A stretch of DNA of 64,000 nucleotides from Chromohalobacter marismortui. GTDB lineage: Bacteria > Pseudomonadota > Gammaproteobacteria > Pseudomonadales > Halomonadaceae. The stretch is taken from assembly GCF_004364315.1 (NCBI RefSeq), contig NZ_SOBR01000004.1:186001-250000 (forward strand). Reading direction: 5' to 3'. The notes under the pieces are model-generated. The model was not told the origin of the DNA and did not search any database. It saw only the letters and a program-made list of their open reading frames with translations. This document shows positions 1-64,000 of the stretch, piece after piece (positions within the stretch are counted from its first letter, which is position 1; each line of letters begins with the position of its first letter). Made by a program: the position numbers and the translations under genes.

Positions 1-434
1 GCCAAATTGTGAGCATAACGCCGGGCCAGTTCGTCAAACCCTTGCGCCTGCACATACTCGGTAACGGCCTGTTGCAACTTGGCTTGATAGTCGGCGTTAT
101 TGCATGCCGATGGCGTACCAGCGCCTCCCAGTACACGTAGTGTGAAACGCGCCATCAATGTATCGGTATCATGCGGCAAGGTAGCGACATCGACGGTCTG
201 GAGATTGGGGTTCTCGATGGCAGCATCGAGCTTCGCTGGATCCTGCTCTTTCGCCTTGAGGCGGTTGGAGATCGTACCGCGTACCGACTTTTCACGAACC
301 GTGACCGGCTGCCAGTCGTCCAGCGCGTCGCGTTGGGACCACTGCCCGGCGTACAACAGCGCATCGGAGGGGTCGAGCTTGCGTTCGAAGGCAAGAACGG
401 AAGCAGTTTTCAAAGCGTCGTCTTTCTTAGCCAT
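1..434 (-). CDS. csy3: Csy3 (Cas7f), type I-F Cascade backbone, partial
   Basis: N-terminal 144 codons of the type I-F backbone subunit, which polymerises along the crRNA in the surveillance complex. The gene runs off the left edge. It starts [20 protein letters not shown] and contains a Csy3-like segment around residues 28-50 ([20 protein letters not shown]). The ATG follows a GGAGCCC-like ribosome site 17 bp after the csy2 stop, consistent with a co-transcribed operon. csy4 and the CRISPR array would lie beyond the left edge. Recognition rests on family similarity and operon position; the C-terminus cannot be assessed. Confidence 0.9.
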
Positions 435-451
435 TGTTGGGCTCCTTGTCA

Positions 452-1411
452 TTAAGCGCTATGTGCACGCTGGGCATAGTCGTTGTTAAGGCGATAAAGG
501 CCGGCATCGAGATCGTTATCGACGTACCAGAGCAAGTCTTCGGGACACGTCAAACGGTGAGGACTCATCCATTGACCGATGGAATAAATGCTTTCCACGA
601 AGCGAAACGGGAGCTGCGTATCTCGCGCATTCGCGACGCTACCCGGCTCGAACTGCTCTGAGATGGCGCCATAACCGACCGGAATCGGCACCAACCAACC
701 GGGGTAAGGGCGACGCACTTCCCAACGCACCTGCTCACTCTCGGAATCGACATGGCATTCGTGGTTGAGGCGCGAAAGATCGAGCCAGGCATCCAGCGCT
801 GTCGCGTTTTCGTCTTTGGCTTGAAGCGTCTCGGTGTGTTCAGCCAGACGGTCATCGCGTAACACCAAGGCAAACCCTGGCAACCAACGGCGCTTCAAAC
901 GCTTGAACTGTTTTTCACGTTCACTCGAGTCGTCATCCAGCGCGATCCACACCGGGTGTTGCCGGTCAGGAGAAACACGAGAATTGGGCATCACACTGCC
1001 ACCCGCAATGCGCATCCCGGCCACGATATTCCCCGCCTGTTGCGCAATATGCTGGCGCTGTTCGTCCGAGGCTTTGGCATCGATAGCGAATATCAGGGTG
1101 ATATCCAGGTGCATGCGCCCTTCTTCGACAATCGACGCTGTACCACCGGTTTTATCGACAGGGTTACGGGTAAGATGAAAGGCGCGGGTATACCCGCCCT
1201 CGGTCGCTTGCGCCTCGACGTCATGGCACACCACCCCGACACGCTCTAACGATACGTTGATGTCCGCTGCGGCGAGCTTGCGTTCCAGCGCTTGCATCAT
1301 GCCCACGAAAGCACTCATGGCCGGAAAGCCCCACGTCATCGGGCTCGAAATCGCATTAGCGTTTTGTACGCGAAGACGCGGCAGTACCAGAAGGTTCTTG
1401 ACGTCACTCAT
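452..1411 (-). CDS. csy2: Csy2 (Cas5f), type I-F Cascade subunit
   Basis: Probable Cas5f subunit, about 319 residues, which with Csy1 caps the 5' handle of the crRNA and takes part in PAM recognition. I chose the ATG at 1411 ([20 protein letters not shown]) over an in-frame ATG 33 bp upstream, because GGAGGTG lies 6-7 bp before it and it overlaps the csy1 stop by only 8 bp. The opening [18 protein letters not shown] and the later [16 protein letters not shown] segment match the family. The overlap indicates translational coupling with csy1. Confidence 0.93.
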
Positions 1412-2798
1412 CGTCTTCACCTCCTTGAAGCTCATCCAGGTCATCGAGTTCTTCCATTAGAACGGCCATCCAGCGGCGGTCCTTATCCAGCAGTCGTTGA
1501 TGAGAAGCATCTTGACCGAGCTCTTTCTTCCAGTGACGAAACTCGACGTCTCCTAGTGGCAACTTGCCGCCGAGTTCCGCATTGAGCCAGTTGGCAAAAC
1601 GCTGGCGAACTTCGTCGGGCCAGCCAGATCCATGGCGTGCTTTACGAAACTCGGCATCCTCTTGTGCACGCCCAGGATCAAGCCAGAAGGCTTCTTCTAC
1701 GGCCAGACGGCAGCTTTCATCCGCACTCCAGCCTGAATCGAGGCTATGCATCTGCATCGTGAACAACACCAGCTCATCCATGATCATGGCGGTGTAGTCA
1801 TCGTGGAGATCACGTGTATGCATATCCGTGTTGGGATTGGTTTCCAGAAACCGTTTCAGGTCACCGACCAATGCCCGTACGCCCTTGCGTCGGCCGAACA
1901 TTCCACGGTGGGAAAATACGGAGTCCATCTTTAATGGCGGGTTGATATCACGCGAGTTCCAAGTAGGCGGCAATGACGCTAATAAATAATTATTACCGCC
2001 TCGCTCGCTATTCAATTGCGAGATATTTTGCGGTTTGGTACCGCCCATCTTTTGTGCAGCAATATCAGGGTAAGCATGAACTTCTTGCTCGCTCAGCTTG
2101 CCTTCACGCTTAGCCTTTCGGGCCTCCTTGGCCGCGTCACTGAAGCGATCATGGTTGATCGTCTGGAATACGTGATGCGCCAGCGAGGTCGCATAGAGCG
2201 GCGCCAGCAGATGGAAGTCGTCATTATCGACCGCATCTTCGCCTGTCAGCCAATACACCTGCTTGGCAAGGGTGTGAGATACTGCGCCAGGCTGTGCTAA
2301 CTTAGCAAATATCTTCGCTAAATTTGCCCCATCTTCTTGACTACCACCGATTGCCTGGCAAAACTCTTGATCACCTTGCATCGCAAGGTCTAAAAGCCGC
2401 TCCCCATTCGGCGCAGAAAGAAGCAGAAACTTGTATTCGTTCAACTTATAAGCCGCATTACCAACAACATCTACAAAATAGCCACTCCCCAACGAGTCTG
2501 TACTAACAAAGTTCAATCCATCATCACTTCGTTCTCGAAACCAAAGGTTAGTGCCTCTAGCATCAGGGTGGGTAGCCTTGACTGTATGCGTTGCAAACTT
2601 TATCGGATTCTCACCTCGCATAGATGATTGAATCCTTTTTGCAGCGTCGTTGAGCCAGGCATCACGTTGGAACTGTTCAACCAACGTTTGATACTTGGGG
2701 TCATCGGTAGCCAGCTTTTCCGCTTTGGCATCGAAGCGTTCTTTGATGAAGCGCTCGATGACCTCGCGTATCCCTGCTGCTTGTTGTGTCATTGCCAT
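1404..2798 (-). CDS. csy1: Csy1 (Cas8f), type I-F large subunit
   Basis: 464-residue protein, close to the usual Csy1 length of about 430-460. In the type I-F complex it pairs with Csy2 at the crRNA 5' end and contacts the PAM. The C-terminal part is acidic (ends [10 protein letters not shown]). The ATG at 2798 has AAGGTGAT just upstream. A 78-bp AT-rich gap separates it from the cas2-3 stop, the only sizeable gap in the operon, so a secondary promoter or processing site there is possible. Assignment rests on position between cas2-3 and csy2 and on family resemblance. Confidence 0.92.
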   Translation of the reverse strand: MAMTQQAAGIREVIERFIKERFDAKAEKLATDDPKYQTLVEQFQRDAWLNDAAKRIQSSMRGENPIKFATHTVKATHPDARGTNLWFRERSDDGLNFVSTDSLGSGYFVDVVGNAAYKLNEYKFLLLSAPNGERLLDLAMQGDQEFCQAIGGSQEDGANLAKIFAKLAQPGAVSHTLAKQVYWLTGEDAVDNDDFHLLAPLYATSLAHHVFQTINHDRFSDAAKEARKAKREGKLSEQEVHAYPDIAAQKMGGTKPQNISQLNSERGGNNYLLASLPPTWNSRDINPPLKMDSVFSHRGMFGRRKGVRALVGDLKRFLETNPNTDMHTRDLHDDYTAMIMDELVLFTMQMHSLDSGWSADESCRLAVEEAFWLDPGRAQEDAEFRKARHGSGWPDEVRQRFANWLNAELGGKLPLGDVEFRHWKKELGQDASHQRLLDKDRRWMAVLMEELDDLDELQGGEDDE

Positions 2799-2876
2799 AG
2801 ATCACCTTAATCGACACACTCATTGAGTTAATAATAATTTACCGTTTACCTTATATTGCTTTATTGACCAATTCAC

Positions 2877-5800
2877 TCATCTCTTCTTCACAAACCCCAG
2901 CACGGGGTGGTAGCGCCATCCATGCGTGCTCTCGAGTACGCTGACGGTGCCAAACGTCCGTGCAGCTCGATCAAGCGAGATATCCAGGTCCTCGGCAAGG
3001 TCGGCAAGCGTGGTCAGGTAGTCGTCGGCTCCCCAGGGTTGAATCCTGTCGCCTTGCGTCGTCGCCAGATCGATTCGCGTCAACAGGCTCTCTTCCACTT
3101 CCACGTAGAGTGTTTCGCCACGCTTGGTGCCATCTTCCACGCGGTGCAGTGTCCAGGTTTCACCGCCTTCGTCGGGTAACAAAGCGAGTGCCACGTCCGT
3201 CTGCGCTTGCTGGCGAAATGGCTGACGCTGGATCAAGACACCGGTCAAGTGCATGTGCGGGACGACATACCAGCTATAGGCTCCCAGTGGGGATAATGGC
3301 GGCGTTTTGCCCAACCTGAGTTCTTTCTTGGTCAACGGTGTCGCGGGTTGCTCGATCATCTGCGTTATCAACCGCTGATGCTCCAGGTCCACCAGACTGT
3401 CACGAGGCTGCAAGGCCTCACGCGAAAGCACACGCGGGCGGGCATCAATGACCTGGTATTCATCCGGCGAGAGCAACGCGTTCAGCGAGTGATTATTGAG
3501 CCGCCAGGACTCGTCAGTCTCGAACCCTGGTCGTTGGAAGGCGAGGCGCCCAGAATCCTCCAGGTGTTTGAGGTTGGTCTCCAGGAGTTGGATATTCGGT
3601 GTGTCGCAGCGCTTGTCTCGATGGCGCCAGACACGTCCGGCTAGCTGAATGATCGAGCGCATGGAGGAGGGCTCGACAATCGCCCAGTCGTAATCATGAT
3701 CCCGCCCGACCTCGGTGACCGGACTCCCAAGCACAATAAAAAGGTGGTCAGCTTCGTTACTGCCATCGAGTAAACGCCGAATGTCGGCCTGCTCGAATAC
3801 GCGATCCGGCTCGGCACGTTGCAGCGTTTGGTCCAGACGTCGTTCTATCGCCGAGCGCATGACGAGCGGATGGCGAGAATGGTAGACACACAGGTGAATC
3901 CGCTGGTCATCGAGGGCGCCCAGTTGAAACAGTTCGGTGGCGACGTCTACTAGTGGGTCGATATTGGCCATGCGTATCAGGCCAAAGCTCACGCGCTTGC
4001 CCGTTACCGGGTCGCAAGAATGGTGACGCTCGTGTAGTTGAGCGGCTTGGTCACGTAGCAATGCGGCCAGGCCAGTGCGGATTTCTTCCGGCCGTTTTCC
4101 CAGAGGCGGCATGGGGATGAGCTCCCCCCGTCGCCGCACAGGGCTGTCGGCCAAGCGCTTGAGCCGACGTGCGGCAAAGGCGGCATGCGCGGCGCTGAAC
4201 GCGTCGCCATCGGCGCAGTCATGATGCTGACGGTCATTTTCGTCGAACCACGCACAACAAATGTCCACCGGCAAACCAGGCTCGCCGCGATGGCGCTGGT
4301 ACGCTTCGCGCCCACTGCGGTAGGCGTCGTACAACCCCCGCACCAGAGCGGGGGGCAAGGTGGCCGATGACAGCAATACACGCGAGCCAAGCAGCCCCGC
4401 CCAATGGACCAACCGTGTTAGCGCGGGTAGATCGTTAATATCGAAGTCGTCGATTTCATCGAGCACCAGGTCACTGCTCATCAGACGCAACATGGGGACG
4501 ATTTGCTGGCCGCCTCGCGTGCTTTCGGTCGCCGGCACCAAGTGATCCACGGTGCATACTAGAATGGGGGCGGCCACCAACGAACGCGTCCCTGGCTCTT
4601 CTCCCAGCCGTTTGAGCAGCGGGTGACTCTCGAAATTACCCTCGAACACGACGTGAGCATCTTCATCGATCAACCCCTGTCGAGAAGCGGAGCCGCTGGC
4701 CTCGGCTTCGCGCTCGTAGTGGTCGAAAAGGGCCTTGTTGGCACTACCGCCGACGCGCACCGCGAGTTCGTCTTCTCCCAAATTGAGGCGTTCACGCAAG
4801 GCTTGGCCAGTTTGCAGCGTGAGCGTGCGCAGCCCCAGCGCGATACTAAAGCGTGCGCCCTGCTCCGGGTCGGCCAGCGCATACATGATACGTCCGTTGG
4901 CCAGTGTCTTACCGCAGCCCGTGGAGGCCATGTTGATACCGAAAAAACCTTGGCGCTGGCTGCGCTCACGCAGCGACTGGGCAAGATCGAACGCCTTGTC
5001 CTGCCAGCGGAAACGCGCATGGTTACTGCGTTTGCGGAAGCCTTTATGTCGTGCCAGACGTGGCAGATGGCTATCCACACTGGGGAGCCCCCGCGCCACC
5101 ACGGCCGCATGCTTCTCGACACCCAGGATGTGTTCGTCCAGCAATTGATTGGGTTGCCCCGTCTTGCGCACGGTATTGGCGACCAGCGGATACTGCGGCT
5201 CACCGGACACACGGTGCGTAGGGTCTTCGAGACTTGAGTAGTGATGATCGGCAAGCATCAGGCACAGGCGGGAGAGATGCATGACATAAGGGCTATCGAG
5301 CCAATTCGTGTCATCGGATAATCGCGCCAGTAGCCGTTTCGCCTGCTTGGCAGCCCGCTCCCGCCAGCGCCACGTGTCCACCGGTAGGCCATGCTTGAAT
5401 TGCCAATAGGGGGTGATGCGTGCCGGCTCTTGCGTCGAGGGAATTTCATTCCATTGCGCGTCGATGAGCCCTAGCAGATCATCCAACTGCTCCATTTGGA
5501 GCGTGACATTGCGGCTCCCCCAGCGTGTCGACGGGTCCGACGTGTCGTCGGGAGGCTTGAGAGGTAAACGATGATGGCTAATGACCAACCAGCCAAGCGC
5601 CGCCGCCAACGGCGGCAAGCGGCGGAATATGGCGGAGGGCGCGGCGTCGAGCCCATCGCACTCCAACGCCTCTAGCCAATCTTGCGTCTGATAGCCGCCT
5701 TCGGCGAGCCGCGTTAACCAGGTCGCGTCATCGTCATTACCGACGAAGGCTTGGAAAAGCCGCAGCGACACCCACTCATGGCGGTATAGATTGCGCCCAT

Positions 5801-6221
5801 CCAATTTCCCTTGCAGACGTTGCTGGAACGCTTCGGTCGCTTTCCCCAAATCGTGCAAAAGCGCCGCCATGGACGCCAGCAACAGTATATCTTCGCCACT
5901 GTGCCAGTCGTTTTCGTCTTCGCGGCGGAGAATATCGCGCGACGTCGTATTGGTCGGTACCGCGCCCTGTAGATTGAAGCGCTTGGCATCACCGACAACC
6001 CATACCAGTTCGCTATGGTCATGGCCACGAATCCAGTGGCACGCCACGGCGGTATTCTTGCGCGCTGTCTTGCGTAGCAACTTCCTTAATGTGTCGAGCC
6101 CTTCGAGGGTAATCGGGGTTTGCCAGGTACGCTCTCCCCGGCGCTCGGCGAACTGATCAAGAATGCGCCGCGTTTCCTTGAGCGCGTTCTTGTTGCACTG
6201 GGAAACCAGCAACACATTCAT
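2877..6221 (-). CDS. cas3: Cas2-Cas3 fusion nuclease-helicase, type I-F
   Basis: 1114-residue fusion diagnostic of type I-F. Residues 1-80 form a Cas2-like domain (MNVLLVSQCNKNALKETRRI), used with Cas1 in spacer acquisition. The HD nuclease motif is visible as LLHDLGK (H123-D124). The superfamily 2 helicase has Walker A ASTGCGKT at about 432-439 and Walker B DEID at 588-591. Cascade recruits the protein to degrade target DNA. Its ATG overlaps the cas1 stop by 4 bp (ATGA). All key motifs look intact and there is no frameshift, so interference is probably functional. Confidence 0.96.
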   Translation of the reverse strand: MNVLLVSQCNKNALKETRRILDQFAERRGERTWQTPITLEGLDTLRKLLRKTARKNTAVACHWIRGHDHSELVWVVGDAKRFNLQGAVPTNTTSRDILRREDENDWHSGEDILLLASMAALLHDLGKATEAFQQRLQGKLDGRNLYRHEWVSLRLFQAFVGNDDDATWLTRLAEGGYQTQDWLEALECDGLDAAPSAIFRRLPPLAAALGWLVISHHRLPLKPPDDTSDPSTRWGSRNVTLQMEQLDDLLGLIDAQWNEIPSTQEPARITPYWQFKHGLPVDTWRWRERAAKQAKRLLARLSDDTNWLDSPYVMHLSRLCLMLADHHYSSLEDPTHRVSGEPQYPLVANTVRKTGQPNQLLDEHILGVEKHAAVVARGLPSVDSHLPRLARHKGFRKRSNHARFRWQDKAFDLAQSLRERSQRQGFFGINMASTGCGKTLANGRIMYALADPEQGARFSIALGLRTLTLQTGQALRERLNLGEDELAVRVGGSANKALFDHYEREAEASGSASRQGLIDEDAHVVFEGNFESHPLLKRLGEEPGTRSLVAAPILVCTVDHLVPATESTRGGQQIVPMLRLMSSDLVLDEIDDFDINDLPALTRLVHWAGLLGSRVLLSSATLPPALVRGLYDAYRSGREAYQRHRGEPGLPVDICCAWFDENDRQHHDCADGDAFSAAHAAFAARRLKRLADSPVRRRGELIPMPPLGKRPEEIRTGLAALLRDQAAQLHERHHSCDPVTGKRVSFGLIRMANIDPLVDVATELFQLGALDDQRIHLCVYHSRHPLVMRSAIERRLDQTLQRAEPDRVFEQADIRRLLDGSNEADHLFIVLGSPVTEVGRDHDYDWAIVEPSSMRSIIQLAGRVWRHRDKRCDTPNIQLLETNLKHLEDSGRLAFQRPGFETDESWRLNNHSLNALLSPDEYQVIDARPRVLSREALQPRDSLVDLEHQRLITQMIEQPATPLTKKELRLGKTPPLSPLGAYSWYVVPHMHLTGVLIQRQPFRQQAQTDVALALLPDEGGETWTLHRVEDGTKRGETLYVEVEESLLTRIDLATTQGDRIQPWGADDYLTTLADLAEDLDISLDRAARTFGTVSVLESTHGWRYHPVLGFVKKR

Positions 6222-7192
6222 GTGTCAGGCCCTCCGAGGTCGAGGGCCACGGCTTTGAGCGTATCGATCATGAAGTCGAGGGATTCGGTACGCGTCAGCC
6301 GTTCGATACACGCTTGGCGAAATTCCTGTTCCTCGTCACCTCGCATGGCCGACAAGAACGCCTGCGGGAGGATGATGGCGTCCTTGACCAGGTCCGCGAC
6401 ATCGAAGACCAGGCCGCCCCGGCGAGTCTTGCCATGCAATACCGCCAAACCATGGGGAATCCCCAATACCCAGGTCGCCGTTGCCGCCAGCCCGTAGGCG
6501 AGGTAATTACCATGATCGAGAAACCGATTCGCGGGGTCGGTCCCACTGCCACGCTTGGCACGCGTGAACTGGCCATACGTCACCGCTTGAGCCGACAGCC
6601 TGAACAGCGTCTTGGTCAAACGCGCTTCGAGCGTCAGTAATTCCACGTTATCGGACGCACTGACAATCGCTTCTCGATGTTGTGCCAATGCATCACTCAA
6701 ATGCTGCGCTGATATGTCAAAACCCGCTTCCTTGAGCGGCCGGCTTTGCCAGAGCGATTCAATGCGCGATAACCGCGCCATCTGAAAAGCGCGAGCCGCG
6801 TCGAGGCGCTTGTCATCATCGAACCAGAAGCGCACCCAATGCTGTAGATATTCCGTAGGCCGATATTCACTCTGCGGGGTTAACCAGGCGACATCCACGT
6901 CCACTTCATTGGCCGCGAACAGCGGCGTACCGCCACCACCGCAAAAGCCGACCAACACACCGGCCTTGGCCAATTCGCGCATCGCCGCCTGGGTAATCGA
7001 GGTGCCGGTCCCCAGCAGCAGCGATGTCGTATTGGCTATAGGGATGTTCCAGTAACGCGACTGCTTGCCCTCGTCGGTGACGTACTCGACACGACCGCCA
7101 TTGACCAGGACCCGGCAATGCTGGAGGTAATACAGATTCGCGCGTTTCGAGTGCAGGATCGTCTTTAGATCCGACGGTGATAAGTCATCCAT
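6218..7192 (-). CDS. cas1: Cas1 integrase, type I-F
   Basis: 324-residue Cas1, the metal-dependent integrase that inserts new spacers together with the Cas2 domain of Cas2-3. Candidate catalytic residues of the family are present: E189 (LLTLEARLTK), H253 (AVLHGKT) and D264/D267 (LVFDVADLVKD). It is the first gene of the minus-strand operon and overlaps cas2-3 by 4 bp. The start at 7192 leaves a 149-bp divergent promoter region shared with the WYL regulator. Length and motifs match intact type I-F Cas1. Confidence 0.96.
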   Translation of the reverse strand: MDDLSPSDLKTILHSKRANLYYLQHCRVLVNGGRVEYVTDEGKQSRYWNIPIANTTSLLLGTGTSITQAAMRELAKAGVLVGFCGGGGTPLFAANEVDVDVAWLTPQSEYRPTEYLQHWVRFWFDDDKRLDAARAFQMARLSRIESLWQSRPLKEAGFDISAQHLSDALAQHREAIVSASDNVELLTLEARLTKTLFRLSAQAVTYGQFTRAKRGSGTDPANRFLDHGNYLAYGLAATATWVLGIPHGLAVLHGKTRRGGLVFDVADLVKDAIILPQAFLSAMRGDEEQEFRQACIERLTRTESLDFMIDTLKAVALDLGGPDT

Positions 7193-7341
7193 GGAACCTC
7201 CGGCATTGGGGTAGCGACTACAACCGCTTACGCTCTGTTACCCTCATATAAGCAAAGTCGATTGAGCCCGACTACCCCATGGATAAAACACCAGGGGAAT
7301 TTTCCGGCCGGTTGCGCAAGTAAAAGACCAAGGGGATCGTC
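7193..7341. promoter_or_regulatory. Divergent cas / WYL-regulator promoter region
   Basis: The only intergenic space between cas1 (minus) and the WYL regulator (plus), so it must hold the main cas promoter. It contains an 8-bp inverted repeat, TGGGGTAG at 7207-7214 and CTACCCCA at 7272-7279, with arms about 57 bp apart. An AT-rich patch (TTATATGAGG read on the minus strand, near 7243-7252) could be the cas -10 element. Binding by the neighbouring WYL protein is an inference. Confidence 0.4.
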
Positions 7342-8208
7342 ATGAAGGAAACGTCTTTGCTCGCTTGGGACACGCAGGCGCGTTATCACGTCATCGAACT
7401 GTTGGCGTACTGGGAGGGACGCGTCACGGCCTCCGCGCTGCGCGAGGCCTTTCAACTGGGCAAGGACAGAGCCCAGCAAGTGCTACGCACTTATCGCGAG
7501 GAAGTCGCGGTGGATAACCTTGCCTACGATACTTCTCGCAAGGCTTGGATGCCGACACCACAGTTCACCCCATACTTCATTCGCGGCCATGTGGATGAGT
7601 ATTTGCACCTGCTCGGCACGCACGATGCGTTGAATCCACAGTTCGTGGGGCTTGGTCTGGGCGCGGCCAATACGGAGTCGGTGCCAATGCCAATTCGCGA
7701 TGTCTCGCCCGAGGTCGTGCGAGCCGTGGTCTCGGCGGCGCGTGAACGGCAGCGGCTAGAGGTCGTCTACGCGAGTTTTTCATCACCACGCGGCGAGGAT
7801 AGGATCATCGCCCCGCATACGCTGGTCTATGCCGCGGGGCGCTGGCACGTCCGCGCGTATTGCGAGAAGAACGCAGCGTTTCGCGACTTCGTGTTATCGC
7901 GCTTTCGCGGCGTCCCCGAGGCCATCGGCGATGCCTTGCCCGCCGCGGCCCAAGAGAATGACGAAGACTGGGAGCGCCGCCTGACACTGGAGATCATCCC
8001 CGATCGGCGCCTCAGCCAAGCGGAACGCGAGCTCATCGCGCAGGACTACGCCATGGAGGAACACATGCTGGCGATCACCTGCCGACGTGCGCTCGCCCAA
8101 TACGTGTTGCGCGAATACGGCATCAACCATCGCCACGTGGAAGGCGATCCGCGTGCCCAGCAAATCGACCTCGGCAATCGCGAAGCCCTGCGCCAGTGGC
8201 TTTATTGA
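7342..8208 (+). CDS. HTH-WYL transcriptional regulator (BrxR/CapW-like)
   Basis: 288-residue protein. Residues about 10-60 form an N-terminal winged-helix segment (HVIELLAYWEGRVTASALREAF). The central WYL-type core carries GRWHVRAYCEKNAAFRDFVLSRF near 170-192, followed by a C-terminal extension. This layout and length fit the BrxR/CapW class of WYL repressors that control phage-defence loci; WYL domains sense nucleic-acid or nucleotide ligands. It is transcribed divergently from cas1. The ATG at 7342 follows AAGGGGATCGTC. I infer that it regulates the cas operon; an unrelated target is possible. Confidence 0.85.
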   Translation: MKETSLLAWDTQARYHVIELLAYWEGRVTASALREAFQLGKDRAQQVLRTYREEVAVDNLAYDTSRKAWMPTPQFTPYFIRGHVDEYLHLLGTHDALNPQFVGLGLGAANTESVPMPIRDVSPEVVRAVVSAARERQRLEVVYASFSSPRGEDRIIAPHTLVYAAGRWHVRAYCEKNAAFRDFVLSRFRGVPEAIGDALPAAAQENDEDWERRLTLEIIPDRRLSQAERELIAQDYAMEEHMLAITCRRALAQYVLREYGINHRHVEGDPRAQQIDLGNREALRQWLY

Positions 8209-8434
8209 GGCGAGCGACACCTGCGTTTGCGGGCGCTTGGACGATAAAGCCTGGCGCTTTGAGATTCGCACATTGATGACACGCATATGGCCAAGTCACG
8301 CGAAAATGGTCTCGCACTGTACGGTTTATTTTGCGCTATCTTTGACATAGGATTCTATCTTCCTAGCGCTGCAACGTCGGCAAGATAACGTGCTGAACGT
8401 ATCGCGTTGGACAACATTATTCAGGAGTAAGGTC

Positions 8435-8632
8435 ATGAAACGTCGCGTAACGAGCAGCCGTACCCTGCGTGCAGCAGGCTCCGTGATGGATGTTTGGCCA
8501 GTCGAAAACTACGCCCAATACATGCCCAAGGGCAGTGATCAAGAACGTATTGCCCAACATTGGACAACTGTTGGCAGTCACCTCCGTTCAGCCTTGAGCC
8601 AATATGCCTTCCACCACACCGCCAAACGGTGA
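8435..8632 (+). CDS. Small conserved-looking hypothetical protein, 65 aa
   Basis: Small basic protein beginning MKRRVTSSRTLRAAGSVMDV with no signal peptide or membrane segment. The ATG at 8435 is preceded by AGGAGTAAGGTC, a strong ribosome site, which is the main evidence that it is real; an in-frame upstream start at 8390 lacks one. A TTGACA-like element lies near 8340 in the preceding gap. No recognised domain. It is a stand-alone gene between the WYL regulator and the convergent betT terminator. Confidence 0.6.
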   Translation: MKRRVTSSRTLRAAGSVMDVWPVENYAQYMPKGSDQERIAQHWTTVGSHLRSALSQYAFHHTAKR

Positions 8633-8795
8633 GCAGCCTTCTCAACGCGACCTCTCCCTTCAAGACGGGCAACAGGTCGACGAGCTCATGCGCTGACGAA
8701 TAGCGCTTCTTGCCTAGATTATGACGTTACCATTCTCTGAAGAAAGCTGCGTCCAGCCGATTCTCGGCATTGGGTATTGCTCGCCTCTACCACGC

Positions 8796-8825
8796 AAAAA
8801 CCCCCGATCGCATCGCGACCGGGGG
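8796..8825 (-). terminator. Rho-independent terminator of the BCCT gene
   Basis: GC-rich hairpin with arms CCCCCG.. and ..CGGGGG (8801-8825), read on the minus strand and followed by TTTTT (8796-8800). It lies 54 bp past the betT stop codon. Confidence 0.85.
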
Positions 8826-8878
8826 CAAGCATCTTGATAACGAAGGTCGGCCGCGCATAACGGCCGACCGGGCACGCC

Positions 8879-10939
8879 TTATGAAGGCGGCTGTTCCGGG
8901 CTGTCGGGCATGTTGATGTTGCCCGGCTCTATCCGGTTGAGGTGCAGGAACTGCATGTGCAGTTCGTACTGGTCGAGGATGTCGCTGATCACCTGATCGC
9001 GGGTGTAGCCCATCAAGTCATAACCCTGGCTACCCTCGAGCAGATAGACTTCCAGCCGGTAATAGCGCGAGTCGGCATGCGGCGCATGCATCGCGAACCC
9101 GGGCGTCGAGAAGCCCTGACTCCAAACCTGGTAGGTGAAGTTCTGCTCGTCTTCGAAGTCGACGTTGAGCGACATGTAGTCGTCGCCGTTCTGCACGCCT
9201 TGGTGAATCTCGGCCGACACGCCTTGCTCCTGCAGCGAGTCGCGCACAGCTTCCATGGCAGGCTTGCAGGTCTCGTCCATGAAGCGCCGCGCCTGCTTCT
9301 TGCCCGGGAAGCTCATGGCACGCCGGAGACGCTGCTGCCAGTTGCGGGAGTCGCGCTCGCCGCCACCGGTACGGCCCGAAAGCTGGCCGGCCAGGCTCAG
9401 GCGCCGGCTGTCTTCCTTGAAGGCCTCGAGCTTCAGTGCCTTGAGCAGGCCAGCCATCATGAAGAACAGCACGATCGAGAACGGCAGGCCGGTGATCACC
9501 ACCGCGCTCTGCAGGGTACTCAGGCCGCCGGCGAGCAGTAGCGACAGGGTCAGAATGCCGATCACCGCCGACCACAGAATGCGCATCCAGATCGGCGCAT
9601 CGCTGTTGACGTTCTTGAGCTTCGAGGTGAAGTTCGAGAGGACCAGCGCCCCGGAATCCCCGGAGGTAATGAAGAACACGATCGCCAGGATGCTCACCGC
9701 CGCGGTGGTCAGGATCGGCATCGGATACGATTCGAGGAACAGGTAGATCCCCGCCGGCGGGTTGTTCATCACCTGCTGACCGAACTCGCTGGCACCGTTC
9801 ATCGCCATGTCGATGGCACTGTTACCCAGCAACGACATCCACAAGAACATGAAGATGATCGGCAGCGTCATGGTGCCGAGCACGAAGGTGCGGATCGTCC
9901 GCCCCCGCGAGATACGTGCCAGGAACAGCCCGACGAACGGCCCCCACGCGATCCACCAGGCCCAGAAGAACAGCGTCCAGCCGTTCAACCAGCCGGTCGG
10001 CCGATCGAAGGCATAGGTATTGAACGACAGACTGACGAAGTTGGACAGATAGTCGCCGATGTTCATCACCAGCGCGTTGAGCAGGAAGATCGTCTTGCCG
10101 GCGAACAACACGAACAGCAACAGCAGGACCGCGAGCAGGATATTGAACTCGGAAAGACGACGGATGCCGCGCTCCACCCCGGTCACCGCGGAAATGGTCG
10201 CGAACAGCACGATGCCCAGCACCAACACCACTTGCGTCCAGGTGCCCTTGGGAATGCCGAACATGTAGTCCAGCCCGAAATTGAGCTGGATGACCCCGAT
10301 CCCCAGGCTGGCGGCGATGCCGAATACCGTGCCCAGCACGGCGGCGGTATCGACCACATGGCCGATCATGCCGTAGATCCTGTCGCCGAAGATCGGGTAG
10401 AGCGCGCTACGGATGGTCAGCGGCAGATTGTGCCGGTAGCTGAAGAAGGCCAGCGCCATGCCCACCAGGGTATAGATGCCCCAGCCGGACAGGCCCCAGT
10501 GCAGGAAGGTCAGCTCCATGGCGTGGCGGGCCGCGGCGACCTGGTCTTCAGGCGCGTTGGGCGCGTTGTAGAACTGCGTCAGCGGCTCGGCCAGGGCGAA
10601 GAAAATCACGCCGATGCCGATCCCCGCAGAGAACAGCATCGCCGACCACGAGAAGATATTGAAGTCGGGTCGCGAATGCTCGGGCCCCAGGCGGATACTG
10701 CCGTAGCGTGACAGCCCCAGGTAGATCACGAATACCAGGTAGATCACCACCGTCAGGAAGTAGTACCAGCCGAAGGTATTGGAGATCCAGCCGAGGATGG
10801 CATTGATGATGGTGCTGGCCTGGTCGGTCGCGACCATGGCCCACAGCGAGAAGGCGACGATGCCGACCACCGAGCTGTAGAACACCGGACCATTGAGGCG
10901 ATCGCGTTCCGGCGCCTCTTTAGTGGATTGTGTCGTCAT
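8879..10939 (-). CDS. betT: BCCT-family choline/betaine transporter, BetT-like
   Basis: About 686 residues. An N-terminal 12-TM BCCT core (TM1 near VFYSSVVGIVAFSLWAMVAT) carries the family segment FFWAWWIAWGPFVGLFLARI. A long cytoplasmic tail of about 170 residues, typical of BetT-type osmosensing choline carriers, follows. It would import choline or betaine with Na+ or H+ for osmoprotection. I prefer the ATG at 10939 (MTTQSTKEAP, with AGGAA upstream) to a TTG at 10966. No betIBA genes are adjacent, so substrate choice between choline and betaine is uncertain. It ends at a strong terminator. Confidence 0.88.
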   Translation of the reverse strand: MTTQSTKEAPERDRLNGPVFYSSVVGIVAFSLWAMVATDQASTIINAILGWISNTFGWYYFLTVVIYLVFVIYLGLSRYGSIRLGPEHSRPDFNIFSWSAMLFSAGIGIGVIFFALAEPLTQFYNAPNAPEDQVAAARHAMELTFLHWGLSGWGIYTLVGMALAFFSYRHNLPLTIRSALYPIFGDRIYGMIGHVVDTAAVLGTVFGIAASLGIGVIQLNFGLDYMFGIPKGTWTQVVLVLGIVLFATISAVTGVERGIRRLSEFNILLAVLLLLFVLFAGKTIFLLNALVMNIGDYLSNFVSLSFNTYAFDRPTGWLNGWTLFFWAWWIAWGPFVGLFLARISRGRTIRTFVLGTMTLPIIFMFLWMSLLGNSAIDMAMNGASEFGQQVMNNPPAGIYLFLESYPMPILTTAAVSILAIVFFITSGDSGALVLSNFTSKLKNVNSDAPIWMRILWSAVIGILTLSLLLAGGLSTLQSAVVITGLPFSIVLFFMMAGLLKALKLEAFKEDSRRLSLAGQLSGRTGGGERDSRNWQQRLRRAMSFPGKKQARRFMDETCKPAMEAVRDSLQEQGVSAEIHQGVQNGDDYMSLNVDFEDEQNFTYQVWSQGFSTPGFAMHAPHADSRYYRLEVYLLEGSQGYDLMGYTRDQVISDILDQYELHMQFLHLNRIEPGNINMPDSPEQPPS

Positions 10940-11284
10940 AGGAGTTCCTGATTTAGGTTCAGGCAAGGTTTGCGTTCACGGCAGCGGGCGCACGACTCGT
11001 GCATGCCGCTTTTACTAGCTTAGAAGCAATACAGAAAAGTGCCGTTTATTGAACAGGCGTATAAAGAAAACAATTCTTTATGCCTCAGTCAAGCCTTGTG
11101 CCGCGTATCGGCCATCGCGCATAGAAAAACTCATGCCCCATCGCCCACGGGCGAAGCAAGTGCATACTTCCCCCTCTTCTACCGAAAACGTTATCCTATT
11201 TCGTTCATGCCCTTGATCGGGCGCTTTTCCAGCCTCGACGATCTCCCTGCCGAAAAATCGAACGAAGCGCTTGGCAAGCGTTTT
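10940..11284. promoter_or_regulatory. Divergent betT / znu intergenic region with imperfect hairpin
   Basis: About 345 bp without a convincing gene, serving as promoter region for betT (minus) and the znu operon (plus). It contains an imperfect inverted repeat at 11055-11085: AGGC-GT-ATAAAG pairs with CTTTAT-GCCT around a 9-base AT-rich loop, with a GT bulge. This could be an operator or a transcript hairpin. Nothing else was recognised. Confidence 0.35.
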
Positions 11285-11297
11285 GTTATGTTATAAC
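11285..11297. promoter_or_regulatory. Candidate Zur box
   Basis: GTTAT-GTT-ATAAC is an exact palindrome of 5-bp arms about 28 bp upstream of the first ATG of the znu operon. It resembles the gammaproteobacterial Zur operator core (GTTATA..TATAAC). Zinc repression of the operon is inferred from this site plus the gene content. Confidence 0.7.
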
Positions 11298-11324
11298 CTT
11301 TTGAGCTCGTTTCGAGGAGTCGTC

Positions 11325-11465
11325 ATGTCACACCGTCACCGCCCGGATGGGCCTTGCCATTTTTCCCTGATGTCGATGGGCGCCGGACGTCGCGTGCTGT
11401 TGGCACTGTTGCCGCTGGGGCTGCTTTGGCTGGCCGTGGCGTGGGCGATGGGAGCCTTTGCATGA
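11325..11465 (+). CDS. 46-aa single-pass membrane protein leading the znu operon
   Basis: Small protein with an N-terminal His/Arg-rich stretch (MSHRHRPDGPCH) and one hydrophobic helix at about 22-44 (LLALLPLGLLWLAVAWAMG). The ATG at 11325 has GAGGAGT upstream and is the first gene after the Zur-like box. Its TGA overlaps the znuC ATG (ATGA), so it is translationally coupled to the transporter. No named family was recognised. The His-Cys N-terminus suggests a possible metal-binding role, which is inference. Confidence 0.65.
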   Translation: MSHRHRPDGPCHFSLMSMGAGRRVLLALLPLGLLWLAVAWAMGAFA

Positions 11466-12211
11466 GCCGTTTGACGCTCGAGGATCTAACCCTCGCCCAG
11501 GGCGGGCGCACGGTGCTGGAGCATATCAGCGGGACGTTCGAGGACGGCGCGATCACCGCGCTGGTCGGCGCCAACGGGGCCGGCAAGAGCACCTTGATCC
11601 AGGCGATCATGGGATTGCTGTCGCCGCTTTCCGGCCAGGTGCATTGTTCCATGCCCAAGGAGCGCCGCGCGTGGTTGCCGCAACAGCTGGCGCTGGATCT
11701 GACCTTTCCGATGAGCGTCGAGGAGCTGATGCTGACCGGACGCTGGCCCACCCACGGCACCTTCAAGCGCTACGGGCCGGACGACTATCGCCACATGCAT
11801 GGCGTCATGCAGCGGCTAGGGCTGAGCGGCCTGGCACACCGTCCGCTCGGCGAGCTTTCCGGCGGCCAGCGTCAGCGCGCCTTGCTCGGTCGCACGTTGA
11901 TGCAGGAAGCGGAGCTCTTGCTGCTCGATGAGCCGTTCGCCAACGTCGATACGCATACCGTGGAACTGCTCTGCGGCACCCTGCGTGATATCGCCAATGC
12001 CGGCGCCACGGTGATCGTGGTCCTGCATGACATGGAACAGCTGGCACGTCTGGCAGATTGCGTGATGCTGCTGGCGGGCGGCCACGCCCAATGGGTCGAA
12101 CCGGAAACGCTGCTCGAACGTCACCATGCTCCCGCGCGCCGCCATGCGCATGCCCAGGCACCCTTCATTTCCCTGAACCTGCCGGACGTACCGCCATGCT
12201 CGACCTATTGA
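11462..12211 (+). CDS. znuC: Zinc ABC transporter ATPase ZnuC
   Basis: 249-residue ABC ATPase with Walker A GANGAGKST (36-44), signature LSGGQ (132-136) and Walker B LLLLDEP (about 152-158). It energises zinc uptake by ZnuB/ZnuA. The ATG at 11462 overlaps the preceding small gene by 4 bp. The tail is His-rich (HHAPARRHAHAQ), common in ZnuC-type proteins. The choice of zinc over manganese rests on the Zur-like box and the His-loop ZnuA in the same operon. Confidence 0.93.
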   Translation: MSRLTLEDLTLAQGGRTVLEHISGTFEDGAITALVGANGAGKSTLIQAIMGLLSPLSGQVHCSMPKERRAWLPQQLALDLTFPMSVEELMLTGRWPTHGTFKRYGPDDYRHMHGVMQRLGLSGLAHRPLGELSGGQRQRALLGRTLMQEAELLLLDEPFANVDTHTVELLCGTLRDIANAGATVIVVLHDMEQLARLADCVMLLAGGHAQWVEPETLLERHHAPARRHAHAQAPFISLNLPDVPPCSTY

Positions 12212-13110
12212 CCACGCTGGATGCATGGCTCATCGCCCCGCTGACCGATTATGCCTTCATGCGCCGCGCTCTGGTGGGCGGTCTGGCGCTGTCGCTGGCC
12301 GCGCCGCCGCTGGGCGTGTTCCTGATGCTGCGCGGCATGAGCCTGGTCGGCGATGCCATGGCCCACGCGGTGCTGCCGGGCGTGGCGCTGGGCTTCGTAT
12401 TGGCAGGATTCTCGCTGCCGGCGATGAGCCTCGGCGGTCTGGTGGCCGGGCTGCTGGTGGCCGGGCTGGCGGGTAGCGTGTCGCGCATGACCGGCCACCG
12501 CGAAGATTCGGCCATGGCCAGTTTCTATCTGATCTCTCTGGCACTGGGGGTCATGCTGGTCTCATTACGCGGGAGCAGCGTCGATCTCACCCATGTGCTG
12601 TTCGGCTCGATCCTCGCCATCGACGATACCGCGCTGTGGCTGATCGCCTCGGTAACCAGCGCCACCCTGCTGGTGCTGGCGCTGATCTTTCGCGTGCTGG
12701 TGGTGGAATGCCTGGACCCGCTCTTTCTGCGCGGTCAGGGCATTCGCGGCGGCCTGGTGCATGGCGTCTTCCTGGGGCTGATGGTACTCAACCTCACCGC
12801 CGGCTTTCAGACCCTGGGCACGCTGATGGCGGTGGGCTTGATGATGCTGCCCGCCACCACCGCGCGTTTCTGGTCGCAACGGCTCGAAGGCCTGATCGGG
12901 CTGGCGATCGTCATCGCCATGCTGTCGAGTGCCGGGGGCCTGCTGCTGTCTTACCACCTCGGTCTGCCCTCCGGCCCGTGCATCATCCTGATCGCCGGCA
13001 CCATCTATCTCGTCTCGGCGCTCTGCGGCCGCCATGGCAGTTTGCTGGCACGCCTGCGCCGTCGCGCCGCACCGCTGGAAAAGCACGAAGACACCTGCAC
13101 GTCGTCATGA
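12196..13110 (+). CDS. znuB: Zinc ABC transporter permease ZnuB
   Basis: 304-residue ABC-3 family integral membrane protein with eight or nine predicted helices; for example LVGGLALSLAAPPLGVFLML near the N-terminus. The chosen ATG at 12196 (MLDLLTTLDAWLIAPL) overlaps the znuC 3' end by 16 bp; longer in-frame extensions would run deep into znuC. It forms the zinc channel across the inner membrane with ZnuC. The C-terminal tail is cytoplasmic and charged. Confidence 0.92.
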   Translation: MLDLLTTLDAWLIAPLTDYAFMRRALVGGLALSLAAPPLGVFLMLRGMSLVGDAMAHAVLPGVALGFVLAGFSLPAMSLGGLVAGLLVAGLAGSVSRMTGHREDSAMASFYLISLALGVMLVSLRGSSVDLTHVLFGSILAIDDTALWLIASVTSATLLVLALIFRVLVVECLDPLFLRGQGIRGGLVHGVFLGLMVLNLTAGFQTLGTLMAVGLMMLPATTARFWSQRLEGLIGLAIVIAMLSSAGGLLLSYHLGLPSGPCIILIAGTIYLVSALCGRHGSLLARLRRRAAPLEKHEDTCTSS

Positions 13111-13159
13111 ACGCTTCATGGGCCTGACCGGCCTCGTCCATCGATAAGAGGAAGTTCGC

Positions 13160-14131
13160 ATGTCCAAGTCTTTCACCTTACTGCTCGGCGTCGCCGCCCT
13201 GACGCTGTCCGGTGCGGCCCGCGCCGAGGCGCCGCTGAGCGTCGTCGCCAGCTTCAGCATTCTCGGCGACATGGTCGAGAACGTCGGTGGCGAGCATGTC
13301 GACGTCACCACGCTGGTCGGGCCGGACGGCGACGCCCATGTCTTCTCCCCCAGCCCCATCGATGCACGCGCTGTCGGCGAGGCGGACCTGTTCGTCGTCA
13401 ACGGGCTGCACTTCGAGGGCTGGCTGGACCGTCTGGTGGAAGCCAGTGGCTACGCAGGGCCGGTGGTCGTGGCAAGCCGGGGCATCGACGCCCTGAGCTT
13501 CGACGAGGAGCGCGACGAGCACTCTTCGGATCATGAAGGTCACGACCACGACCATGACCATGACCATGACCATGACCACAGCGAGCATGCGGGCCACGAC
13601 CACGGTCCGGAAGACCCACATGCCTGGCAGGACCTGCAAAACGGCAAGCAGTACGTGGCCAACATCCGCGACGCGCTCGTCGCGGCAGACCCCGAACATG
13701 CTGCCGACTATCGACGTAACGCCAAGGATTACCTCACGGCCATCGACACGCTGGATACCGAGGTCCATCGGCGGATCGACGCGATTCCCGAGGCCAATCG
13801 CGTGCTGATCACCAACCACGATGCCTTCGGCTATTTCGCCAACGCCTATGGACTGGACGTGCTCTCCCCGGTAGGACTCTCCACCGCCGCACAGCCCAGC
13901 GCCGCCGACATGGCCAAGCTGATCCAGCAGATTCAGAAACGCGACGTCAAGGCGCTATTCCTGGAAAACATGACCAGCCCCGCCCTGCTCGAGCAACTGG
14001 CCGAAGAAACAGGCGTGACCATCGGCGGCACGCTCTACGCCGGCGCCCTGGCCAGCGACGGTGAAGCCAGCACTTACCTCGGCATGTTCCGTCACAATGT
14101 CGAGACGCTGACCGAGGCCTTGAAGGAGTAA
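13160..14131 (+). CDS. znuA: Zinc-binding periplasmic protein ZnuA with His-rich loop
   Basis: 323-residue periplasmic binding protein with a signal peptide (residues 1-23, cleavage after ARA). A His/Asp-rich loop at about 121-154 is typical of ZnuA and separates it from manganese-binding relatives. Likely zinc ligands are H60 (GDAHVFSP), H154 (EDPHAWQD) and a later His near NHDAFGYF. It delivers zinc to ZnuBC. An RBS (AGAGGAAG) precedes the ATG 49 bp after znuB. The loop is encoded by a hexamer repeat that could vary in length. Confidence 0.95.
   Translation: MSKSFTLLLGVAALTLSGAARAEAPLSVVASFSILGDMVENVGGEHVDVTTLVGPDGDAHVFSPSPIDARAVGEADLFVVNGLHFEGWLDRLVEASGYAGPVVVASRGIDALSFDEERDEHSSDHEGHDHDHDHDHDHDHSEHAGHDHGPEDPHAWQDLQNGKQYVANIRDALVAADPEHAADYRRNAKDYLTAIDTLDTEVHRRIDAIPEANRVLITNHDAFGYFANAYGLDVLSPVGLSTAAQPSAADMAKLIQQIQKRDVKALFLENMTSPALLEQLAEETGVTIGGTLYAGALASDGEASTYLGMFRHNVETLTEALKE
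13541..13576 (+). repeat. CAYGAC hexanucleotide tandem repeat inside znuA
   Basis: Six consecutive hexamers (two CACGAC, then four CATGAC) encode the alternating His-Asp part of the ZnuA zinc loop. In-frame slippage would change loop length without breaking the gene. Confidence 0.9.
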
Positions 14132-14150
14132 GCGCCGTCGTGTCGGCAAC

Positions 14151-15803
14151 TCAGGCATCGAGCGGATGCGGCGGGTGCTCGCGCTGATCCGGGGGTGGCG
14201 GGAAGTACTGATAGAGCCAAGTTTCGCTCAGGGTGTCGCCGTCGCCTTCAAGGACCATTCTCATGTCGATGGGGTCGGTCGAGGCATCCGTGGGGTACCA
14301 GTCGAAAAGCACGCGGATGCCTTCGAACTCCTCGACCTGAAAGATCTGAATATCGCTGGTTCTGCCCCCCGATATTTCCAACTGCGCGATGATCGGCGGA
14401 CCGTTCTTGGCAATGTTCAGGATATCGCCGCCGATGTAGTCCACCGCGAAGCGCCGTGCCCATTGCCGTGGATAGTGCTCGCCAGGCGCCCAGCCTTCGG
14501 GAAAGCCCCCCATGCCACTGCGCGTCTCGCGAATGCGCGCCAGTTCAGGGCGTACCGGCGGTAGCGCGCTCCAGTACTGGCGATAGGCGAAGGTCAGCGA
14601 ATCGCCGGGCTCCACGGGCGCCGCGGGTTTCCAGAAGGCCACCACATTATCCATGGTCTCCCCGGTGGTGGGGATCTCCATCAGCTGGATCTCACCCTTG
14701 CCCCAGTCGCTGCGCGGTTCGATCCACAGGCTGGGACGCTCGTGATAATTGCCGATCACGTCTTCATAGGCCTCGAAATCGCGCTCGGTCTGCAGCAATC
14801 CGAATCCCTTGGGTGACTCATCGGCGAAGGCGTTGTACTGCAAGACCGGCGGATTGTTGAGCGGTCGACACACCCACTCCCCGTTGCCCCGCCACATCGT
14901 GAGACGGTCGGAGTCGTGAATCTGCGGATGAATGGTGTCGCACATGCGGCGCTGGTGCGTGCCACAGCTGAACATGCTGGTCATCGGAGCAATGCCCAGC
15001 TGCTCGATGGCCTCACGCGGGTAAAGATGCTTTTCGATATCGATCACTACCCGCGTCGGCTGGCAATGAATCACGAAACGATAGGCACCGGCCACCTTGG
15101 GCGAATCGAGCAGGGCGTAGGCGGTGAAGCTGGTGCTGTCCGGGGCGGGGGTCTCCAGCCAGAAGCGCGTGTAGGTGGGGAACTCCTCATCCACCGACTC
15201 GGCGAAGGTATTGACCGCCAGGCCGCGTGCCGAGATGCCGTACTGATAGGTATCGTCCACCGCGCGGAAGTAACTGGCGCCGAGAAAGGAGACGATATCG
15301 CGCTCGGTCAGCGAAGGAACCTTGAAAACGCGGAATCCGGCGAAGCCCAGGGTATCCTCGCCCTCGAGCTGGGCGACGTCGACTCCAGTACCTGCGTAGT
15401 CGAACATGGCCGTATCGAAATGGATCTCGCGCGCCTGGTGCGAATCCGGGTCGAGGGCATACATGCGCACGGGTTGATTGAAACCCATGCCCATGTGGAA
15501 AAACTGCACGTCGAGCTTGCCATCCAGGTCATGCCACAGCGAGTGCTCGGCATCGTAGCCGATGGCGTTGTATTGCTGAGGTGTGAGGGTCGCCAGGGTC
15601 TTGGGCAGCTCGCGCATGTTGTTGCGATACGGCGCGTTGGCCATTTCACGGGCCAGGCGCTGCAGCCAGTCGAAACTGAAACGGTGTGCCTCGCCGTCGG
15701 CGATGTCGGGCATCTGACGCGTCGCTGCCCACAGCGGCGCGGCGGGCAGTCCATACAAGGCCGCCAGGGCCAGTGAGCGTTTGAGCAGGGTTCTGCGGTC
15801 CAT
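14151..15803 (-). CDS. opgD: Glucan biosynthesis protein D, Tat-exported
   Basis: 550-residue OpgG/OpgD family protein acting in the periplasm on osmoregulated periplasmic glucan backbones. A twin-arginine signal is present ([20 protein letters not shown]), as in OpgD and unlike Sec-exported OpgG. It continues with the family-type [19 protein letters not shown]. Length matches OpgD. The stop lies 20 bp from the convergent znuA stop. No opgGH genes are adjacent, so it seems to be a single-gene unit. Confidence 0.92.
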
Positions 15804-15940
15804 TATCGGGGGCCTTCCTCTACCAAAGTGGGCGTTTCCTTGCCACGTGCCTTCCTCTGACGTTATCCCACACCGGCGGTTCCCGCATCATGTCCCGCTT
15901 GCGTACTTTCAACGTAACCGCGCGCCTGGCGGACACGCGC

Positions 15941-15968
15941 AAAAAACCCGGTGCCGTGCGACACCGGG
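15941..15968 (-). terminator. Rho-independent terminator of gloA
   Basis: Hairpin CCCGGTG/CACCGGG (15947-15968) followed on the minus strand by a six-T run (15941-15946), just past the gloA stop. Confidence 0.9.
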
Positions 15969-15996
15969 CGGGCGACGCTGGTCGTGCAGCACACCG

Positions 15997-16530
15997 TTAT
16001 TGGCCGAGCTCCCTGGAGCGTTCCGGCTGAACGACCTCGATCCAGTAACCGTCGGGGTCTTTGACGAACACCACGTCCTTCATCTTGCCCTCGTCGGGAC
16101 GCTTCTTGAATTCGACCTGGTTGGCGTCGAACCACGCCACCGCAGCGGGCAAGTCCGGCACCGAGAAGCAGATATGCCCGAAGCCCTGGGGCTCGGCGTT
16201 ACCGTCGTGGTAGGCGAAACCTTCCTGGTCCTCGGTGCCCCAGTTGTGGGTCAGCTCGAGAATACCCTTTTGCGAAAAGGTATACACATTGCGCTCGGCG
16301 GTGTCTTCCGGCACGGCGTCGTTGTCATCCACGTTGGCCAGGAAGTACAGCGAGAACTGCATCTCCGGGAAGTCGAGCTTACGCAGCACGCGCATGCCGA
16401 AGACGCGCGAATAGAACGCCAGCGAGCGCTCGGGATCCTTCATGCGCAGCATGGTGTGGTTGAAACGAAAGCCCTGGGTTTCGGCCGACGGCGTCTGCAC
16501 GCCGGGATACTGTTCACCCTGGAAGCTCAT
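15997..16530 (-). CDS. gloA: Lactoylglutathione lyase (glyoxalase I)
   Basis: 177-residue glyoxalase I that isomerises the methylglyoxal-glutathione hemithioacetal to S-lactoylglutathione in the cytosol. The four metal ligands are visible as H25 (FNHTMLR), E92 (ILELTHNW), H119 (FGHICFSV) and E165 (YWIEVVQ). The ATG at 16530 has AGGAGG upstream; a longer in-frame opening to 16653 lacks support. At about 177 residues with an N-terminal extension it resembles the longer eukaryote/Pseudomonas-type form. It is followed by a strong terminator. Confidence 0.94.
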   Translation of the reverse strand: MSFQGEQYPGVQTPSAETQGFRFNHTMLRMKDPERSLAFYSRVFGMRVLRKLDFPEMQFSLYFLANVDDNDAVPEDTAERNVYTFSQKGILELTHNWGTEDQEGFAYHDGNAEPQGFGHICFSVPDLPAAVAWFDANQVEFKKRPDEGKMKDVVFVKDPDGYWIEVVQPERSRELGQ

Positions 16531-16735
16531 GGCATCCTCCTGATCGCGGGAATGTAAGTCGGTGTCCGGTTGGAAAGAAAGATGAGGGCGTTGGATGAAA
16601 TTTCCAGGGGGCATCGGCTGGCATGAGCCTGCAGCATTAGACAAATGTCCCACGGACTGAGATAATTCGCAGACTAATATTTATCTGGCTTTTTCCCTGA
16701 TCGCCTCGGCCACATGGTCGGGGCCGGATATCGTT

Positions 16736-18835
16736 ATGCTGCGCATTTCCACCGATCATTGGCTATTGGCGTTACGTACCGTGCTGGCCGTCTGGCTGGC
16801 ATTGTTCCTTGCCTTGCGCCTCGATTTGTATCAGCCCGCCTGGGCCATCCTCGCGGTGATGATCGTCACCCTGCAGCCGGTGATGTTCACCGGCGGCACG
16901 CCGCCCATCGGCATCATCATCGGACGCGGCGTGGCACGCTTCTTCGGCACCCTGTTCGGCGCCATCGCCGGGCTGGTACTGATCGCGCTATTCGGCCAGC
17001 AGCCCATGCTGTACCTGCTTTTCGCCGGCGCCTGGCTGGCGTTCTGCATGTATTGGGTGATGCTCGAGCAGGACGAATACCTGGGTTACGTGATGATGCT
17101 GAGTGGCTATACCGCCACGCTGGTGTCGCTGACCGCCCTGGGCACGGGCGTCGAGGGGATCTGGAGCATCGCGCTGGGACGCTTCACGGAAACCGCACTG
17201 GGTATCGGCTGCGGCGTCTTGATGCACCTGCTCATCGCACCGCGTTTCGGGAGCCGGGCTCTCCCCGAGGCGCTCTCGGGGTTTCTGCGAAGCGCCGCCG
17301 AGGAAACCCTCGCGGCCCTGGACAGCCCACGCCCCCGCGCGACGCAGGACGCACGTCTCAAGACGCTGCTCGGCTCTTATCAGCAGTTCGAGAAGCTGCG
17401 CGGTCTCACCCGCCTGGAAACCCGACGCTTGAGTCGTTTCATTCCCGCGCTGGATCGCTTCGCCAGTGACAGCTTGGCGCTGATCACGGCCGTGCGCGAG
17501 CTGGAAACCGCCCTCGACTACCTGCGCGCCTGCGAGGATGGCGAGCACTGGCTGGCGCAATTGAACGCACATGCCGCGCCGCTGCTTACCACCATCGCCG
17601 AACAGCCGGCCGGCGAGCCGCAGGAAAAACTCACACTGCCGGATTTTGCGTGGGCCCCGGAGCGCGTGAGCCCCCGCAGCCGGGTGCGCGCCGAACTGGC
17701 CCGTCAGCGCCTCGGGGAAGTGCTCGGCCTGCTCCAGCACGGCCGGCGCCTGCGCCATGCACTGAACGCGCCGGCCTCGGCCCGGGTGCATGCCCTGCCC
17801 CGCGAAAAGCGTACCCGTACCACGCACAACGAGCACTTCGTGGCCCGTTACAACGCCCTGCGCGTGTTCGTCGCCTTCGAATTGCTGGGCCTGTTCTGGA
17901 TCCACAGCGGCTGGCACTCCGGGTATCTCGCCATGATGCTGCTGGGGGTGTTCACCATGCTGTTCGCCAAGGCGCCCAATCCCGCCGCCGTGGTCTATCA
18001 GTTTCTGTGGGGCACGCTCGCCGCCGTCACCCTGGGCGCGGTCTTGCTGTTTCTGATCCTGCCGGTGATCAACGGATTCCCGTTGCTGGCCATCGCCATC
18101 GGCATCCCGGTCATGATCGGCACGCTCCTCACGCCGCGTCCGCGCTGGGCGGCCATGGGCCTCTCCGGGGCCATCACGCTGATGACACTGCTGAACCTGC
18201 ACAGCACCTACACCTTTTCGCCCACGACCTACATCAACGGTGGCCTGGCCTCGTTGATCGGCACCACCACGGCGATGTTCACCTATGCCCTGATGCGCCA
18301 GCGCTCGCCCGCCGAGCGCATACGCACCTTGCTCGGCGCCTACTGGCGAGGCGTGGCGCGCTTGATGTGCGAACCCGCGTTGCCCAACCGGGCGCGTCTG
18401 GAGAGTCGCCTTTACGACCGTTTGGGCCGCCTGGTGGCACTGGGCGGCTCGGATGACACGCTGCGCGAGGCGCTCGACCTGCACGCCCTCGCCCTGTGCG
18501 TGTGGCGCATTCGGCGGCTGCGCGAGGAACTCGGCCCGCACCGCCGGGAGCTCGAGGCCTGGCTGGATGATATTGGCCAGCGCCTGGTGGTACGACGGCA
18601 CCATTCGCCCGAGGTCTGGCACGCACTTTCCGATCAGGCCCGCGAATGGGTCGACCGCTTTTATCACGCGCCCCGGCTCTCCGTCGCCACCGCGGGGGAA
18701 GTCGCCATGCTGGGGCACCTCATGCGCGAGGCGCCCGGCGTGACGCTGGAGGCCCAGGCCGACGACGACGCCCCGACCGCCCCGCATGATCGCCATGCAA
18801 CGCCGCCCCGACAGGAGACGCCGCATGTTCGCTGA
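16736..18835 (+). CDS. FUSC-family aromatic-acid efflux protein, AaeB-like
   Basis: 699-residue inner-membrane protein with the AaeB layout: an N-terminal helix bundle (residues about 10-165), a soluble middle with Arg/Glu-rich helices, and a second membrane block at about 375-520 (FVAFELLGLFWIHSGWHSGY). It is followed by DUF1656 and an HlyD-type adaptor, so it probably pumps hydroxylated aromatic acids or similar organic anions. The RBS before ATG 16736 is weak. A 633-codon antisense frame covers this gene and is a composition artefact. Confidence 0.88.
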   Translation: MLRISTDHWLLALRTVLAVWLALFLALRLDLYQPAWAILAVMIVTLQPVMFTGGTPPIGIIIGRGVARFFGTLFGAIAGLVLIALFGQQPMLYLLFAGAWLAFCMYWVMLEQDEYLGYVMMLSGYTATLVSLTALGTGVEGIWSIALGRFTETALGIGCGVLMHLLIAPRFGSRALPEALSGFLRSAAEETLAALDSPRPRATQDARLKTLLGSYQQFEKLRGLTRLETRRLSRFIPALDRFASDSLALITAVRELETALDYLRACEDGEHWLAQLNAHAAPLLTTIAEQPAGEPQEKLTLPDFAWAPERVSPRSRVRAELARQRLGEVLGLLQHGRRLRHALNAPASARVHALPREKRTRTTHNEHFVARYNALRVFVAFELLGLFWIHSGWHSGYLAMMLLGVFTMLFAKAPNPAAVVYQFLWGTLAAVTLGAVLLFLILPVINGFPLLAIAIGIPVMIGTLLTPRPRWAAMGLSGAITLMTLLNLHSTYTFSPTTYINGGLASLIGTTTAMFTYALMRQRSPAERIRTLLGAYWRGVARLMCEPALPNRARLESRLYDRLGRLVALGGSDDTLREALDLHALALCVWRIRRLREELGPHRRELEAWLDDIGQRLVVRRHHSPEVWHALSDQAREWVDRFYHAPRLSVATAGEVAMLGHLMREAPGVTLEAQADDDAPTAPHDRHATPPRQETPHVR

Positions 18836-19052
18836 ATGGACGTTTCTCGGCTTTCTGATGCCGCCGCTGGCCGTTCCCGTCCTCGTCACGCTCGGCCTCT
18901 ACCTGCTGCTGCGGCGCGTGTTCACGCGCCTGGGTGTCTATCACTGGTTCTCGCAACCGGTACTCGTGGACATCGCACTCTACGCCCTGTTGCTGTGGTC
19001 GGTACTCGCCCTCGCCGGTGCCCTGCCGATCGCCCACTCACAAGAAGGATGA
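18825..19052 (+). CDS. DUF1656 small membrane protein, AaeX-like
   Basis: 75-residue protein with two hydrophobic helices (FLMPPLAVPVLVTLGLYLLL and IALYALLLWSVLALAGAL). DUF1656/AaeX proteins accompany AaeA/AaeB-type pumps. The ATG at 18825, after AGGAGACGCCGC, overlaps the FUSC gene end, indicating coupling. The molecular role of the family is not established. Confidence 0.88.
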   Translation: MFAEWTFLGFLMPPLAVPVLVTLGLYLLLRRVFTRLGVYHWFSQPVLVDIALYALLLWSVLALAGALPIAHSQEG

Positions 19053-19056
19053 CGCC

Positions 19057-20001
19057 ATGACGCTCTCCCCGCGCGCGCAACGCTTCGTGCGGCCGCTGCT
19101 GACCCTGGCGATACTCGCGCTCGCCGTGATCGCCATCGCGCAGATCTGGAACCACTACATGCATGACCCCTGGACGCGCGACGGCCGCGTTCGGGCCGAC
19201 ATCATCAACCTCGCCACCGATGTCTCGGGCCTGGTCGAAAATCTGCAGGTCGAGGACAACGACTTCGTGCATGCCGGCGACGTGCTGTTCACCATCGACA
19301 AGCAGCGCTACGCACTGGCGCTGGCCGAGGCCCGCGCCAACCTCAACCAGCTCGAGCAGCAACGCGCGGAAGCCAAGGCCGCCAATGCCCGGCGCCAGAA
19401 GCTTGGCGACTACGCCTCGCAGGAAGACCGCGACGACGCACGCTTCGCCTATTCCAGCGCTCAGGCTCAGGTCGAGCAGGCCGAGGTCGCGGTCGAACAG
19501 GCCAAGCTCGATCTTGAACGCGCCACCGTGCGCGCCCCGGTCGACGGGTACGTCACCAACCTGCTGCTACGCCCCGGCGAATACGTCTCGGCCGGCGAGG
19601 ACGCCATCACCCTGGTCGATGCCGGCAGCTTTCACGTCCTCGGCTACTTCGAGGAAACCAAGCTCGACGCCATCGACATCGGCGCCCCGGCGCGCATCCA
19701 ACTCCTCGCCAGCGACACGCCGCTGTGGGGTCACGTCGACAGCATCGCACACGGCATTGCCGACAAGAGCCTCGACAGCCAAGGCACGGGGCTGGCGAAC
19801 GTCAGCACCTCCTTCGACTGGGTCCGGCTCTCGCAGCGCATTCCCGTGCGCATCGCCCTCGATGAGGTTCCCGAAGACGTCCAACTCGCGGCGGGCCTCA
19901 CCGCCACGGTCTATCTCAACGACACGCGCAGCGAACACCGGCAAGCCCCGGACTGGCAGCGCGCCCTCACCCGCTGGTGGGAATCGCTGGTCAGCATTTG
20001 A
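19057..20001 (+). CDS. HlyD-family periplasmic adaptor, AaeA-like
   Basis: 314-residue membrane fusion protein. An N-terminal anchor helix at about 12-32 (PLLTLAILALAVIAIAQIW) precedes a biotinyl-lipoyl half (DVSGLVENLQVEDNDFVHAGD), an alpha-hairpin rich in Ala, Glu and Gln (about 80-150), and a beta-barrel with the second lipoyl half. It links the FUSC pump to an outer-membrane channel. The ATG follows AAGGATGACGCC 4 bp after the DUF1656 stop. No outer-membrane factor is encoded nearby, so a TolC elsewhere is implied. Confidence 0.9.
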   Translation: MTLSPRAQRFVRPLLTLAILALAVIAIAQIWNHYMHDPWTRDGRVRADIINLATDVSGLVENLQVEDNDFVHAGDVLFTIDKQRYALALAEARANLNQLEQQRAEAKAANARRQKLGDYASQEDRDDARFAYSSAQAQVEQAEVAVEQAKLDLERATVRAPVDGYVTNLLLRPGEYVSAGEDAITLVDAGSFHVLGYFEETKLDAIDIGAPARIQLLASDTPLWGHVDSIAHGIADKSLDSQGTGLANVSTSFDWVRLSQRIPVRIALDEVPEDVQLAAGLTATVYLNDTRSEHRQAPDWQRALTRWWESLVSI

Positions 20002-20047
20002 GGCCTGCCCCGCTCACGGTGGTGGACTGGTCGCGTCAGCGGGGCGC

Positions 20048-21388
20048 TCATCGCCCCGTCAATGTTTCATCATCGGTCTCGGTTTCCGGTTCCACCGCCA
20101 TTTCCAGCGCCAGTTCCAGTTGCCCTTCTTCCTGCGCGGCTTCTTCCGTCCAGGCCGTGCCCAGCGGCGTGGTGTCCGAGGCCACCATTACGTAGTGGCC
20201 CTGCTCGGGCGATTCACTGGTGGGATAGTGACGAATGCAGTAAAGCCCGAACAGCACCATGACGATGTGCATGACGGCCAGGTCCCACAGGAAACCATCC
20301 GGCCCCAGCCATTCCATCAGCACCCCGGCGCTGGCCGGCCCCAGAATCGCGCCGATGCCCAACGCCAGAACGAGACTGGCACTGGCCGCGACGGTCTGCT
20401 GATCGGTGAGAAAGTCATTGGCGCAGGCCAGAAAGATCGAGTAGAGCGTGAGTGTCGTCGCGCCCAGCAGCGCCCCGAGCAGCGTCAAGGCCATCGGCGA
20501 CCAGCCGCCGACGAGCGCACCGACCAGCGCCAGTATTACCGCGACCAGGGCGACGCCGACGATCACCCACTGGCGATCGGCCTTGTCGGACAACTTGCCC
20601 AGCGGCCACTGCAAGATCGCGCCACCGAAGATGAAGGCGCTCATGAAGACCGAGACCTGGGCGACGCTCAAGCCGCTGTTGGTGGCGAACACCGCCCCCA
20701 TGCCGAACACGGCACCATTGGTGATACCGGTCATGAAACAGCCCACCGTGCCCAGCGGCGACAGCCGGTACAGCGTGCGCAGGCTCATCGCCTCCGGCTG
20801 GCTGAGTTCGGGCTGCGGCGTGTAGCTGATCAAGATCGGCACCAGGGCGAGCGAGACCAGGATCGACACCAGCAGGAACAGTGCCATCCCCGAGGGGTCG
20901 GCACTGCCCAGCAGCAGTTGCCCGCCGCCCATGCCGAGATAGCTGATCACCATGTAGATCGCCAGCAGACGTCCCCGGAGCCGGTTGGAGGCATAACCGT
21001 TGAGCCAGCTCTCGGCGACGACATACAGCCCCGCATAGGTGAAACCGGTGACGAAGCGCATGGCCGCCCAGATCAGGGGATCGACGAACAGGGCATGAAT
21101 CAGGATCGCCACCGAGGTGATCGAGGCCAGCGCGGCGAAGACCCGCACGTGCCCGACCTCGCGCAGCTTGCGGGGCGTCAGCACCGAGCCGACCAGAAAG
21201 CCCACGAAGTAGGACGACATCACCAGCCCCGTGACCGTATTGCCGAAATCCGCCGCCGAGGCCCGCACCCCGAGCAGCGAGCCCTGCAGGCCATTGCCCA
21301 TCATCAAGAGGCCGACGCCGAGCAGCAACGTCCATAGGCTCCAGGCGGCGGACAAGGTGGTAGGGCGGCGAGCAGTCGTCGCATTCAT
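20048..21388 (-). CDS. MFS transporter, YcaD-like
   Basis: 446-residue major facilitator with 12 predicted helices. It carries an MFS loop 8/9-type motif (GKLSDKADRQ) and a conserved Arg-rich 2/3 loop (LTPRKLREVGH). The C-terminal 60 residues form an acidic tail (EEAAQEEGQLELALEM...). The overall pattern resembles the YcaD branch, whose substrate is unknown. It ends convergently with the HlyD-type gene, with an 8-bp GCCCCGCT/AGCGGGGC inverted repeat in the 46-bp gap. Confidence 0.85.
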   Translation of the reverse strand: MNATTARRPTTLSAAWSLWTLLLGVGLLMMGNGLQGSLLGVRASAADFGNTVTGLVMSSYFVGFLVGSVLTPRKLREVGHVRVFAALASITSVAILIHALFVDPLIWAAMRFVTGFTYAGLYVVAESWLNGYASNRLRGRLLAIYMVISYLGMGGGQLLLGSADPSGMALFLLVSILVSLALVPILISYTPQPELSQPEAMSLRTLYRLSPLGTVGCFMTGITNGAVFGMGAVFATNSGLSVAQVSVFMSAFIFGGAILQWPLGKLSDKADRQWVIVGVALVAVILALVGALVGGWSPMALTLLGALLGATTLTLYSIFLACANDFLTDQQTVAASASLVLALGIGAILGPASAGVLMEWLGPDGFLWDLAVMHIVMVLFGLYCIRHYPTSESPEQGHYVMVASDTTPLGTAWTEEAAQEEGQLELALEMAVEPETETDDETLTGR

Positions 21389-21505
21389 CGCATCGATCCG
21401 TGGTCAGTGAGTTAACATGGCTCTCTCAGGATAATCCCCCTTGCTGGCGGGGAACATGACGCCGACATTTCCGGTTGAGCAAGACCAGGGCATCCGGTAA
21501 CATAA

Positions 21506-21517
21506 TTAGCAAACTAA
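21506..21517. promoter_or_regulatory. TTAG-N4-CTAA inverted repeat in the nfsA promoter
   Basis: TTAGCAAACTAA lies 25 bp upstream of the nfsA-like ATG in an AT-rich patch. A dyad of this size is compatible with a MarR/HxlR-type operator, frequent at flavin-reductase genes. The binding protein is not identified. The same half sites recur at 46833. Confidence 0.4.
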
Positions 21518-21541
21518 CTAAATAGTCCGACACGAGGTTAC

Positions 21542-22273
21542 ATGAACGCCGTCATCGAACAGCTCCAAGCCCATCGCTCGATCCGCCGCTTCACCGATCG
21601 CAAGATCGCGCCTGAATTGCTGCGGGAACTCATCCAGGCCGGGCAAAGCGCCGCGACGTCCAGCCACGTGCAGGCCTACAGCGTCATCCACGTGAAGGAT
21701 CCGGCCAACCGCGAGACCCTCGCCGAACTGGCGGGCGGGCAGGACTACATCGCCACCTGCTCCGACTTCCTGGTGTTCTGCGCCGACATGAAGCGCCCCG
21801 CCGAGGCCGCCGAGCGCGCCGGCGCCGATGCCACCCGCGGCATGACCGAACAGTTGCTGGTCGCCAGCGTGGACACCGCGCTCATGGCGCAGAACGTCGT
21901 CGTGGCCGCCGAGTCCGAAGGGCTGGGCATCTGCTACATCGGCGGCATTCGCAATAACCCGCAAGCCGTGAGCGACCTGCTGCGCCTGCCCGCGCATGTC
22001 TACCCGGTCTTCGGCCTATGCCTCGGGTATCCGGATCAGACCCCGGAGGTCAAGCCGCGTCTGCCGGTCGAGGCCATCCTCAAGGAAGACTACTACCGTG
22101 ACGATCAGGCTCAGGTCGACGCCTTCGACGCCACCATGCGCGACTACTACCAGGCGCGCAGCAACACGCAGAAAGACACCACCTGGTCGCAAAACCTCAC
22201 GCCGTTGTTCGAGCACAAGGTGCGTCCGCACATGCGTGACTTCCTCGTCTCGCGCGGTTTCGAGATGCAATGA
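21542..22273 (+). CDS. nfsA: NADPH-dependent nitroreductase/flavin reductase, NfsA-type
   Basis: 243-residue flavoprotein of the NfsA/FRP group. Typical FMN-binding features are the opening HRSIRRFTDRKI (11-22), the AATSSHVQAYSVI segment and GICYIGGIRNNP near 130-141. It would reduce nitroaromatics, quinones or flavins with NADPH in the cytosol. Length matches NfsA (about 240). It is transcribed divergently from the MFS gene, with a candidate operator dyad in the promoter. Physiological substrate unknown. Confidence 0.9.
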   Translation: MNAVIEQLQAHRSIRRFTDRKIAPELLRELIQAGQSAATSSHVQAYSVIHVKDPANRETLAELAGGQDYIATCSDFLVFCADMKRPAEAAERAGADATRGMTEQLLVASVDTALMAQNVVVAAESEGLGICYIGGIRNNPQAVSDLLRLPAHVYPVFGLCLGYPDQTPEVKPRLPVEAILKEDYYRDDQAQVDAFDATMRDYYQARSNTQKDTTWSQNLTPLFEHKVRPHMRDFLVSRGFEMQ

Positions 22274-22282
22274 ATGACGACC

Positions 22283-22313
22283 GCGCCCGCCCTCGCGTGA
22301 CACGGGCGGGCGC
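22283..22313. terminator. Bidirectional hairpin between nfsA and PepSY genes
   Basis: Strong inverted repeat GCGCCCGCCC/GGGCGGGCGC in the convergent gap, extendable through TGACGACC/GGTCA-like flanks. It has no T run, so it may be a weak or bidirectional transcription stop. Confidence 0.5.
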
Positions 22314-22336
22314 AACGGTCATCGGCGGCTGTCTGG

Positions 22337-23692
22337 CTAGGCGGTCGTCGCGGCGCGCCTGGCCCCGCGACGTCGCACCCGCGCATCCACCACCGCCATG
22401 ACGATCATCGAGACCCCCACCAGCGGGAAGATCACGCCGCCGATGGCGAGCAACGCCAGCACGCCGCGCAAGCGACGGGGATCCTTGGGTTCGGGGGGAA
22501 TCCCCAGCTTGCCGCTCGGTCGACGCTTCCACCACATCACGCCCGACGAGACGCACAGCAGCACGATCCCCGCGCAGGCCAGCGCCAGGATCAACTGATT
22601 GGCGAGCCCGTATTGCTGGCCCATGTGCACATTGATGCCCCACTCCAGCGACTTGCCCAGCGGGCCGTAGTCGGCGTAATTCATGTCCAGCAGTGGCTCG
22701 CCGCTATACCGGTCCAGATGCACGACGCGCTGTCGTAAAAGATCGTCGGGGTAGATCGAACCCGTATAGACGCCGGAGGGACTGCTCGGCAGGCTGACGG
22801 CATACCCCGGGGCCAGCCCCAGCGCGTCGAACGCCTTCACCGCCCCGTTGAGGCCGATGCCCGGCGCGCCCTCGCGCCCAGGCGTCGATTCCGGCAGCCG
22901 CGCCTGCTCCAGCGACCAGGTGGTCATCTCCCGCGTCGCCAGACGTTCGTCGGAGATCGGGACGTTGACGCGCACGCCATCCGGATAGCCGAAGTTGTGA
23001 CCGTTGGCGAGTTCGTTGACCTTGCTGCCCCACACCGTGGACCACGGCATGCCGGTCATCGCCAGAAAGAGAATGAAGCCCCCGACGAAAACGCCGGTGA
23101 CGGCGTGAAGGTCACGCCAGAAAATCCGCTTCGCCGGGGTCGCACGTACCGACATCACGCCGCCGCGTCGGCCGCGCGGCCACCACAGATAGAGCCCAGT
23201 CAGCACGAGCAGGATCGACCAGCCGCCGACGATCTCGATGATCAGGCTCGCCGTCTCGCCGAAGTAGTGGAGGCTGTGGAGGGTGCGCACGATCCACATC
23301 ACGCTGCCGCGATAGGGAATCGTGCCCGTGACCTCGCCGGTGTAAGGATCGACGTAGACGGCTTGCTTGCCGTCGGCGGTGGTGATGTCGACCTCCGCGG
23401 CGAGGTTGGAGGCCGCGGGTGGCACGTAACGAAACGCCTCGCCGGGATGCGCCGCCACCGCGGCATCCAGCTGTTGCTGCGGCGATATCGTCGGTGACGA
23501 TTGTGTCTCGACGCGCACGATGTCCGCGTTTAGCCACTGGTCGATCTCATCCTTGAACAGATAAAGCCCGCCGGTCACCGCCAGCAAAATAAGGAAGGGA
23601 ATCGCGATGAGACCCGCGTAGAAATGCCAGCGCCAGACCGCCCGATAGAGGTCGCTGGCGTCACGTGAAGAACGCGCAGAAGTACGAGACAT
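22337..23692 (-). CDS. PepSY-associated TM-helix membrane protein
   Basis: 451-residue inner-membrane protein of the PepSY_TM family. TM1 is near residues 20-45 (WHFYAGLIAIPFLILLAVTGGLYLF). A periplasmic PepSY-like region (YVDPYTGEVTGTIPY, near 115-130), a mid TM pair, a second periplasmic domain and C-terminal helices follow. Relatives are associated with metal- or siderophore-linked reductase functions. The ATG at 23692 (MSRTSARSS) has GGGGGC upstream; an earlier in-frame opening is unsupported. It probably forms an operon with the DUF2946-like gene upstream. Confidence 0.85.
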   Translation of the reverse strand: MSRTSARSSRDASDLYRAVWRWHFYAGLIAIPFLILLAVTGGLYLFKDEIDQWLNADIVRVETQSSPTISPQQQLDAAVAAHPGEAFRYVPPAASNLAAEVDITTADGKQAVYVDPYTGEVTGTIPYRGSVMWIVRTLHSLHYFGETASLIIEIVGGWSILLVLTGLYLWWPRGRRGGVMSVRATPAKRIFWRDLHAVTGVFVGGFILFLAMTGMPWSTVWGSKVNELANGHNFGYPDGVRVNVPISDERLATREMTTWSLEQARLPESTPGREGAPGIGLNGAVKAFDALGLAPGYAVSLPSSPSGVYTGSIYPDDLLRQRVVHLDRYSGEPLLDMNYADYGPLGKSLEWGINVHMGQQYGLANQLILALACAGIVLLCVSSGVMWWKRRPSGKLGIPPEPKDPRRLRGVLALLAIGGVIFPLVGVSMIVMAVVDARVRRRGARRAATTA

Positions 23693-23806
23693 GAAGCCCC
23701 CGAGTAGCGTGCCATGGCTACCGTTCGGTAGCCGAATCCATCCTATGGCCAACGACGCCGGCGCAGGCACGACATGCAGACGCGCCATGCTCGGTGTCGA
23801 GACCGC

Positions 23807-24202
23807 TCATGCGTGATGGCAGGCGTACGGCGGCGCACGGGTCAGCGCGTTGGGGAAGGTGGTCGTCACCGCCTGGGACGCGAGCACTCTCGGCACGCGC
23901 GGTGCGCTGACGGCGGCGTTGTCCACGACCGGGGCGGTGAACGCCCCCTCGATGACCGGGAAATGGCCGAACAGGGAGCAGTAGGAGCACTGATCGTGCA
24001 GGCCGACCGAGGCCACGTGACCGCCCCGCGTGTGGTCACCGTGCCCGGCCTCTGCATGCATCATCGCGTGCGCAGGCATCGCATCGTCCCGCAGGGAGGC
24101 ACTGGCCTGCCCGACCACCGGGCCGCACACCACCAGCAGCATGGCGAACAGGCTCAGCCAGGCGGTAAAACGACGCAGGGACGTACGCGGGGAAAAAGGC
24201 AT
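23807..24202 (-). CDS. DUF2946-like small exported/membrane protein
   Basis: About 131 residues: an N-terminal hydrophobic helix (AWLSLFAMLLVVCGPVVGQA), a His/Met-rich stretch (MPAHAMMHAEAGHGDH), a CSYCSLFGH motif typical of DUF2946, and a second short hydrophobic part. His, Met and Cys richness suggests metal contact, often copper, but the function is unknown. Start choice (ATG 24202, or TTG 24226) is uncertain. It lies 114 bp upstream of the PepSY gene on the same strand. Confidence 0.7.
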   Translation of the reverse strand: MPFSPRTSLRRFTAWLSLFAMLLVVCGPVVGQASASLRDDAMPAHAMMHAEAGHGDHTRGGHVASVGLHDQCSYCSLFGHFPVIEGAFTAPVVDNAAVSAPRVPRVLASQAVTTTFPNALTRAPPYACHHA

Positions 24203-24460
24203 GGACTCGACCGTGGGGACCCTCAAACAGATGCCATACTAGCGCAGCACTGGCGTTAACACAGCCGGATGCGCGACAGTGAAAAGCGTCGTCGAACGCG
24301 CTCCCTGGACGCAACCCCAGCCGACAGCGCCTTCGCGTGCCATCATCAGGGAACGGGTGCGACAATCCGTCTCGCACGTACCTCGAACGAAGCGGCCCGC
24401 CAGTCTAAGCTCGACCATGCCACGGCTTGCTTCATCCAACCACGCAAGGAGCGTGTCATC

Positions 24461-25180
24461 ATGCGAACCATCGGTCTGCTCGGCGGCATGAGCTGGGAGT
24501 CCACCGAGAGCTACTATCGGGCGCTGAACGAAGGCGTGAAACAGGCGCTGGGCGGCTTTCACTCGGCGAAGATCGCGATGGTCAGCGTCGACTTCGCCGA
24601 GATCGAGACCCTCCAGCGCGACGGACGCTGGGACGCGGCCGGGGAGGCGCTGGCCGCCGCCGCGCGCCAGATCGAGCACGCCGGCGCGGATTTTCTGCTG
24701 ATCGCCACGAACACCATGCACAAGGTGGCGCCGCAGGTGGAAGCGGCCATCGACATCCCCCTGCTGCACATCGCCGACGCCACGGCCGAAAGCCTGGTCG
24801 CCGACGGCATCACTCGGGTCGGGCTACTGGGCACGCGCTTCACCATGGAGCAGGACTTCTACAAGCAACGCCTGAGCGAGCGTTATGGTATCGACGTGAT
24901 CGTGCCCGACGACACGCAGCGCGAACGCGTGCATCGGGTGATTTTCGAGGAGCTGTGCCTCGGGCGCATCGAAGCCGCCTCGCGGGATGCCTTTCTCGCC
25001 GTGATCGACGCCTTGCAGGCGCGGGGCGCACAGGCGGTGGTTCTCGGCTGCACCGAAATCGCCATGCTGATCAAGGCAACCGACACTCAGGTACCGCTCT
25101 ACGACACCACGGCGTTGCATGCCCAGGCCGCCGTGAACCACGCTCTCTCCGACGCCCTCTTGTCGGAAGACACGCAATAG
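24461..25180 (+). CDS. Aspartate/glutamate racemase family protein
   Basis: 239-residue cofactor-independent racemase fold. It opens MRTIGLLGGMSWESTESYY. The two-cysteine chemistry is only half obvious: the C-terminal Cys is in VVLGCTEIAML (near 202), while the first position reads LLIATNTMHK, with Thr where many aspartate racemases also have T/C. This YgeA-like pattern may mean broad or altered specificity. The ATG at 24461 has AAGGAGCG upstream. Co-directional with DUF427, 13 bp downstream. Confidence 0.85.
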   Translation: MRTIGLLGGMSWESTESYYRALNEGVKQALGGFHSAKIAMVSVDFAEIETLQRDGRWDAAGEALAAAARQIEHAGADFLLIATNTMHKVAPQVEAAIDIPLLHIADATAESLVADGITRVGLLGTRFTMEQDFYKQRLSERYGIDVIVPDDTQRERVHRVIFEELCLGRIEAASRDAFLAVIDALQARGAQAVVLGCTEIAMLIKATDTQVPLYDTTALHAQAAVNHALSDALLSEDTQ

Positions 25181-25193
25181 CCCGGGAGGCGCC

Positions 25194-25544
25194 ATGTCAG
25201 CAGACACCACGCACGATCGCATCAGCCTGCACCCGCATACGCATCGCGTGCGGGTATGGAACGGCGACATCTTGCTCGCCGACAGCACGCGCGCCGTCGA
25301 GCTACGCGAGAAAGGGTATCCCCCGCGCCAATACCTGCCCGAAAGCGACGTGCAGATGGCGCAACTCGTCCGCTCCACCACCGTGACGCACTGCCCCTTC
25401 AAGGGCGACGCCACCTACTACAGCACTGACGACCATCCCGACATCGCCTGGCAATACGCCGAGCCACTGACGGACATGGCGGCGATTGCCGGCCGGCTGG
25501 CGTTCGATGACGCGATACTGACGGTGCACGTGGACACGGCGTGA
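25194..25544 (+). CDS. DUF427 family protein
   Basis: 116-residue protein with the DUF427 signature: HTHRVRVWNGDILLADS, then LREKGYPPRQYLPESDV, then CPFKGDATYYS. The family is a compact beta fold of unknown function. RBS GGGAGGC precedes the ATG. It forms a short operon with the racemase. It is the last core gene left of the accessory island. Confidence 0.88.
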   Translation: MSADTTHDRISLHPHTHRVRVWNGDILLADSTRAVELREKGYPPRQYLPESDVQMAQLVRSTTVTHCPFKGDATYYSTDDHPDIAWQYAEPLTDMAAIAGRLAFDDAILTVHVDTA

Positions 25545-25606
25545 ACGGGCGCACGCATGTGCCATCAGCCAGTCACGACGACGCCACGCGAACCGCCGTT
25601 GAAGCC

Positions 25607-25708
25607 TGGCGTCAGTGCACCACGTTGCGGATGAAGCGCAGCCGACCCGCGCCCTCGTTGCGGTAACGGTGGAACTGATCGCTGGGATAGACGTGAAAGT
25701 CACCGGCC
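25607..25708. repeat. Left 102-bp direct repeat of the XRE-cupin gene end
   Basis: Matches 32594-32695 over 102 bp with three differences. It covers the last 31 codons and stop of the XRE-cupin gene plus 5 bp beyond. All three differences fall at synonymous third positions (Gly, Tyr and Arg codons). The two copies bound the 25.7-32.6 kb island. Confidence 0.92.
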
Positions 25709-25755
25709 CACTCACCAGCCGCATACAGCTCGACACCTTGATTCTTCGCCTGCAT
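25612..25755 (-). pseudogene. Orphan 3' fragment of an XRE-cupin regulator gene
   Basis: 47-codon frame whose last 31 codons (from AGDFHVYPSDQFHRYRN to the stop) equal the C-terminus of the cupin protein at 32599-33171. The first 16 codons (MQAKNQGVELYAAGEW) do not match it. AAGGAAGG lies 7 bp before the ATG, so a chimeric peptide could be translated. It lacks the HTH and most of the cupin barrel and cannot be a regulator. Best read as the displaced gene end left by island insertion. Confidence 0.75.
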
Positions 25756-25916
25756 AGCGCCCTTCCTTAACACAAAATTTAACAAATTCTTATTAAATGT
25801 TTTCTCAATAATGCCGATAGGCAGGAATGAGCACGGCATACCGAGGCGCTTCTTCTACCAGACAATGCCATCGCTCTATTGATGACCACGCAGCACTCGC
25901 ATCCTAGAGGCAGATC

Positions 25917-26339
25917 ATGAAACCTAAATTTCTAACACTCCATACAATACTTCTCGCCACACTCCCCTTGGTATCAGGAGCGGCCCATGCCGGATCAACC
26001 GTTACAATCAAAAATCATTCTCAGCATGTCATGGAAAAAACGTCAGGTCCTTGGGGGCTTCCTAATACGATTCAACCAGGAGACACAATCACATACGAAA
26101 TCACACATGGCGTCGTCATCGTCGATGACGAGTTCAAAGCAACCTATGAACGAAGGGATGGCCAAGGAGGATGTGAGTTCACTTCGAGAGTCTATACGGT
26201 AGAGTCTGGCTCGTATTATGTACCTGCCTACGAAAGCAGTGCCGACGACTCCGGAAATGGTGTTTATTGCAGGGATTACCTGAGTAATGAACGCTGGTCC
26301 AAACCTTACGGATATGAAGTCGAATTCAGTATTTACTAG
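25917..26339 (+). CDS. Secreted 140-aa beta-rich protein, unknown
   Basis: A signal peptide (1-25, cleavage after AHA) precedes a mature domain of about 115 residues with two Cys (GGCEFTS and GVYCRDY), possibly a disulfide. The mature start STVTIKNHSQHVM and the PGDTITYEI segment suggest an immunoglobulin-like or aegerolysin-like beta sandwich, but this is a guess from pattern only. RBS is AGAGGCAGATC before ATG 25917. AT-rich, unlike its neighbours. First gene of the island; it may be a secreted effector or toxin. Confidence 0.75.
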   Translation: MKPKFLTLHTILLATLPLVSGAAHAGSTVTIKNHSQHVMEKTSGPWGLPNTIQPGDTITYEITHGVVIVDDEFKATYERRDGQGGCEFTSRVYTVESGSYYVPAYESSADDSGNGVYCRDYLSNERWSKPYGYEVEFSIY

Positions 26340-26399
26340 GCATAAAACCCACTACCTAAGAATAGCATTCTAGAGAAGAACACCCATTGGGAGAAAAAA

Positions 26400-27431
26400 A
26401 TGCAAACGTCGAGCTACGCTGACCTTATCTCAGACGCCACCAACCATTACAACCAAAAGTTGCTAGGCAAGGGCAAATTAACACATAATTCTATAAACAA
26501 TGGCGCCTACTATGGACTTAACGCCGGTGACTCCCCCCTACTGGAAGGTAGCTCAAGCTCAACGCAAGGCAGTACTCAAAGCACATCTGTAAAGTTATCA
26601 CCAACTGCCATGAAGCTCTCTGAAATTCTGCTTAAAGATAGCAACACATCCGGTGCTTCCGCCGGTTTCGATAGCTTCTTGAGCAGAATGAGAGAACAGC
26701 TTGACACTATGGGAGGCAAAGCCGATGTACTCCAGGTAAGGCCGAATAGCTTAGACGCAGGCCGACTTTCTATTTCAGAGCAGGCCACAAATTTCTTGCT
26801 TTCCAAATATTACAATACTGAAAGCGCATATCCACAGGCATCTTCCGAAAACCCCTTTGCCGGTTTGGATAGGCACTCCCTGTCAAAGATCGCATTTGAC
26901 GATTCTGGCGACTTCGCTCCCGCAGAGCGTTATCTAGCTTTTCTTGAAATGGGAGAGAAGGATATCGACTTTATAAACAGGAATTTTGATCTAGCAAATG
27001 AGATGGAAAAAACTCAGGGAAAGGGCGCTAATTGGTCCCACCTAATAGGGACCCGAGCCGAGGAAAAACTGATTTCTTCGATGACCGAGGCTGAAAAAAA
27101 CTGGCGCGGTGTTTCGTCTACTCCAGATACAGACGCACCACCCTCTGAACCTGATGCAAAACGACAAGATACCGGCACCTCTCCCATGACGACCGACATT
27201 CCTTCCCTACCCGCATATCAAAACGGCTTGGGAAATAGTGAAACGAGCTTCTTCGCTATTACAGAAAATGCTCAGGGCGAACACACGCTAGCCAGCGTTA
27301 ACATCCAGGAGCTCATGCAAAACTCCCGCCATCTCAACCTATTGGACTCAACACTAAAAAGCCTTATGAATGACCAGCCTAATGAAGTAAACGATGGTTG
27401 GGTGCCTTATCAAAACCTTTTAGAAAAATAG
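26400..27431 (+). CDS. Unknown 343-aa Ser/Thr/Asn-rich protein
   Basis: No signal peptide or TM segment. The N-terminal 65 residues are low-complexity (Ser, Asn, Gly). A helical middle starts KLSPTAMKLSEILLKD. A distinctive segment, GLDRHSLSKIAFDDSGDF then PAERYLAFLEMGE, lies near 153-185, followed by a disordered Pro/Asp stretch (about 240-265) and a helical tail. RBS GGGAGAAA precedes the ATG. AT-rich codon use sets it apart from the chromosome. I do not recognise the family. The layout recalls proteins exported without cleavable signals. Confidence 0.75.
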   Translation: MQTSSYADLISDATNHYNQKLLGKGKLTHNSINNGAYYGLNAGDSPLLEGSSSSTQGSTQSTSVKLSPTAMKLSEILLKDSNTSGASAGFDSFLSRMREQLDTMGGKADVLQVRPNSLDAGRLSISEQATNFLLSKYYNTESAYPQASSENPFAGLDRHSLSKIAFDDSGDFAPAERYLAFLEMGEKDIDFINRNFDLANEMEKTQGKGANWSHLIGTRAEEKLISSMTEAEKNWRGVSSTPDTDAPPSEPDAKRQDTGTSPMTTDIPSLPAYQNGLGNSETSFFAITENAQGEHTLASVNIQELMQNSRHLNLLDSTLKSLMNDQPNEVNDGWVPYQNLLEK

Positions 27432-27500
27432 GCAACCAGTAATTAAATCACTTCACCGCTCGACAAAGCATATAAAACATCAGCTTAGGAGAAGCCTGAC

Positions 27501-27674
27501 ATGATCATCAACAAAACACTACCAACGACCACTTCCTTCACTCGGGGAAACGCTCCATTCCTCCTAAAATACCGAGAATACATATTTCCCACTGAATTGC
27601 GCAAGCAGTGTGGAAGCTGTCAGGGAGTTGGCTCAAACCGCCAGCCTCAGCACCACTGTGGTGCTATCCAGTAA
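27501..27674 (+). CDS. Possible 57-aa Cys-containing peptide
   Basis: Frame starting MIINKTLPTTTSFTRG with TTAGGAGAAGC upstream of ATG 27501. The C-terminal part has three Cys (QCGSCQGVG and HHC). The 3' half overlaps a second plus-strand frame with more host-like codon use, so this may instead be the first half of a frameshifted gene. If intact, it is a small peptide encoded just ahead of an exporter. Confidence 0.35.
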   Translation: MIINKTLPTTTSFTRGNAPFLLKYREYIFPTELRKQCGSCQGVGSNRQPQHHCGAIQ

Positions 27675-27828
27675 AAATAAAAATAGGGGTGCGAAGCAAC
27701 GAGCCAACCTGCTACGGACGCGTACGAGGCAAGGAGATTCACCTCCGGGCTTCCCGTCGACCGACCTACAGGTCAAGCGCACGGAGGCCGTGCGTGATGT
27801 CACCGACAACACGCAAGACGTGAAATAA
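27610..27828 (+). pseudogene. Second-frame coding remnant upstream of the exporter
   Basis: Open frame (stop-free from 27568) reading VEAVRELAQTASLSTTVVLS and ending VRDVTDNTQDVK. It has G/C-biased third positions in its latter half but no convincing ribosome site, and only a GTG near its start. It lies in the +1 frame relative to the 27501 frame. One explanation is a single gene of about 110 codons from 27501 broken by a frameshift near 27595-27610. No family recognised. Confidence 0.35.
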
Positions 27829-27853
27829 ACGCAACGAAACATAGTCACCAAGC

Positions 27854-28558
27854 ATGAAGCCACTAATTGCCATGGAAGGTGTTTGCAAATCCTATGCCTC
27901 CGCAGGGTGGGATCTCGACGTCTTCGATGAAGCCGCTTTGTCGATACAACACGGAGAGCGTTGCGCCATCGTTGGTCCGTCCGGTGCCGGTAAAAGCACG
28001 CTCCTTCACCTGCTTGGCCTACTCGATACGCCCGACAAGGGGCGTTTACTGTTTAACGGTTGCGATATTTCAACCACGACAAGCGACCAACGTGCGCAAC
28101 TGCGCAATCAATGCCTCGGTTTCATCTTCCAGAACTTTCATTTGTTGCCACGTCTGACTGCGCTAGAGAACGTGGCGTTGCCCTTGTTCTATCGAGGCCT
28201 TTCACGCGCTGCGGCGCATCAGCGTGCATATGAACAACTCGAACGCGTCGGCCTCGACGAACGCATGCTTCACCGCCCCGCCAGCCTCTCGGGAGGCCAG
28301 TGCCAACGCGTCGCCATCGCGCGAGCGCTGGTCGGCGCACCGGCCCTGATCCTAGCCGACGAACCCACCGGCAACCTGGATAGCGCCACCACCGAAGATG
28401 TCTTGCATCTTCTCTTGCAATTGAATCGCGAGGAAGGCGTCACGCTGGTTGTCGTGACTCACGATACCGGACTGGCCCAGCGCCTGGACCGCTGCTTTCA
28501 CGTGCAGAACGGCAAGGTCACGGAGAAACCACACCACTGGGACATGGCCCATGGATAA
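27854..28558 (+). CDS. ABC exporter ATPase, MacB/LolD-type
   Basis: 234-residue ATPase with Walker A GPSGAGKST (near 42-50), signature SLSGGQCQR, and Walker B ALILADEPTGNLDSAT, the last typical of the MacB/LolD/FtsE branch. It drives a mechanotransmission-type exporter with the next gene. It overlaps the permease start by 8 bp. The RBS is poor (CACCAAGC). First gene of the island's four-gene plus-strand operon. No peptidase (C39) domain is present. Confidence 0.92.
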   Translation: MKPLIAMEGVCKSYASAGWDLDVFDEAALSIQHGERCAIVGPSGAGKSTLLHLLGLLDTPDKGRLLFNGCDISTTTSDQRAQLRNQCLGFIFQNFHLLPRLTALENVALPLFYRGLSRAAAHQRAYEQLERVGLDERMLHRPASLSGGQCQRVAIARALVGAPALILADEPTGNLDSATTEDVLHLLLQLNREEGVTLVVVTHDTGLAQRLDRCFHVQNGKVTEKPHHWDMAHG

Positions 28559-29738
28559 AGACCGGCAAAGCGCAACCCTGCATTGGGTCTGGCGGGATGC
28601 GCTCGATAGCCTGCGATTGCTCGGTCGCCGCGCCTGGTTGGCGTTACTGGGAATCGCCGTTGGCTGCGCGGCGATCATCGCCTTGATCAACATAGGCCAC
28701 AATGCTGCCGTTGAATCGATCAATGCGTTCAAGGGGCTGGGCACCAACACGCTAGTGGCCTCCTTCAGGCCAGGCCCCGAGAATCTCGCGACCGCCCCCA
28801 TGACGCTGAATGGCCCGGCTCTGACGGCCACCCTGCCCGAAATCCAACATGCCGCCCCACTCACATTGTATTCGTCCCATCCACACCACGCGGGGACTTC
28901 CATGGATGCCGCCATCGTCGGCACCTCGCCGGAGTTACTCCCGATACTGGAATTGCAGGTGACGCAGGGGAGGTTTCTTTCGGATTTCGATCGTGAGTCC
29001 ACCTATGCCGTCGTAGGGTCGCGCGTTGCCCAGGATTTGGGGTTGATGCCGGGAAACTGGCTGCAAATAGCAGGTTATCTGTTCGAAGTGATCGGCATTA
29101 TCGCCAGCCAACCGAGAAACCCGCTGTTGCCAGTAACACCGGATGACTCAGTCTTTGTTCCGATAGAAGGGATGCGCCGCCTGCTTTCCGCCCCCCAAAT
29201 CGGGAATATCGTGGCTCGCGTACACGATAGCGCGCCACTGGCACGAGTCGCCGACGACATGACAACGTACCTGGAACGGACATTCGAAAACCGTGAGGTC
29301 GATGTGCAGATTCCCAAGCTGTTAATAGAGGGCATCGCCCACCAGGCCAGTACCTTCACTTACCTGCTGGCGGGCATGGGAGGGATTTCCTTGCTGGTGG
29401 GCGGTGTAGGCGTGATGAATGTCATGTTCATGAATGTGATCGAGCGCCGCCGCGAAATCGGTGTGCGATTGGCACTCGGCGCCAGAGCCCGCGATATCCG
29501 CAACCTTTTCCTGTTCGAGGCAATCGTGCTTTCCGTCACCGGCGCGCTCCTGGGAGCCGCACTTGGGCTGGGGGCGGCCTATGCATTCGTACGTTTTTCC
29601 GGCTGGGCGTTTAATCTCTCTGTGCTCTCGCTCCCTCTCGGCATCCTCTGTTCCTTGGGCGTAGGCCTCTTCTTTGGCCTATACCCCGCCTTGACCGCCT
29701 CTCGCCTGCCTCCAGTAAGTGCATTACGCGATGATTAG
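28551..29738 (+). CDS. MacB-like ABC permease
   Basis: 395 residues with the MacB_PCD/FtsX layout. TM1 is at about 28-50 (AWLALLGIAVGCAAIIALINI). A periplasmic domain of about 220 residues follows, then TM2-TM4. The conserved GGVGVMNVMFMNVIERRREIGVRLALGA is split between the TM2 end and the cytoplasmic loop (residues about 283-311). Unlike true MacB it is not fused to the ATPase. Coupled by overlap to both flanking genes. Substrate unknown: peptide, lipopeptide or small protein. Confidence 0.92.
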   Translation: MDKDRQSATLHWVWRDALDSLRLLGRRAWLALLGIAVGCAAIIALINIGHNAAVESINAFKGLGTNTLVASFRPGPENLATAPMTLNGPALTATLPEIQHAAPLTLYSSHPHHAGTSMDAAIVGTSPELLPILELQVTQGRFLSDFDRESTYAVVGSRVAQDLGLMPGNWLQIAGYLFEVIGIIASQPRNPLLPVTPDDSVFVPIEGMRRLLSAPQIGNIVARVHDSAPLARVADDMTTYLERTFENREVDVQIPKLLIEGIAHQASTFTYLLAGMGGISLLVGGVGVMNVMFMNVIERRREIGVRLALGARARDIRNLFLFEAIVLSVTGALLGAALGLGAAYAFVRFSGWAFNLSVLSLPLGILCSLGVGLFFGLYPALTASRLPPVSALRDD

Positions 29739-31215
29739 TCTGTTGCCCAACACGGTCGGCGTTCTTCAGAGGGTGTGCCTACTACTGGTAATCACGGCAT
29801 CCGCACAGGCAGCGACGTTAAAGCCTTCCCATCCTTCCATGCCAAGCCAAAGTGTGTCATTGAGCGAATATGTCGTCGACTTGACCTTAAGTGATGCCAT
29901 CTACCTCGGCTTGCGCAACAATCGCAACATTCGCAGCGCTTACCTCGGACGCATCGCCCAGAAGTTCGATTTGCAAGTTACCGAAGACAGCTACAATCCC
30001 AAGCTGGTACTCAGCGCCCGCTATCTTAACGCGCGCAATCAGGACGACCGCTATCAGGAAGGCGAAGTCTTCCCCCAGACGATCTGGACAACGGAATACG
30101 GTACCCGTATCAGCTTGGCATGGACCAATCAGATGACACTCGCCGATCAGGCTGGTCGCAGCCGCAGCGACGGCATCGACTTGAGCATGACCCAACCCCT
30201 GCTTCGCGGGATGGGACGCGATATTGCCACAGCACCGTTGAAACTGGCGCACCTCAGTGAACGGATCAACCGGTTGAATTTGCAGGCTACCGTTGCGGAT
30301 ACCATTACCCAAATCATCACGACGTACCGAGAAATGCTGCGGGCAAAAGAACAGCTACGGATTGCCCGTGAAGCCTTGAAGCGTTCACGCCGCCTGCTGC
30401 AAGTGAATCAAGCGCTGATCGAAGCCGGACGGATGGCCGAATTCGAGATCGTACAAACCGAAGCCGACATCGCCAGTCAGGAACTCAGTGTCGAGGAAGC
30501 TGCCAATCAGCTCGATGACAGTCAGCTAAGCCTGTTGCAGTTGCTATCACTGGATCTTGATACTCCTATCCGGACACCTGACGATCTCGATGCCAGCCTG
30601 ACCCATATCGACCTGGCCCGGGCACTCGCCATTGCCCGCACACACCAGCCTGCCTATCTGATCCAGCAGCTTGCCAGCGAACGCGCCGATATCAACCTGG
30701 CCGTCGCGCAGAACGAATCGTTGTGGGACGTCTCGTTGATTGGAGGGCTGTCACAGGTTCGCAATCGCTATGCTTCATCCAGCCAGCGTACCTGGTCGAG
30801 CTATGTGGGTGTTCAGGTCGATATTCCCGTGGGCGATCCCGGGCAGCGCCAGGCTGAAGTCAATGCCCATGTCGAGATTGAGCAGCAAAAACTCCGTATG
30901 GACGACACCCGCCAATCGCTCAAGCGCAATGTCGCCAACGCCGTGCGCAATCTGGAGACACGTTGGCGCCAATATGAGATTGCCCAGCGTGGCCAGGAAT
31001 TATCACGCCGGGCATTGGAAATCGAACGGGAAAAGCTTCAAGCGGGGCGTTCCAGCAACTTCCAGGTATTGCGTTTCGAATCCGATCTGCGCAACGCCGA
31101 GAATGCCCAGTTGGATGCCATGCTCGCTTATCTAAATGCACAAACCGCTCTGGACCAAGTGCTGGGCACTACACTCGCCAGTTGGGATATCGAGCTCAAT
31201 GATCGGACACCTTAG
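29731..31215 (+). CDS. TolC-family outer-membrane factor
   Basis: 494 residues with a signal peptide (cleavage after AQA). The paired-repeat alpha-barrel pattern shows long helices at about 160-260 (ITTYREMLRAKEQLRIAREA) and 375-460 (RNLETRWRQYEIAQRGQELS). The first repeat holds LSDAIYLGLRNNRNIRSAYL. The ATG at 29731 overlaps the permease stop (ATGATTAG); a GTG 12 bp upstream is possible. A dedicated outer-membrane channel inside the operon makes the exporter self-contained. Confidence 0.92.
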   Translation: MISLLPNTVGVLQRVCLLLVITASAQAATLKPSHPSMPSQSVSLSEYVVDLTLSDAIYLGLRNNRNIRSAYLGRIAQKFDLQVTEDSYNPKLVLSARYLNARNQDDRYQEGEVFPQTIWTTEYGTRISLAWTNQMTLADQAGRSRSDGIDLSMTQPLLRGMGRDIATAPLKLAHLSERINRLNLQATVADTITQIITTYREMLRAKEQLRIAREALKRSRRLLQVNQALIEAGRMAEFEIVQTEADIASQELSVEEAANQLDDSQLSLLQLLSLDLDTPIRTPDDLDASLTHIDLARALAIARTHQPAYLIQQLASERADINLAVAQNESLWDVSLIGGLSQVRNRYASSSQRTWSSYVGVQVDIPVGDPGQRQAEVNAHVEIEQQKLRMDDTRQSLKRNVANAVRNLETRWRQYEIAQRGQELSRRALEIEREKLQAGRSSNFQVLRFESDLRNAENAQLDAMLAYLNAQTALDQVLGTTLASWDIELNDRTP

Positions 31216-32470
31216 ACACCGCCGACCGGCTCGCCGCGCAATCATTGGCGCGCTGCTTCTTACCCTGCTGATTGGTGCCGGCTTCCTGTTTCTTGACCGG
31301 CCTCGTTCCACCGCACGCCCCCTCGCCACAACCTGGGTACCGGTACAACCGGCGCTCTTGGAGAATCAGCTTGGCCTCATCGGGCGCATCGAGGCGGACA
31401 CCCGGATCACCCTGGCAGCACCGTTCGATGGGCGTATCGAGCAAATCGCCGTCTCCGAGAATCAGCGTGTCGACAAAGGGCAGTTGTTAGCCACCCTGGA
31501 TACCACGCAACTGGACATTCGCATCCGTGAAGCGCGTGCCGAGCTACTCAAGGCCAGTCGCACACTAGGCGACATGCACAATTGGCTACAGAGTAACGAG
31601 GTGATTCGAGCCCGCCGCGCCGTCTCCACTGTCGAAGACAACCTTCAGGATATCCAAACCAAATTGGCGGAAACCCGGCGTTTGTATGAGCGCGGAATCG
31701 TCGCGCGAATGGAGGTCGATGCTCTGGAACAGCAACTCAAGTCACAACGGCGCGAACTAGCCACCTCTCGGGATGAATTGCGCACCACACAACGTCAAGG
31801 GCAAGGCGACAATCTGCGAATCGCGGAAATGGAAGAGGCCAATGCTCGCACCCACTATGACACCTTGCTGGCCCTGCGCTCCCAACGTGAGCGGCGCGCA
31901 CCTTTCGACGGGATCGTTTTGCACCCCAGCGCCAACGCTGGCAAGGGGGGACAACTCCCAATCCAGGCCGGTCAGTTCGTGTCCCAAGGCACCCCGCTGT
32001 TCGAACTCGCCAGCACTACGCGTCTCCATGCCTACGCCCGGGTCGAAGAAAGTGACTTGGATCAGCTCAGCGTGGACATGCCGGTCCAAATCACTGGTAA
32101 TGGTTTCAAAGGCATGACGCTTCAAGGTCATATCCAGAGCCTGGGTGTTCAAGCCCTTGATTCAGACTCCTATGGCGGCGGAAGTACCTATGAAGTAACC
32201 GTTGCCATCGACCCACTGCCCCCAGAACAGCACGAACATTTACGGCTGGGCATGAGCGCAAGGCTCGCTATCACGACCTACCACCAGGAAAATGGTTTGG
32301 CGGTCCCCGCTGAAGCCTTGCACAAAGATGATCAGGGAAGAGACTCCATTATCTACCGCCCAGCCCTGGATACAAGCCCACGACAGGTACCCGTCACGGT
32401 CGGCCGCGCCGTTCCCCAAGGCGTCGAGGTGTTCGGGTTGAAGCCAGGATACGTCGAGCTTCCCCCGTAA
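31199..32470 (+). CDS. HlyD/MacA-family periplasmic adaptor
   Basis: 423-residue membrane fusion protein. A short basic N-terminus precedes one TM (about 15-32). A lipoyl half (APFDGRIEQIAVSENQRVDKGQ) is followed by a coiled-coil hairpin of about 130 residues (100-235), the second lipoyl half (RAPFDGIVLHPSANAG), and beta-barrel plus membrane-proximal domains. The start at 31199 overlaps the TolC-like gene by 17 bp. It is encoded last, whereas macA usually precedes macB. The product ends GLKPGYVELPP 123 bp before the right-hand repeat. Confidence 0.92.
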   Translation: MIGHLRHRRPARRAIIGALLLTLLIGAGFLFLDRPRSTARPLATTWVPVQPALLENQLGLIGRIEADTRITLAAPFDGRIEQIAVSENQRVDKGQLLATLDTTQLDIRIREARAELLKASRTLGDMHNWLQSNEVIRARRAVSTVEDNLQDIQTKLAETRRLYERGIVARMEVDALEQQLKSQRRELATSRDELRTTQRQGQGDNLRIAEMEEANARTHYDTLLALRSQRERRAPFDGIVLHPSANAGKGGQLPIQAGQFVSQGTPLFELASTTRLHAYARVEESDLDQLSVDMPVQITGNGFKGMTLQGHIQSLGVQALDSDSYGGGSTYEVTVAIDPLPPEQHEHLRLGMSARLAITTYHQENGLAVPAEALHKDDQGRDSIIYRPALDTSPRQVPVTVGRAVPQGVEVFGLKPGYVELPP

Positions 32471-32593
32471 CGTGGATTCGCGCACAACGCAGGGCGCGCG
32501 CTGGGGCGATAGCGATTCTGCCGCAGCCTTATACCACGTGACAGAACTGGGCGTTCTCGCCTGCATATCGCCACGTAGATCACCATTGGCACT

Positions 32594-32695
32594 TGGCGTC
32601 AGTGCACCACGTTGCGGATGAAACGCAGCCGACCCGCGCCCTCGTTGCGGTAACGGTGGAACTGATCGCTGGGGTAGACGTGAAAGTCGCCGGCC
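32594..32695. repeat. Right 102-bp direct repeat, inside the intact XRE-cupin gene
   Basis: Partner of 25607-25708. Here the repeat is the functional C-terminal end of the intact regulator gene. Confidence 0.92.
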
Positions 32696-33171
32696 TCGAT
32701 CTTCACCTCGCGGTCCGCGAGCTCCAGGGTCAGCGTGCCCTCGATCACCACCAGCATCTCGTGCCAGCCGGTGCCGTCGGCGACGGACTCGTAACTCTCC
32801 CCAGGCTCCATCGACCAGGACCACAGCTCGACCTCCTGTCGCGCCGGCTTGCTCGCCAGCAGCCGGGCGTGACTGTCGGGGAAACGCCCCACCCAGGCGA
32901 CTTCGTCGATGCGCGCCGAGTCCTCACTGCCCGGGGGCTGAACCAGGGCGTAGAACAGCACCCCCAGCGCCTCGGCGAGTCGATCCAGCGTGCTCAGGCT
33001 GACATTGACGTCGCCCTTTTCGATATTGACCAGCATCCGCCGACTCACGCCGGCCCGCTCGGCCAACGCCTGCTGGCTCAGCGACGCCCCCTGACGCAGA
33101 CGCCGTACGTTGGCGGCGACGTGCACCAGGACATCGGGACGCTCGCTAGACTTGTGCACTATATTGCCCAT
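32599..33171 (-). CDS. XRE-family regulator with C-terminal cupin
   Basis: 190 residues. An HTH_3/XRE domain at about 18-75 (RRLRQGASLSQQALAERAGVSRR) is followed by a small-molecule-binding cupin at about 115-185 (WHEMLVVIEGTLTLELAD, then GDFHVYPSDQFHRY). It would act as a ligand-responsive repressor or activator. Divergent from rhtA with an 89-bp shared promoter, so regulation of the exporter gene is likely by context. Its last 31 codons and stop are duplicated 7 kb to the left, and it may have received a new 3' end from the island. Confidence 0.93.
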   Translation of the reverse strand: MGNIVHKSSERPDVLVHVAANVRRLRQGASLSQQALAERAGVSRRMLVNIEKGDVNVSLSTLDRLAEALGVLFYALVQPPGSEDSARIDEVAWVGRFPDSHARLLASKPARQEVELWSWSMEPGESYESVADGTGWHEMLVVIEGTLTLELADREVKIEAGDFHVYPSDQFHRYRNEGAGRLRFIRNVVH

Positions 33172-33260
33172 CCGTACAATCGCAATTCTCTTGAATACCG
33201 CGTGCGGCCAGCCACTGGCGCTGTCAGACGAGCAGCATGCCGCAGAACAAAGGAGGTGTC

Positions 33261-34154
33261 ATGTCAGTCGCCATGCGCGAATTCGTGGCCAGGGTTTGGC
33301 CGGTGGCCATGCTGATCGTGGCGATGTGCTCCATCCAGACCGGGGCATCCATCGCCAAGACCTTGTTTCCGGTCATCGGCGCCACCGGCACGACCTCGAT
33401 TCGCCTGATTCTCGCCGCGCTGATACTGCTGGTCGTGATGCGGCCCTGGCGCCAGCGGTTCAGCCGCCGCGCCTGGAAGTCGACCGTGATCTATGGCGTC
33501 GCCTTGGGCGTCATGAACATGCTGTTCTACCAGGCGCTGCAGACGGTACCGCTGGGGATCGCGGTGGCGCTGGAGTTCACCGGACCGCTAACGGTGGCGA
33601 TGCTCTCCTCGCGACGCTGGCTGGATCTGCTGTGGGTGGCATTCGCCGTGCTCGGCCTGGCGTGCCTGCTGCTGCTGGGCGATGAGAGCAACGGCGCGGT
33701 CGACCCTTACGGCGCGGCCTGTGCGTTGGGCGCCGGGGTCTGCTGGGCGCTGTATATCCTGTTCGGGCAAAAGGCGGGCTCGGTCAATGGCGCCCAGAGC
33801 GCCACACTGGGCATCACCATCGCAGCGGTGGTGATCGCGCCCGTCGGCCTGATCGACGTCGGCCCGGCGATTTTCGCGCCGGAGGTCCTCCCGCTGGCAC
33901 TCGCCGTCGCCGTGCTTTCCACCGCCCTGCCCTACACGCTCGAAATGGTGGCACTGCCGCGCCTGCCGACCCAGACCTTCGGCACGCTGATGAGTCTGGA
34001 ACCGGCGATCGGCGCGCTCTCCGGCCTGCTGTTCCTGAGCCAGCTCCTGAGTGGCCTGCAGTGGCTGGCCATCGGCCTGATCATCGTCGCCTCGATCGGT
34101 ACCACGCTGACGGTGCGCCGGCGCGATACCTTCGAGACGCCAGTACCGGACTGA
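33261..34154 (+). CDS. rhtA: Threonine/homoserine exporter RhtA-like (EamA)
   Basis: 297-residue, 10-TM DMT-superfamily carrier with two EamA repeats. RhtA-type sequences are recognisable: IQTGASIAKTLFP, TVPLGIAVALEFTGPL and LPTQTFGTLMSLEPA. It would export threonine, homoserine or related amino acids. RBS AAAGGAGGTGTC precedes ATG 33261. The divergent XRE-cupin gene is the probable local regulator. Confidence 0.9.
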   Translation: MSVAMREFVARVWPVAMLIVAMCSIQTGASIAKTLFPVIGATGTTSIRLILAALILLVVMRPWRQRFSRRAWKSTVIYGVALGVMNMLFYQALQTVPLGIAVALEFTGPLTVAMLSSRRWLDLLWVAFAVLGLACLLLLGDESNGAVDPYGAACALGAGVCWALYILFGQKAGSVNGAQSATLGITIAAVVIAPVGLIDVGPAIFAPEVLPLALAVAVLSTALPYTLEMVALPRLPTQTFGTLMSLEPAIGALSGLLFLSQLLSGLQWLAIGLIIVASIGTTLTVRRRDTFETPVPD

Positions 34155-34203
34155 GAGGCCGGGCCGCTTGGGGGCGCTTCCAGGCCCAGCGGCGCCTCAT
34201 GCC

Positions 34204-35370
34204 CTACGGCGTGTCGATCGCCCCGAGGCCGGACAGGATCCGATAGGCCGCCTCGACGCGGGCGTCATTGGGATAGTTCTTGTTGGCCAGCATCACCAGC
34301 CCCGTCTGTTCGCCGGGAAGCATCACGATGTAGCCGCCAAAGCCGTTGGTGGAGCCGGTCTTGTTGACCCAGACATCATCGCGCGGCGCCTGCGGCGGCA
34401 CGATCGCCTCGGCTGCGTTGGGCTCGAGAATCATGTCGTAACCGTTGCCGGCACGTAGGGTGTCGAGCGCCACGGGAAGCGGGTACTGCTCCCAGATCAG
34501 GGCCTGGGTCATGTCACCGACCCGGTAATGGCCCTGGCGAGTGGCATCGATTGCCTGCTGAAGTTTGGCGTCGACGTCCGCGAGATGCAGGTTGGCCCGC
34601 ACCAGCCTGGCCAGGTCGGCGGCCGTGGTCTTGAGACCGTAGGCTTCGTCGTCGAGCACGCCGGGCGAGACACGGGTCGGCTGGCCGTTCTTGTCCTCGC
34701 CCATGGCGTAATGCGTCATTCGCGCCTCGGGGACGTCGTACCAGGTGTTTCGCATGCCAAGCGGCGCCAGCACCTTGGTACGCATCGTCGGCACGAATTC
34801 GCCATCCAGGCTCGCCGCCGTCGTCACGCCGAGTAGCCCGATGCCGAGATTGGAGTAGGTGCGGACTTCGCCAACCGTTTCCGGCGGTTGCCACTGGCGG
34901 AACCAGGCCATCAGCGATGCACGGTCGGTGACTTCATCCGGCACGAACAGCGGCAGCCCGCCGGTGGTGTGCGTGCCGAGATTGAGCGCGTCGATCCTGC
35001 CGAAGGCGCTGCCTTCGAGCTCAGGCAGGTAACGGCTCACGGGCGCCTCGAGGTCGAGCTCGCCCTCGACGGCGGCCAACGAGGCCAGGGTCGCGGTCAA
35101 GGTCTTGCTGAGCGAGCCGATCTCGAACAGGGTGTCGTCGTCGACCGGTGTGCCGGCCTTGCGGTCGGCGACGCCGTAATCGGCGATCGTCGTGCCCTTC
35201 GGCCCGACGAGGGCGATCGCCATGCCGGGGATCTGCTGTGCCTCCATCAACGACGCGACGATGGGGTCGAGCACCTCGCGAACCGGCTTGTTCGATGCCT
35301 CGTCCTGCGCCTGCGCCACGCCACTTGCCCCCAGTAACGTCAGCGATACACCCAGCAGCCATCCTTTCAT
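34204..35370 (-). CDS. ampC: Class C (AmpC-type) beta-lactamase
   Basis: 388-residue periplasmic serine hydrolase with a signal peptide (cleavage near AQA-QDE). The three class C motifs are in order: S86-L-S-K89, Y172-S-N174 and K337-T-G339. Length matches AmpC (about 380). The ATG at 35370 replaces a longer unsupported opening. No ampR LysR gene is adjacent, so inducibility is not evident. A related esterase or DD-peptidase is less likely given all three motifs. Confidence 0.9.
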
Positions 35371-35483
35371 TGCGCTCCCTGCTCCCCTATTGATCAGCCA
35401 AATTCCGAAGCCAGTATCATGCTGCAAAAAAACGACCGGTGGAACTGATCGGCATACGCCCCCGCCAACCGGCGGCTGTCATC

Positions 35484-36365
35484 TCACGAACTCACCGCTC
35501 CCGGGGGACGTCTCTTCAACTGAGTAATCACGGCGCTGCCCAGCACGCCCACGAAGGCGATAACCAGCGGCAGACTGAACGCGGCACGCCCCATCAGGAT
35601 CAGCAGCACCGACGACATGACAGGCACGAAATACGTCAGCACGCCCAGCAACGTGGAGGAACTTCTCAACAGGGCGTACCCCCAGGTGATGAACGCCAGC
35701 CCATAAGGGCCGATCCCGATGAGTGCTGCTATCCCCCAATCCATGGCCGTCGCGTGCTCGGGAACGGTTTCGAATAGACGGTGCAACCCCCAGGAGGCGG
35801 CAGCGGTGCCGGCAAACAAGTATTTGTATTCGCCCCAGGACAAGGCGGCGCGTCCCCGGAGATAGAGGGAAAACATGATCCAGGAGATGCCCGAGGCAAT
35901 CCCTTGTGCATAGCCCAGTGTCGAGGTCGGTTCTCCCTGACCGTTCGAGAGTACCAGCGGCACCAGTCCCGAAAACGCCACGGCCGCACCGAGCAGGGTA
36001 CGCATTTGGACGCCACGACCGGCGAGTATATCGGCCACGAGCATGAAGCCGAGCGGCCAGAGGTACGTCACGAGGGTGATCTTGGCCGGGTCGCCCTGGC
36101 TCAGCGCCGAAAAGTAGAAATACAGCGCGCCCGTCAGGCCACCGACCCCCATCAGCCAGAACTTTCCGTCGCGCCAGGCGGCCACGCCGGACGACGCACC
36201 ACGCCATCCCATGAGCAGTGCCATCAGCGCAGCCGCGCCCATGGCGACGGCCGCCGTCAGCATGGGCGGCAGGGTGATCAGATCGCGCAATACCGGCAGG
36301 CTGGCCCAGAGCGTGACGGTTAGAAGACCCGCCAATAGCCCGGCGGAAGTACGTTTGCTGGTCAT
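35484..36365 (-). CDS. EamA-family DMT transporter
   Basis: 293 residues with ten predicted helices in two EamA halves, for example LLTVTLWASLPVLRDLI and YGLAFITWGYALL. Relatives such as YddG export aromatic amino acids, and the spacing here (GPYGLAFITWGYAL..) is compatible, but the substrate is not certain. Divergently transcribed from a LysR gene 126 bp away, the classic arrangement for control of an exporter by its neighbour. Confidence 0.85.
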   Translation of the reverse strand: MTSKRTSAGLLAGLLTVTLWASLPVLRDLITLPPMLTAAVAMGAAALMALLMGWRGASSGVAAWRDGKFWLMGVGGLTGALYFYFSALSQGDPAKITLVTYLWPLGFMLVADILAGRGVQMRTLLGAAVAFSGLVPLVLSNGQGEPTSTLGYAQGIASGISWIMFSLYLRGRAALSWGEYKYLFAGTAAASWGLHRLFETVPEHATAMDWGIAALIGIGPYGLAFITWGYALLRSSSTLLGVLTYFVPVMSSVLLILMGRAAFSLPLVIAFVGVLGSAVITQLKRRPPGAVSS

Positions 36366-36490
36366 GGCCCGCTCCTGTCGACGACGAATGAACGTTGGGG
36401 GGTGAGACGACGCGGGCAGTCTGGGGCCACATGAATTATCATGGAAACGAAGACTTTCGATATTTCGATCATGATTCGTGATGGTGCTGA

Positions 36491-37390
36491 ATGGTCAACT
36501 TTCGTCCCCTGGATCTCGTGGTGCTCAACACCTTCGTCATGGTGGTGGACAAGGGCGGATTCACCGCAGCGGCGGACACCCTGCACCTGGCGCAGTCGAC
36601 GGTCAGCGCGCACATGAAGCGCCTGGAAGACACCTTCGACCAACCCCTGCTGCAACGCGGGCGCAAGACGCCCATTCCCACGCCGGCGGGTGAGCGACTG
36701 CTCTCGCACGCACGGCAGATGCTGCGCCAGAACGCGCTCGCTTGGCAGGATGTCAGCGAGCAACGGCTGGATGGCGTGGTACGCCTGGGAATACCCGACG
36801 ACTACGTGGTCTATCTGCCCGAGGCGCTATCCGAGTTCGAGGCCCAGTATCCGGGAGTCGAATTGCAGGTGGACTGCGGGCTCAGCGTGGATCTGGTACA
36901 AAGCGTGCGCGCCGGCAGCCTGGACCTGGCGATCACCACGCGTCAGCCCAAGAGTCCCGGCGGCGAGGTGCTGTGTCAGGAGCCCACGGTGTGGGCCGGC
37001 GCCCCCGGACATGACACCCAACGCCGCACACCGCTGCCCCTGGCGGTCTCTACGGATGGGGTTTGCATCTTCAGGGAACGCGCCCTGGCGGCACTCGACG
37101 CCGTAGGCATCCCCTGGCGAATCGCCTATACCAGCGCCAGTTTGTCCGGCCTTACGGCCGCGGTACGCGCGGGCTTGGCGATAACGGTGCTCACACCCTC
37201 CATGCTGGGCTCGGACCTGAGCATCATCGATAGCGCCGAGGGGCTCCCCGAGCTGCCCATGACCGAAATCGCCCTGCACCGCAGCCCCGGCCGGCCCAAC
37301 GAGGCGACACGCCAACTCGCTCTGAGCCTGCAAACCCATATCCAGACCCGTTCGGCGGCACTGCCGGGCACCGCCGCCCCAATGCCCTGA
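36491..37390 (+). CDS. LysR-family transcriptional regulator
   Basis: 299 residues. An N-terminal winged HTH (FVMVVDKGGFTAAADTLHLAQSTVSAHMKRLED, about 15-48) precedes a periplasmic-binding-protein-like effector domain. Divergent from the EamA exporter and likely its regulator. The intergenic AT-rich stretch (ATGAATTATCATGGAAAC..ATTTCGATCATGATTCGT) holds TATC/GATA-like dyads that could be the LysR operator. Effector unknown. Confidence 0.9.
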   Translation: MVNFRPLDLVVLNTFVMVVDKGGFTAAADTLHLAQSTVSAHMKRLEDTFDQPLLQRGRKTPIPTPAGERLLSHARQMLRQNALAWQDVSEQRLDGVVRLGIPDDYVVYLPEALSEFEAQYPGVELQVDCGLSVDLVQSVRAGSLDLAITTRQPKSPGGEVLCQEPTVWAGAPGHDTQRRTPLPLAVSTDGVCIFRERALAALDAVGIPWRIAYTSASLSGLTAAVRAGLAITVLTPSMLGSDLSIIDSAEGLPELPMTEIALHRSPGRPNEATRQLALSLQTHIQTRSAALPGTAAPMP

Positions 37391-37490
37391 GATGACCTCG
37401 ATGGCGCCCGCCGGACTCACGTTGGTGCCACGTTTTGGCTACACTGCTGGCAAGCCCACCGCCAACCACATGCCGACAACAGGAGTTCGC

Positions 37491-38021
37491 ATGGGGCGTC
37501 ACCGTTTCGCGTCATCAACGTCTACCCCTTATTCACCGCACCACGCCCTTGGGTGGGCGGTCATGCTACTGGCTCTGCTCGTGCTCGCCGGGTGTTCGTC
37601 GAGTCAACGCATCGCGACTCAGGATACCGGCCCCATCGAGGCCCAGAATCTCTCCATCGAGCGAGCCTTGATCCTTGCCAGCGCCAAGCAAGCGCTGGGA
37701 ACGCCCTACCAATGGGGCGGTACCTCCCTGGAAAGCGGCGTCGATTGCTCCGGGCTGGTGCAAATGAGCTATGCTGCGGCCGGCATTCAGGTGCCGCGCA
37801 CCTCCAACCAGCAATACCAGGCGCTCGACCAGCGCGAACAGGCACGCCCGGGGGATTTGCTGTTCTTCGGCGCCGGAGATCGCGCCACCCACGTGGGGAT
37901 TTATCTGGGCGACCGGCGCATGATCCATGCCCCCGGCAGCGGGCGAGAGGTCACGATTTCTTCACTGAATATCCGCTACTGGCGCAAGCACTACCTGGGC
38001 GCCGCCGGCCCGGCGCCGTGA
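37491..38021 (+). CDS. NlpC/P60 lipoprotein peptidase
   Basis: 176-residue lipoprotein with lipobox VLAG-C35 after a hydrophobic signal. The NlpC/P60 cysteine peptidase domain has C86 (VDCSGLV), H134 (ATHVGIYLG) and H146 (MIHAP). It probably cleaves peptidoglycan stem peptides in the periplasm or outer membrane (MepS/NlpC-like). The ATG at 37491 follows ACAGGAGTTCGC. Stand-alone gene. Confidence 0.9.
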   Translation: MGRHRFASSTSTPYSPHHALGWAVMLLALLVLAGCSSSQRIATQDTGPIEAQNLSIERALILASAKQALGTPYQWGGTSLESGVDCSGLVQMSYAAAGIQVPRTSNQQYQALDQREQARPGDLLFFGAGDRATHVGIYLGDRRMIHAPGSGREVTISSLNIRYWRKHYLGAAGPAP

Positions 38022-38136
38022 GCGTTGCGTGGATAGTGCGCATATTCTTATAACCAAATCGTCATTCGGGGCTTTTTCGTTATTATCGGCGAGTCGCTAT
38101 AGTGGCGAACCTATCGCTTACCCCCGGAGACTCGCC

Positions 38137-39174
38137 ATGCGACGACTGTGTCACTGGATCGGCGCGCTCGCGCTGACCGCCCTGCTGCCGATTACGGCCC
38201 TGGCCCAGAACGACGAAACGACGACGCTCGAGGTCGGCTACATGCCCATCCTGCCGGTCGCGCAATTGTTCGTCATGGAAGGCGCCGGCTGGACCGACGA
38301 AGCGGGGCTGAATCTCGAGTTGACGCGCTTTTCAAGCGGCCCCGCCATGGTGCAGGCCCTGGCCTCGGGCGAACTCGACGTGATGAATTTCGGCATCGGT
38401 CCGGCCATGGTCGCCCGCGCCAACGGCGTGCCGATCAAGGTGCTCGCCGCCAGCATCCAGGAGCAGATCGGACTGATCGCCCGCGGCGAGCTCGCCAATG
38501 CCTTCGAGGGCAATGACCCGGCGGCCGCCATCGCCCAGTTCACCGAGACGCAGGGCCGCAAGCCCAAGATCGCCACCTTCCCCAACGGTTCGGTGCCCTA
38601 TACCGTGCTGCGCTACTGGCTGGAAGAGCAGGTCGGGGTCGACGCGGACGCCGTGGATATCGTCACCATGGGCGCCTCGCGGGTGCAGCAATCGCTGCTG
38701 GCCGGTGCGGTAGACGCCGCCTCGACCCTCGAGCCGATTCTCAGCGTCGTGCAGCAGCGCGATCCCGATGCTCGGGTCGTGGCGCGCGGCAGCGACATGC
38801 TGCCCCACCAGCCCGGCGCGGTGCTGGCCGTGCGCGAGGCCGTACTCGAGGCGCACCCCGAGGCTATCCGCAAACTGGTCGCCCTGCATGTCCGCGCCAC
38901 CGAGATGCTCGAGAACGATCCCGCGCAGGCCGCTCCCTACGTGCGTGAGTTCGTCGGCAAGCGGCTGATCAGTGCCGATACCGTCAAGGCGGCGCTCGCC
39001 TCGCCATCGTCCAACTACCTGGCCGATCCGCACGCCATCCTGGATGCCACGCGTACCATGGCCGCCTTCCAGCGCCGCATAGGCACACTGAAGAAGCCCG
39101 TGGACGTGGACGCACTCTTCGATACATCGGTCTATGACGCCGTGATGGCGTCGCCGGAGACCGCCGCGCCATGA
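38137..39174 (+). CDS. ABC substrate-binding protein, SsuA/NMT1-like
   Basis: 345 residues with a signal peptide (cleavage after LAQ/ALA). The NMT1/SsuA-type fold is shown by LEVGYMPILPVAQLFVM, GELDVMNFGIGPA and KIATFPNGSVPYTVLRY. The family binds sulfonates, nitrate, taurine or pyrimidine precursors; the residues visible here do not fix the ligand. First gene of a four-gene operon with 4-bp overlaps. A CTATAGT -10-like element lies about 35 bp upstream of ATG 38137. Confidence 0.88.
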   Translation: MRRLCHWIGALALTALLPITALAQNDETTTLEVGYMPILPVAQLFVMEGAGWTDEAGLNLELTRFSSGPAMVQALASGELDVMNFGIGPAMVARANGVPIKVLAASIQEQIGLIARGELANAFEGNDPAAAIAQFTETQGRKPKIATFPNGSVPYTVLRYWLEEQVGVDADAVDIVTMGASRVQQSLLAGAVDAASTLEPILSVVQQRDPDARVVARGSDMLPHQPGAVLAVREAVLEAHPEAIRKLVALHVRATEMLENDPAQAAPYVREFVGKRLISADTVKAALASPSSNYLADPHAILDATRTMAAFQRRIGTLKKPVDVDALFDTSVYDAVMASPETAAP

Positions 39175-39932
39175 CGCATCCCGTACGCCATCGACGCGCT
39201 CTGATCAGCGCGGCCAGCCTCGCCGCGTTGGTGGCACTCTGGGAGATATCGCTGCGCGTGGGCTGGCTACCGGGCAACCTGGTGCCGTTGCCCTCGCAGA
39301 TTCCCGGCGTCCTGTGGGCGGAAGTGCGCGACGGCATCTGGCTCGATGTCGTGTTGTCGAGTCTCTCCCATTACAGCATCGGCCTGGGAATCGGCTCGGT
39401 GCTGGGCATCGGGGTCGGCATGGCCGCGGCGCTGCTGCCTTGGTTCGATGCCGCCCACAGCTGGCTGGCACGCCTGTTGCGGCCGATTCCGCCGCTGGCC
39501 TGGATTCCCTTCGCGATCATCTGGTTCGGCGTGACCGAAGCCGCCGCCGCGTTCATCATCAGCATCGGCGTGTTCTGGATCAATTATTTCACCAGCTACA
39601 GCGCGGTGCGCGCCATCGACGATGGCTACTACGAAGTCGCCCAGGCCTTCGGTCAGGGCGGCTTCCGCGCACGGCTGGCCAAGATCAGCCTGCCGGCGGC
39701 GGCGCCGGGCATCCTCGGGGGACTGCGTGCCGGCCTGGGCCAAGGCTGGATGACGGTGGTCGCCGCCGAGCTGTTCGGCATTCCCGGCATCGGACAGCGC
39801 ATGATGGAAGCCTCGGGCCTGCTCGCCACCGATGTGGTGGTGGTCTACATGCTGACCATCGCCGCGCTCTACGCCCTGTTCGACTTCCTGTTCATGCGCA
39901 TTCAGCGGAGGGTTCTACGGTGGCAGCAATGA
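39171..39932 (+). CDS. ABC permease, SsuC/TauC-like
   Basis: 253-residue BPD_transp_1 permease with six helices. The EAA-type loop is at YYEVAQAFGQGGFRARLAKISLPAA (near 148-172). ATGA overlap with the binding-protein gene. It forms the inner-membrane channel for the same unknown anion or sulfur compound. Confidence 0.9.
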   Translation: MTHPVRHRRALISAASLAALVALWEISLRVGWLPGNLVPLPSQIPGVLWAEVRDGIWLDVVLSSLSHYSIGLGIGSVLGIGVGMAAALLPWFDAAHSWLARLLRPIPPLAWIPFAIIWFGVTEAAAAFIISIGVFWINYFTSYSAVRAIDDGYYEVAQAFGQGGFRARLAKISLPAAAPGILGGLRAGLGQGWMTVVAAELFGIPGIGQRMMEASGLLATDVVVVYMLTIAALYALFDFLFMRIQRRVLRWQQ

Positions 39933-40711
39933 ATGACGCATTCGCGCCCGTGCTGACGGCACGCGGCGTCCGACTGGGCTTTGCCGACGACGTCGTGCTC
40001 GATGACATCGATCTCGAAGTGGCCCCGCGCGAATTCGTGGCCATGGTCGGCGCTTCGGGTGTCGGCAAGTCCACCCTGCTGCGCGCCTTCGCCGGGTTGC
40101 TGGCGCCGCAGCGTGGCGACGTTCATCTCTCCACCGCCGAGGCGCCGGCCAGTCGCGCCTGGTCGATGGTCTTCCAGGCGCCGCGCTTGTTTCCCTGGCG
40201 TCGCGTGCGCGCCAATGTCGAGCTGGGTCTGGAAGGGCTGGGACTATCGCGCGACGAGCGCCGTGCCCGTGCCATGGAACCGCTGTCGCTGGTCGGGCTC
40301 GAGGACCTCGCCGAGCGCTGGCCACGCACGCTGTCCGGCGGTCAGCAACAGCGCGTGGGCATCGCCCGCGCACTGGCGGTGCGGCCTCGGGTGTTGTTCA
40401 TGGACGAGCCGTTCTCCGCACTCGACGCCCTGACCCGCCAGCGCCTGCAGAGCGAACTCACCGAGCTGCGCCAGCGCGGCGACGCGGCGATCGTCTTCGT
40501 CACTCACGACATCGAGGAGGCCGTCCTCCTCGCCGACCGCGTCGTGGTACTGGCCAAACCCGACAAAGACACGCCGGCCACAGTGCATGATATCGTCACC
40601 ATCGACCTGCCGCTCGCTCGGCGCCGCGAGCAGAGCGGCTTTCGCGACCACGTGCAACGCCTGGAGCAGCATATCGGTGTTGCCGTCACCCCCGAGGAGA
40701 CGACGTCATGA
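39929..40711 (+). CDS. ABC ATPase, SsuB/TauB-like
   Basis: 260 residues with Walker A GASGVGKST (near 43-51), signature TLSGGQQQR and Walker B VLFMDEPFSALD. The ATG at 39929 gives a 4-bp overlap with the permease; the much longer in-frame opening upstream lies inside the permease gene. Energises uptake with the two preceding gene products. The next gene overlaps it by 4 bp. Confidence 0.92.
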   Translation: MNDAFAPVLTARGVRLGFADDVVLDDIDLEVAPREFVAMVGASGVGKSTLLRAFAGLLAPQRGDVHLSTAEAPASRAWSMVFQAPRLFPWRRVRANVELGLEGLGLSRDERRARAMEPLSLVGLEDLAERWPRTLSGGQQQRVGIARALAVRPRVLFMDEPFSALDALTRQRLQSELTELRQRGDAAIVFVTHDIEEAVLLADRVVVLAKPDKDTPATVHDIVTIDLPLARRREQSGFRDHVQRLEQHIGVAVTPEETTS

Positions 40712-41010
40712 GTGCCTTGCGTGTCGTATTGCATGCGCCGACCGCCGATGGCCTCGCCCGGGCCCGGCGCAATGCGCTCAACCTGGCCAGCGCACGTCCC
40801 GACACCGAGATACTGATCGTGGCCAACGGCGGTGCCGTCGCCGCCGCACTGGACACGCCCGATCCGGCCACCGATGGCTGGCTGCGGCTGTGCCGCAATA
40901 CCCTCGCGGCTCAGTCACTGGACAACCACGGCGGCCTCGCGGAAGTCGAAGCCGCCGTGGTCACGCTCGCCGAGCTGCAGGCACAGGGTTGGGCCTATAT
41001 CCGCGCTTGA
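40708..41010 (+). CDS. DsrE/DsrF-like small protein at the end of the ABC operon
   Basis: 100-residue protein with the DsrE-like Rossmann pattern: LRVVLHAPTADGLARARRNALNLA, then EILIVANGGAVAAAL, then a Cys in WLRLCRNTL. The family includes sulfurtransferases (TusBCD, DsrEFH) and non-catalytic relatives. The single Cys (near 62) could carry a persulfide. The 4-bp overlap with the ATPase gene argues for a shared role with the transporter, hinting at a sulfur substrate. Confidence 0.8.
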   Translation: MSALRVVLHAPTADGLARARRNALNLASARPDTEILIVANGGAVAAALDTPDPATDGWLRLCRNTLAAQSLDNHGGLAEVEAAVVTLAELQAQGWAYIRA

Positions 41011-41199
41011 TCGTCGTGACGTGGCCTACCCTTGTGTTGGCCGCTTTACATCACCATATGATGAAGAGAGAGGGGCGCGGGAAGCGCCACGCGTGGGCAA
41101 ATATCCAAGATGCATTTGCTTAGCGAAATCCATTGTTTCCCATGCCCTGGTTCGTGATGCGATGCTCAACGCTTCGCCAATCAGTGATAGGAGGATGCC

Positions 41200-41832
41200 A
41201 TGGCACTACAACTCGGCGATATTGCCCCGGATTTCACCCAGGACAGCACCGACGGTACGATCAACTTCCATGAATGGGCCGGCGACAACTGGGTCATCCT
41301 GTTCTCGCATCCCAAGGACTTCACGCCGGTATGCACCACCGAGCTCGGCGAGGTATCGCGCCTGAAGCCGGAGTTCGAAAAGCGTAACGCCAAGGCCATC
41401 GGGCTCTCCGTCGACCCGCTGGACGATCACAAGGCGTGGGAAGGCGACATCAAGGAAACCCAGGGCCATGGCCTGAACTTTCCGCTGCTGGCGGACGCCG
41501 ACCGCAAGGTCAGCTCGCTGTATGGAATGATTCACCCCAACGCCAACGACACCCTGACGGTGCGTAGCGTCTTCATCATCGACCCCAGCAAGAAAGTGCG
41601 CCTGACGCTGACCTACCCGGCCAGCACCGGTCGCAACTTCGCGGAGATTCTGCGTGTGCTGGACAGCCTTCAGTTGACCGACAGCCAGAAGGTCGCCACG
41701 CCGGTGAACTGGACCGATGGCGACGACTGCATCATCGTCCCCTCGGTCGACAACGAGACGGCCAAGGGACTCTTCCCGCAGGGTTGGGACGAGAAGAAGC
41801 CGTACCTGCGCATGGTCAAGCTGCAGAAATGA
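41200..41832 (+). CDS. 1-Cys peroxiredoxin (Prx6-type)
   Basis: 210-residue peroxiredoxin of the Prx6 subgroup. The peroxidatic Cys45 is in DFTPVCTTELG. The long C-terminal domain (DDCIIVPSVDNETAKGLFP) is typical of 1-Cys enzymes. It reduces peroxides in the cytosol. RBS AGGAGG lies 5 bp before ATG 41200. Monocistronic, followed by a terminator. The 189-bp upstream gap showed no clear OxyR-type site. Confidence 0.93.
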   Translation: MALQLGDIAPDFTQDSTDGTINFHEWAGDNWVILFSHPKDFTPVCTTELGEVSRLKPEFEKRNAKAIGLSVDPLDDHKAWEGDIKETQGHGLNFPLLADADRKVSSLYGMIHPNANDTLTVRSVFIIDPSKKVRLTLTYPASTGRNFAEILRVLDSLQLTDSQKVATPVNWTDGDDCIIVPSVDNETAKGLFPQGWDEKKPYLRMVKLQK

Positions 41833-41884
41833 CCTGCTGCCCATGATCCGCTTCGTCAGGCGCCATCCGGCGCCATGACCTCAT

Positions 41885-41916
41885 CGCCCGTGGCCTGGAC
41901 CACGGGCGATTTGTTT
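41885..41916 (+). terminator. Rho-independent terminator of the peroxiredoxin gene
   Basis: Perfect 9-bp stem CGCCCGTGG/CCACGGGCG with a 6-base loop, followed by ATTTGTTT. Confidence 0.88.
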
Positions 41917-41963
41917 CATTCACGCTATGCTGTATGAGACACCCCTTGCCTACGGATAACGCC

Positions 41964-42650
41964 ATGGCGTCGACAATACATATCGTGATACCGATCTACC
42001 CTGGCGTCACGCAGCTGGACTTCACCGGACCTCATCAATTCTTCTCGCGTGTGCCCCAGGCCGAGGTCGTGGTCGCCTCCGTCGGCGGTCTGCCGGTGGA
42101 GGCCCAGGGACTGACCTTCGCCAACCTGACCGACCTGGACGCTATCGAAGCATGCGACGTGCTGTGCGTACCGGGCGGGCTGGGGTGCCTCGATGCCGCG
42201 GAGGATGCACGATTCCTGCACGCCATTCAGCGGCTCGCCGGTACCTCACAGTACCTGACGTCGGTCTGCACCGGCTCATTGATCCTGGGCGCGGCCGGCC
42301 TGCTGCAGGAGAGACATGCGGCCTGTCACTGGGCCTGGCGGGACATGCTGCCACTCTTCGGCGCCCTGCCCGATGCAGGACGCATCGTGCGGGACGGCAA
42401 CCTCATCACGGGCGGAGGCGTCACGGCCGGCATCGACCTGGCGCTGACGGTCATCGCCGAGCTGCTGGGTGACGAAACCGCCCAGGCGGCGCAACTGACA
42501 CTGGAATATGCACCCGAGCCGCCCTTCGATGCCGGGCGTCCGGAGACCGCACCGGCGTCCGTGCATGCGCATGTGCTCGACGGCATGGCGGACATGCAGG
42601 CAGCTCGGTATCGACAGGCCGAACGCATCGCCACGCACCTGACCGTGTGA
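41964..42650 (+). CDS. DJ-1/PfpI protein, isonitrile hydratase (InhA)-like
   Basis: 228-residue DJ-1/PfpI family protein with nucleophile C102 in TSVCTGSLILGAAGLL. Segments VTQLDFTGPHQFF, CDVLCVPGG and NLITGGGVTAGIDLAL match cyclohexyl-isocyanide hydratase-like proteins. It would hydrate isonitriles or act as a related thiol hydrolase. I favour the ATG at 41964; an ATG at 41934 adds ten weakly supported residues. No HTH domain is present, so it is not a GATase1-AraC regulator. Confidence 0.85.
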   Translation: MASTIHIVIPIYPGVTQLDFTGPHQFFSRVPQAEVVVASVGGLPVEAQGLTFANLTDLDAIEACDVLCVPGGLGCLDAAEDARFLHAIQRLAGTSQYLTSVCTGSLILGAAGLLQERHAACHWAWRDMLPLFGALPDAGRIVRDGNLITGGGVTAGIDLALTVIAELLGDETAQAAQLTLEYAPEPPFDAGRPETAPASVHAHVLDGMADMQAARYRQAERIATHLTV

Positions 42651-42666
42651 TGCCGAGCGCGAGGCT

Positions 42667-42795
42667 CTAGACCACGGGCGAGCGACGTTCGGCCGACACA
42701 CGCCGTGCCCTACGAATCACACGCACCAGGCTCGCTGCTCGATAAGCAACGAACAATAACAAGATCGCTATCTTGAACGAGGTCTTGATCCGCAT
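42667..42795 (-). CDS. Putative 42-aa membrane-anchored basic peptide
   Basis: Short frame MRIKTSFKIAILLLFVAYRA followed by an Arg-rich tail ending RRSPVV. One hydrophobic helix (about 8-24) with a positively charged C-terminus resembles genuine small membrane proteins. The ribosome site is weak (GCCGGGTACGACG). It lies in the otherwise empty gap between the DJ-1-like gene and the chemoreceptor. Unrecognised; could be chance. Confidence 0.4.
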   Translation of the reverse strand: MRIKTSFKIAILLLFVAYRAASLVRVIRRARRVSAERRSPVV

Positions 42796-43016
42796 CGTCG
42801 TACCCGGCTCGGCGTCTCATGGGGAGGGAGTACGACGAGTTAATCAGAAGGATGTTAAGGAATGTTGACGACAAAGCAGGCGATGCGGTATCGCCCTGGG
42901 CCTGTCAACTAGAGGCATTATCGACATCCCAAGCGCGAACTTGAGCATAACCGACAAGTTTCAATGAAACATCTCTGATGCAAGTCCGCGCCGCGGGCAC
43001 CGCGACGCGGCCAATC

Positions 43017-44306
43017 TCACGCCCAGACGGCGTGCGCCTCGGCCTCATGACTCGCGGGCAAGGCACGGAGAGGCTCGGCGTCACGCGACGTGGGCGTCTC
43101 CTGCGACGCTTCCATGAGGCGAAAGCGGTGCACCACATTGGCCAGTCGGGACGACTGATTACGCAGCGAGGCCGCCGCGGTCGCGGACTGCTCGACCAAA
43201 GCCGCGTTCTGCTGGATCATGCGATCGATGCGCTCCACCGCATGGTTGACCTGCTCGATACCACTGGACTGCTCACCGGCGGCGCTGCTGATCTCGCTGA
43301 TCGCACCACTGACCCGTTGCACCCCGGCGACGATCTCCTCGATGGTCGTTCCCGTGGCCTCGGCCTGGCTCACGCCGGCAGCCACCGTTTCGCCGCTATC
43401 GCGAATCAGCGTCTTGATCTCGTTGGCCGCCGTGGCGGAACGTCCCGCGAGATTGCGTACTTCGCTGGCGACCACGGCGAAACCTCGGCCCTGGCCTCCC
43501 GCACGGGCGGCTTCGACCGAGGCGTTCAGGGCCAGCAGGTTGGTCTGAAAGGCGATGTCGTCGATTAGTCCGACGATGTCGCCGATACGCCGTTCCGCTT
43601 CGGCGATGGCATGCATGCGCGCGACCACGTCCTTCACCGCTTCACCACCGCGCACGGCCGCCTCGGCGGTATGCGTGGCCAGCTCGTCGGCTCGCTGCGC
43701 GGCCTGCGCAGTCTGCTGGATGCTCTCGGTCAACTGGGCGATGGAGGCCACACTCTGCTGCAGGTTGCCCACCGATTGTTCGGTGCGCGTGGCGAGGTCC
43801 TGATTGCCCAGGGCGATTTCCTCGCTGGCGATGGCGACGCTGTCGCTGGCGTCGCGCACCTGAGCGACCATGCCGCCGAGGCCCGTCTGCATGGTGCCCA
43901 GGGCCTCCTGCAGCTCGCTGATTTCATCACGCCCCTGGCAGGCGATCGGCTGAGTGAGGTCGCCCCCGGCAATGGCGGTCGCGTACTCCTTGGCCTCGCG
44001 TACCGGCGCACAGATCGCCCGCATGTTGAGCCAGGTCAGCGGTGCCACGACCAGAATCGTCACCAAGCCGGCGACCAGGAACAACAACAGCGAGCCTTGC
44101 GCTACCTCGGCCAGTCGCGCGGCCATCACACCGGCCTGGGTCTCCTGCACGAGCCCTTGATCCAACAGGCCCAGGCTGGCGTCGTACAGGCGGTATATGC
44201 CCCACACCCCGGTACCACCTAACACGCCCAGCAACGCCAAAACGACGACGATCGCTCCCACCATGCGAACGCGCACCGAGAAACGGCGCATGAGCGACAT
44301 CAACAT
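43017..44306 (-). CDS. Methyl-accepting chemotaxis protein with minimal periplasmic domain
   Basis: 429 residues. TM1 (about 13-34) and TM2 (about 76-97) are separated by only about 40 residues. A HAMP domain ([24 protein letters not shown]) and a signalling domain with the conserved hairpin tip ([45 protein letters not shown]) follow. The short periplasmic part cannot hold a 4HB or Cache ligand domain. The C-terminal tail lacks an obvious CheR-binding pentapeptide. ATG 44306 follows GGGCAGGGAAC. Confidence 0.92.
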
Positions 44307-44419
44307 GAGTTCCCTGCCCCTGAATGGTCGAAAATCATCCACCACTGTGACAGCGCACGAATTGCGTACCTTGATGTACGTCAACTACATGAGGATTCGC
44401 CGGCACAGAGCCTTCAGGG

Positions 44420-45295
44420 TCAGGTCGTCGGCCGCGCCTTGATCGCCACCTGCCGTTCATACAAGGCAATGGCGACGCCGCTGCCGATGATCACGGCGGC
44501 GCCGACGAACACCCAGACATCCGGCACCTCATCCCACAACCACCAGCCCAAGAGTACGGCCCAGACCATGGCGGTGTAATCGAACGGCGCCGCCAGTGCC
44601 GCCGGGGCGTAGCGAAATGCCAGGGTGATGCATGACACCGCGCCCACGCCGAAAATCCCGGAGCCGATAAAGCCCAGCCACGCCAGGCCTTCGGGCATCT
44701 TCCAGACGTTGGGCAACAGCAGAGCGCTGACGATCAAGGGCACCAGCGTGGCGTAGAAGACCATCGCCCACAGGCTCTCCTTGCCGCCATAGCGTCGCGC
44801 GGTGATCATCATCAGGGCATAGCACACCGCCGCGCCGACGACGATCAACGCCCCCCACTGGAAACCCGCTGCTCCCGGACGCACCACCACCAGAACACCG
44901 GCGAAGCCGACCAGCGAGGCGATGAACGGCAAGCGTTCGACACGCTCCTTGAGCAGCGGGCCGGACAGCAGTGTCACGAACAACGGCGCGGCGAAGGCAA
45001 TGGCCGTGGTTTCCGCCAGCGGCAACAGGGTCAGGCCGGTGACGAAGCAGAACATGGTGCCGGCGAAGATCAACCCACGCATGAGATGCACGCCCGGGCG
45101 CCGGGTCTTGAGCTTTTGCCAGCCACCGTTGAAACGTGCCAGCAGCGCGATCAACGGCAGCGAGACCAAGGTGCGGAAGAAGATGATCTGAATCGGATCG
45201 TAGGTGGCGCCTAGCCACTTGGAAATCGCATCGCCCAGCGCGAGGCACAACACCCCGGCGCACATGATCAAGATTCCCAGCAGGGACGGCGACAT
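44420..45295 (-). CDS. EamA-family DMT transporter, S-adenosylmethionine/RarD-like
   Basis: 291 residues, ten predicted helices, two EamA repeats (GVLCLALGDAISKWLGATYD; FIGSGIFGVGAVSCITLAF). The pattern resembles drug/metabolite exporters of the YdcZ/RhaT-like branch, with no substrate assigned. ATG 45295 has GGAGGTGGGT immediately upstream and is preferred to starts at 45307 or 45484. Divergent from chaC across 209 bp. Confidence 0.82.
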   Translation of the reverse strand: MSPSLLGILIMCAGVLCLALGDAISKWLGATYDPIQIIFFRTLVSLPLIALLARFNGGWQKLKTRRPGVHLMRGLIFAGTMFCFVTGLTLLPLAETTAIAFAAPLFVTLLSGPLLKERVERLPFIASLVGFAGVLVVVRPGAAGFQWGALIVVGAAVCYALMMITARRYGGKESLWAMVFYATLVPLIVSALLLPNVWKMPEGLAWLGFIGSGIFGVGAVSCITLAFRYAPAALAAPFDYTAMVWAVLLGWWLWDEVPDVWVFVGAAVIIGSGVAIALYERQVAIKARPTT

Positions 45296-45504
45296 ACCCA
45301 CCTCCATGAAGAAAGGCCACGCGGCGCCTATCGCAATGCGCCCCGCTACGTGTAATGGAAACGGCCCGAAGCATCGGCCCTTGAGCATAGCCGAATCGAG
45401 TGCGCACCGCGATGGTGCAAAAAGAGGTATGCCGCATATCGACGCCAAAACGTGCATAATCGGGGACAGGTCCCGTTCATTCACTCGACGTACGCAAGAG
45501 AGTC

Positions 45505-46089
45505 ATGACGCTCGATACCACCGCGATCAATCAGCAAATGACGCATTTCAACGATCATGAAGCGATCTGGCTGTTCGGCTATGGTTCGCTGATCTGGAAG
45601 GCGGATTTCAATTTTCTGGAGAGTCGGCCTGCGCATATCATCGGCTGGGAACGACGTTTCTGGCAGGGCTCGCACGACCATCGCGGCACACCCGAGGCGC
45701 CGGGACGCGTCGCCACGTTGACCGAGTCGCCCGGCGCGGTATGCCATGGCATGGCCTACCGTATCACCCAGGACGTGCTCGGCCCGCTGGATGTACGCGA
45801 GAAAAACGGCTACCTGCGCGTGGTCACGCCCTTGCACTTCGACGACACCGAGCGTGCGGAAAGCCACGAAGGTCTGGTCTACCTCGCCAGCGAGGACAAT
45901 GCCGCCTTTCTGGGGCCGGCGCCGAACGCCGAGATCGCCCGGCAGATCGCCGAATCCCAAGGCCCCAGCGGCCCCAATCGCGATTACCTGCTCAACCTGG
46001 CCCACGCCCTGCGCGAGATGGGCCACGACGATCCGCATATCTTCGCCCTGGAGCACGAACTGCTCGCGCTGCCTACTCAGCCGGCATGA
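45505..46089 (+). CDS. chaC: Glutathione-specific gamma-glutamylcyclotransferase ChaC
   Basis: 194-residue ChaC family enzyme with the substrate-binding signature WLFGYGSLIWK (about 22-32). It continues with PGAVCHGMAYRI and YLLNLAHALREMGHDD typical of the family. It cleaves glutathione to 5-oxoproline and Cys-Gly. Convergent with arfB. Confidence 0.93.
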   Translation: MTLDTTAINQQMTHFNDHEAIWLFGYGSLIWKADFNFLESRPAHIIGWERRFWQGSHDHRGTPEAPGRVATLTESPGAVCHGMAYRITQDVLGPLDVREKNGYLRVVTPLHFDDTERAESHEGLVYLASEDNAAFLGPAPNAEIARQIAESQGPSGPNRDYLLNLAHALREMGHDDPHIFALEHELLALPTQPA

Positions 46090-46105
46090 GATGGCCCGTT
46101 CGGGG

Positions 46106-46519
46106 TCACACCTCCACCTTGCCACGCAAGGCCTTGGTCCTGCCCTTGCGGGTTTTCTTGTCGACGCGACGTCGCTTCGCGCCCTTGGATGGCTGGGTGG
46201 GGCGGCGCGCCTTGTGCTGCTTCACCGCCTCTTGAATCAGTGCTTTCAGGCGCGCGAGCGCCTCTTCCTTGTTGGCTTCGAGCGTGCGGTGCCGCTGTGC
46301 CTTGATGATGATCACGCCATCTTTGCTGATACGCTGGTCGGACAACGCCATCAGCCGTTCCTTGTAGAACGGCGGCAGTGTTGACTTGAGGACATCGAAA
46401 CGCAGGTGGACGGCCGAAGCGACCTTGTTGACGTTCTGACCGCCGGCTCCCTGCGCGCGGATCTGGCTAATCTCGATTTCCCAATCGGCGAGCGTCACCG
46501 TATTGGATATCGTCAGCAT
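46106..46519 (-). CDS. arfB: Ribosome-rescue hydrolase ArfB (YaeJ)
   Basis: 137-residue stop-codon-independent release factor. The catalytic GGQ motif is at 26-28 (RAQGAGGQNVNK). The basic, Lys/Arg-rich C-terminal tail (GAKRRRVDKKTRKGRTKALRGK) is expected to enter the empty mRNA channel of stalled ribosomes. It hydrolyses peptidyl-tRNA on ribosomes lacking a stop codon. Length matches ArfB (about 140). Confidence 0.95.
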   Translation of the reverse strand: MLTISNTVTLADWEIEISQIRAQGAGGQNVNKVASAVHLRFDVLKSTLPPFYKERLMALSDQRISKDGVIIIKAQRHRTLEANKEEALARLKALIQEAVKQHKARRPTQPSKGAKRRRVDKKTRKGRTKALRGKVEV

Positions 46520-46611
46520 AACGTGACCTCATGAATGGCGCGCCGCATACAGCGCGTGAATGATGCGCGATAGGCTACATCATTGTCCGCGCCATGAGAC
46601 CCCAGCGCGAT

Positions 46612-46785
46612 TTACAGGGACGCGTCGTCCTGACGCGGCTTAGCGTTCAGGGTGGAGACGTTTGCCGTATCGTTATGCACGCTGACATGTTGATTGGCTT
46701 CGCTTTCCGCCACCAGGGAAAACGGCAGCAGGGCGGAGACGACGATGGTTGCCAACATCGAGAACAGCTTATTGAGCGCTTTCAT
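46612..46785 (-). CDS. 57-aa secreted/periplasmic small protein
   Basis: Short protein starting MKALNKLFSMLATIVVSALL, with a convincing signal peptide (cleavage near LVA-ES). A mature part of about 32 polar residues ends PRQDDASL. TCAGGAGTGATC precedes the ATG. An exact 12-bp palindrome lies 48 bp upstream. No family recognised. Signal peptide plus RBS make it a likely real gene. Confidence 0.65.
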   Translation of the reverse strand: MKALNKLFSMLATIVVSALLPFSLVAESEANQHVSVHNDTANVSTLNAKPRQDDASL

Positions 46786-46832
46786 GATCACTCCTGAATG
46801 ATGGTGATGCGGCGTTTTGTCGCATTACACTA

Positions 46833-46844
46833 TTAGCATGCTAA
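46833..46844. promoter_or_regulatory. Perfect palindrome TTAGCATGCTAA
   Basis: Exact 12-bp palindrome 48 bp upstream of the small secreted-protein ATG. It shares the TTAG-N4-CTAA half sites with 21506-21517. Candidate operator; binding protein unknown. Confidence 0.45.
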
Positions 46845-47011
46845 AAGAGTTCGCCGACGTCAAGCCCCCTGTGTTCAGCATTATTTTTTGCCACACTCAT
46901 ATAGCATGCGACGCGCATATCGTTAGCCGATAAACTATTTTGTCGCCAAGACCACCCTTGTCCTGAATTTTTTACTAAAATACCCCTGTGGCCTACTACT
47001 AAAGACGTAGC

Positions 47012-47049
47012 CACGGCTCCGCCGTTTCACCCACAGCCGTGAGGCGGCG
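47012..47049 (+). promoter_or_regulatory. Leader with two mutually exclusive hairpins
   Basis: CACGGCT (47012-47018) can pair with AGCCGTG (47035-47041). Alternatively CGCCGTTTCAC (47020-47030) can pair with GTGAGGCGGCG (47039-47049), 11 bp including two G-U pairs. The two pairings share 47039-47041 and cannot coexist. The element lies about 50 bp upstream of the 121-aa gene start and could act as an attenuator or riboswitch-like element. Inference only. Confidence 0.35.
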
Positions 47050-47098
47050 AAACAGGAGCTAGGTGATCATTTATGTCCCACAAGGAGACAACAACGCC

Positions 47099-47464
47099 AT
47101 GCCACAATCTCGTTCGCAAAGATTGGGCGCCATCGTGCTGCTGGTCGCTTCGCTTGTCGGTGCTGCCATCGCACTCTATGCCTATGTCACCCCGCTGACC
47201 GGGGTCAACGGCACACTTGGTGCGCTTGTCGCCATCCTGGCCAATATCGCCTTGGCCGTCATGGCGCTCATCTTGCCCGCACTGAAAGGGAACGCCGCGC
47301 GCAACGCGTGGCGCGTGCTGATCTTGTTGGGCCTTGCCGGTACTTTCTTCGCGGCACTCCTCCTGCATCAATGGTGGATCTGCGTAGCCATGGGGGTCGG
47401 TCTGATCGGGCTGATTCTCGATATGGCCCTCGCGAACCGCACCGTCCGTCCCGCCCACACATAA
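47099..47464 (+). CDS. 121-aa membrane protein paired with the quinoprotein
   Basis: Four predicted helices (IVLLVASLVGAAIALYAYV; GALVAILANIALAVMALIL; VLILLGLAGTFFAALLL; ICVAMGVGLIGLILDMAL). It resembles the N-terminal membrane domain found fused in Gcd-type glucose dehydrogenases, but here it is a separate gene 11 bp before the soluble enzyme. ATG 47099 follows AAGGAGACAACAACGCC. It may anchor the dehydrogenase or pass electrons to quinone. Confidence 0.7.
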   Translation: MPQSRSQRLGAIVLLVASLVGAAIALYAYVTPLTGVNGTLGALVAILANIALAVMALILPALKGNAARNAWRVLILLGLAGTFFAALLLHQWWICVAMGVGLIGLILDMALANRTVRPAHT

Positions 47465-47475
47465 GGAGCCGCCCC

Positions 47476-49518
47476 ATGCCGACATTGAGAACCACCGCGC
47501 AACGCCTCGGCACGGCCACGGCGTTGGCGCTTTTCCTGACGCCGTTGCCGCTTTTGGCACAGGATCAAAACGCCGACCAAGACGCCTCGAGCGCACCAGA
47601 GAGCGCACCGTCGTCAGCGTCATCCACACAAGCGTCGTCCGAGTCGGTCCCGCTGGTCCCCGGCACGCCGACCTGGGATAGCTTCCACGGTCAGCTCAAC
47701 GCACAGAAATACAGTCCTCTCGACCAGATCAATGCCGACAACGTCGATGACTTGAAGAAGGCCTGGGAAGTGCATACCGGCGATGTGTCCGATGGCTCGG
47801 GCAAGCTTCCGCCCACCGTATGGTCCGCAACGCCGATCTTCGCCAACGACACGCTCTACATCGGCACGCCGTTCTACCGTATCCTCGCGCTGGACCCCGC
47901 CACCGGTGAGCAGAAATGGAGCTTCGATACGAACTCCAAGCTCGAGGCGCTGACGCAGCCCGCGCTCAAGAGCCGCGGCGTCGCCTACTGGGAAGCGGAA
48001 AACCCGGTGGAAGGCAAGGCCTGCCAGAAAATCGTTTACTTGGGCACCATGGACGCACAGCTCTTCGCCGTCGATGCCAATACCGGCAAGAAGTGCAGCA
48101 ACTTCGCCAATAACGGCGTGCTCAACGTCAACCAATGGAACGACACCAACGACAAATGGCCCCTATCGGTATTGCAGCCACCGACCGTCGTCGGCGATCA
48201 CCTGATCCTCGGCTGGGCGGGTAACGATTGGGCCTTCGAGCAAGCGCCTCCCGGCACCGTGTTCTCCATCAATGCCCGCACCGGCGAGCGCGAGTGGACT
48301 TTCCACGCGCTGCCCAAGGACATGCGTGAACGAAGCGGTACCGCCAACGTGTGGACGCATATGTCCGCCGACGAGGAAAACGGCCTCGTCTACCTGCCGG
48401 TCTCCTCGCCGTCACCCAACTATTGGGGCGGTAACCGTACCGAGAAAGCGCCGATGGCGACCTCGACAACCGCGCTTGACGTCGATACCGGCGAGGTCGT
48501 CTGGTCTCGCCAGTGGGTTCACCATGATGTCTGGGACTATGACATCAACTCCGCCCCCACGCTGATGGACATTACCGTGGATGGCGAAGAAATCCCGGCC
48601 CTGGTGCAGGCCACCAAGATGGGCTTTTTGTTCGTGGTCAATCGCCTGACCGGTGAAGACGTCTGGCCGATCGAAGAGCGCCCGGTTCCGCAGGGCGACG
48701 GCTCGGTCAAGGGCGAGAAGCTGGCCGCCACTCAGCCGTTCCCGACCAAGCCCGCGCCGCTGCTCGATCAGTCCGAAAAGCCGGAAATCTGGGGGCTCGC
48801 CGATGCCGTTGGCTTCGGTCAATGCTCAGCCCTTTGGGACAAGCTGTGGTACGAAGGCATGTACACACCGCCCACCACCAAAGGCGAAGGTACCCTGACC
48901 TATCCCGACAGCGCCGGTGGCGTGCAATGGGGCGGTGTCGCCTATGACCCGCAGAGCCAGACGGCCATCGTCAACACCTCGCACATCGTGCAGTACGTGA
49001 AACTCTATGGCCGTGAGGCCTATCAGAAGGCCGACACCGGCTCCGGCAACGAGGTCGGCTTCTCGCCACAGAAAGGCGCTCCCTACGGCATGCGCCTCAA
49101 GGTCGCACGCAACTGGCTCGGCATGCCGTGCTGGAAGCCCCCCTTCGGCGAGCTCGTCGCGCTGGACATGCATACGGGTGACGTGAAATGGCGCCGCCCC
49201 CTTGGTGCCTCACAGCAGTACGGCTTTTTCATGCCCGAAAGCTGGGGCTCGCCCACCATTGGCGGCCCGGCGGTCACCGCAGGCAACGTGATTTTCATCG
49301 GTGCCTCCATGGACGCCAAACTGCGCGCCTATTCGCTCGAGACGGGTAAAGAACTGTGGGAAGACCAGGCAGAAGCCCCTGCCGTCGCCAACCCCGCCGT
49401 CTACGAATATAAAGGTCGCGAATACGTCGTCTTCATCGCCGGCGGCAACTCGATCCTCAAGGATCAAGTCGGTGATCAGATCGTCGCCTACGCGCTACCG
49501 CAAGACGATAGCGAATAA
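47476..49518 (+). CDS. PQQ-dependent dehydrogenase, Gcd/QuiA-like, periplasmic
   Basis: 680 residues. A signal peptide (cleavage near LLA-QDQ) and a Ser/Ala-rich linker (about 33-60) precede an eight-bladed PQQ propeller with repeated W-docking-type motifs (DPATGEQKWSFDTNS; DANTGKKCSNF; NARTGEREWTFHAL). The pattern is closest to membrane glucose, quinate or polyol dehydrogenases rather than cytochrome-fused alcohol dehydrogenases, as no heme CxxCH motif is present. Oxidises a sugar or polyol in the periplasm. PQQ biosynthesis genes are not in the window. Confidence 0.88.
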   Translation: MPTLRTTAQRLGTATALALFLTPLPLLAQDQNADQDASSAPESAPSSASSTQASSESVPLVPGTPTWDSFHGQLNAQKYSPLDQINADNVDDLKKAWEVHTGDVSDGSGKLPPTVWSATPIFANDTLYIGTPFYRILALDPATGEQKWSFDTNSKLEALTQPALKSRGVAYWEAENPVEGKACQKIVYLGTMDAQLFAVDANTGKKCSNFANNGVLNVNQWNDTNDKWPLSVLQPPTVVGDHLILGWAGNDWAFEQAPPGTVFSINARTGEREWTFHALPKDMRERSGTANVWTHMSADEENGLVYLPVSSPSPNYWGGNRTEKAPMATSTTALDVDTGEVVWSRQWVHHDVWDYDINSAPTLMDITVDGEEIPALVQATKMGFLFVVNRLTGEDVWPIEERPVPQGDGSVKGEKLAATQPFPTKPAPLLDQSEKPEIWGLADAVGFGQCSALWDKLWYEGMYTPPTTKGEGTLTYPDSAGGVQWGGVAYDPQSQTAIVNTSHIVQYVKLYGREAYQKADTGSGNEVGFSPQKGAPYGMRLKVARNWLGMPCWKPPFGELVALDMHTGDVKWRRPLGASQQYGFFMPESWGSPTIGGPAVTAGNVIFIGASMDAKLRAYSLETGKELWEDQAEAPAVANPAVYEYKGREYVVFIAGGNSILKDQVGDQIVAYALPQDDSE

Positions 49519-49577
49519 CGTCCAACGGCTAGCCGTCAATCAGCGGCAGCCAGCCGTTAAGTCGCAATGTAGAAAGC

Positions 49578-49609
49578 AAACGGGGTGGGCCCATGGGTCC
49601 ACCCCGTTT
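49578..49609 (+). terminator. Terminator of the quinoprotein operon
   Basis: 11-bp perfect stem AAACGGGGTGG/CCACCCCGTTT around a partly self-complementary loop, followed by CATT. Symmetry allows function in both directions, also for mntP arriving from the right. Confidence 0.8.
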
Positions 49610-49650
49610 CATTGTCCGGCGGCTTTGCAATGAGCAGGCAATGGCCGCAT

Positions 49651-50241
49651 TCACGGCGCAGGTACGACGGCCAAGTGTTCATAGAGCACGGCAAAGCCGA
49701 TGGCGATCAGAATCAGGCCGCCCAGCATCTCGGCCCACTTGCCGACGATAGTGCCGATGGCACGGCCGAGCAGCGTGCCGATGGTGACCATCAAGGTCGT
49801 CGCCAGACCGATGGCCAGAGAGGCCACGACGATATTGATATCCGTCAGTGCAAGCGTAATCCCCACGGCCATGGCATCGATGCTGGTGGCCAAGGCCGTG
49901 AACGCGATCAGCCCGATAGACTTGCCTTCATGCTCAGCGCCGGCGACTTTTATCGCCTCGGCACCGCCTTTCTTGAATCCTTCCCAGATCATGTGCCCGC
50001 CCAACATCGCCAGCATGGTGAAGGCAATCCAGTGGTCGATGCCGGAGACGAAACGCATCGCGACGTGGCCGAGCGCCCAGCCCACCAGCGGCATGATCGC
50101 CTCCACCACGCCAAACACAATGCCTATGCGCAACGCGCTGATGAAACGCACCTTGCTCAGCTCGGCGCCCCGGCCAACGGAAGCGGCGAAGGCATCGGTC
50201 GACATGGCGAATGCCAGCAAAATCAACGATGCAGGATTCAT
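49651..50241 (-). CDS. mntP: Manganese efflux pump MntP
   Basis: 196-residue, six-TM protein with two repeats, each carrying the MntP Asp motif (AMSTDAFAASVGRG near 13-26; ATSIDAMAVGITLALTDIN near 117-135). Exports Mn2+ to prevent toxicity. ATG 50241 has TTTTGGAGATCAC upstream. The leader contains GGGGAGTGGGG and a small GATGC/GCATC hairpin but not a full yybP-ykoY element. Confidence 0.94.
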   Translation of the reverse strand: MNPASLILLAFAMSTDAFAASVGRGAELSKVRFISALRIGIVFGVVEAIMPLVGWALGHVAMRFVSGIDHWIAFTMLAMLGGHMIWEGFKKGGAEAIKVAGAEHEGKSIGLIAFTALATSIDAMAVGITLALTDINIVVASLAIGLATTLMVTIGTLLGRAIGTIVGKWAEMLGGLILIAIGFAVLYEHLAVVPAP

Positions 50242-50583
50242 GTGATCTCCAAAATACACAACTGGCGATGCTGATAGCGCATCCCCACTCCCCAAAACCT
50301 GATTATTTTTGTCAACTTTTCACACAGCCTATACCCGACACCCCCGTATAACAATAACTATCTGAAAATAAAGCAAAAATTAACCAGGATTGATCAGTAT
50401 CGTGAGGGTTAATACTCTGCGAGCATGCTTCGAATGAATAACCAGGGTTTAACAATCCCTTGCGTGTTATAAGGAAAAGCGAACACGCTGCGACGTTTCA
50501 GCGCGCTCACTGAAAAACGCTTGGCATATCATCGTCATATCGCACACGCTGAGAGACGTTTAGACGGGCAAAGGGATAGCGCC
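50242..50583. promoter_or_regulatory. Divergent mntP / tspO promoter region
   Basis: 342 bp, AT-rich in the middle (CAATAACTATCTGAAAATAA), with no convincing gene. It serves as promoter DNA for both directions. Near tspO, short GTTTCAGCGCG..CACTGAAAA dyads occur. No MntR box was recognised with confidence. Confidence 0.4.
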
Positions 50584-51078
50584 ATGCAGACGTTTTCGAC
50601 TCGGCAACAGGTTCTCGGCCTCATCGGCTGGCTGGTAGTCAGCTTCATCACCGCCGGTATCGGCGCCATTGCCTCGGTGGATGCCACACAGTTCTACGCC
50701 GAACTCACACAGCCCAGTTGGGCCCCTCCCGCCGGCGCCTTCGGGCCGGTGTGGACGACGCTCTTCGCGTTGATGGGCATTGCCGCCTGGCTGGTCTGGC
50801 GGGAAGGCGGCTGGCGTCGGCACCAAGGCGTACTGACGCTGTTCATCGTGCATCTCGCTATCAATGCACTGTGGAGCTGGCTGTTCTTCGTCTGGCACCT
50901 GGGGGCATTGGCCTTCGTCGAGGTCATCCTGCTGTGGGGCATGATCCTCGCCACGCTCATCGCCTTCTGGCGCGTGCGCCCGTTGGCCGGGCTGCTGCTG
51001 GTGCCCTACCTCGCCTGGGTCTCGCTGGCCACGGCGCTGACCTACACCGTCTGGCAGCTCAACCCGCAGTTGCTGTGA
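50584..51078 (+). CDS. tspO: TspO/MBR family protein
   Basis: 164-residue, five-TM TspO/MBR (translocator) protein with family segments SWAPPAGAFGPVWTTLFALMGIAAWLVW and ALWSWLFFVWHLGALAFVEVI. Bacterial TspO binds porphyrins/heme and is linked to stress and photosynthetic-gene regulation; its precise activity is debated. ATG 50584 has AAAGGGATAGCGCC upstream. Followed by a terminator about 105 bp downstream. Confidence 0.92.
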   Translation: MQTFSTRQQVLGLIGWLVVSFITAGIGAIASVDATQFYAELTQPSWAPPAGAFGPVWTTLFALMGIAAWLVWREGGWRRHQGVLTLFIVHLAINALWSWLFFVWHLGALAFVEVILLWGMILATLIAFWRVRPLAGLLLVPYLAWVSLATALTYTVWQLNPQLL

Positions 51079-51402
51079 GGGGAAGATATAGCCGTCATTG
51101 AGGCAGGACCTTGCGTTCTGCCTCATGCGACAGTCTACTTTATCTCTTGTACGGAATCGGGCATGACCGTGCAATGACACAACGCCACGTCGCTAAATAT
51201 TCAGCGACGTGGCTTTTTCATGCGCCTTTGCTACAGTGAATGTATCGCTAGGTATAGTTAGGTTAAAAAAGGTCAAGGGCGGGACTATACCAAAATGGAG
51301 AAGACAGGCCGCGATAAGGAGCAGATAACGCCCAGAGGGAAGTTGGGTGTTTCAATACCAGGGAAAAGTACTAGGCAGGTCCCTCCAACAAAAGAGGCTT
51401 CT
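51079..51402. other. Gene-free gap with terminator and AT-rich promoter DNA
   Basis: 324 bp between tspO and the small YHYH-type gene. It holds the hairpin terminator at 51184-51218 and then AT-rich DNA (GGTATAGTTAGGTTAAAAAAGG) that may be the promoter of the small gene. Nothing else was recognised. Confidence 0.4.
51184..51218 (+). terminator. Rho-independent terminator after tspO
   Basis: 11-bp perfect stem GCCACGTCGCT/AGCGACGTGGC with an 8-base AT loop and a TTTTT tail. Confidence 0.9.
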
Positions 51403-51525
51403 ATGAAAAAGCTAATAGCATTCCTTTTCGCTTCAATGATGATCGTTGGCGTCGCCCATGCCCACTCCGGTGGAACTGACGAAAATGGTTGTCACGCAGG
51501 TTCCAAGCCTTATCACTGTCACTAA
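51403..51525 (+). CDS. 40-aa secreted YHYH-type mini-protein
   Basis: Signal peptide MKKLIAFLFASMMIVGVAHA, then only 20 mature residues with the His/Cys motif HSGGTDENGCH..YHCH of YHYH-domain proteins. AGAGGCTTCT precedes ATG 51403; a longer frame from 51295 is less likely. Cys2/His spacing suggests metal binding. Lower GC than its neighbours. Function unknown. Confidence 0.7.
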   Translation: MKKLIAFLFASMMIVGVAHAHSGGTDENGCHAGSKPYHCH

Positions 51526-51536
51526 CCAGGGACCAC

Positions 51537-51562
51537 TGCACCGAGCTGATATGCTCGGTGCA
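51537..51562. repeat. 10-bp perfect inverted repeat after the YHYH gene
   Basis: TGCACCGAGC/GCTCGGTGCA with a 6-base loop, 12 bp past the small gene stop. It lacks a T run but is well placed as a transcript 3' hairpin. The rest of 51563-51777 shows no supported gene. Confidence 0.55.
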
Positions 51563-51777
51563 TGGCTTGGACTACCTCCAGATCAAATGTCAAACGCACC
51601 CCGCTTTCGCTTCGATGAAACACCCACCGGCACCGACCATCCAAACTTTAATCGATATTTAAAAAAGCCTATGTGGTACTGGATGCGAGTGTGGCTACTG
51701 CGTCTCGGACAACGTCAAATTCATGCGCCTTTTGGGCTATCAAAACCTGTTGGGACTCTCGAAGACGCGAGGCACCG

Positions 51778-52518
51778 TTACAGCGTTTCTTCCAGGAGCT
51801 GGGATAATCGCTTGTGGTGCAGGGCGTCGGCGGCGGCATCGTAGGAAGGGGCGTCCTTGGCCGTGAAGCCGTGGGCTGCGCCCTTGTAGAGTTCGGTGGT
51901 GAAATGCGTGCCAGCCGCGGCGAGCGCTTCGTCCAGGCGGGCGATCTGCTCCGGAGGCAGCAGTTCGTCCTGGTCGGCGTGGCCGAAATAGACCCGCCCT
52001 TCGATAGCGCCAACGACGTTCACGAGACTGTTCGGGTCATTCGCCTCGGCCAGTCTTGCCGAATGGAAACCGGCCACAGCCGCCACACGGTCGGCGTGCT
52101 CGGCCGCCATGCGCAGCGCAAAAGCGCCCGTCATGCAATAACCGACCACGCCGATCTTGCCGTCCGCGAACTCTCCCGCGTTGTCGATACCGTTCAGCAG
52201 GGCGACGAAGTCGCGGGATTGTGTCTCGGGCGTGAGGTGCCCGGCATACTCGAGCAACGTCGGTCGCACATCCGGATCGCGGAAGGACTTGCCCTCCGGC
52301 ACGATCTGTCCGCTTGCATCGCGATAGTAGACGTTGGGCATCAGCACAGCATAGCCGTCATTGGCGATGCGCTGGGCTTTCTCGTGATAGCAGGGGCGCA
52401 AGCCACCGATATCGGTAAACAGCACCACGGCCGGAAGAGGGCCGTCGGCGTGCTCTGGCGTGAAGACATATGCATCGATGGTGCCGTCGACGGCGGGAAT
52501 TTCGATAGCACGGGGCAT
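51778..52518 (-). CDS. Dienelactone hydrolase family protein
   Basis: 246-residue alpha/beta hydrolase with the DLH Cys nucleophile C128 (GVVGYCMTGAF), Asp near 182-184 (GHADQDELLPP) and H216 (GAAHGFTA). It may hydrolyse dienelactones or other cyclic esters. The start at 52518 (MPRAIEIPAVDGTIDAYV) is preceded by CGGAGCTCAGCC. No chlorocatechol pathway genes are adjacent, so the substrate is open. Confidence 0.88.
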   Translation of the reverse strand: MPRAIEIPAVDGTIDAYVFTPEHADGPLPAVVLFTDIGGLRPCYHEKAQRIANDGYAVLMPNVYYRDASGQIVPEGKSFRDPDVRPTLLEYAGHLTPETQSRDFVALLNGIDNAGEFADGKIGVVGYCMTGAFALRMAAEHADRVAAVAGFHSARLAEANDPNSLVNVVGAIEGRVYFGHADQDELLPPEQIARLDEALAAAGTHFTTELYKGAAHGFTAKDAPSYDAAADALHHKRLSQLLEETL

Positions 52519-52745
52519 GGCTGAGCTCCGGGTTTTCAGTGGTCAATGTCATGAGACATGAATCTAACCGCAGACCACCCCGGTTGACGAGGCCATGGCG
52601 CCACCACGCTGTCGATCATCCGGCCTGCCTTCGCCCGTTCCCGCCCCATGGGAAAACTCCGCCAGGCACGCGATTCATGACGCCCCCTTTCATTGGCGGC
52701 GCGGGCCAGACCGTTGACCCGCGGCACGTGCATGAGAGGACCGCT

Positions 52746-54695
52746 TCAAACGAACAGCAAAGGATCGACCAGCCCTCTCGGATAGGTAAGGGTCAGGAAC
52801 TCGGCCATGCCCATCAAGAAAGCCGTGACGCCAAGCGACATGACAACCGCCACCCATGGCTTGAGACGCGCGATGGCCAGCAGGAATACGAGGCTGAACA
52901 ATGTCGCGGCAGTGATGAAGCCCAGCAGCAGTATGGCTCCCACCAGGGCAAAGAAGCCTGCCAGCCAAAGCCCCTGCAGTCCGATGGCTTGAGGCTGCCA
53001 CTGGGGACGGCGTATCAGGCAACGAGCAATCTCCATCAGGCAGGAAATGGCGAGGATCGCGATCGCCAGTCGGGGCATGATGCCACCGAGCAAAGTCAGG
53101 TCGGACACATCGATCCAGGCAACGACAGCTATACCCAGCAAGGCAGCGAAGAGCGCCACGTCGATGACACCCAGAGTGGGGACTTCGTTGCGGGCAGTGG
53201 ATGCGGCGCCGACCGAGGTGGCCTGGCGACGCTTGCTCCACAGCGAACGCAACATGGGGATGAACATAGCAGCGAGAATCAGGGTACCGATGACCAACAC
53301 GCCTGGACGAAGGAGCGCACCCATGCCTTGGAATTGGACCGCCTGATAAAAATAGGACTCGGCACCCGGCGCCAGTACGAAGCCGATCAGGAAAGCCGGA
53401 CGAGACCAACCCGCCTGATTGAACAACACCCCGATGACACCAACGATCCCCAGCGCGATGAGATCACCGGAGGCGCGAGTAGCCTGGAAGGCGGCGAACA
53501 TGATCAGCACCGTGATCAATGGCGCCAACGTGGCGAAGGGGACCCGGGTCAGGTTGGCCACGGGGCGAGCCAGCACCAGGCAGAGCCCGGCCCCCAGGAT
53601 GTTGGCCAGCGCCAGCGACCAGATGATGGTGTACGTCAGGTCGAGGTGAGTTTCGATCATGCCGACGCCGGGCTGCAACCCGAGCAACAACATTCCACCC
53701 AGAAAGACCGCGGCCGAACCTGAGCCGGGCACACCGAACAGCAGAGTCGGCACCATGGCGCCGCAGGCACAGGCATTGTTGGCGGATTCGGGCGCGATGA
53801 CACCACGGATATCGCCCTTGCCGAACTCGGACTTGTCCTTGGCGCTCTGCATCGCATGACCATAAGTGAGCCAGTCGACCACCGAGCCGGCCAGGCCAGG
53901 AATCGTGCCGATCAGGCTGCCCATGGCAGCACAACGCGCGACCAGCCCACGATTCTTGCCGACATCCTGAATGCCTTGACGCCATCCTTTGCCGAGCCGG
54001 GTGGACTCGCCGGCGATGGCGCCACGCTTGACCAGCAGGTCGACAATCTCCGGGATGGCGAAAATCCCTAACCCCACCACGACCAATGGCAGTCCATCGT
54101 AGAGATAATTGAGCCCGAAGTTCATGCGGAACTCGCCGGTAGCCGGCGCCATGCCGATGGTACCCACCAGAAGACCCAGACCACAGGCAGCCAGTCCCTT
54201 GAAAAGGTCACGCCCTGAGAGCACGGCCACCATCGAAAGACCAAGCAGGGTCAGCATGAACAGCTCGGAGGACGAAAACGACAGCACCAGCGGACGAGCG
54301 ATGAGGATGAAACCCGTGAGTACCACGGCACCAATCACGCCCCCGATCATCGAGCACAGGAAGGCGCTCGACAGCGCGCGTGCCGCCTGGCCGCGCTTGG
54401 CCAGCGAGAAGCCATCGATGACGGTGGCCTGGGAAGCGCTGGAGCCGGGAATACCCAACAGCACCGAGGCGAAGGTATCACCGGTGGGAATCACGGCGAC
54501 CAGACCCATCAACATACCAAGGGCCACGGACGGCTCCATGCCGTAAAGAAAGGGCAACAGCAGCGACATGCCGGCGATGCCCCCGAGACCGGGAATGATG
54601 CCGACCACGAGGCCGACCAGCACGCCCAGCACCATGAAAAGCAGATGAGACAGAGTGAAGAGCTGCCCCAGACTGGAGAGAAGGATATCGAGCAT
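52746..54695 (-). CDS. Tripartite tricarboxylate transporter, TctA-TctB fusion
   Basis: 649 residues. The TctA domain (about 1-490) carries signatures GIIPGLGGIAGMSLLLPFLYGM, GIPGSSASQATVIDG and PESANNACACGAMVPTLLFGVPGSGSAA. After a linker, the last 135 residues have the four-helix TctB pattern (LGVIDVALFAALLGIAVVAW ... LLGFITAATLFSLVFLLAI). TctA and TctB are usually separate genes, so this is a natural fusion. Pairs with TctC upstream to import a carboxylate. Confidence 0.9.
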   Translation of the reverse strand: MLDILLSSLGQLFTLSHLLFMVLGVLVGLVVGIIPGLGGIAGMSLLLPFLYGMEPSVALGMLMGLVAVIPTGDTFASVLLGIPGSSASQATVIDGFSLAKRGQAARALSSAFLCSMIGGVIGAVVLTGFILIARPLVLSFSSSELFMLTLLGLSMVAVLSGRDLFKGLAACGLGLLVGTIGMAPATGEFRMNFGLNYLYDGLPLVVVGLGIFAIPEIVDLLVKRGAIAGESTRLGKGWRQGIQDVGKNRGLVARCAAMGSLIGTIPGLAGSVVDWLTYGHAMQSAKDKSEFGKGDIRGVIAPESANNACACGAMVPTLLFGVPGSGSAAVFLGGMLLLGLQPGVGMIETHLDLTYTIIWSLALANILGAGLCLVLARPVANLTRVPFATLAPLITVLIMFAAFQATRASGDLIALGIVGVIGVLFNQAGWSRPAFLIGFVLAPGAESYFYQAVQFQGMGALLRPGVLVIGTLILAAMFIPMLRSLWSKRRQATSVGAASTARNEVPTLGVIDVALFAALLGIAVVAWIDVSDLTLLGGIMPRLAIAILAISCLMEIARCLIRRPQWQPQAIGLQGLWLAGFFALVGAILLLGFITAATLFSLVFLLAIARLKPWVAVVMSLGVTAFLMGMAEFLTLTYPRGLVDPLLFV

Positions 54696-54778
54696 GGCGT
54701 ATGGCTCTTGTCTTATATTGTGTGATCAGGAGGAGCCGATGCTGCCGGCCCCATCGGGCCGGCACATCCCACTGCGCG

Positions 54779-55897
54779 TCAGATTTTGGCGCCGTGCTCC
54801 GACTGCAGCCAGTCGGCCAGCCAGTCGCGCGTGGCATCATCAATGGACATGGCATCATCGAGGTGGCGTTTGACAGTGTCACCGATGACCGGCGTGTAGG
54901 GACCCAACTGGGCAGCGGCCTTCTCTTTGAACGCTTGGGTATGCACGAAGTCACGAGCCGCCTGGCGATAGGTGTCGACCAGGGCTTGCGGGGTGTCCTT
55001 CGGCACCATGATCAGCTTCTGCAAGGCATAGCCGGAGGCAAAGAACTTGCGGAACGCCTCAAACGCATTGCCCGTGGGAGCCTCGCCATGGACCTGTCGA
55101 TAGATCTCGTTGAAGGTGGGCAGATCCGGGAACGCCGGGTCACGAACGATCTTGCCTTCGTCGTTCAGCACCCCGAGTGAAAAGAGCGGCACCGCCTTGC
55201 CGGCCTCCACCAGCGGCTCGACGTTACTCAGGTAAGCGGAAGTCGTCTGGAAGCCGATGTCCGCTTCACCGCGCTCGAATGCCAGGCGGGCCTCACCCCG
55301 GCTGCGCATGCCGAAAACGGCCTGTACGTCGGCCCCCAACATGTCCAGCGCGATCAATACCGGCAGCTCGACGCCGGTGGGATTCTGCGCCGCCATTTGG
55401 ACCGGCTTCTTCAACAGGGCATTCAACGCCTTATCGGACGTCTCCCCGAGACTGGGCTGGACATAGACCACTCCCCCTGTCGGTGTGGCCAGGATCGGCG
55501 TCCAATCACTGTAGTCATAGCGCACACGGGGATCATCGAGCATGACGGGATACTGCGTCGAGGCCGAGGTTCCCAGCCAATGACTACCATCCGCCTTGGC
55601 ACGTACGGCGAACAGGTTGGCACCGTTGATCGAGCCGCCACCCGGCACATTGTCGATCATGATGGTCGGCTCTCCTGGCAAAGACTCGCTGAACCAAGGA
55701 GAGAAAAATCGCGCCCAGACGTCTGTCCCCCCGCCGACGCCAAAGGGAATGGTCCATTTGATGTTGCCCGGCACCTCGACGTCTTGCGCCTGAACGGCTG
55801 TCGTCAGTCCTAGCCCCGCAATCGCGCCCCCTAGCAGGACCGCTTTCTTGAGTCGCCCGAGCGCAAGGCAAGCAGTTGCAGTTTTGTTGGTTAGCAT
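54779..55897 (-). CDS. TctC-type extracytoplasmic solute receptor
   Basis: 372-residue Bug/TctC family binding protein with a signal peptide (cleavage after VQA). Family motifs are IKWTIPFGVGGGTDVWARFF and NVPGGGSINGANLF. It captures a carboxylate for the fused TctAB. It lies 83 bp upstream of tctAB and 65 bp downstream of the tautomerase gene in the same operon. The ligand cannot be read from sequence. Confidence 0.9.
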   Translation of the reverse strand: MLTNKTATACLALGRLKKAVLLGGAIAGLGLTTAVQAQDVEVPGNIKWTIPFGVGGGTDVWARFFSPWFSESLPGEPTIMIDNVPGGGSINGANLFAVRAKADGSHWLGTSASTQYPVMLDDPRVRYDYSDWTPILATPTGGVVYVQPSLGETSDKALNALLKKPVQMAAQNPTGVELPVLIALDMLGADVQAVFGMRSRGEARLAFERGEADIGFQTTSAYLSNVEPLVEAGKAVPLFSLGVLNDEGKIVRDPAFPDLPTFNEIYRQVHGEAPTGNAFEAFRKFFASGYALQKLIMVPKDTPQALVDTYRQAARDFVHTQAFKEKAAAQLGPYTPVIGDTVKRHLDDAMSIDDATRDWLADWLQSEHGAKI

Positions 55898-55962
55898 GGC
55901 GTTACTCCTGGTGTGTTGTAGTTGTCATGGTTGATGACGGTCATCCCAGCGGATGCCAGGAT

Positions 55963-57096
55963 TTAACTGGCTCTCGACGTCAGCATATCCTGACCGGGAG
56001 CCGAGGGAAGTGAGTAGAAAATGGTCCCGCTCATGATCTTTCTGGCGGTACGAATGAGGGAAACGCGGGCAATGTCGACGGGATTTCCATTTCGGCGTTC
56101 GACATCCAGATCGATGAATCCAGAAGGATGTTCCAGCCTTACCTGCGACAGCTGACCATCGGCCGCCAGTTTTCCCGCCTCCACCGCGATCCGGTTGGCC
56201 ACGGTGCCAGGCACACTGACAGCCGTGGCCACCGCGATGGCGCCCGTGACGGCAATGGCCTTGTGACAGCGATGAGGCACGAAATAGCGAGTGCACAACG
56301 TACTGTCGTCGTCGAACGGTGCCGACACCAGCACCGGCTTGGGCAAGACACTCTGGCTGACATCCCCCAGCCCCATGCGCAGCCCCGCCTCGCGACGAAC
56401 CGATTCCAGCCGCTCGAGCATGGCAGGATGAGCGTCCAGTGCAGCGGGAGACTCCCGGCCACTGAGCCCCAGCTCAGCCGCATTGACCATCATGATGGGC
56501 GTGGCGGCATCCAGACAGGTAACCTCGATGTCATCTATCCTGTCGACGGCGTTCCCGGTCGGCAGCAGTGCGCCCGTCTTTGTACCGGTGATGTCCAAGA
56601 AGCTGAGCTGGATACCGGCGGCACGCCCGGGGACGCCGCTGATCGTCGTATCGCCCTCGTAAGCGACCTGACGCCCTGGTGTCGGCACATGACACTCGAT
56701 CAACCGCTGGGTGTTGAGATTGCGCACCCGAACGGTCGTCATCCCCTCCTGTAGCGCGACCAGACCCGTTTCGAGGGCGTACGGACCGACGGCCGAGAGC
56801 ATGTTGCCGCAGTTCGGGTTGAAGTCGACACGCCGATTGAGCACATCGACCTGCGCGAACAGGTAATCGACATCCGCCTCGGGGTGCGCTGAACGCTCCA
56901 CAATGGCGACCTTGCTGGTCAGCGGGTCGCCGCCTCCAATGCCATCGACCTGCAGAGCATGGCCCGATCCCATCAGGCTGATCAGGATCTCGGCTTGCGC
57001 TGCCTGGTTATCCGGAAGGTCCCTCATGCGCAGGAAAGGGCCTCTGGAGGTGCCACCGCGCATGATCATGCAGGGAATGCTGTTCATCATCGTCAT
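55963..57096 (-). CDS. galD: PrpF/GalD-type tautomerase (4-oxalomesaconate tautomerase-like)
   Basis: 377-residue PrpF-family isomerase with a diaminopimelate-epimerase fold. Opening PCMIMRGGTSRGPFL, DFNPNCGNMLSAVGPYAL (Cys near 97) and QLSFLDITGTKTGALLPTGN are recognisable. GalD equilibrates 4-oxalomesaconate forms in gallate catabolism; other PrpF relatives act on aconitate isomers. First gene of the transporter operon, so it probably isomerises the imported tri/dicarboxylate. GalD is the nearest name, not proven. Confidence 0.8.
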   Translation of the reverse strand: MTMMNSIPCMIMRGGTSRGPFLRMRDLPDNQAAQAEILISLMGSGHALQVDGIGGGDPLTSKVAIVERSAHPEADVDYLFAQVDVLNRRVDFNPNCGNMLSAVGPYALETGLVALQEGMTTVRVRNLNTQRLIECHVPTPGRQVAYEGDTTISGVPGRAAGIQLSFLDITGTKTGALLPTGNAVDRIDDIEVTCLDAATPIMMVNAAELGLSGRESPAALDAHPAMLERLESVRREAGLRMGLGDVSQSVLPKPVLVSAPFDDDSTLCTRYFVPHRCHKAIAVTGAIAVATAVSVPGTVANRIAVEAGKLAADGQLSQVRLEHPSGFIDLDVERRNGNPVDIARVSLIRTARKIMSGTIFYSLPSAPGQDMLTSRAS

Positions 57097-57186
57097 GCCA
57101 TATCGCGTTTAAAAGGTGTGATATGAGCATGTCAGGGCATTTTTAATGCCTCAAATGCAAATGAAAACACCGATCAATTCGAAATA

Positions 57187-57198
57187 CACATTAATGTG
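57187..57198. promoter_or_regulatory. Palindrome CACATTAATGTG, candidate LysR operator
   Basis: Exact 12-bp palindrome in the 144-bp divergent gap between galD and the LysR gene, 43 bp upstream of the LysR ATG. Position and AT-centred symmetry fit a LysR-type recognition site. Confidence 0.5.
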
Positions 57199-57240
57199 CT
57201 ATGGTTATTAATACACTTCATCCCATGCAAGAAAAACGAC

Positions 57241-58149
57241 ATGCTACATCGCCTGGAATTTCTGGATTTACAAGCCTTTATCCTGGTCGCAGAGTTAGGC
57301 TCCTTCCACGAAGCCGCGCAACGCCTCCATCTCTCTCAGCCGGCGCTGTCTCGACGCATTCAGAAGCTCGAGGAACTCCTGGAAATCGAGTTGCTGGAAC
57401 GCACGACCCGACGAACGCGGCTGACCCCCATCGGCACGGACTTCCTGCCCCGGGCAAGACGCATGATCGAGGAATACGAATCATCGATCCTGGGCATTCG
57501 TGAGCTGGCCACGCATCAGAAGGGCACGGTCACCATTGCCTGCATCCCCACCGCGGCGTTCTATTTCCTGCCCAGTGTGATTCGTGGATTCAGCGAAGCC
57601 TGGCCGGGCATCCGCATTCGAATACTCGACGTGAGTGCCAAGGAAGGGCTGGAGAAGGTGATCAGCGGCGAAGCCGACTTCGGTATCAACATGTTCAGCG
57701 CCCAGAGTCCGGAAGTCTCCTTCACTCCACTGCTGAAAGATCCTTTCGTCCTGGCGCTACGTTCGGACCATCCTCTTGTCGATAAGCCAAGGATCGAATG
57801 GTCGGATCTTGAACAGGTCAGATTGATCACGGTGAGCCGGGACAGTGGCAATCGGATCCTGCTGGACAACACCCTCTCGGCGGAAGGCATTCGGCTGAAC
57901 AGCTTCTACGAAGTCCAGCATCTTTCCACTTCGCTGGGTCTGGTCGAGTCAGGACTGGGAGTGGCTATCTTGCCTCGCATGACCATGCCGGGCGCGGACC
58001 ATGACATGCTTTGCGCTCGTGAGCTTCCCCACCCTCGCATTCAACGCACGATCGGTCTGGTAAGAAGCAACTCACACAACATTTCCAGCACGGCCCAGCT
58101 GTTTATCGACATGCTGCTCGAGCGTTGGGGCAACTCCAACTGCACCTGA
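57241..58149 (+). CDS. LysR-family regulator of the tricarboxylate operon
   Basis: 302 residues. The N-terminal HTH (FILVAELGSFHEAAQRLHLSQPALSRRIQKLEELL) precedes an effector domain. Divergent from galD-tctC-tctAB, so it very probably controls that operon in response to the transported acid. ATG 57241 lacks a clear RBS (an upstream in-frame GTG at 57196 is the alternative). Downstream lies a 580-bp unusual gap. Confidence 0.88.
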   Translation: MLHRLEFLDLQAFILVAELGSFHEAAQRLHLSQPALSRRIQKLEELLEIELLERTTRRTRLTPIGTDFLPRARRMIEEYESSILGIRELATHQKGTVTIACIPTAAFYFLPSVIRGFSEAWPGIRIRILDVSAKEGLEKVISGEADFGINMFSAQSPEVSFTPLLKDPFVLALRSDHPLVDKPRIEWSDLEQVRLITVSRDSGNRILLDNTLSAEGIRLNSFYEVQHLSTSLGLVESGLGVAILPRMTMPGADHDMLCARELPHPRIQRTIGLVRSNSHNISSTAQLFIDMLLERWGNSNCT

Positions 58150-58266
58150 AATATCTCGAAATGCAGACGACTGATAGCCCTCTTCTATCCGACGGATACC
58201 GGCGATTCGTGTAGAGGCTCGATCCTGTCCAGCGTGCCCTCGCCCTAGGCTCATTCTCCCGACCGC

Positions 58267-58337
58267 ACGGCCGAGGCATGGCGCCTTTATTCCCTCTCAC
58301 TCATCGTAATCGATGACGAAGGCGGACCAGGCTTGGC
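58267..58337. repeat. Left 71-bp direct repeat of the SDR gene end
   Basis: Matches 59923-59993 over 71 bp with five differences. It covers the last 12 sense codons and stop of the SDR gene plus 30 bp beyond. Weaker similarity seems to continue leftward (a shared CTAGGCT). Confidence 0.88.
58297..58337 (-). pseudogene. Orphan 3' end of an SDR gene
   Basis: Encodes QAWSAFVIDYDE and stop; the intact SDR ends [12 protein letters not shown]. One residue differs (V for A). The upstream part of the gene is missing. In the same frame, non-SDR codons continue rightward to a GTG near 58441, so a short chimeric peptide is conceivable. Confidence 0.75.
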
Positions 58338-58732
58338 TCGCTTCGTCGGCTCCTTGAAAAGGTTCGTAGACGTGCCCGAACCACAGCACGCCGAATGCTG
58401 ATACCCACCAAAGCGGTGGCAAAGGCCCGTTTTTCACAGTAGGTTACAATAACGACTCGACGCGATACGTAGCAGCAATGGCTACAGGGGATCGTCATCA
58501 AGCCCCGGGCTCCGCTGGAGCCAGCTGCGGAAGGGAAGAACTCGGCGATGCTCCAAACTTAAGAACCATGAGGAAATATCGCAATCGCAGCCTGGCAGTC
58601 GGCGTTCGAGGATAATCGAGAAGCGGCAAACCGCTGGTCAAATAGTGAGGCCATGGAGCTTTGTCATCATTAAAAACGCAGCATCATGTGCATTGGTTTA
58701 CCGGCCAGTTCGGCGAACATAGCCGGGAATCG

Positions 58733-59857
58733 ATGTATCGCAAGTCCATCAAGACGAGAGTGCGGTTTGAATCCTGCCTTTCATTGGTCTTGGTGTCCTT
58801 GATCTTTGGGATGTTTGCTATTACTGACTACCACCTTCTCGGTTTGAGCAGGGAATATTATCTACTGGTCACCATGCGCATCGTGGTGGTGAGCCTCTGT
58901 CTTTTCCTGGCGTTCATTATCGGACGCTGGGGCTGCTATTCCCGTAAAGCCTGGCTGCACGCTCTACCGCTCTGGATACTTGCGACAGGCATCATTTTAA
59001 TCGTTCCCTTGCGCCCCGAAAGCCTCTTCACTCAGGTAACAGCCGTGGTGGTAGCCACCATGGCGTTCTACCTCCTGATCCCCAATCTACTGATAGTGGC
59101 GATGTTCGCGAGCCTCTATTTGAGCATGGGCTTTCTAGTTTCTGCGGTGCTGTTCGCGGAGATTGCACCGGTGGTGACACTTCGCATAGCGCTGCTATTG
59201 ATCATGACGAATGTCGTGGGCTTCTGTGCCTTGCTGCGCCTGGAGATCCTGCAGCGCAAGCAATTTGCGCTGCTTCAAGAAGAGCGTGATCAAAATCGCC
59301 TTCTGCTCAAGGAAATAGCGCATCGAAAATCATTGGAAGCACAGTTGCGCATGGTCGCCGAGCGAGATGCCCTGACGGGACTCGATAGTCGCAGCCACTT
59401 CATGAAGCGGGCCAAGGCGCTATTACAGCGCTCGCGATTGGAAAAAGTGCCGTTCAGTCTTTTCATGATCGATGTGGATCATTTCAAGAGCATCAACGAT
59501 ACCTGGGGGCACACTCATGGAGATTGGGTTCTGACCAAGATCGCGGAGGTTTGTGCGCAATCTCTCCGCCCCACTGATGTAATAGGGCGTTTCGGAGGTG
59601 AAGAGTTCGTGGTAGCCCTGCCAGACACCAGTCCCAAGGACGCTCAAATCGTGGCGGAACGCTTGAAGAAGGAGGTCGCCACGCTTCCGTTAAAGGAAGG
59701 AATGAGCGGGCTGTGCCTGAGCGTCACCATCGGTATCGCTTTAGCGCACCCTGAAGAGGGCGACCTCGAGTCCTTGATCACGCGAGCGGATCAGACGCTA
59801 TACGTTGGCAAGCGCAATGGCAGGAACCGGGTAGAGATGAGTCGCGATTCATGCTGA
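58733..59857 (+). CDS. Membrane diguanylate cyclase (GGDEF)
   Basis: 374 residues. Six or seven N-terminal helices (about 15-170), in a MASE-like bundle, lead through a coiled coil (about 175-210) into a GGDEF domain. The active-site GGEEF is at 288-292. The product-inhibition site RxxD (RPTD) is at 279-282, the correct spacing. It makes c-di-GMP, probably with membrane-sensed input. ATG 58733 (MYRKSIKTRVR) is preferred; a TTG at 58661 would add 24 residues. It is the only gene in the 1.6-kb repeat-flanked segment. Confidence 0.9.
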   Translation: MYRKSIKTRVRFESCLSLVLVSLIFGMFAITDYHLLGLSREYYLLVTMRIVVVSLCLFLAFIIGRWGCYSRKAWLHALPLWILATGIILIVPLRPESLFTQVTAVVVATMAFYLLIPNLLIVAMFASLYLSMGFLVSAVLFAEIAPVVTLRIALLLIMTNVVGFCALLRLEILQRKQFALLQEERDQNRLLLKEIAHRKSLEAQLRMVAERDALTGLDSRSHFMKRAKALLQRSRLEKVPFSLFMIDVDHFKSINDTWGHTHGDWVLTKIAEVCAQSLRPTDVIGRFGGEEFVVALPDTSPKDAQIVAERLKKEVATLPLKEGMSGLCLSVTIGIALAHPEEGDLESLITRADQTLYVGKRNGRNRVEMSRDSC

Positions 59858-59922
59858 TAGGTAGCGGTCATCAAGAGGTTGAAGGCCTGCTCTAGGCTGA
59901 CATCCCTCTCCATCCCGCTCTC

Positions 59923-60747
<825 letters not shown>

Positions 60748-60754
60748 TTAGGGA

Positions 60755-61507
60755 TCAGGCAAGCGCCTCGCGGAGCAATACCCACAGCGAGAGCGCGATC
60801 AACAGCGGCGCGACGCTGGATTTGAGCGAGCGCGGGGGCGCGCGTTCGAAGCACCACTGGCCGAGGGCGTTACCCAGCAGCGCTGGCAACAATAGCCATG
60901 CCGCCCAATGCCAGGTGCTGGCGTGCAAGGCACCCGCCAGGCCCAGCCCGAGCAGGGAGGCGCTACTGCTGGCGACGAAGAAAACGATAGCCGTGGCACG
61001 CATCGCGAGCGGTGGCATGCGGCGATAGAGCAGATACAGCATCAACGGCGGCCCACCCGAGGAGGCCAGCGTCATGCACAGGCCGGAGAGCCCACCCGCG
61101 CTAAGCACCACGCCACGCACTGGCGCAGCGCGACCAGGCGCGGCGACATTCCGCTGGCAGAGCAGGGCCACGGCACCGCTCAGCGCCAACAGCGCGACGA
61201 CGATACGCATCGGCGCGGCCGGCACGCTCGCCAGTAGCCACACCCCGAGCCCGGTCGCCAGTGCCATCCCCAGCAACAATGAACGCAGACATGACCAATC
61301 GGCATGACGCAGGGCACGTCGCCACAGCCCCAGGCTCGTGACGAGATCCAGCAGCAATGCCAACGGCACAGCCTCGATCGGCGGCATGAACAACATCAAA
61401 CCCAACGCCAGCAGCATGGCAAACCCGAAACCGCAATAGCCGCGCACGCCCCCCGCCAATAGCGCGAGGCTCATCGCAGCGGCAAGCGTGGGCAGCGTCG
61501 GGGACAC
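60755..61507 (-). CDS. TauE/SafE-family sulfite/organo-anion exporter
   Basis: About 250 residues, with eight hydrophobic helices in two TauE halves. Glycine-rich segments GGVRGYCGFGFAMLLAL and GLSGLCMTLASSGGPPLMLYLL are typical. A GTG start at 61507 with AGGAGCGACC upstream fits the conserved N-terminus better than starts further out. The family exports sulfite, sulfoacetate or related anions. Likely co-transcribed with the SDR gene. Confidence 0.82.
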   Translation of the reverse strand: MSPTLPTLAAAMSLALLAGGVRGYCGFGFAMLLALGLMLFMPPIEAVPLALLLDLVTSLGLWRRALRHADWSCLRSLLLGMALATGLGVWLLASVPAAPMRIVVALLALSGAVALLCQRNVAAPGRAAPVRGVVLSAGGLSGLCMTLASSGGPPLMLYLLYRRMPPLAMRATAIVFFVASSSASLLGLGLAGALHASTWHWAAWLLLPALLGNALGQWCFERAPPRSLKSSVAPLLIALSLWVLLREALA

Positions 61508-61713
61508 GGTCGCTCCTGGGATCGGGAATGAGGCACTGGCACAGCAGCCTAGCCAGCCTGTAAAGGCCACGGTAGGGCCAGTTACGGTGTCTCGGTGGGA
61601 CATCCCGGCGTCACGGCGGAGGCATCGGTACGCTGCCACTCGCCACACACAAGCGTGGGACGGTACGAACCTGGGAGGGGGCTCTTAGATCGAGTCAAGG
61701 AGGTAAGCGGTAT

Positions 61714-61751
61714 CGCGACACGGCGCACTTCGTTTTGAAGGGCCGTGTCGC
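61714..61751. repeat. Inverted repeat downstream of katG
   Basis: GCGACACGGC/GCCGTGTCGC with an 18-base spacer, 40 bp past the katG stop. There is no T run on the minus strand, so it may be a weak terminator or transcript-stabilising hairpin. Confidence 0.5.
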
Positions 61752-61790
61752 GTTTCCCGGCGAGCGAGACGCTAACCGGGAAAGGGCAAG

Positions 61791-63980
<2,190 letters not shown>

Positions 63981-64000
63981 TCAAGGACCCTATGGTCAGC

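Follow-up and report, generated by a model that had tools for sequence, protein, structure and literature searches.

An exporter island at a duplicated cupin-gene 3′ end in Chromohalobacter marismortui, with similar displaced gene tails in its genus

Introduction

Many genomic islands integrate at tRNA genes or at gene 3′ ends by means of a site-specific recombinase. At the gene 3′ ends used by tyrosine-integrase islands, the 3′ end is reconstituted and a duplicate lies at the other border of the island.

Partial gene duplication beside inserted DNA has also been reported for conjugation in E. coli (PMC3240628). A PCR product of partial target-gene duplication was obtained from 56 of 60 clones, and the duplications in the 14 sequenced clones measured 109–950 bp. 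The authors explain these duplications by one crossover of a circle that had been shortened. According to the same account, such integration occurs at very low rates in laboratory E. coli, and homology-facilitated illegitimate recombination (HFIR) was considered an improbable cause of the variable loci in that species.

The window analysed here is a 64,000-nt stretch of Chromohalobacter marismortui (NZ_SOBR01000004.1, positions 186,001 to 250,000). It holds a 6.9-kb block that has a rebuilt gene 3′ end and a duplicate at the far border, as in tyrosine-integrase islands. It differs from these in that no integrase occurs among its proteins and in that the anchors of similar scars are unrelated in sequence. 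The block shares with the insertion-duplication after recircularisation described in PMC3240628 a partial target-gene duplication flanking the insert (scar repeats of 42–131 nt across the anchors here), the lack of an integrase and the keeping of resident flanks. That system was a laboratory construct at lacZ, whereas the scars reported here are natural, lie at several genes and leave the anchor intact. The displaced effector/immunity arrays in the T6SS of Vibrio cholerae, as described in PMC5361080, likewise show a new module beside a conserved anchor, an old gene part pushed outward and sequential events. Those arrays are toxin clusters in which the displaced parts are often whole immunity genes, whereas regulators, an SDR gene and nrdB serve as anchors here and the scars are short tails.

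Framing repeat and anchor gene

The borders of the block carry the following features.

25582–25606, no strand: outer 25 nt of the repeat, beyond the cupin stop and less well conserved, differing from 32569–32593 at 10 positions
25607–25708, minus strand: displaced copy (L) of the cupin gene 3′ end; 97% identical to 32594–32695
25709–25755, minus strand: start of a putative donor gene, cut after its ATG and about 15 more codons and continuing in frame into the displaced cupin tail
32569–32695, minus strand: right copy (R) from the repeat search, downstream part and 3′ end of the intact cupin gene
32599–33171, minus strand: intact XRE-cupin regulator gene, the anchor (HTH_3, Cupin_2); orthologues of 88–98% in 6 of 9 congeners
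33237–34154, plus strand: EamA transporter (Pfam), the conserved partner of the cupin gene, adjoining it in 20 of 20 loci from other genera

Self-BLAST of the window showed that 25607–25708 and 32594–32695 are direct repeats of 102 nt with 97% identity (E = 1.6e-42). Just three differences separate L from R (TTT/TTC, TAT/TAC and GGT/GGC), and every one is synonymous. Selection has therefore probably acted on L until recently. Homology of lower identity continues about 25 nt past the cupin stop, and the full repeat is 127 nt with 90% identity.

The left edge of the block has an AAGGA-type ribosome site and an ATG at 25755–25753 on the minus strand. The reading frame is fused to the cupin tail near 25708. 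The search of 25709–25916 against 274 other genomes of the family gave short matches alone (20–54 nt, E 5e-4 to 9e-3), in 12 of the 274, and yielded no gene name for the cut start.

Composition and gene content of the block

Between the repeat copies lie six genes and one ORF-poor stretch.

25917–26339, plus strand: p140, 140 aa, two cysteines, Sec-type signal recognised by eye (ORF list)
26400–27431, plus strand: p343, a 343-aa acidic orphan without cysteine (ORF list)
27432–27853, no strand: ORF-poor stretch, GC 50.5%; its six frames gave no match at E 0.01 to ORFs of the relatives' loci
27854–28558, plus strand: LolD/MacB-type ABC ATPase (Pfam ABC_tran 9e-34; NCBIfam LolD 1.7e-78, below the model cut-off)
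28551–29738, plus strand: MacB/FtsX-type permease (MacB_PCD 3e-27, FtsX 1e-17; PDB 5gko MacB 4e-40)
29719–31215, plus strand: TolC-family outer-membrane protein (OEP 5e-44)
31136–32470, plus strand: HlyD/MacA-type periplasmic adaptor (HlyD_3 7e-21)

The block has a low GC content of 46% in the p140/p343 genes and 58% in the ABC operon, against 66% in the flanks on both sides. The corresponding GC3 values are 43–47, 64–69 and 83–87. No integrase or transposase family was found among the six island proteins with Pfam. The earlier note on this DNA had described, from the sequence alone, 102-bp direct repeats of the cupin 3′ end with three synonymous differences, a secreted protein, an unknown 343-aa protein, a degenerate small-ORF zone and an ATPase-permease-TolC-HlyD operon, with no visible integrase. 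The self-BLAST, the ORF list and the Pfam search agree with that description, for the integrase as far as the six island proteins are concerned.

Empty sites and a parallel insertion in congeners

A clean empty site was found in five of the six congeners that keep the cupin gene. Each has a single repeat copy, and the overlap of the two flanks is the repeat itself. The sixth, G002, carries other cargo at the same site. These are the empty sites and alternative cargo that the earlier note had named as the comparison for an acquired island, and together with the GC contrast they support its proposal. Judged by sequence, the block is horizontally acquired foreign DNA.

The island could instead be old and have been lost in the congeners, the repeat being a duplication within the genome. 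The DNA downstream of the cupin gene varies among the congeners and the gene is missing from three of nine, which would suit such a history. The foreign composition of the block, the five precise empty sites, the purely synonymous L/R differences and the lack of p343 in all nine congeners (0/9) all speak against it, and we consider it extremely improbable.

The parallel insertion in G002 gives information on the two gene ends. Its left remnant is a congener allele, that is, a displaced native tail. Its intact cupin 3′ end is nearest to genus g3: the last 42 nt are 98% identical to g3_G123 against 88–90% to the five empty-site congeners, a difference of 1 versus 4–5 mismatches in those 42 nt. 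The cargo of G002 matches the DNA after the cupin gene in g3 with 84–89% identity over nearly its whole length at 6 of 20 loci, whereas g3_G123, which has the nearest tail, carries a beta-lactamase-like gene there and not this cargo. On these few positions, the data support a replacement 3′ end from a genus-g3-like donor in G002, with the old end displaced. The cargo of G002 may also be ancestral and have been lost in the congeners.

A replacement 3′ end with displacement of the old one was what the earlier note had suggested for the window. The alleles of G002 favour this scheme, but neither copy in the window stands out: both are genus-type and lie equally near the congeners, 95 and 96 of the 102 positions being identical to the congener consensus. 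Past the stop, R fits the congeners slightly better than L does, a poor fit to the simple reading that L is the native copy.

Displaced tails at other genes

A second site of the same kind was found within the window.

58257–58340, minus strand: second displaced tail, the 3′ end of the SDR gene; 84 nt, 89% identical to 59913–59996
58661–59857, plus strand: GGDEF protein, cargo of the second site (Pfam GGDEF 1.7e-43); not at the G003 site
59953–60714, minus strand: intact SDR gene, the second anchor (Pfam adh_short 5e-49)

The SDR scar is present in the window and in five of the seven congener loci examined, and the other two have none. The remnants of G001, G007 and G009 have a LysE-GGDEF cargo in common, so they may stem from one event. 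We had also considered this second repeat of the window as a toxin/immunity array; this was rejected, as the repeat is the end of the SDR gene with the GGDEF gene as cargo.

A scan for displaced tails was made with gene calls from codon-usage scoring. The genome of the window (G000) has five genes with a displaced 3′ tail beside the intact gene in 1.11 Mb, namely the cupin, SDR, YaiI, CNNM and IclR genes. Three of the five scars have cargo genes between the copies; YaiI (217 nt) and CNNM (650 nt) have no convincing gene there. The congener G005 has one gene with displaced tails, nrdB, in 0.40 Mb. No displaced gene tail was found in 0.40 Mb of the one control genome, E. coli K-12.

The paralogue filter of the scan removed the cupin pair owing to the fused 75-aa ORF. 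Each of the 13 further filtered pairs (seven in G000, two in G005, four in E. coli) consists either of two full-length paralogues or of a repeat inside a single gene. Pairs of G000 that were kept and not counted as tails are two in a transposon-like region (C1, 619–621 kb), eight in a tandem-repeat stretch (C4, 181–184 kb), one away from genes (C4, 352/355 kb) and two 5′-side or internal ones (C1, 282 and 621 kb). The uncounted pairs of G005 comprise three away from genes, one on the 5′ side and one between the two nrdB remnants. Five pairs were kept in E. coli, none touching a gene of at least 100 aa and three lying among tRNA-Asn genes. There are thus six 3′ tails and three 5′-side or internal partial duplications (two in G000, one in G005), and the 3′ bias is not significant.

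The comparison with congeners covered the cupin, SDR, YaiI and IclR sites. All nine congeners are empty at YaiI, with an exact overlap of 100 nt. IclR has displaced tails in the genome of the window and in G002, and G006 is empty-like. The differences between copies crowd on the outer side of the repeat at YaiI (6 of 6 in the outer 29 of 100 nt), SDR (7 of 9 in the outer 38 of 84 nt) and cupin (10 of 13 in the outer 25 of 127 nt). At nrdB of G005, two successive displaced tails enclose a dGTPase-type defence gene, and a ThsB-TIR and caspase-domain pair adjoins nrdB.

Since scars of this kind are found at further genes and in further species, they look like the product of a process and not a trait of this exporter. 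No report of 3′-tail scars at ordinary genes in this bacterial group was found in the literature searched, which is weak evidence of absence.

Route of acquisition

We consider it rather probable that the block is acquired DNA added without an integrase at an anchor in the cupin 3′ end, its cargo being most likely a type VII exporter for p140. The donor fragment would have had a short cupin 3′ piece (about 100–130 nt) at one end and would have ended inside an unrelated gene at the other, the cut start at 25709–25755. A crossover in the short homologous piece would give an intact cupin gene with a partly donor end and strand the other 3′ end beyond the cargo. Because such an anchor piece includes the true end of the gene, the gene survives, and 3′-end events would therefore be tolerated and repeatable. 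The likeliest route is insertion-duplication, in which a fragment is trimmed, closes into a circle and enters by a single crossover. The donor of the window island was not among the genomes searched, where the closest p343 relative has 56% identity.

Classical HFIR of a linear fragment is a close alternative, which we regard as possible though clearly less probable. On the cupin side the crossover would be homologous, and the opposite end of the fragment would be joined illegitimately within the resident cupin 3′ end. HFIR accounts for the cut donor gene at the left junction. HFIR has been proposed for displaced genes in V. cholerae T6SS clusters (PMC5361080) and for dimorphic loci of E. coli (PMC2884548). 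As set out in PMC3240628, however, its products generally delete resident DNA, and duplications are ascribed to single crossovers of circles. The window insertion keeps the resident flanks on both sides, except for a 24-nt spacer missing from both copies.

Another conceivable route is that a site-specific recombinase encoded elsewhere integrated a circle at the cupin 3′ end. The 3′-end duplication with gene reconstitution resembles attL/attR, and the window and G002 use the same site. Such an enzyme would have to act at six anchors of unrelated sequence (cupin, SDR, YaiI, CNNM, IclR, nrdB) with repeats of differing length, on two cupin cargoes whose left ends differ, and the six island proteins include no integrase. 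This makes the recombinase route very unlikely in our view. Insertion-duplication remains our preferred route.

Exporter operon and orphan proteins

All parts of a type VII (MacB-type) exporter are present in the block: an FtsX/MacB permease with a periplasmic core domain, its cognate ATPase, an HlyD adaptor and TolC. MacAB-TolC and other type VII ABC exporters, including darobactin DarBCD (NCBIfam), share the MacB-type permease, the HlyD/MacA-type adaptor, TolC and a LolD-like ATPase. The island exporter differs from them in having ATPase and permease on separate chains and TolC in the operon, and in being paired with orphan families.

Neither p140 nor p343 matched a family in Pfam, NCBIfam, PHROG or PADLOC. 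Relatives of p140 were found in 8 of 200 other genomes of the family, and exactly two cysteines occur in all seven distinct members of at least 130 aa. Relatives of p343 were found in 12 of the 200 genomes, two of them marginal, and 22 of 24 distinct members of at least 200 aa have no cysteine. A plasmid search for p343 gave no match. The search with profile A3 against 369 genomes of the class found the own genome only; just 3 of the 21 entries listed come from its own family, on which the sample is therefore hardly informative. Judged from that search and 12 loci, both protein families appear here only in Halomonadaceae. AlphaFold2 models had mean pLDDT values of 42 (p343, 23 sequences) and 46 (p140, 8 sequences), too poor for fold searches, and profile searches against PDB gave no hit better than E 0.6.

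The exporter adjoins p343 at 3 of 11 other loci. In these three genomes the four-gene operon has 40–58% protein identity, and paralogous families are stacked around it. This linkage and the cysteine pattern strengthen the idea of a compact secretion module put forward in the earlier note; a role in antagonism, which that note had named as the other option, is speculative. After Sec export to the periplasm, the disulfide-type p140 would most likely leave through the TolC of the type VII tripartite exporter, and p343 may be a co-inherited partner or a second substrate. Export of both proteins by the island exporter is a likely prediction.

The ABC operon could also be an ordinary efflux or lipoprotein-type pump, with the p140/p343 genes as unrelated passengers. 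As reported in PMC5985334, the substrates of MacB relatives include both antibiotics and virulence factors. The p140/p343 genes and the operon differ in composition, and p343 has no adjoining exporter at six of the nine loci long enough to judge, one of the six having a 54-codon ATPase fragment. The recurrence of the operon beside p343 in three other genomes argues against mere passengers, and we regard that reading as possible though less probable.

Conclusions

Similar scars beside a few other genes, here and in relatives, suggest that DNA has been gained repeatedly with no dedicated enzyme to integrate it. A displaced gene tail is a footprint from which the anchor of an addition, its direction and sometimes the order of several additions can be read. 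Comparison of tail alleles can point to a donor genus, as for G002. If the pattern holds, integrase-free islands could be called from one genome, and the route (single crossover or illegitimate join) would be testable. The stack at nrdB of G005 suggests that defence genes can arrive by tail-anchored addition. We tentatively speculate that gene 3′ ends in the genus are reusable docking sites where repeated additions stack tail scars, and where secretion, metabolic and anti-phage defence genes gather at integrase-free hotspots, like an integron without integrase. As a separate point, this exporter and the orphan families with their cysteine patterns make up a candidate for a new protein-secretion module of the Halomonadaceae.

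Structure and composition of the island

The direct repeats and the gene content described for the island in the earlier note were borne out by sequence reading, self-comparison and Pfam searches. The features are as follows.

25607-25708, repeat copy L, displaced tail of the cupin gene
25917-26339, p140, a 140-aa Sec-type protein
26400-27431, p343, a 343-aa protein
32594-32695, repeat copy R, end of the intact cupin gene
32599-33171 (-), XRE-cupin regulator (cupin gene)

Copies L and R share 97% identity over 102 nt, and all three differences are synonymous. Identity drops steeply past the cupin stop, and the outer 25 nt hold 10 of the 13 differences of a 127-nt alignment. By composition, the island and its flanks form three layers: the flanks (GC 66%; GC3 83–87 for the four genes measured there), the ABC operon (GC 58%; GC3 64–69) and the p140 and p343 genes (GC 46%; GC3 43–47). 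Reading of the sequence at the left boundary of the block shows the start of a cut gene, with its ribosome site, joined in frame to the tail of the cupin gene.

The cupin locus in the genus

The comparison covered the window's own genome (G000) and nine congeners (G001–G009). The cupin gene was found in seven of these ten genomes, at an identity of at least 88%. The check for empty sites and other cargo proposed in the earlier note yielded both. Five of the six cupin-bearing congeners (G001, G003, G004, G005 and G009) join the flanks through a single repeat copy. These empty sites have a 24-nt spacer 3′ of the stop, which is absent from both window copies. DUF427 adjoins the EamA transporter gene in the three congeners without the cupin gene.

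G002 carries 3.3 kb of different DNA at the same site, with genes identified by eye as NAD(P)H-oxidoreductase-like, GNAT, MocR-like and AhpD-like, and a cupin-tail remnant of 45–48 nt at its left edge. Such cargo normally lies 3′ of the cupin gene in another genus (g3); nearly all of it was matched at 6 of 20 other-genus loci (84–89%), and parts at two more. The last 42 nt of the intact G002 cupin gene showed 98% identity to one g3 genome (g3_G123), 95% to the window and 88–90% to the five empty-site congeners. The adjoining 60 nt are uninformative, and further in the gene is congener-like. Since the tail is nearest to g3 and the left remnant has the congener allele, the replacement 3′ end most likely arrived with the cargo and displaced the native end, judging from few informative positions. 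However, g3_G123, which has the nearest tail, carries a beta-lactamase-like gene beside its cupin gene instead of the G002 cargo. Alternatively, the G002 cargo may be ancestral and lost in the other congeners. The earlier note had suggested a replaced 3′ end and a displaced old end for the window island; the G002 alleles support this idea for the parallel insertion. In the window, L and R are both genus-type. For that reason the donor of the window island was probably a close relative.

Displaced tails at other genes

One script was run on partial samples of G000 (1.11 Mb), G005 (0.40 Mb) and E. coli K-12 (0.40 Mb), so the counts are an indication only. The 3′-tail pairs counted here lie no more than 16 nt from a gene stop. 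G000 showed tail pairs at four genes and at the cupin gene, the latter lost to the script's paralogue filter and caught by an earlier scan. One gene had tail pairs in the G005 sample, and none was detected in the E. coli sample. The other 13 filter-dropped pairs in all samples were full-length paralogues or had both copies in one gene. Two pairs in G000 and one in G005 lie at the 5′ side of a gene or within it; the 0.40 Mb of E. coli K-12 gave none of this kind. The ratio of 3′ tails to others was 6 to 3, and the bias was not significant.

In the same window, an SDR-gene tail (58257-58340, 84 nt) is separated from its intact gene by a GGDEF gene (region 58257-60714). Seven loci from the nine congeners were compared; G004, with only a 75% paralogue, and G008, which has a 75% paralogue besides a partial match of 129 aa, were left out. 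Remnants were found in five (G001, G002, G006, G007 and G009) and not at the G003 and G005 loci. The cargo includes LysE, GGDEF and an ArsP-like permease. LysE-GGDEF cargo is common to G001, G007 and G009, so their remnants may come from one old event.

The G000 YaiI/DUF188 gene has a 100-nt tail, with no cargo gene in the 217 nt separating the copies; all six differences between them fall in the outer 29 nt, and the site is empty in 9/9 congeners. At the CNNM gene (G000), no convincing gene was seen within the 650 nt between the gene copy and its 58-nt tail. At the G000 IclR locus (C4:314325-324793), the 42-nt tail lies beyond 9.6 kb of cargo. The intervening DNA varies between congeners, which makes this a variable locus with remnants: G002 has a separate IclR-tail remnant, and the flanks are 24 nt apart in G006. 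The nrdB gene of G005 (C1:176614-181746) has two successive tails, of 131 nt and 66 nt, which enclose a dGTPase-type defence gene; three more genes (a small one, one with a caspase domain and one for ThsB-TIR) lie between the second tail and nrdB. This locus is a possible integrase-free defence hotspot.

Two other kinds of repeat were observed. A dispersed repeat of about 120–145 nt (G000 C4:324806-324950) has numerous matches in each of the ten genus genomes, and an Rfam search with it returned nothing near gathering scores. Just left of the window, degenerate internal tandem repeats cover about 2.9 kb (C4:181844-184715 of G000); their offsets are multiples of roughly 60 nt, and the copies are about 70% identical.

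Exporter and orphan families

For the island ATPase, permease, TolC and adaptor, assignment to the MacB type is confident. Among 200 other family genomes, 12 have relatives of p343, ten of them strong matches and two marginal; none of the 9 congeners has one. Relatives of p140 occur in 8 of the 200, each also with p343. The carriers identified by name belong to Halomonas, Billgrantia, Halovibrio and Vreelandella. Among 11 p343 loci read, the exporter lies beside p343 at three (one interrupted by a contig end) and is missing from the available DNA at six, one of which has an ATPase fragment; the other two are contigs below 4 kb.

p343 goes together with a family of 260 aa, and p140 with a secreted family of 148 aa; a distinct 307-aa family co-occurs with a 144–176-aa secreted-type family. 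The large proteins are nearly Cys-free (22/24 and 7/8 distinct sequences of at least 200 aa), and the small ones have exactly two Cys in 7/7 and 4/5 sequences of at least 130 aa. This pattern is consistent with export, and with a single disulfide in each small protein. The pump would take p140 out from the periplasm; no signal peptide is visible in p343. Several copies of these orphan-family proteins are truncated or split. At six loci in other-genus Halomonadaceae (L070, L071, L072, L074, L075 and L078), arrays of orphan-family proteins of about 330, 260 and 307 aa are interspersed with small Sec-type proteins.

Mechanism of insertion

Pfam searches detected no integrase among the island proteins, in agreement with the earlier note. 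Because of this, and because the anchors are unrelated genes and the repeats unequal in length, a homologous anchor is a more economical reading than a site-specific enzyme. A donor fragment that was trimmed, closed into a circle and integrated by a single crossover would leave a duplication around the insert and keep the resident flanks, as at this site. Passages of a report on E. coli conjugation place 56 of 60 clones in the single-crossover duplication class by PCR, with duplications of 109–950 bp in the 14 sequenced; the remaining four arose by homology-facilitated illegitimate recombination (HFIR) with deletions (PMC3240628). Published proposals invoke HFIR for the displaced genes of V. 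cholerae T6SS clusters (PMC5361080) and as the origin of E. coli variable loci (PMC2884548); the authors of the E. coli experiments judged the latter unlikely (PMC3240628). In pneumococcus, tandem duplications are described from unequal exchange in transformation (PMC3784515). Selection would favour gene 3′ ends as anchors, because an anchor with the end of a gene leaves one intact copy under its own promoter.
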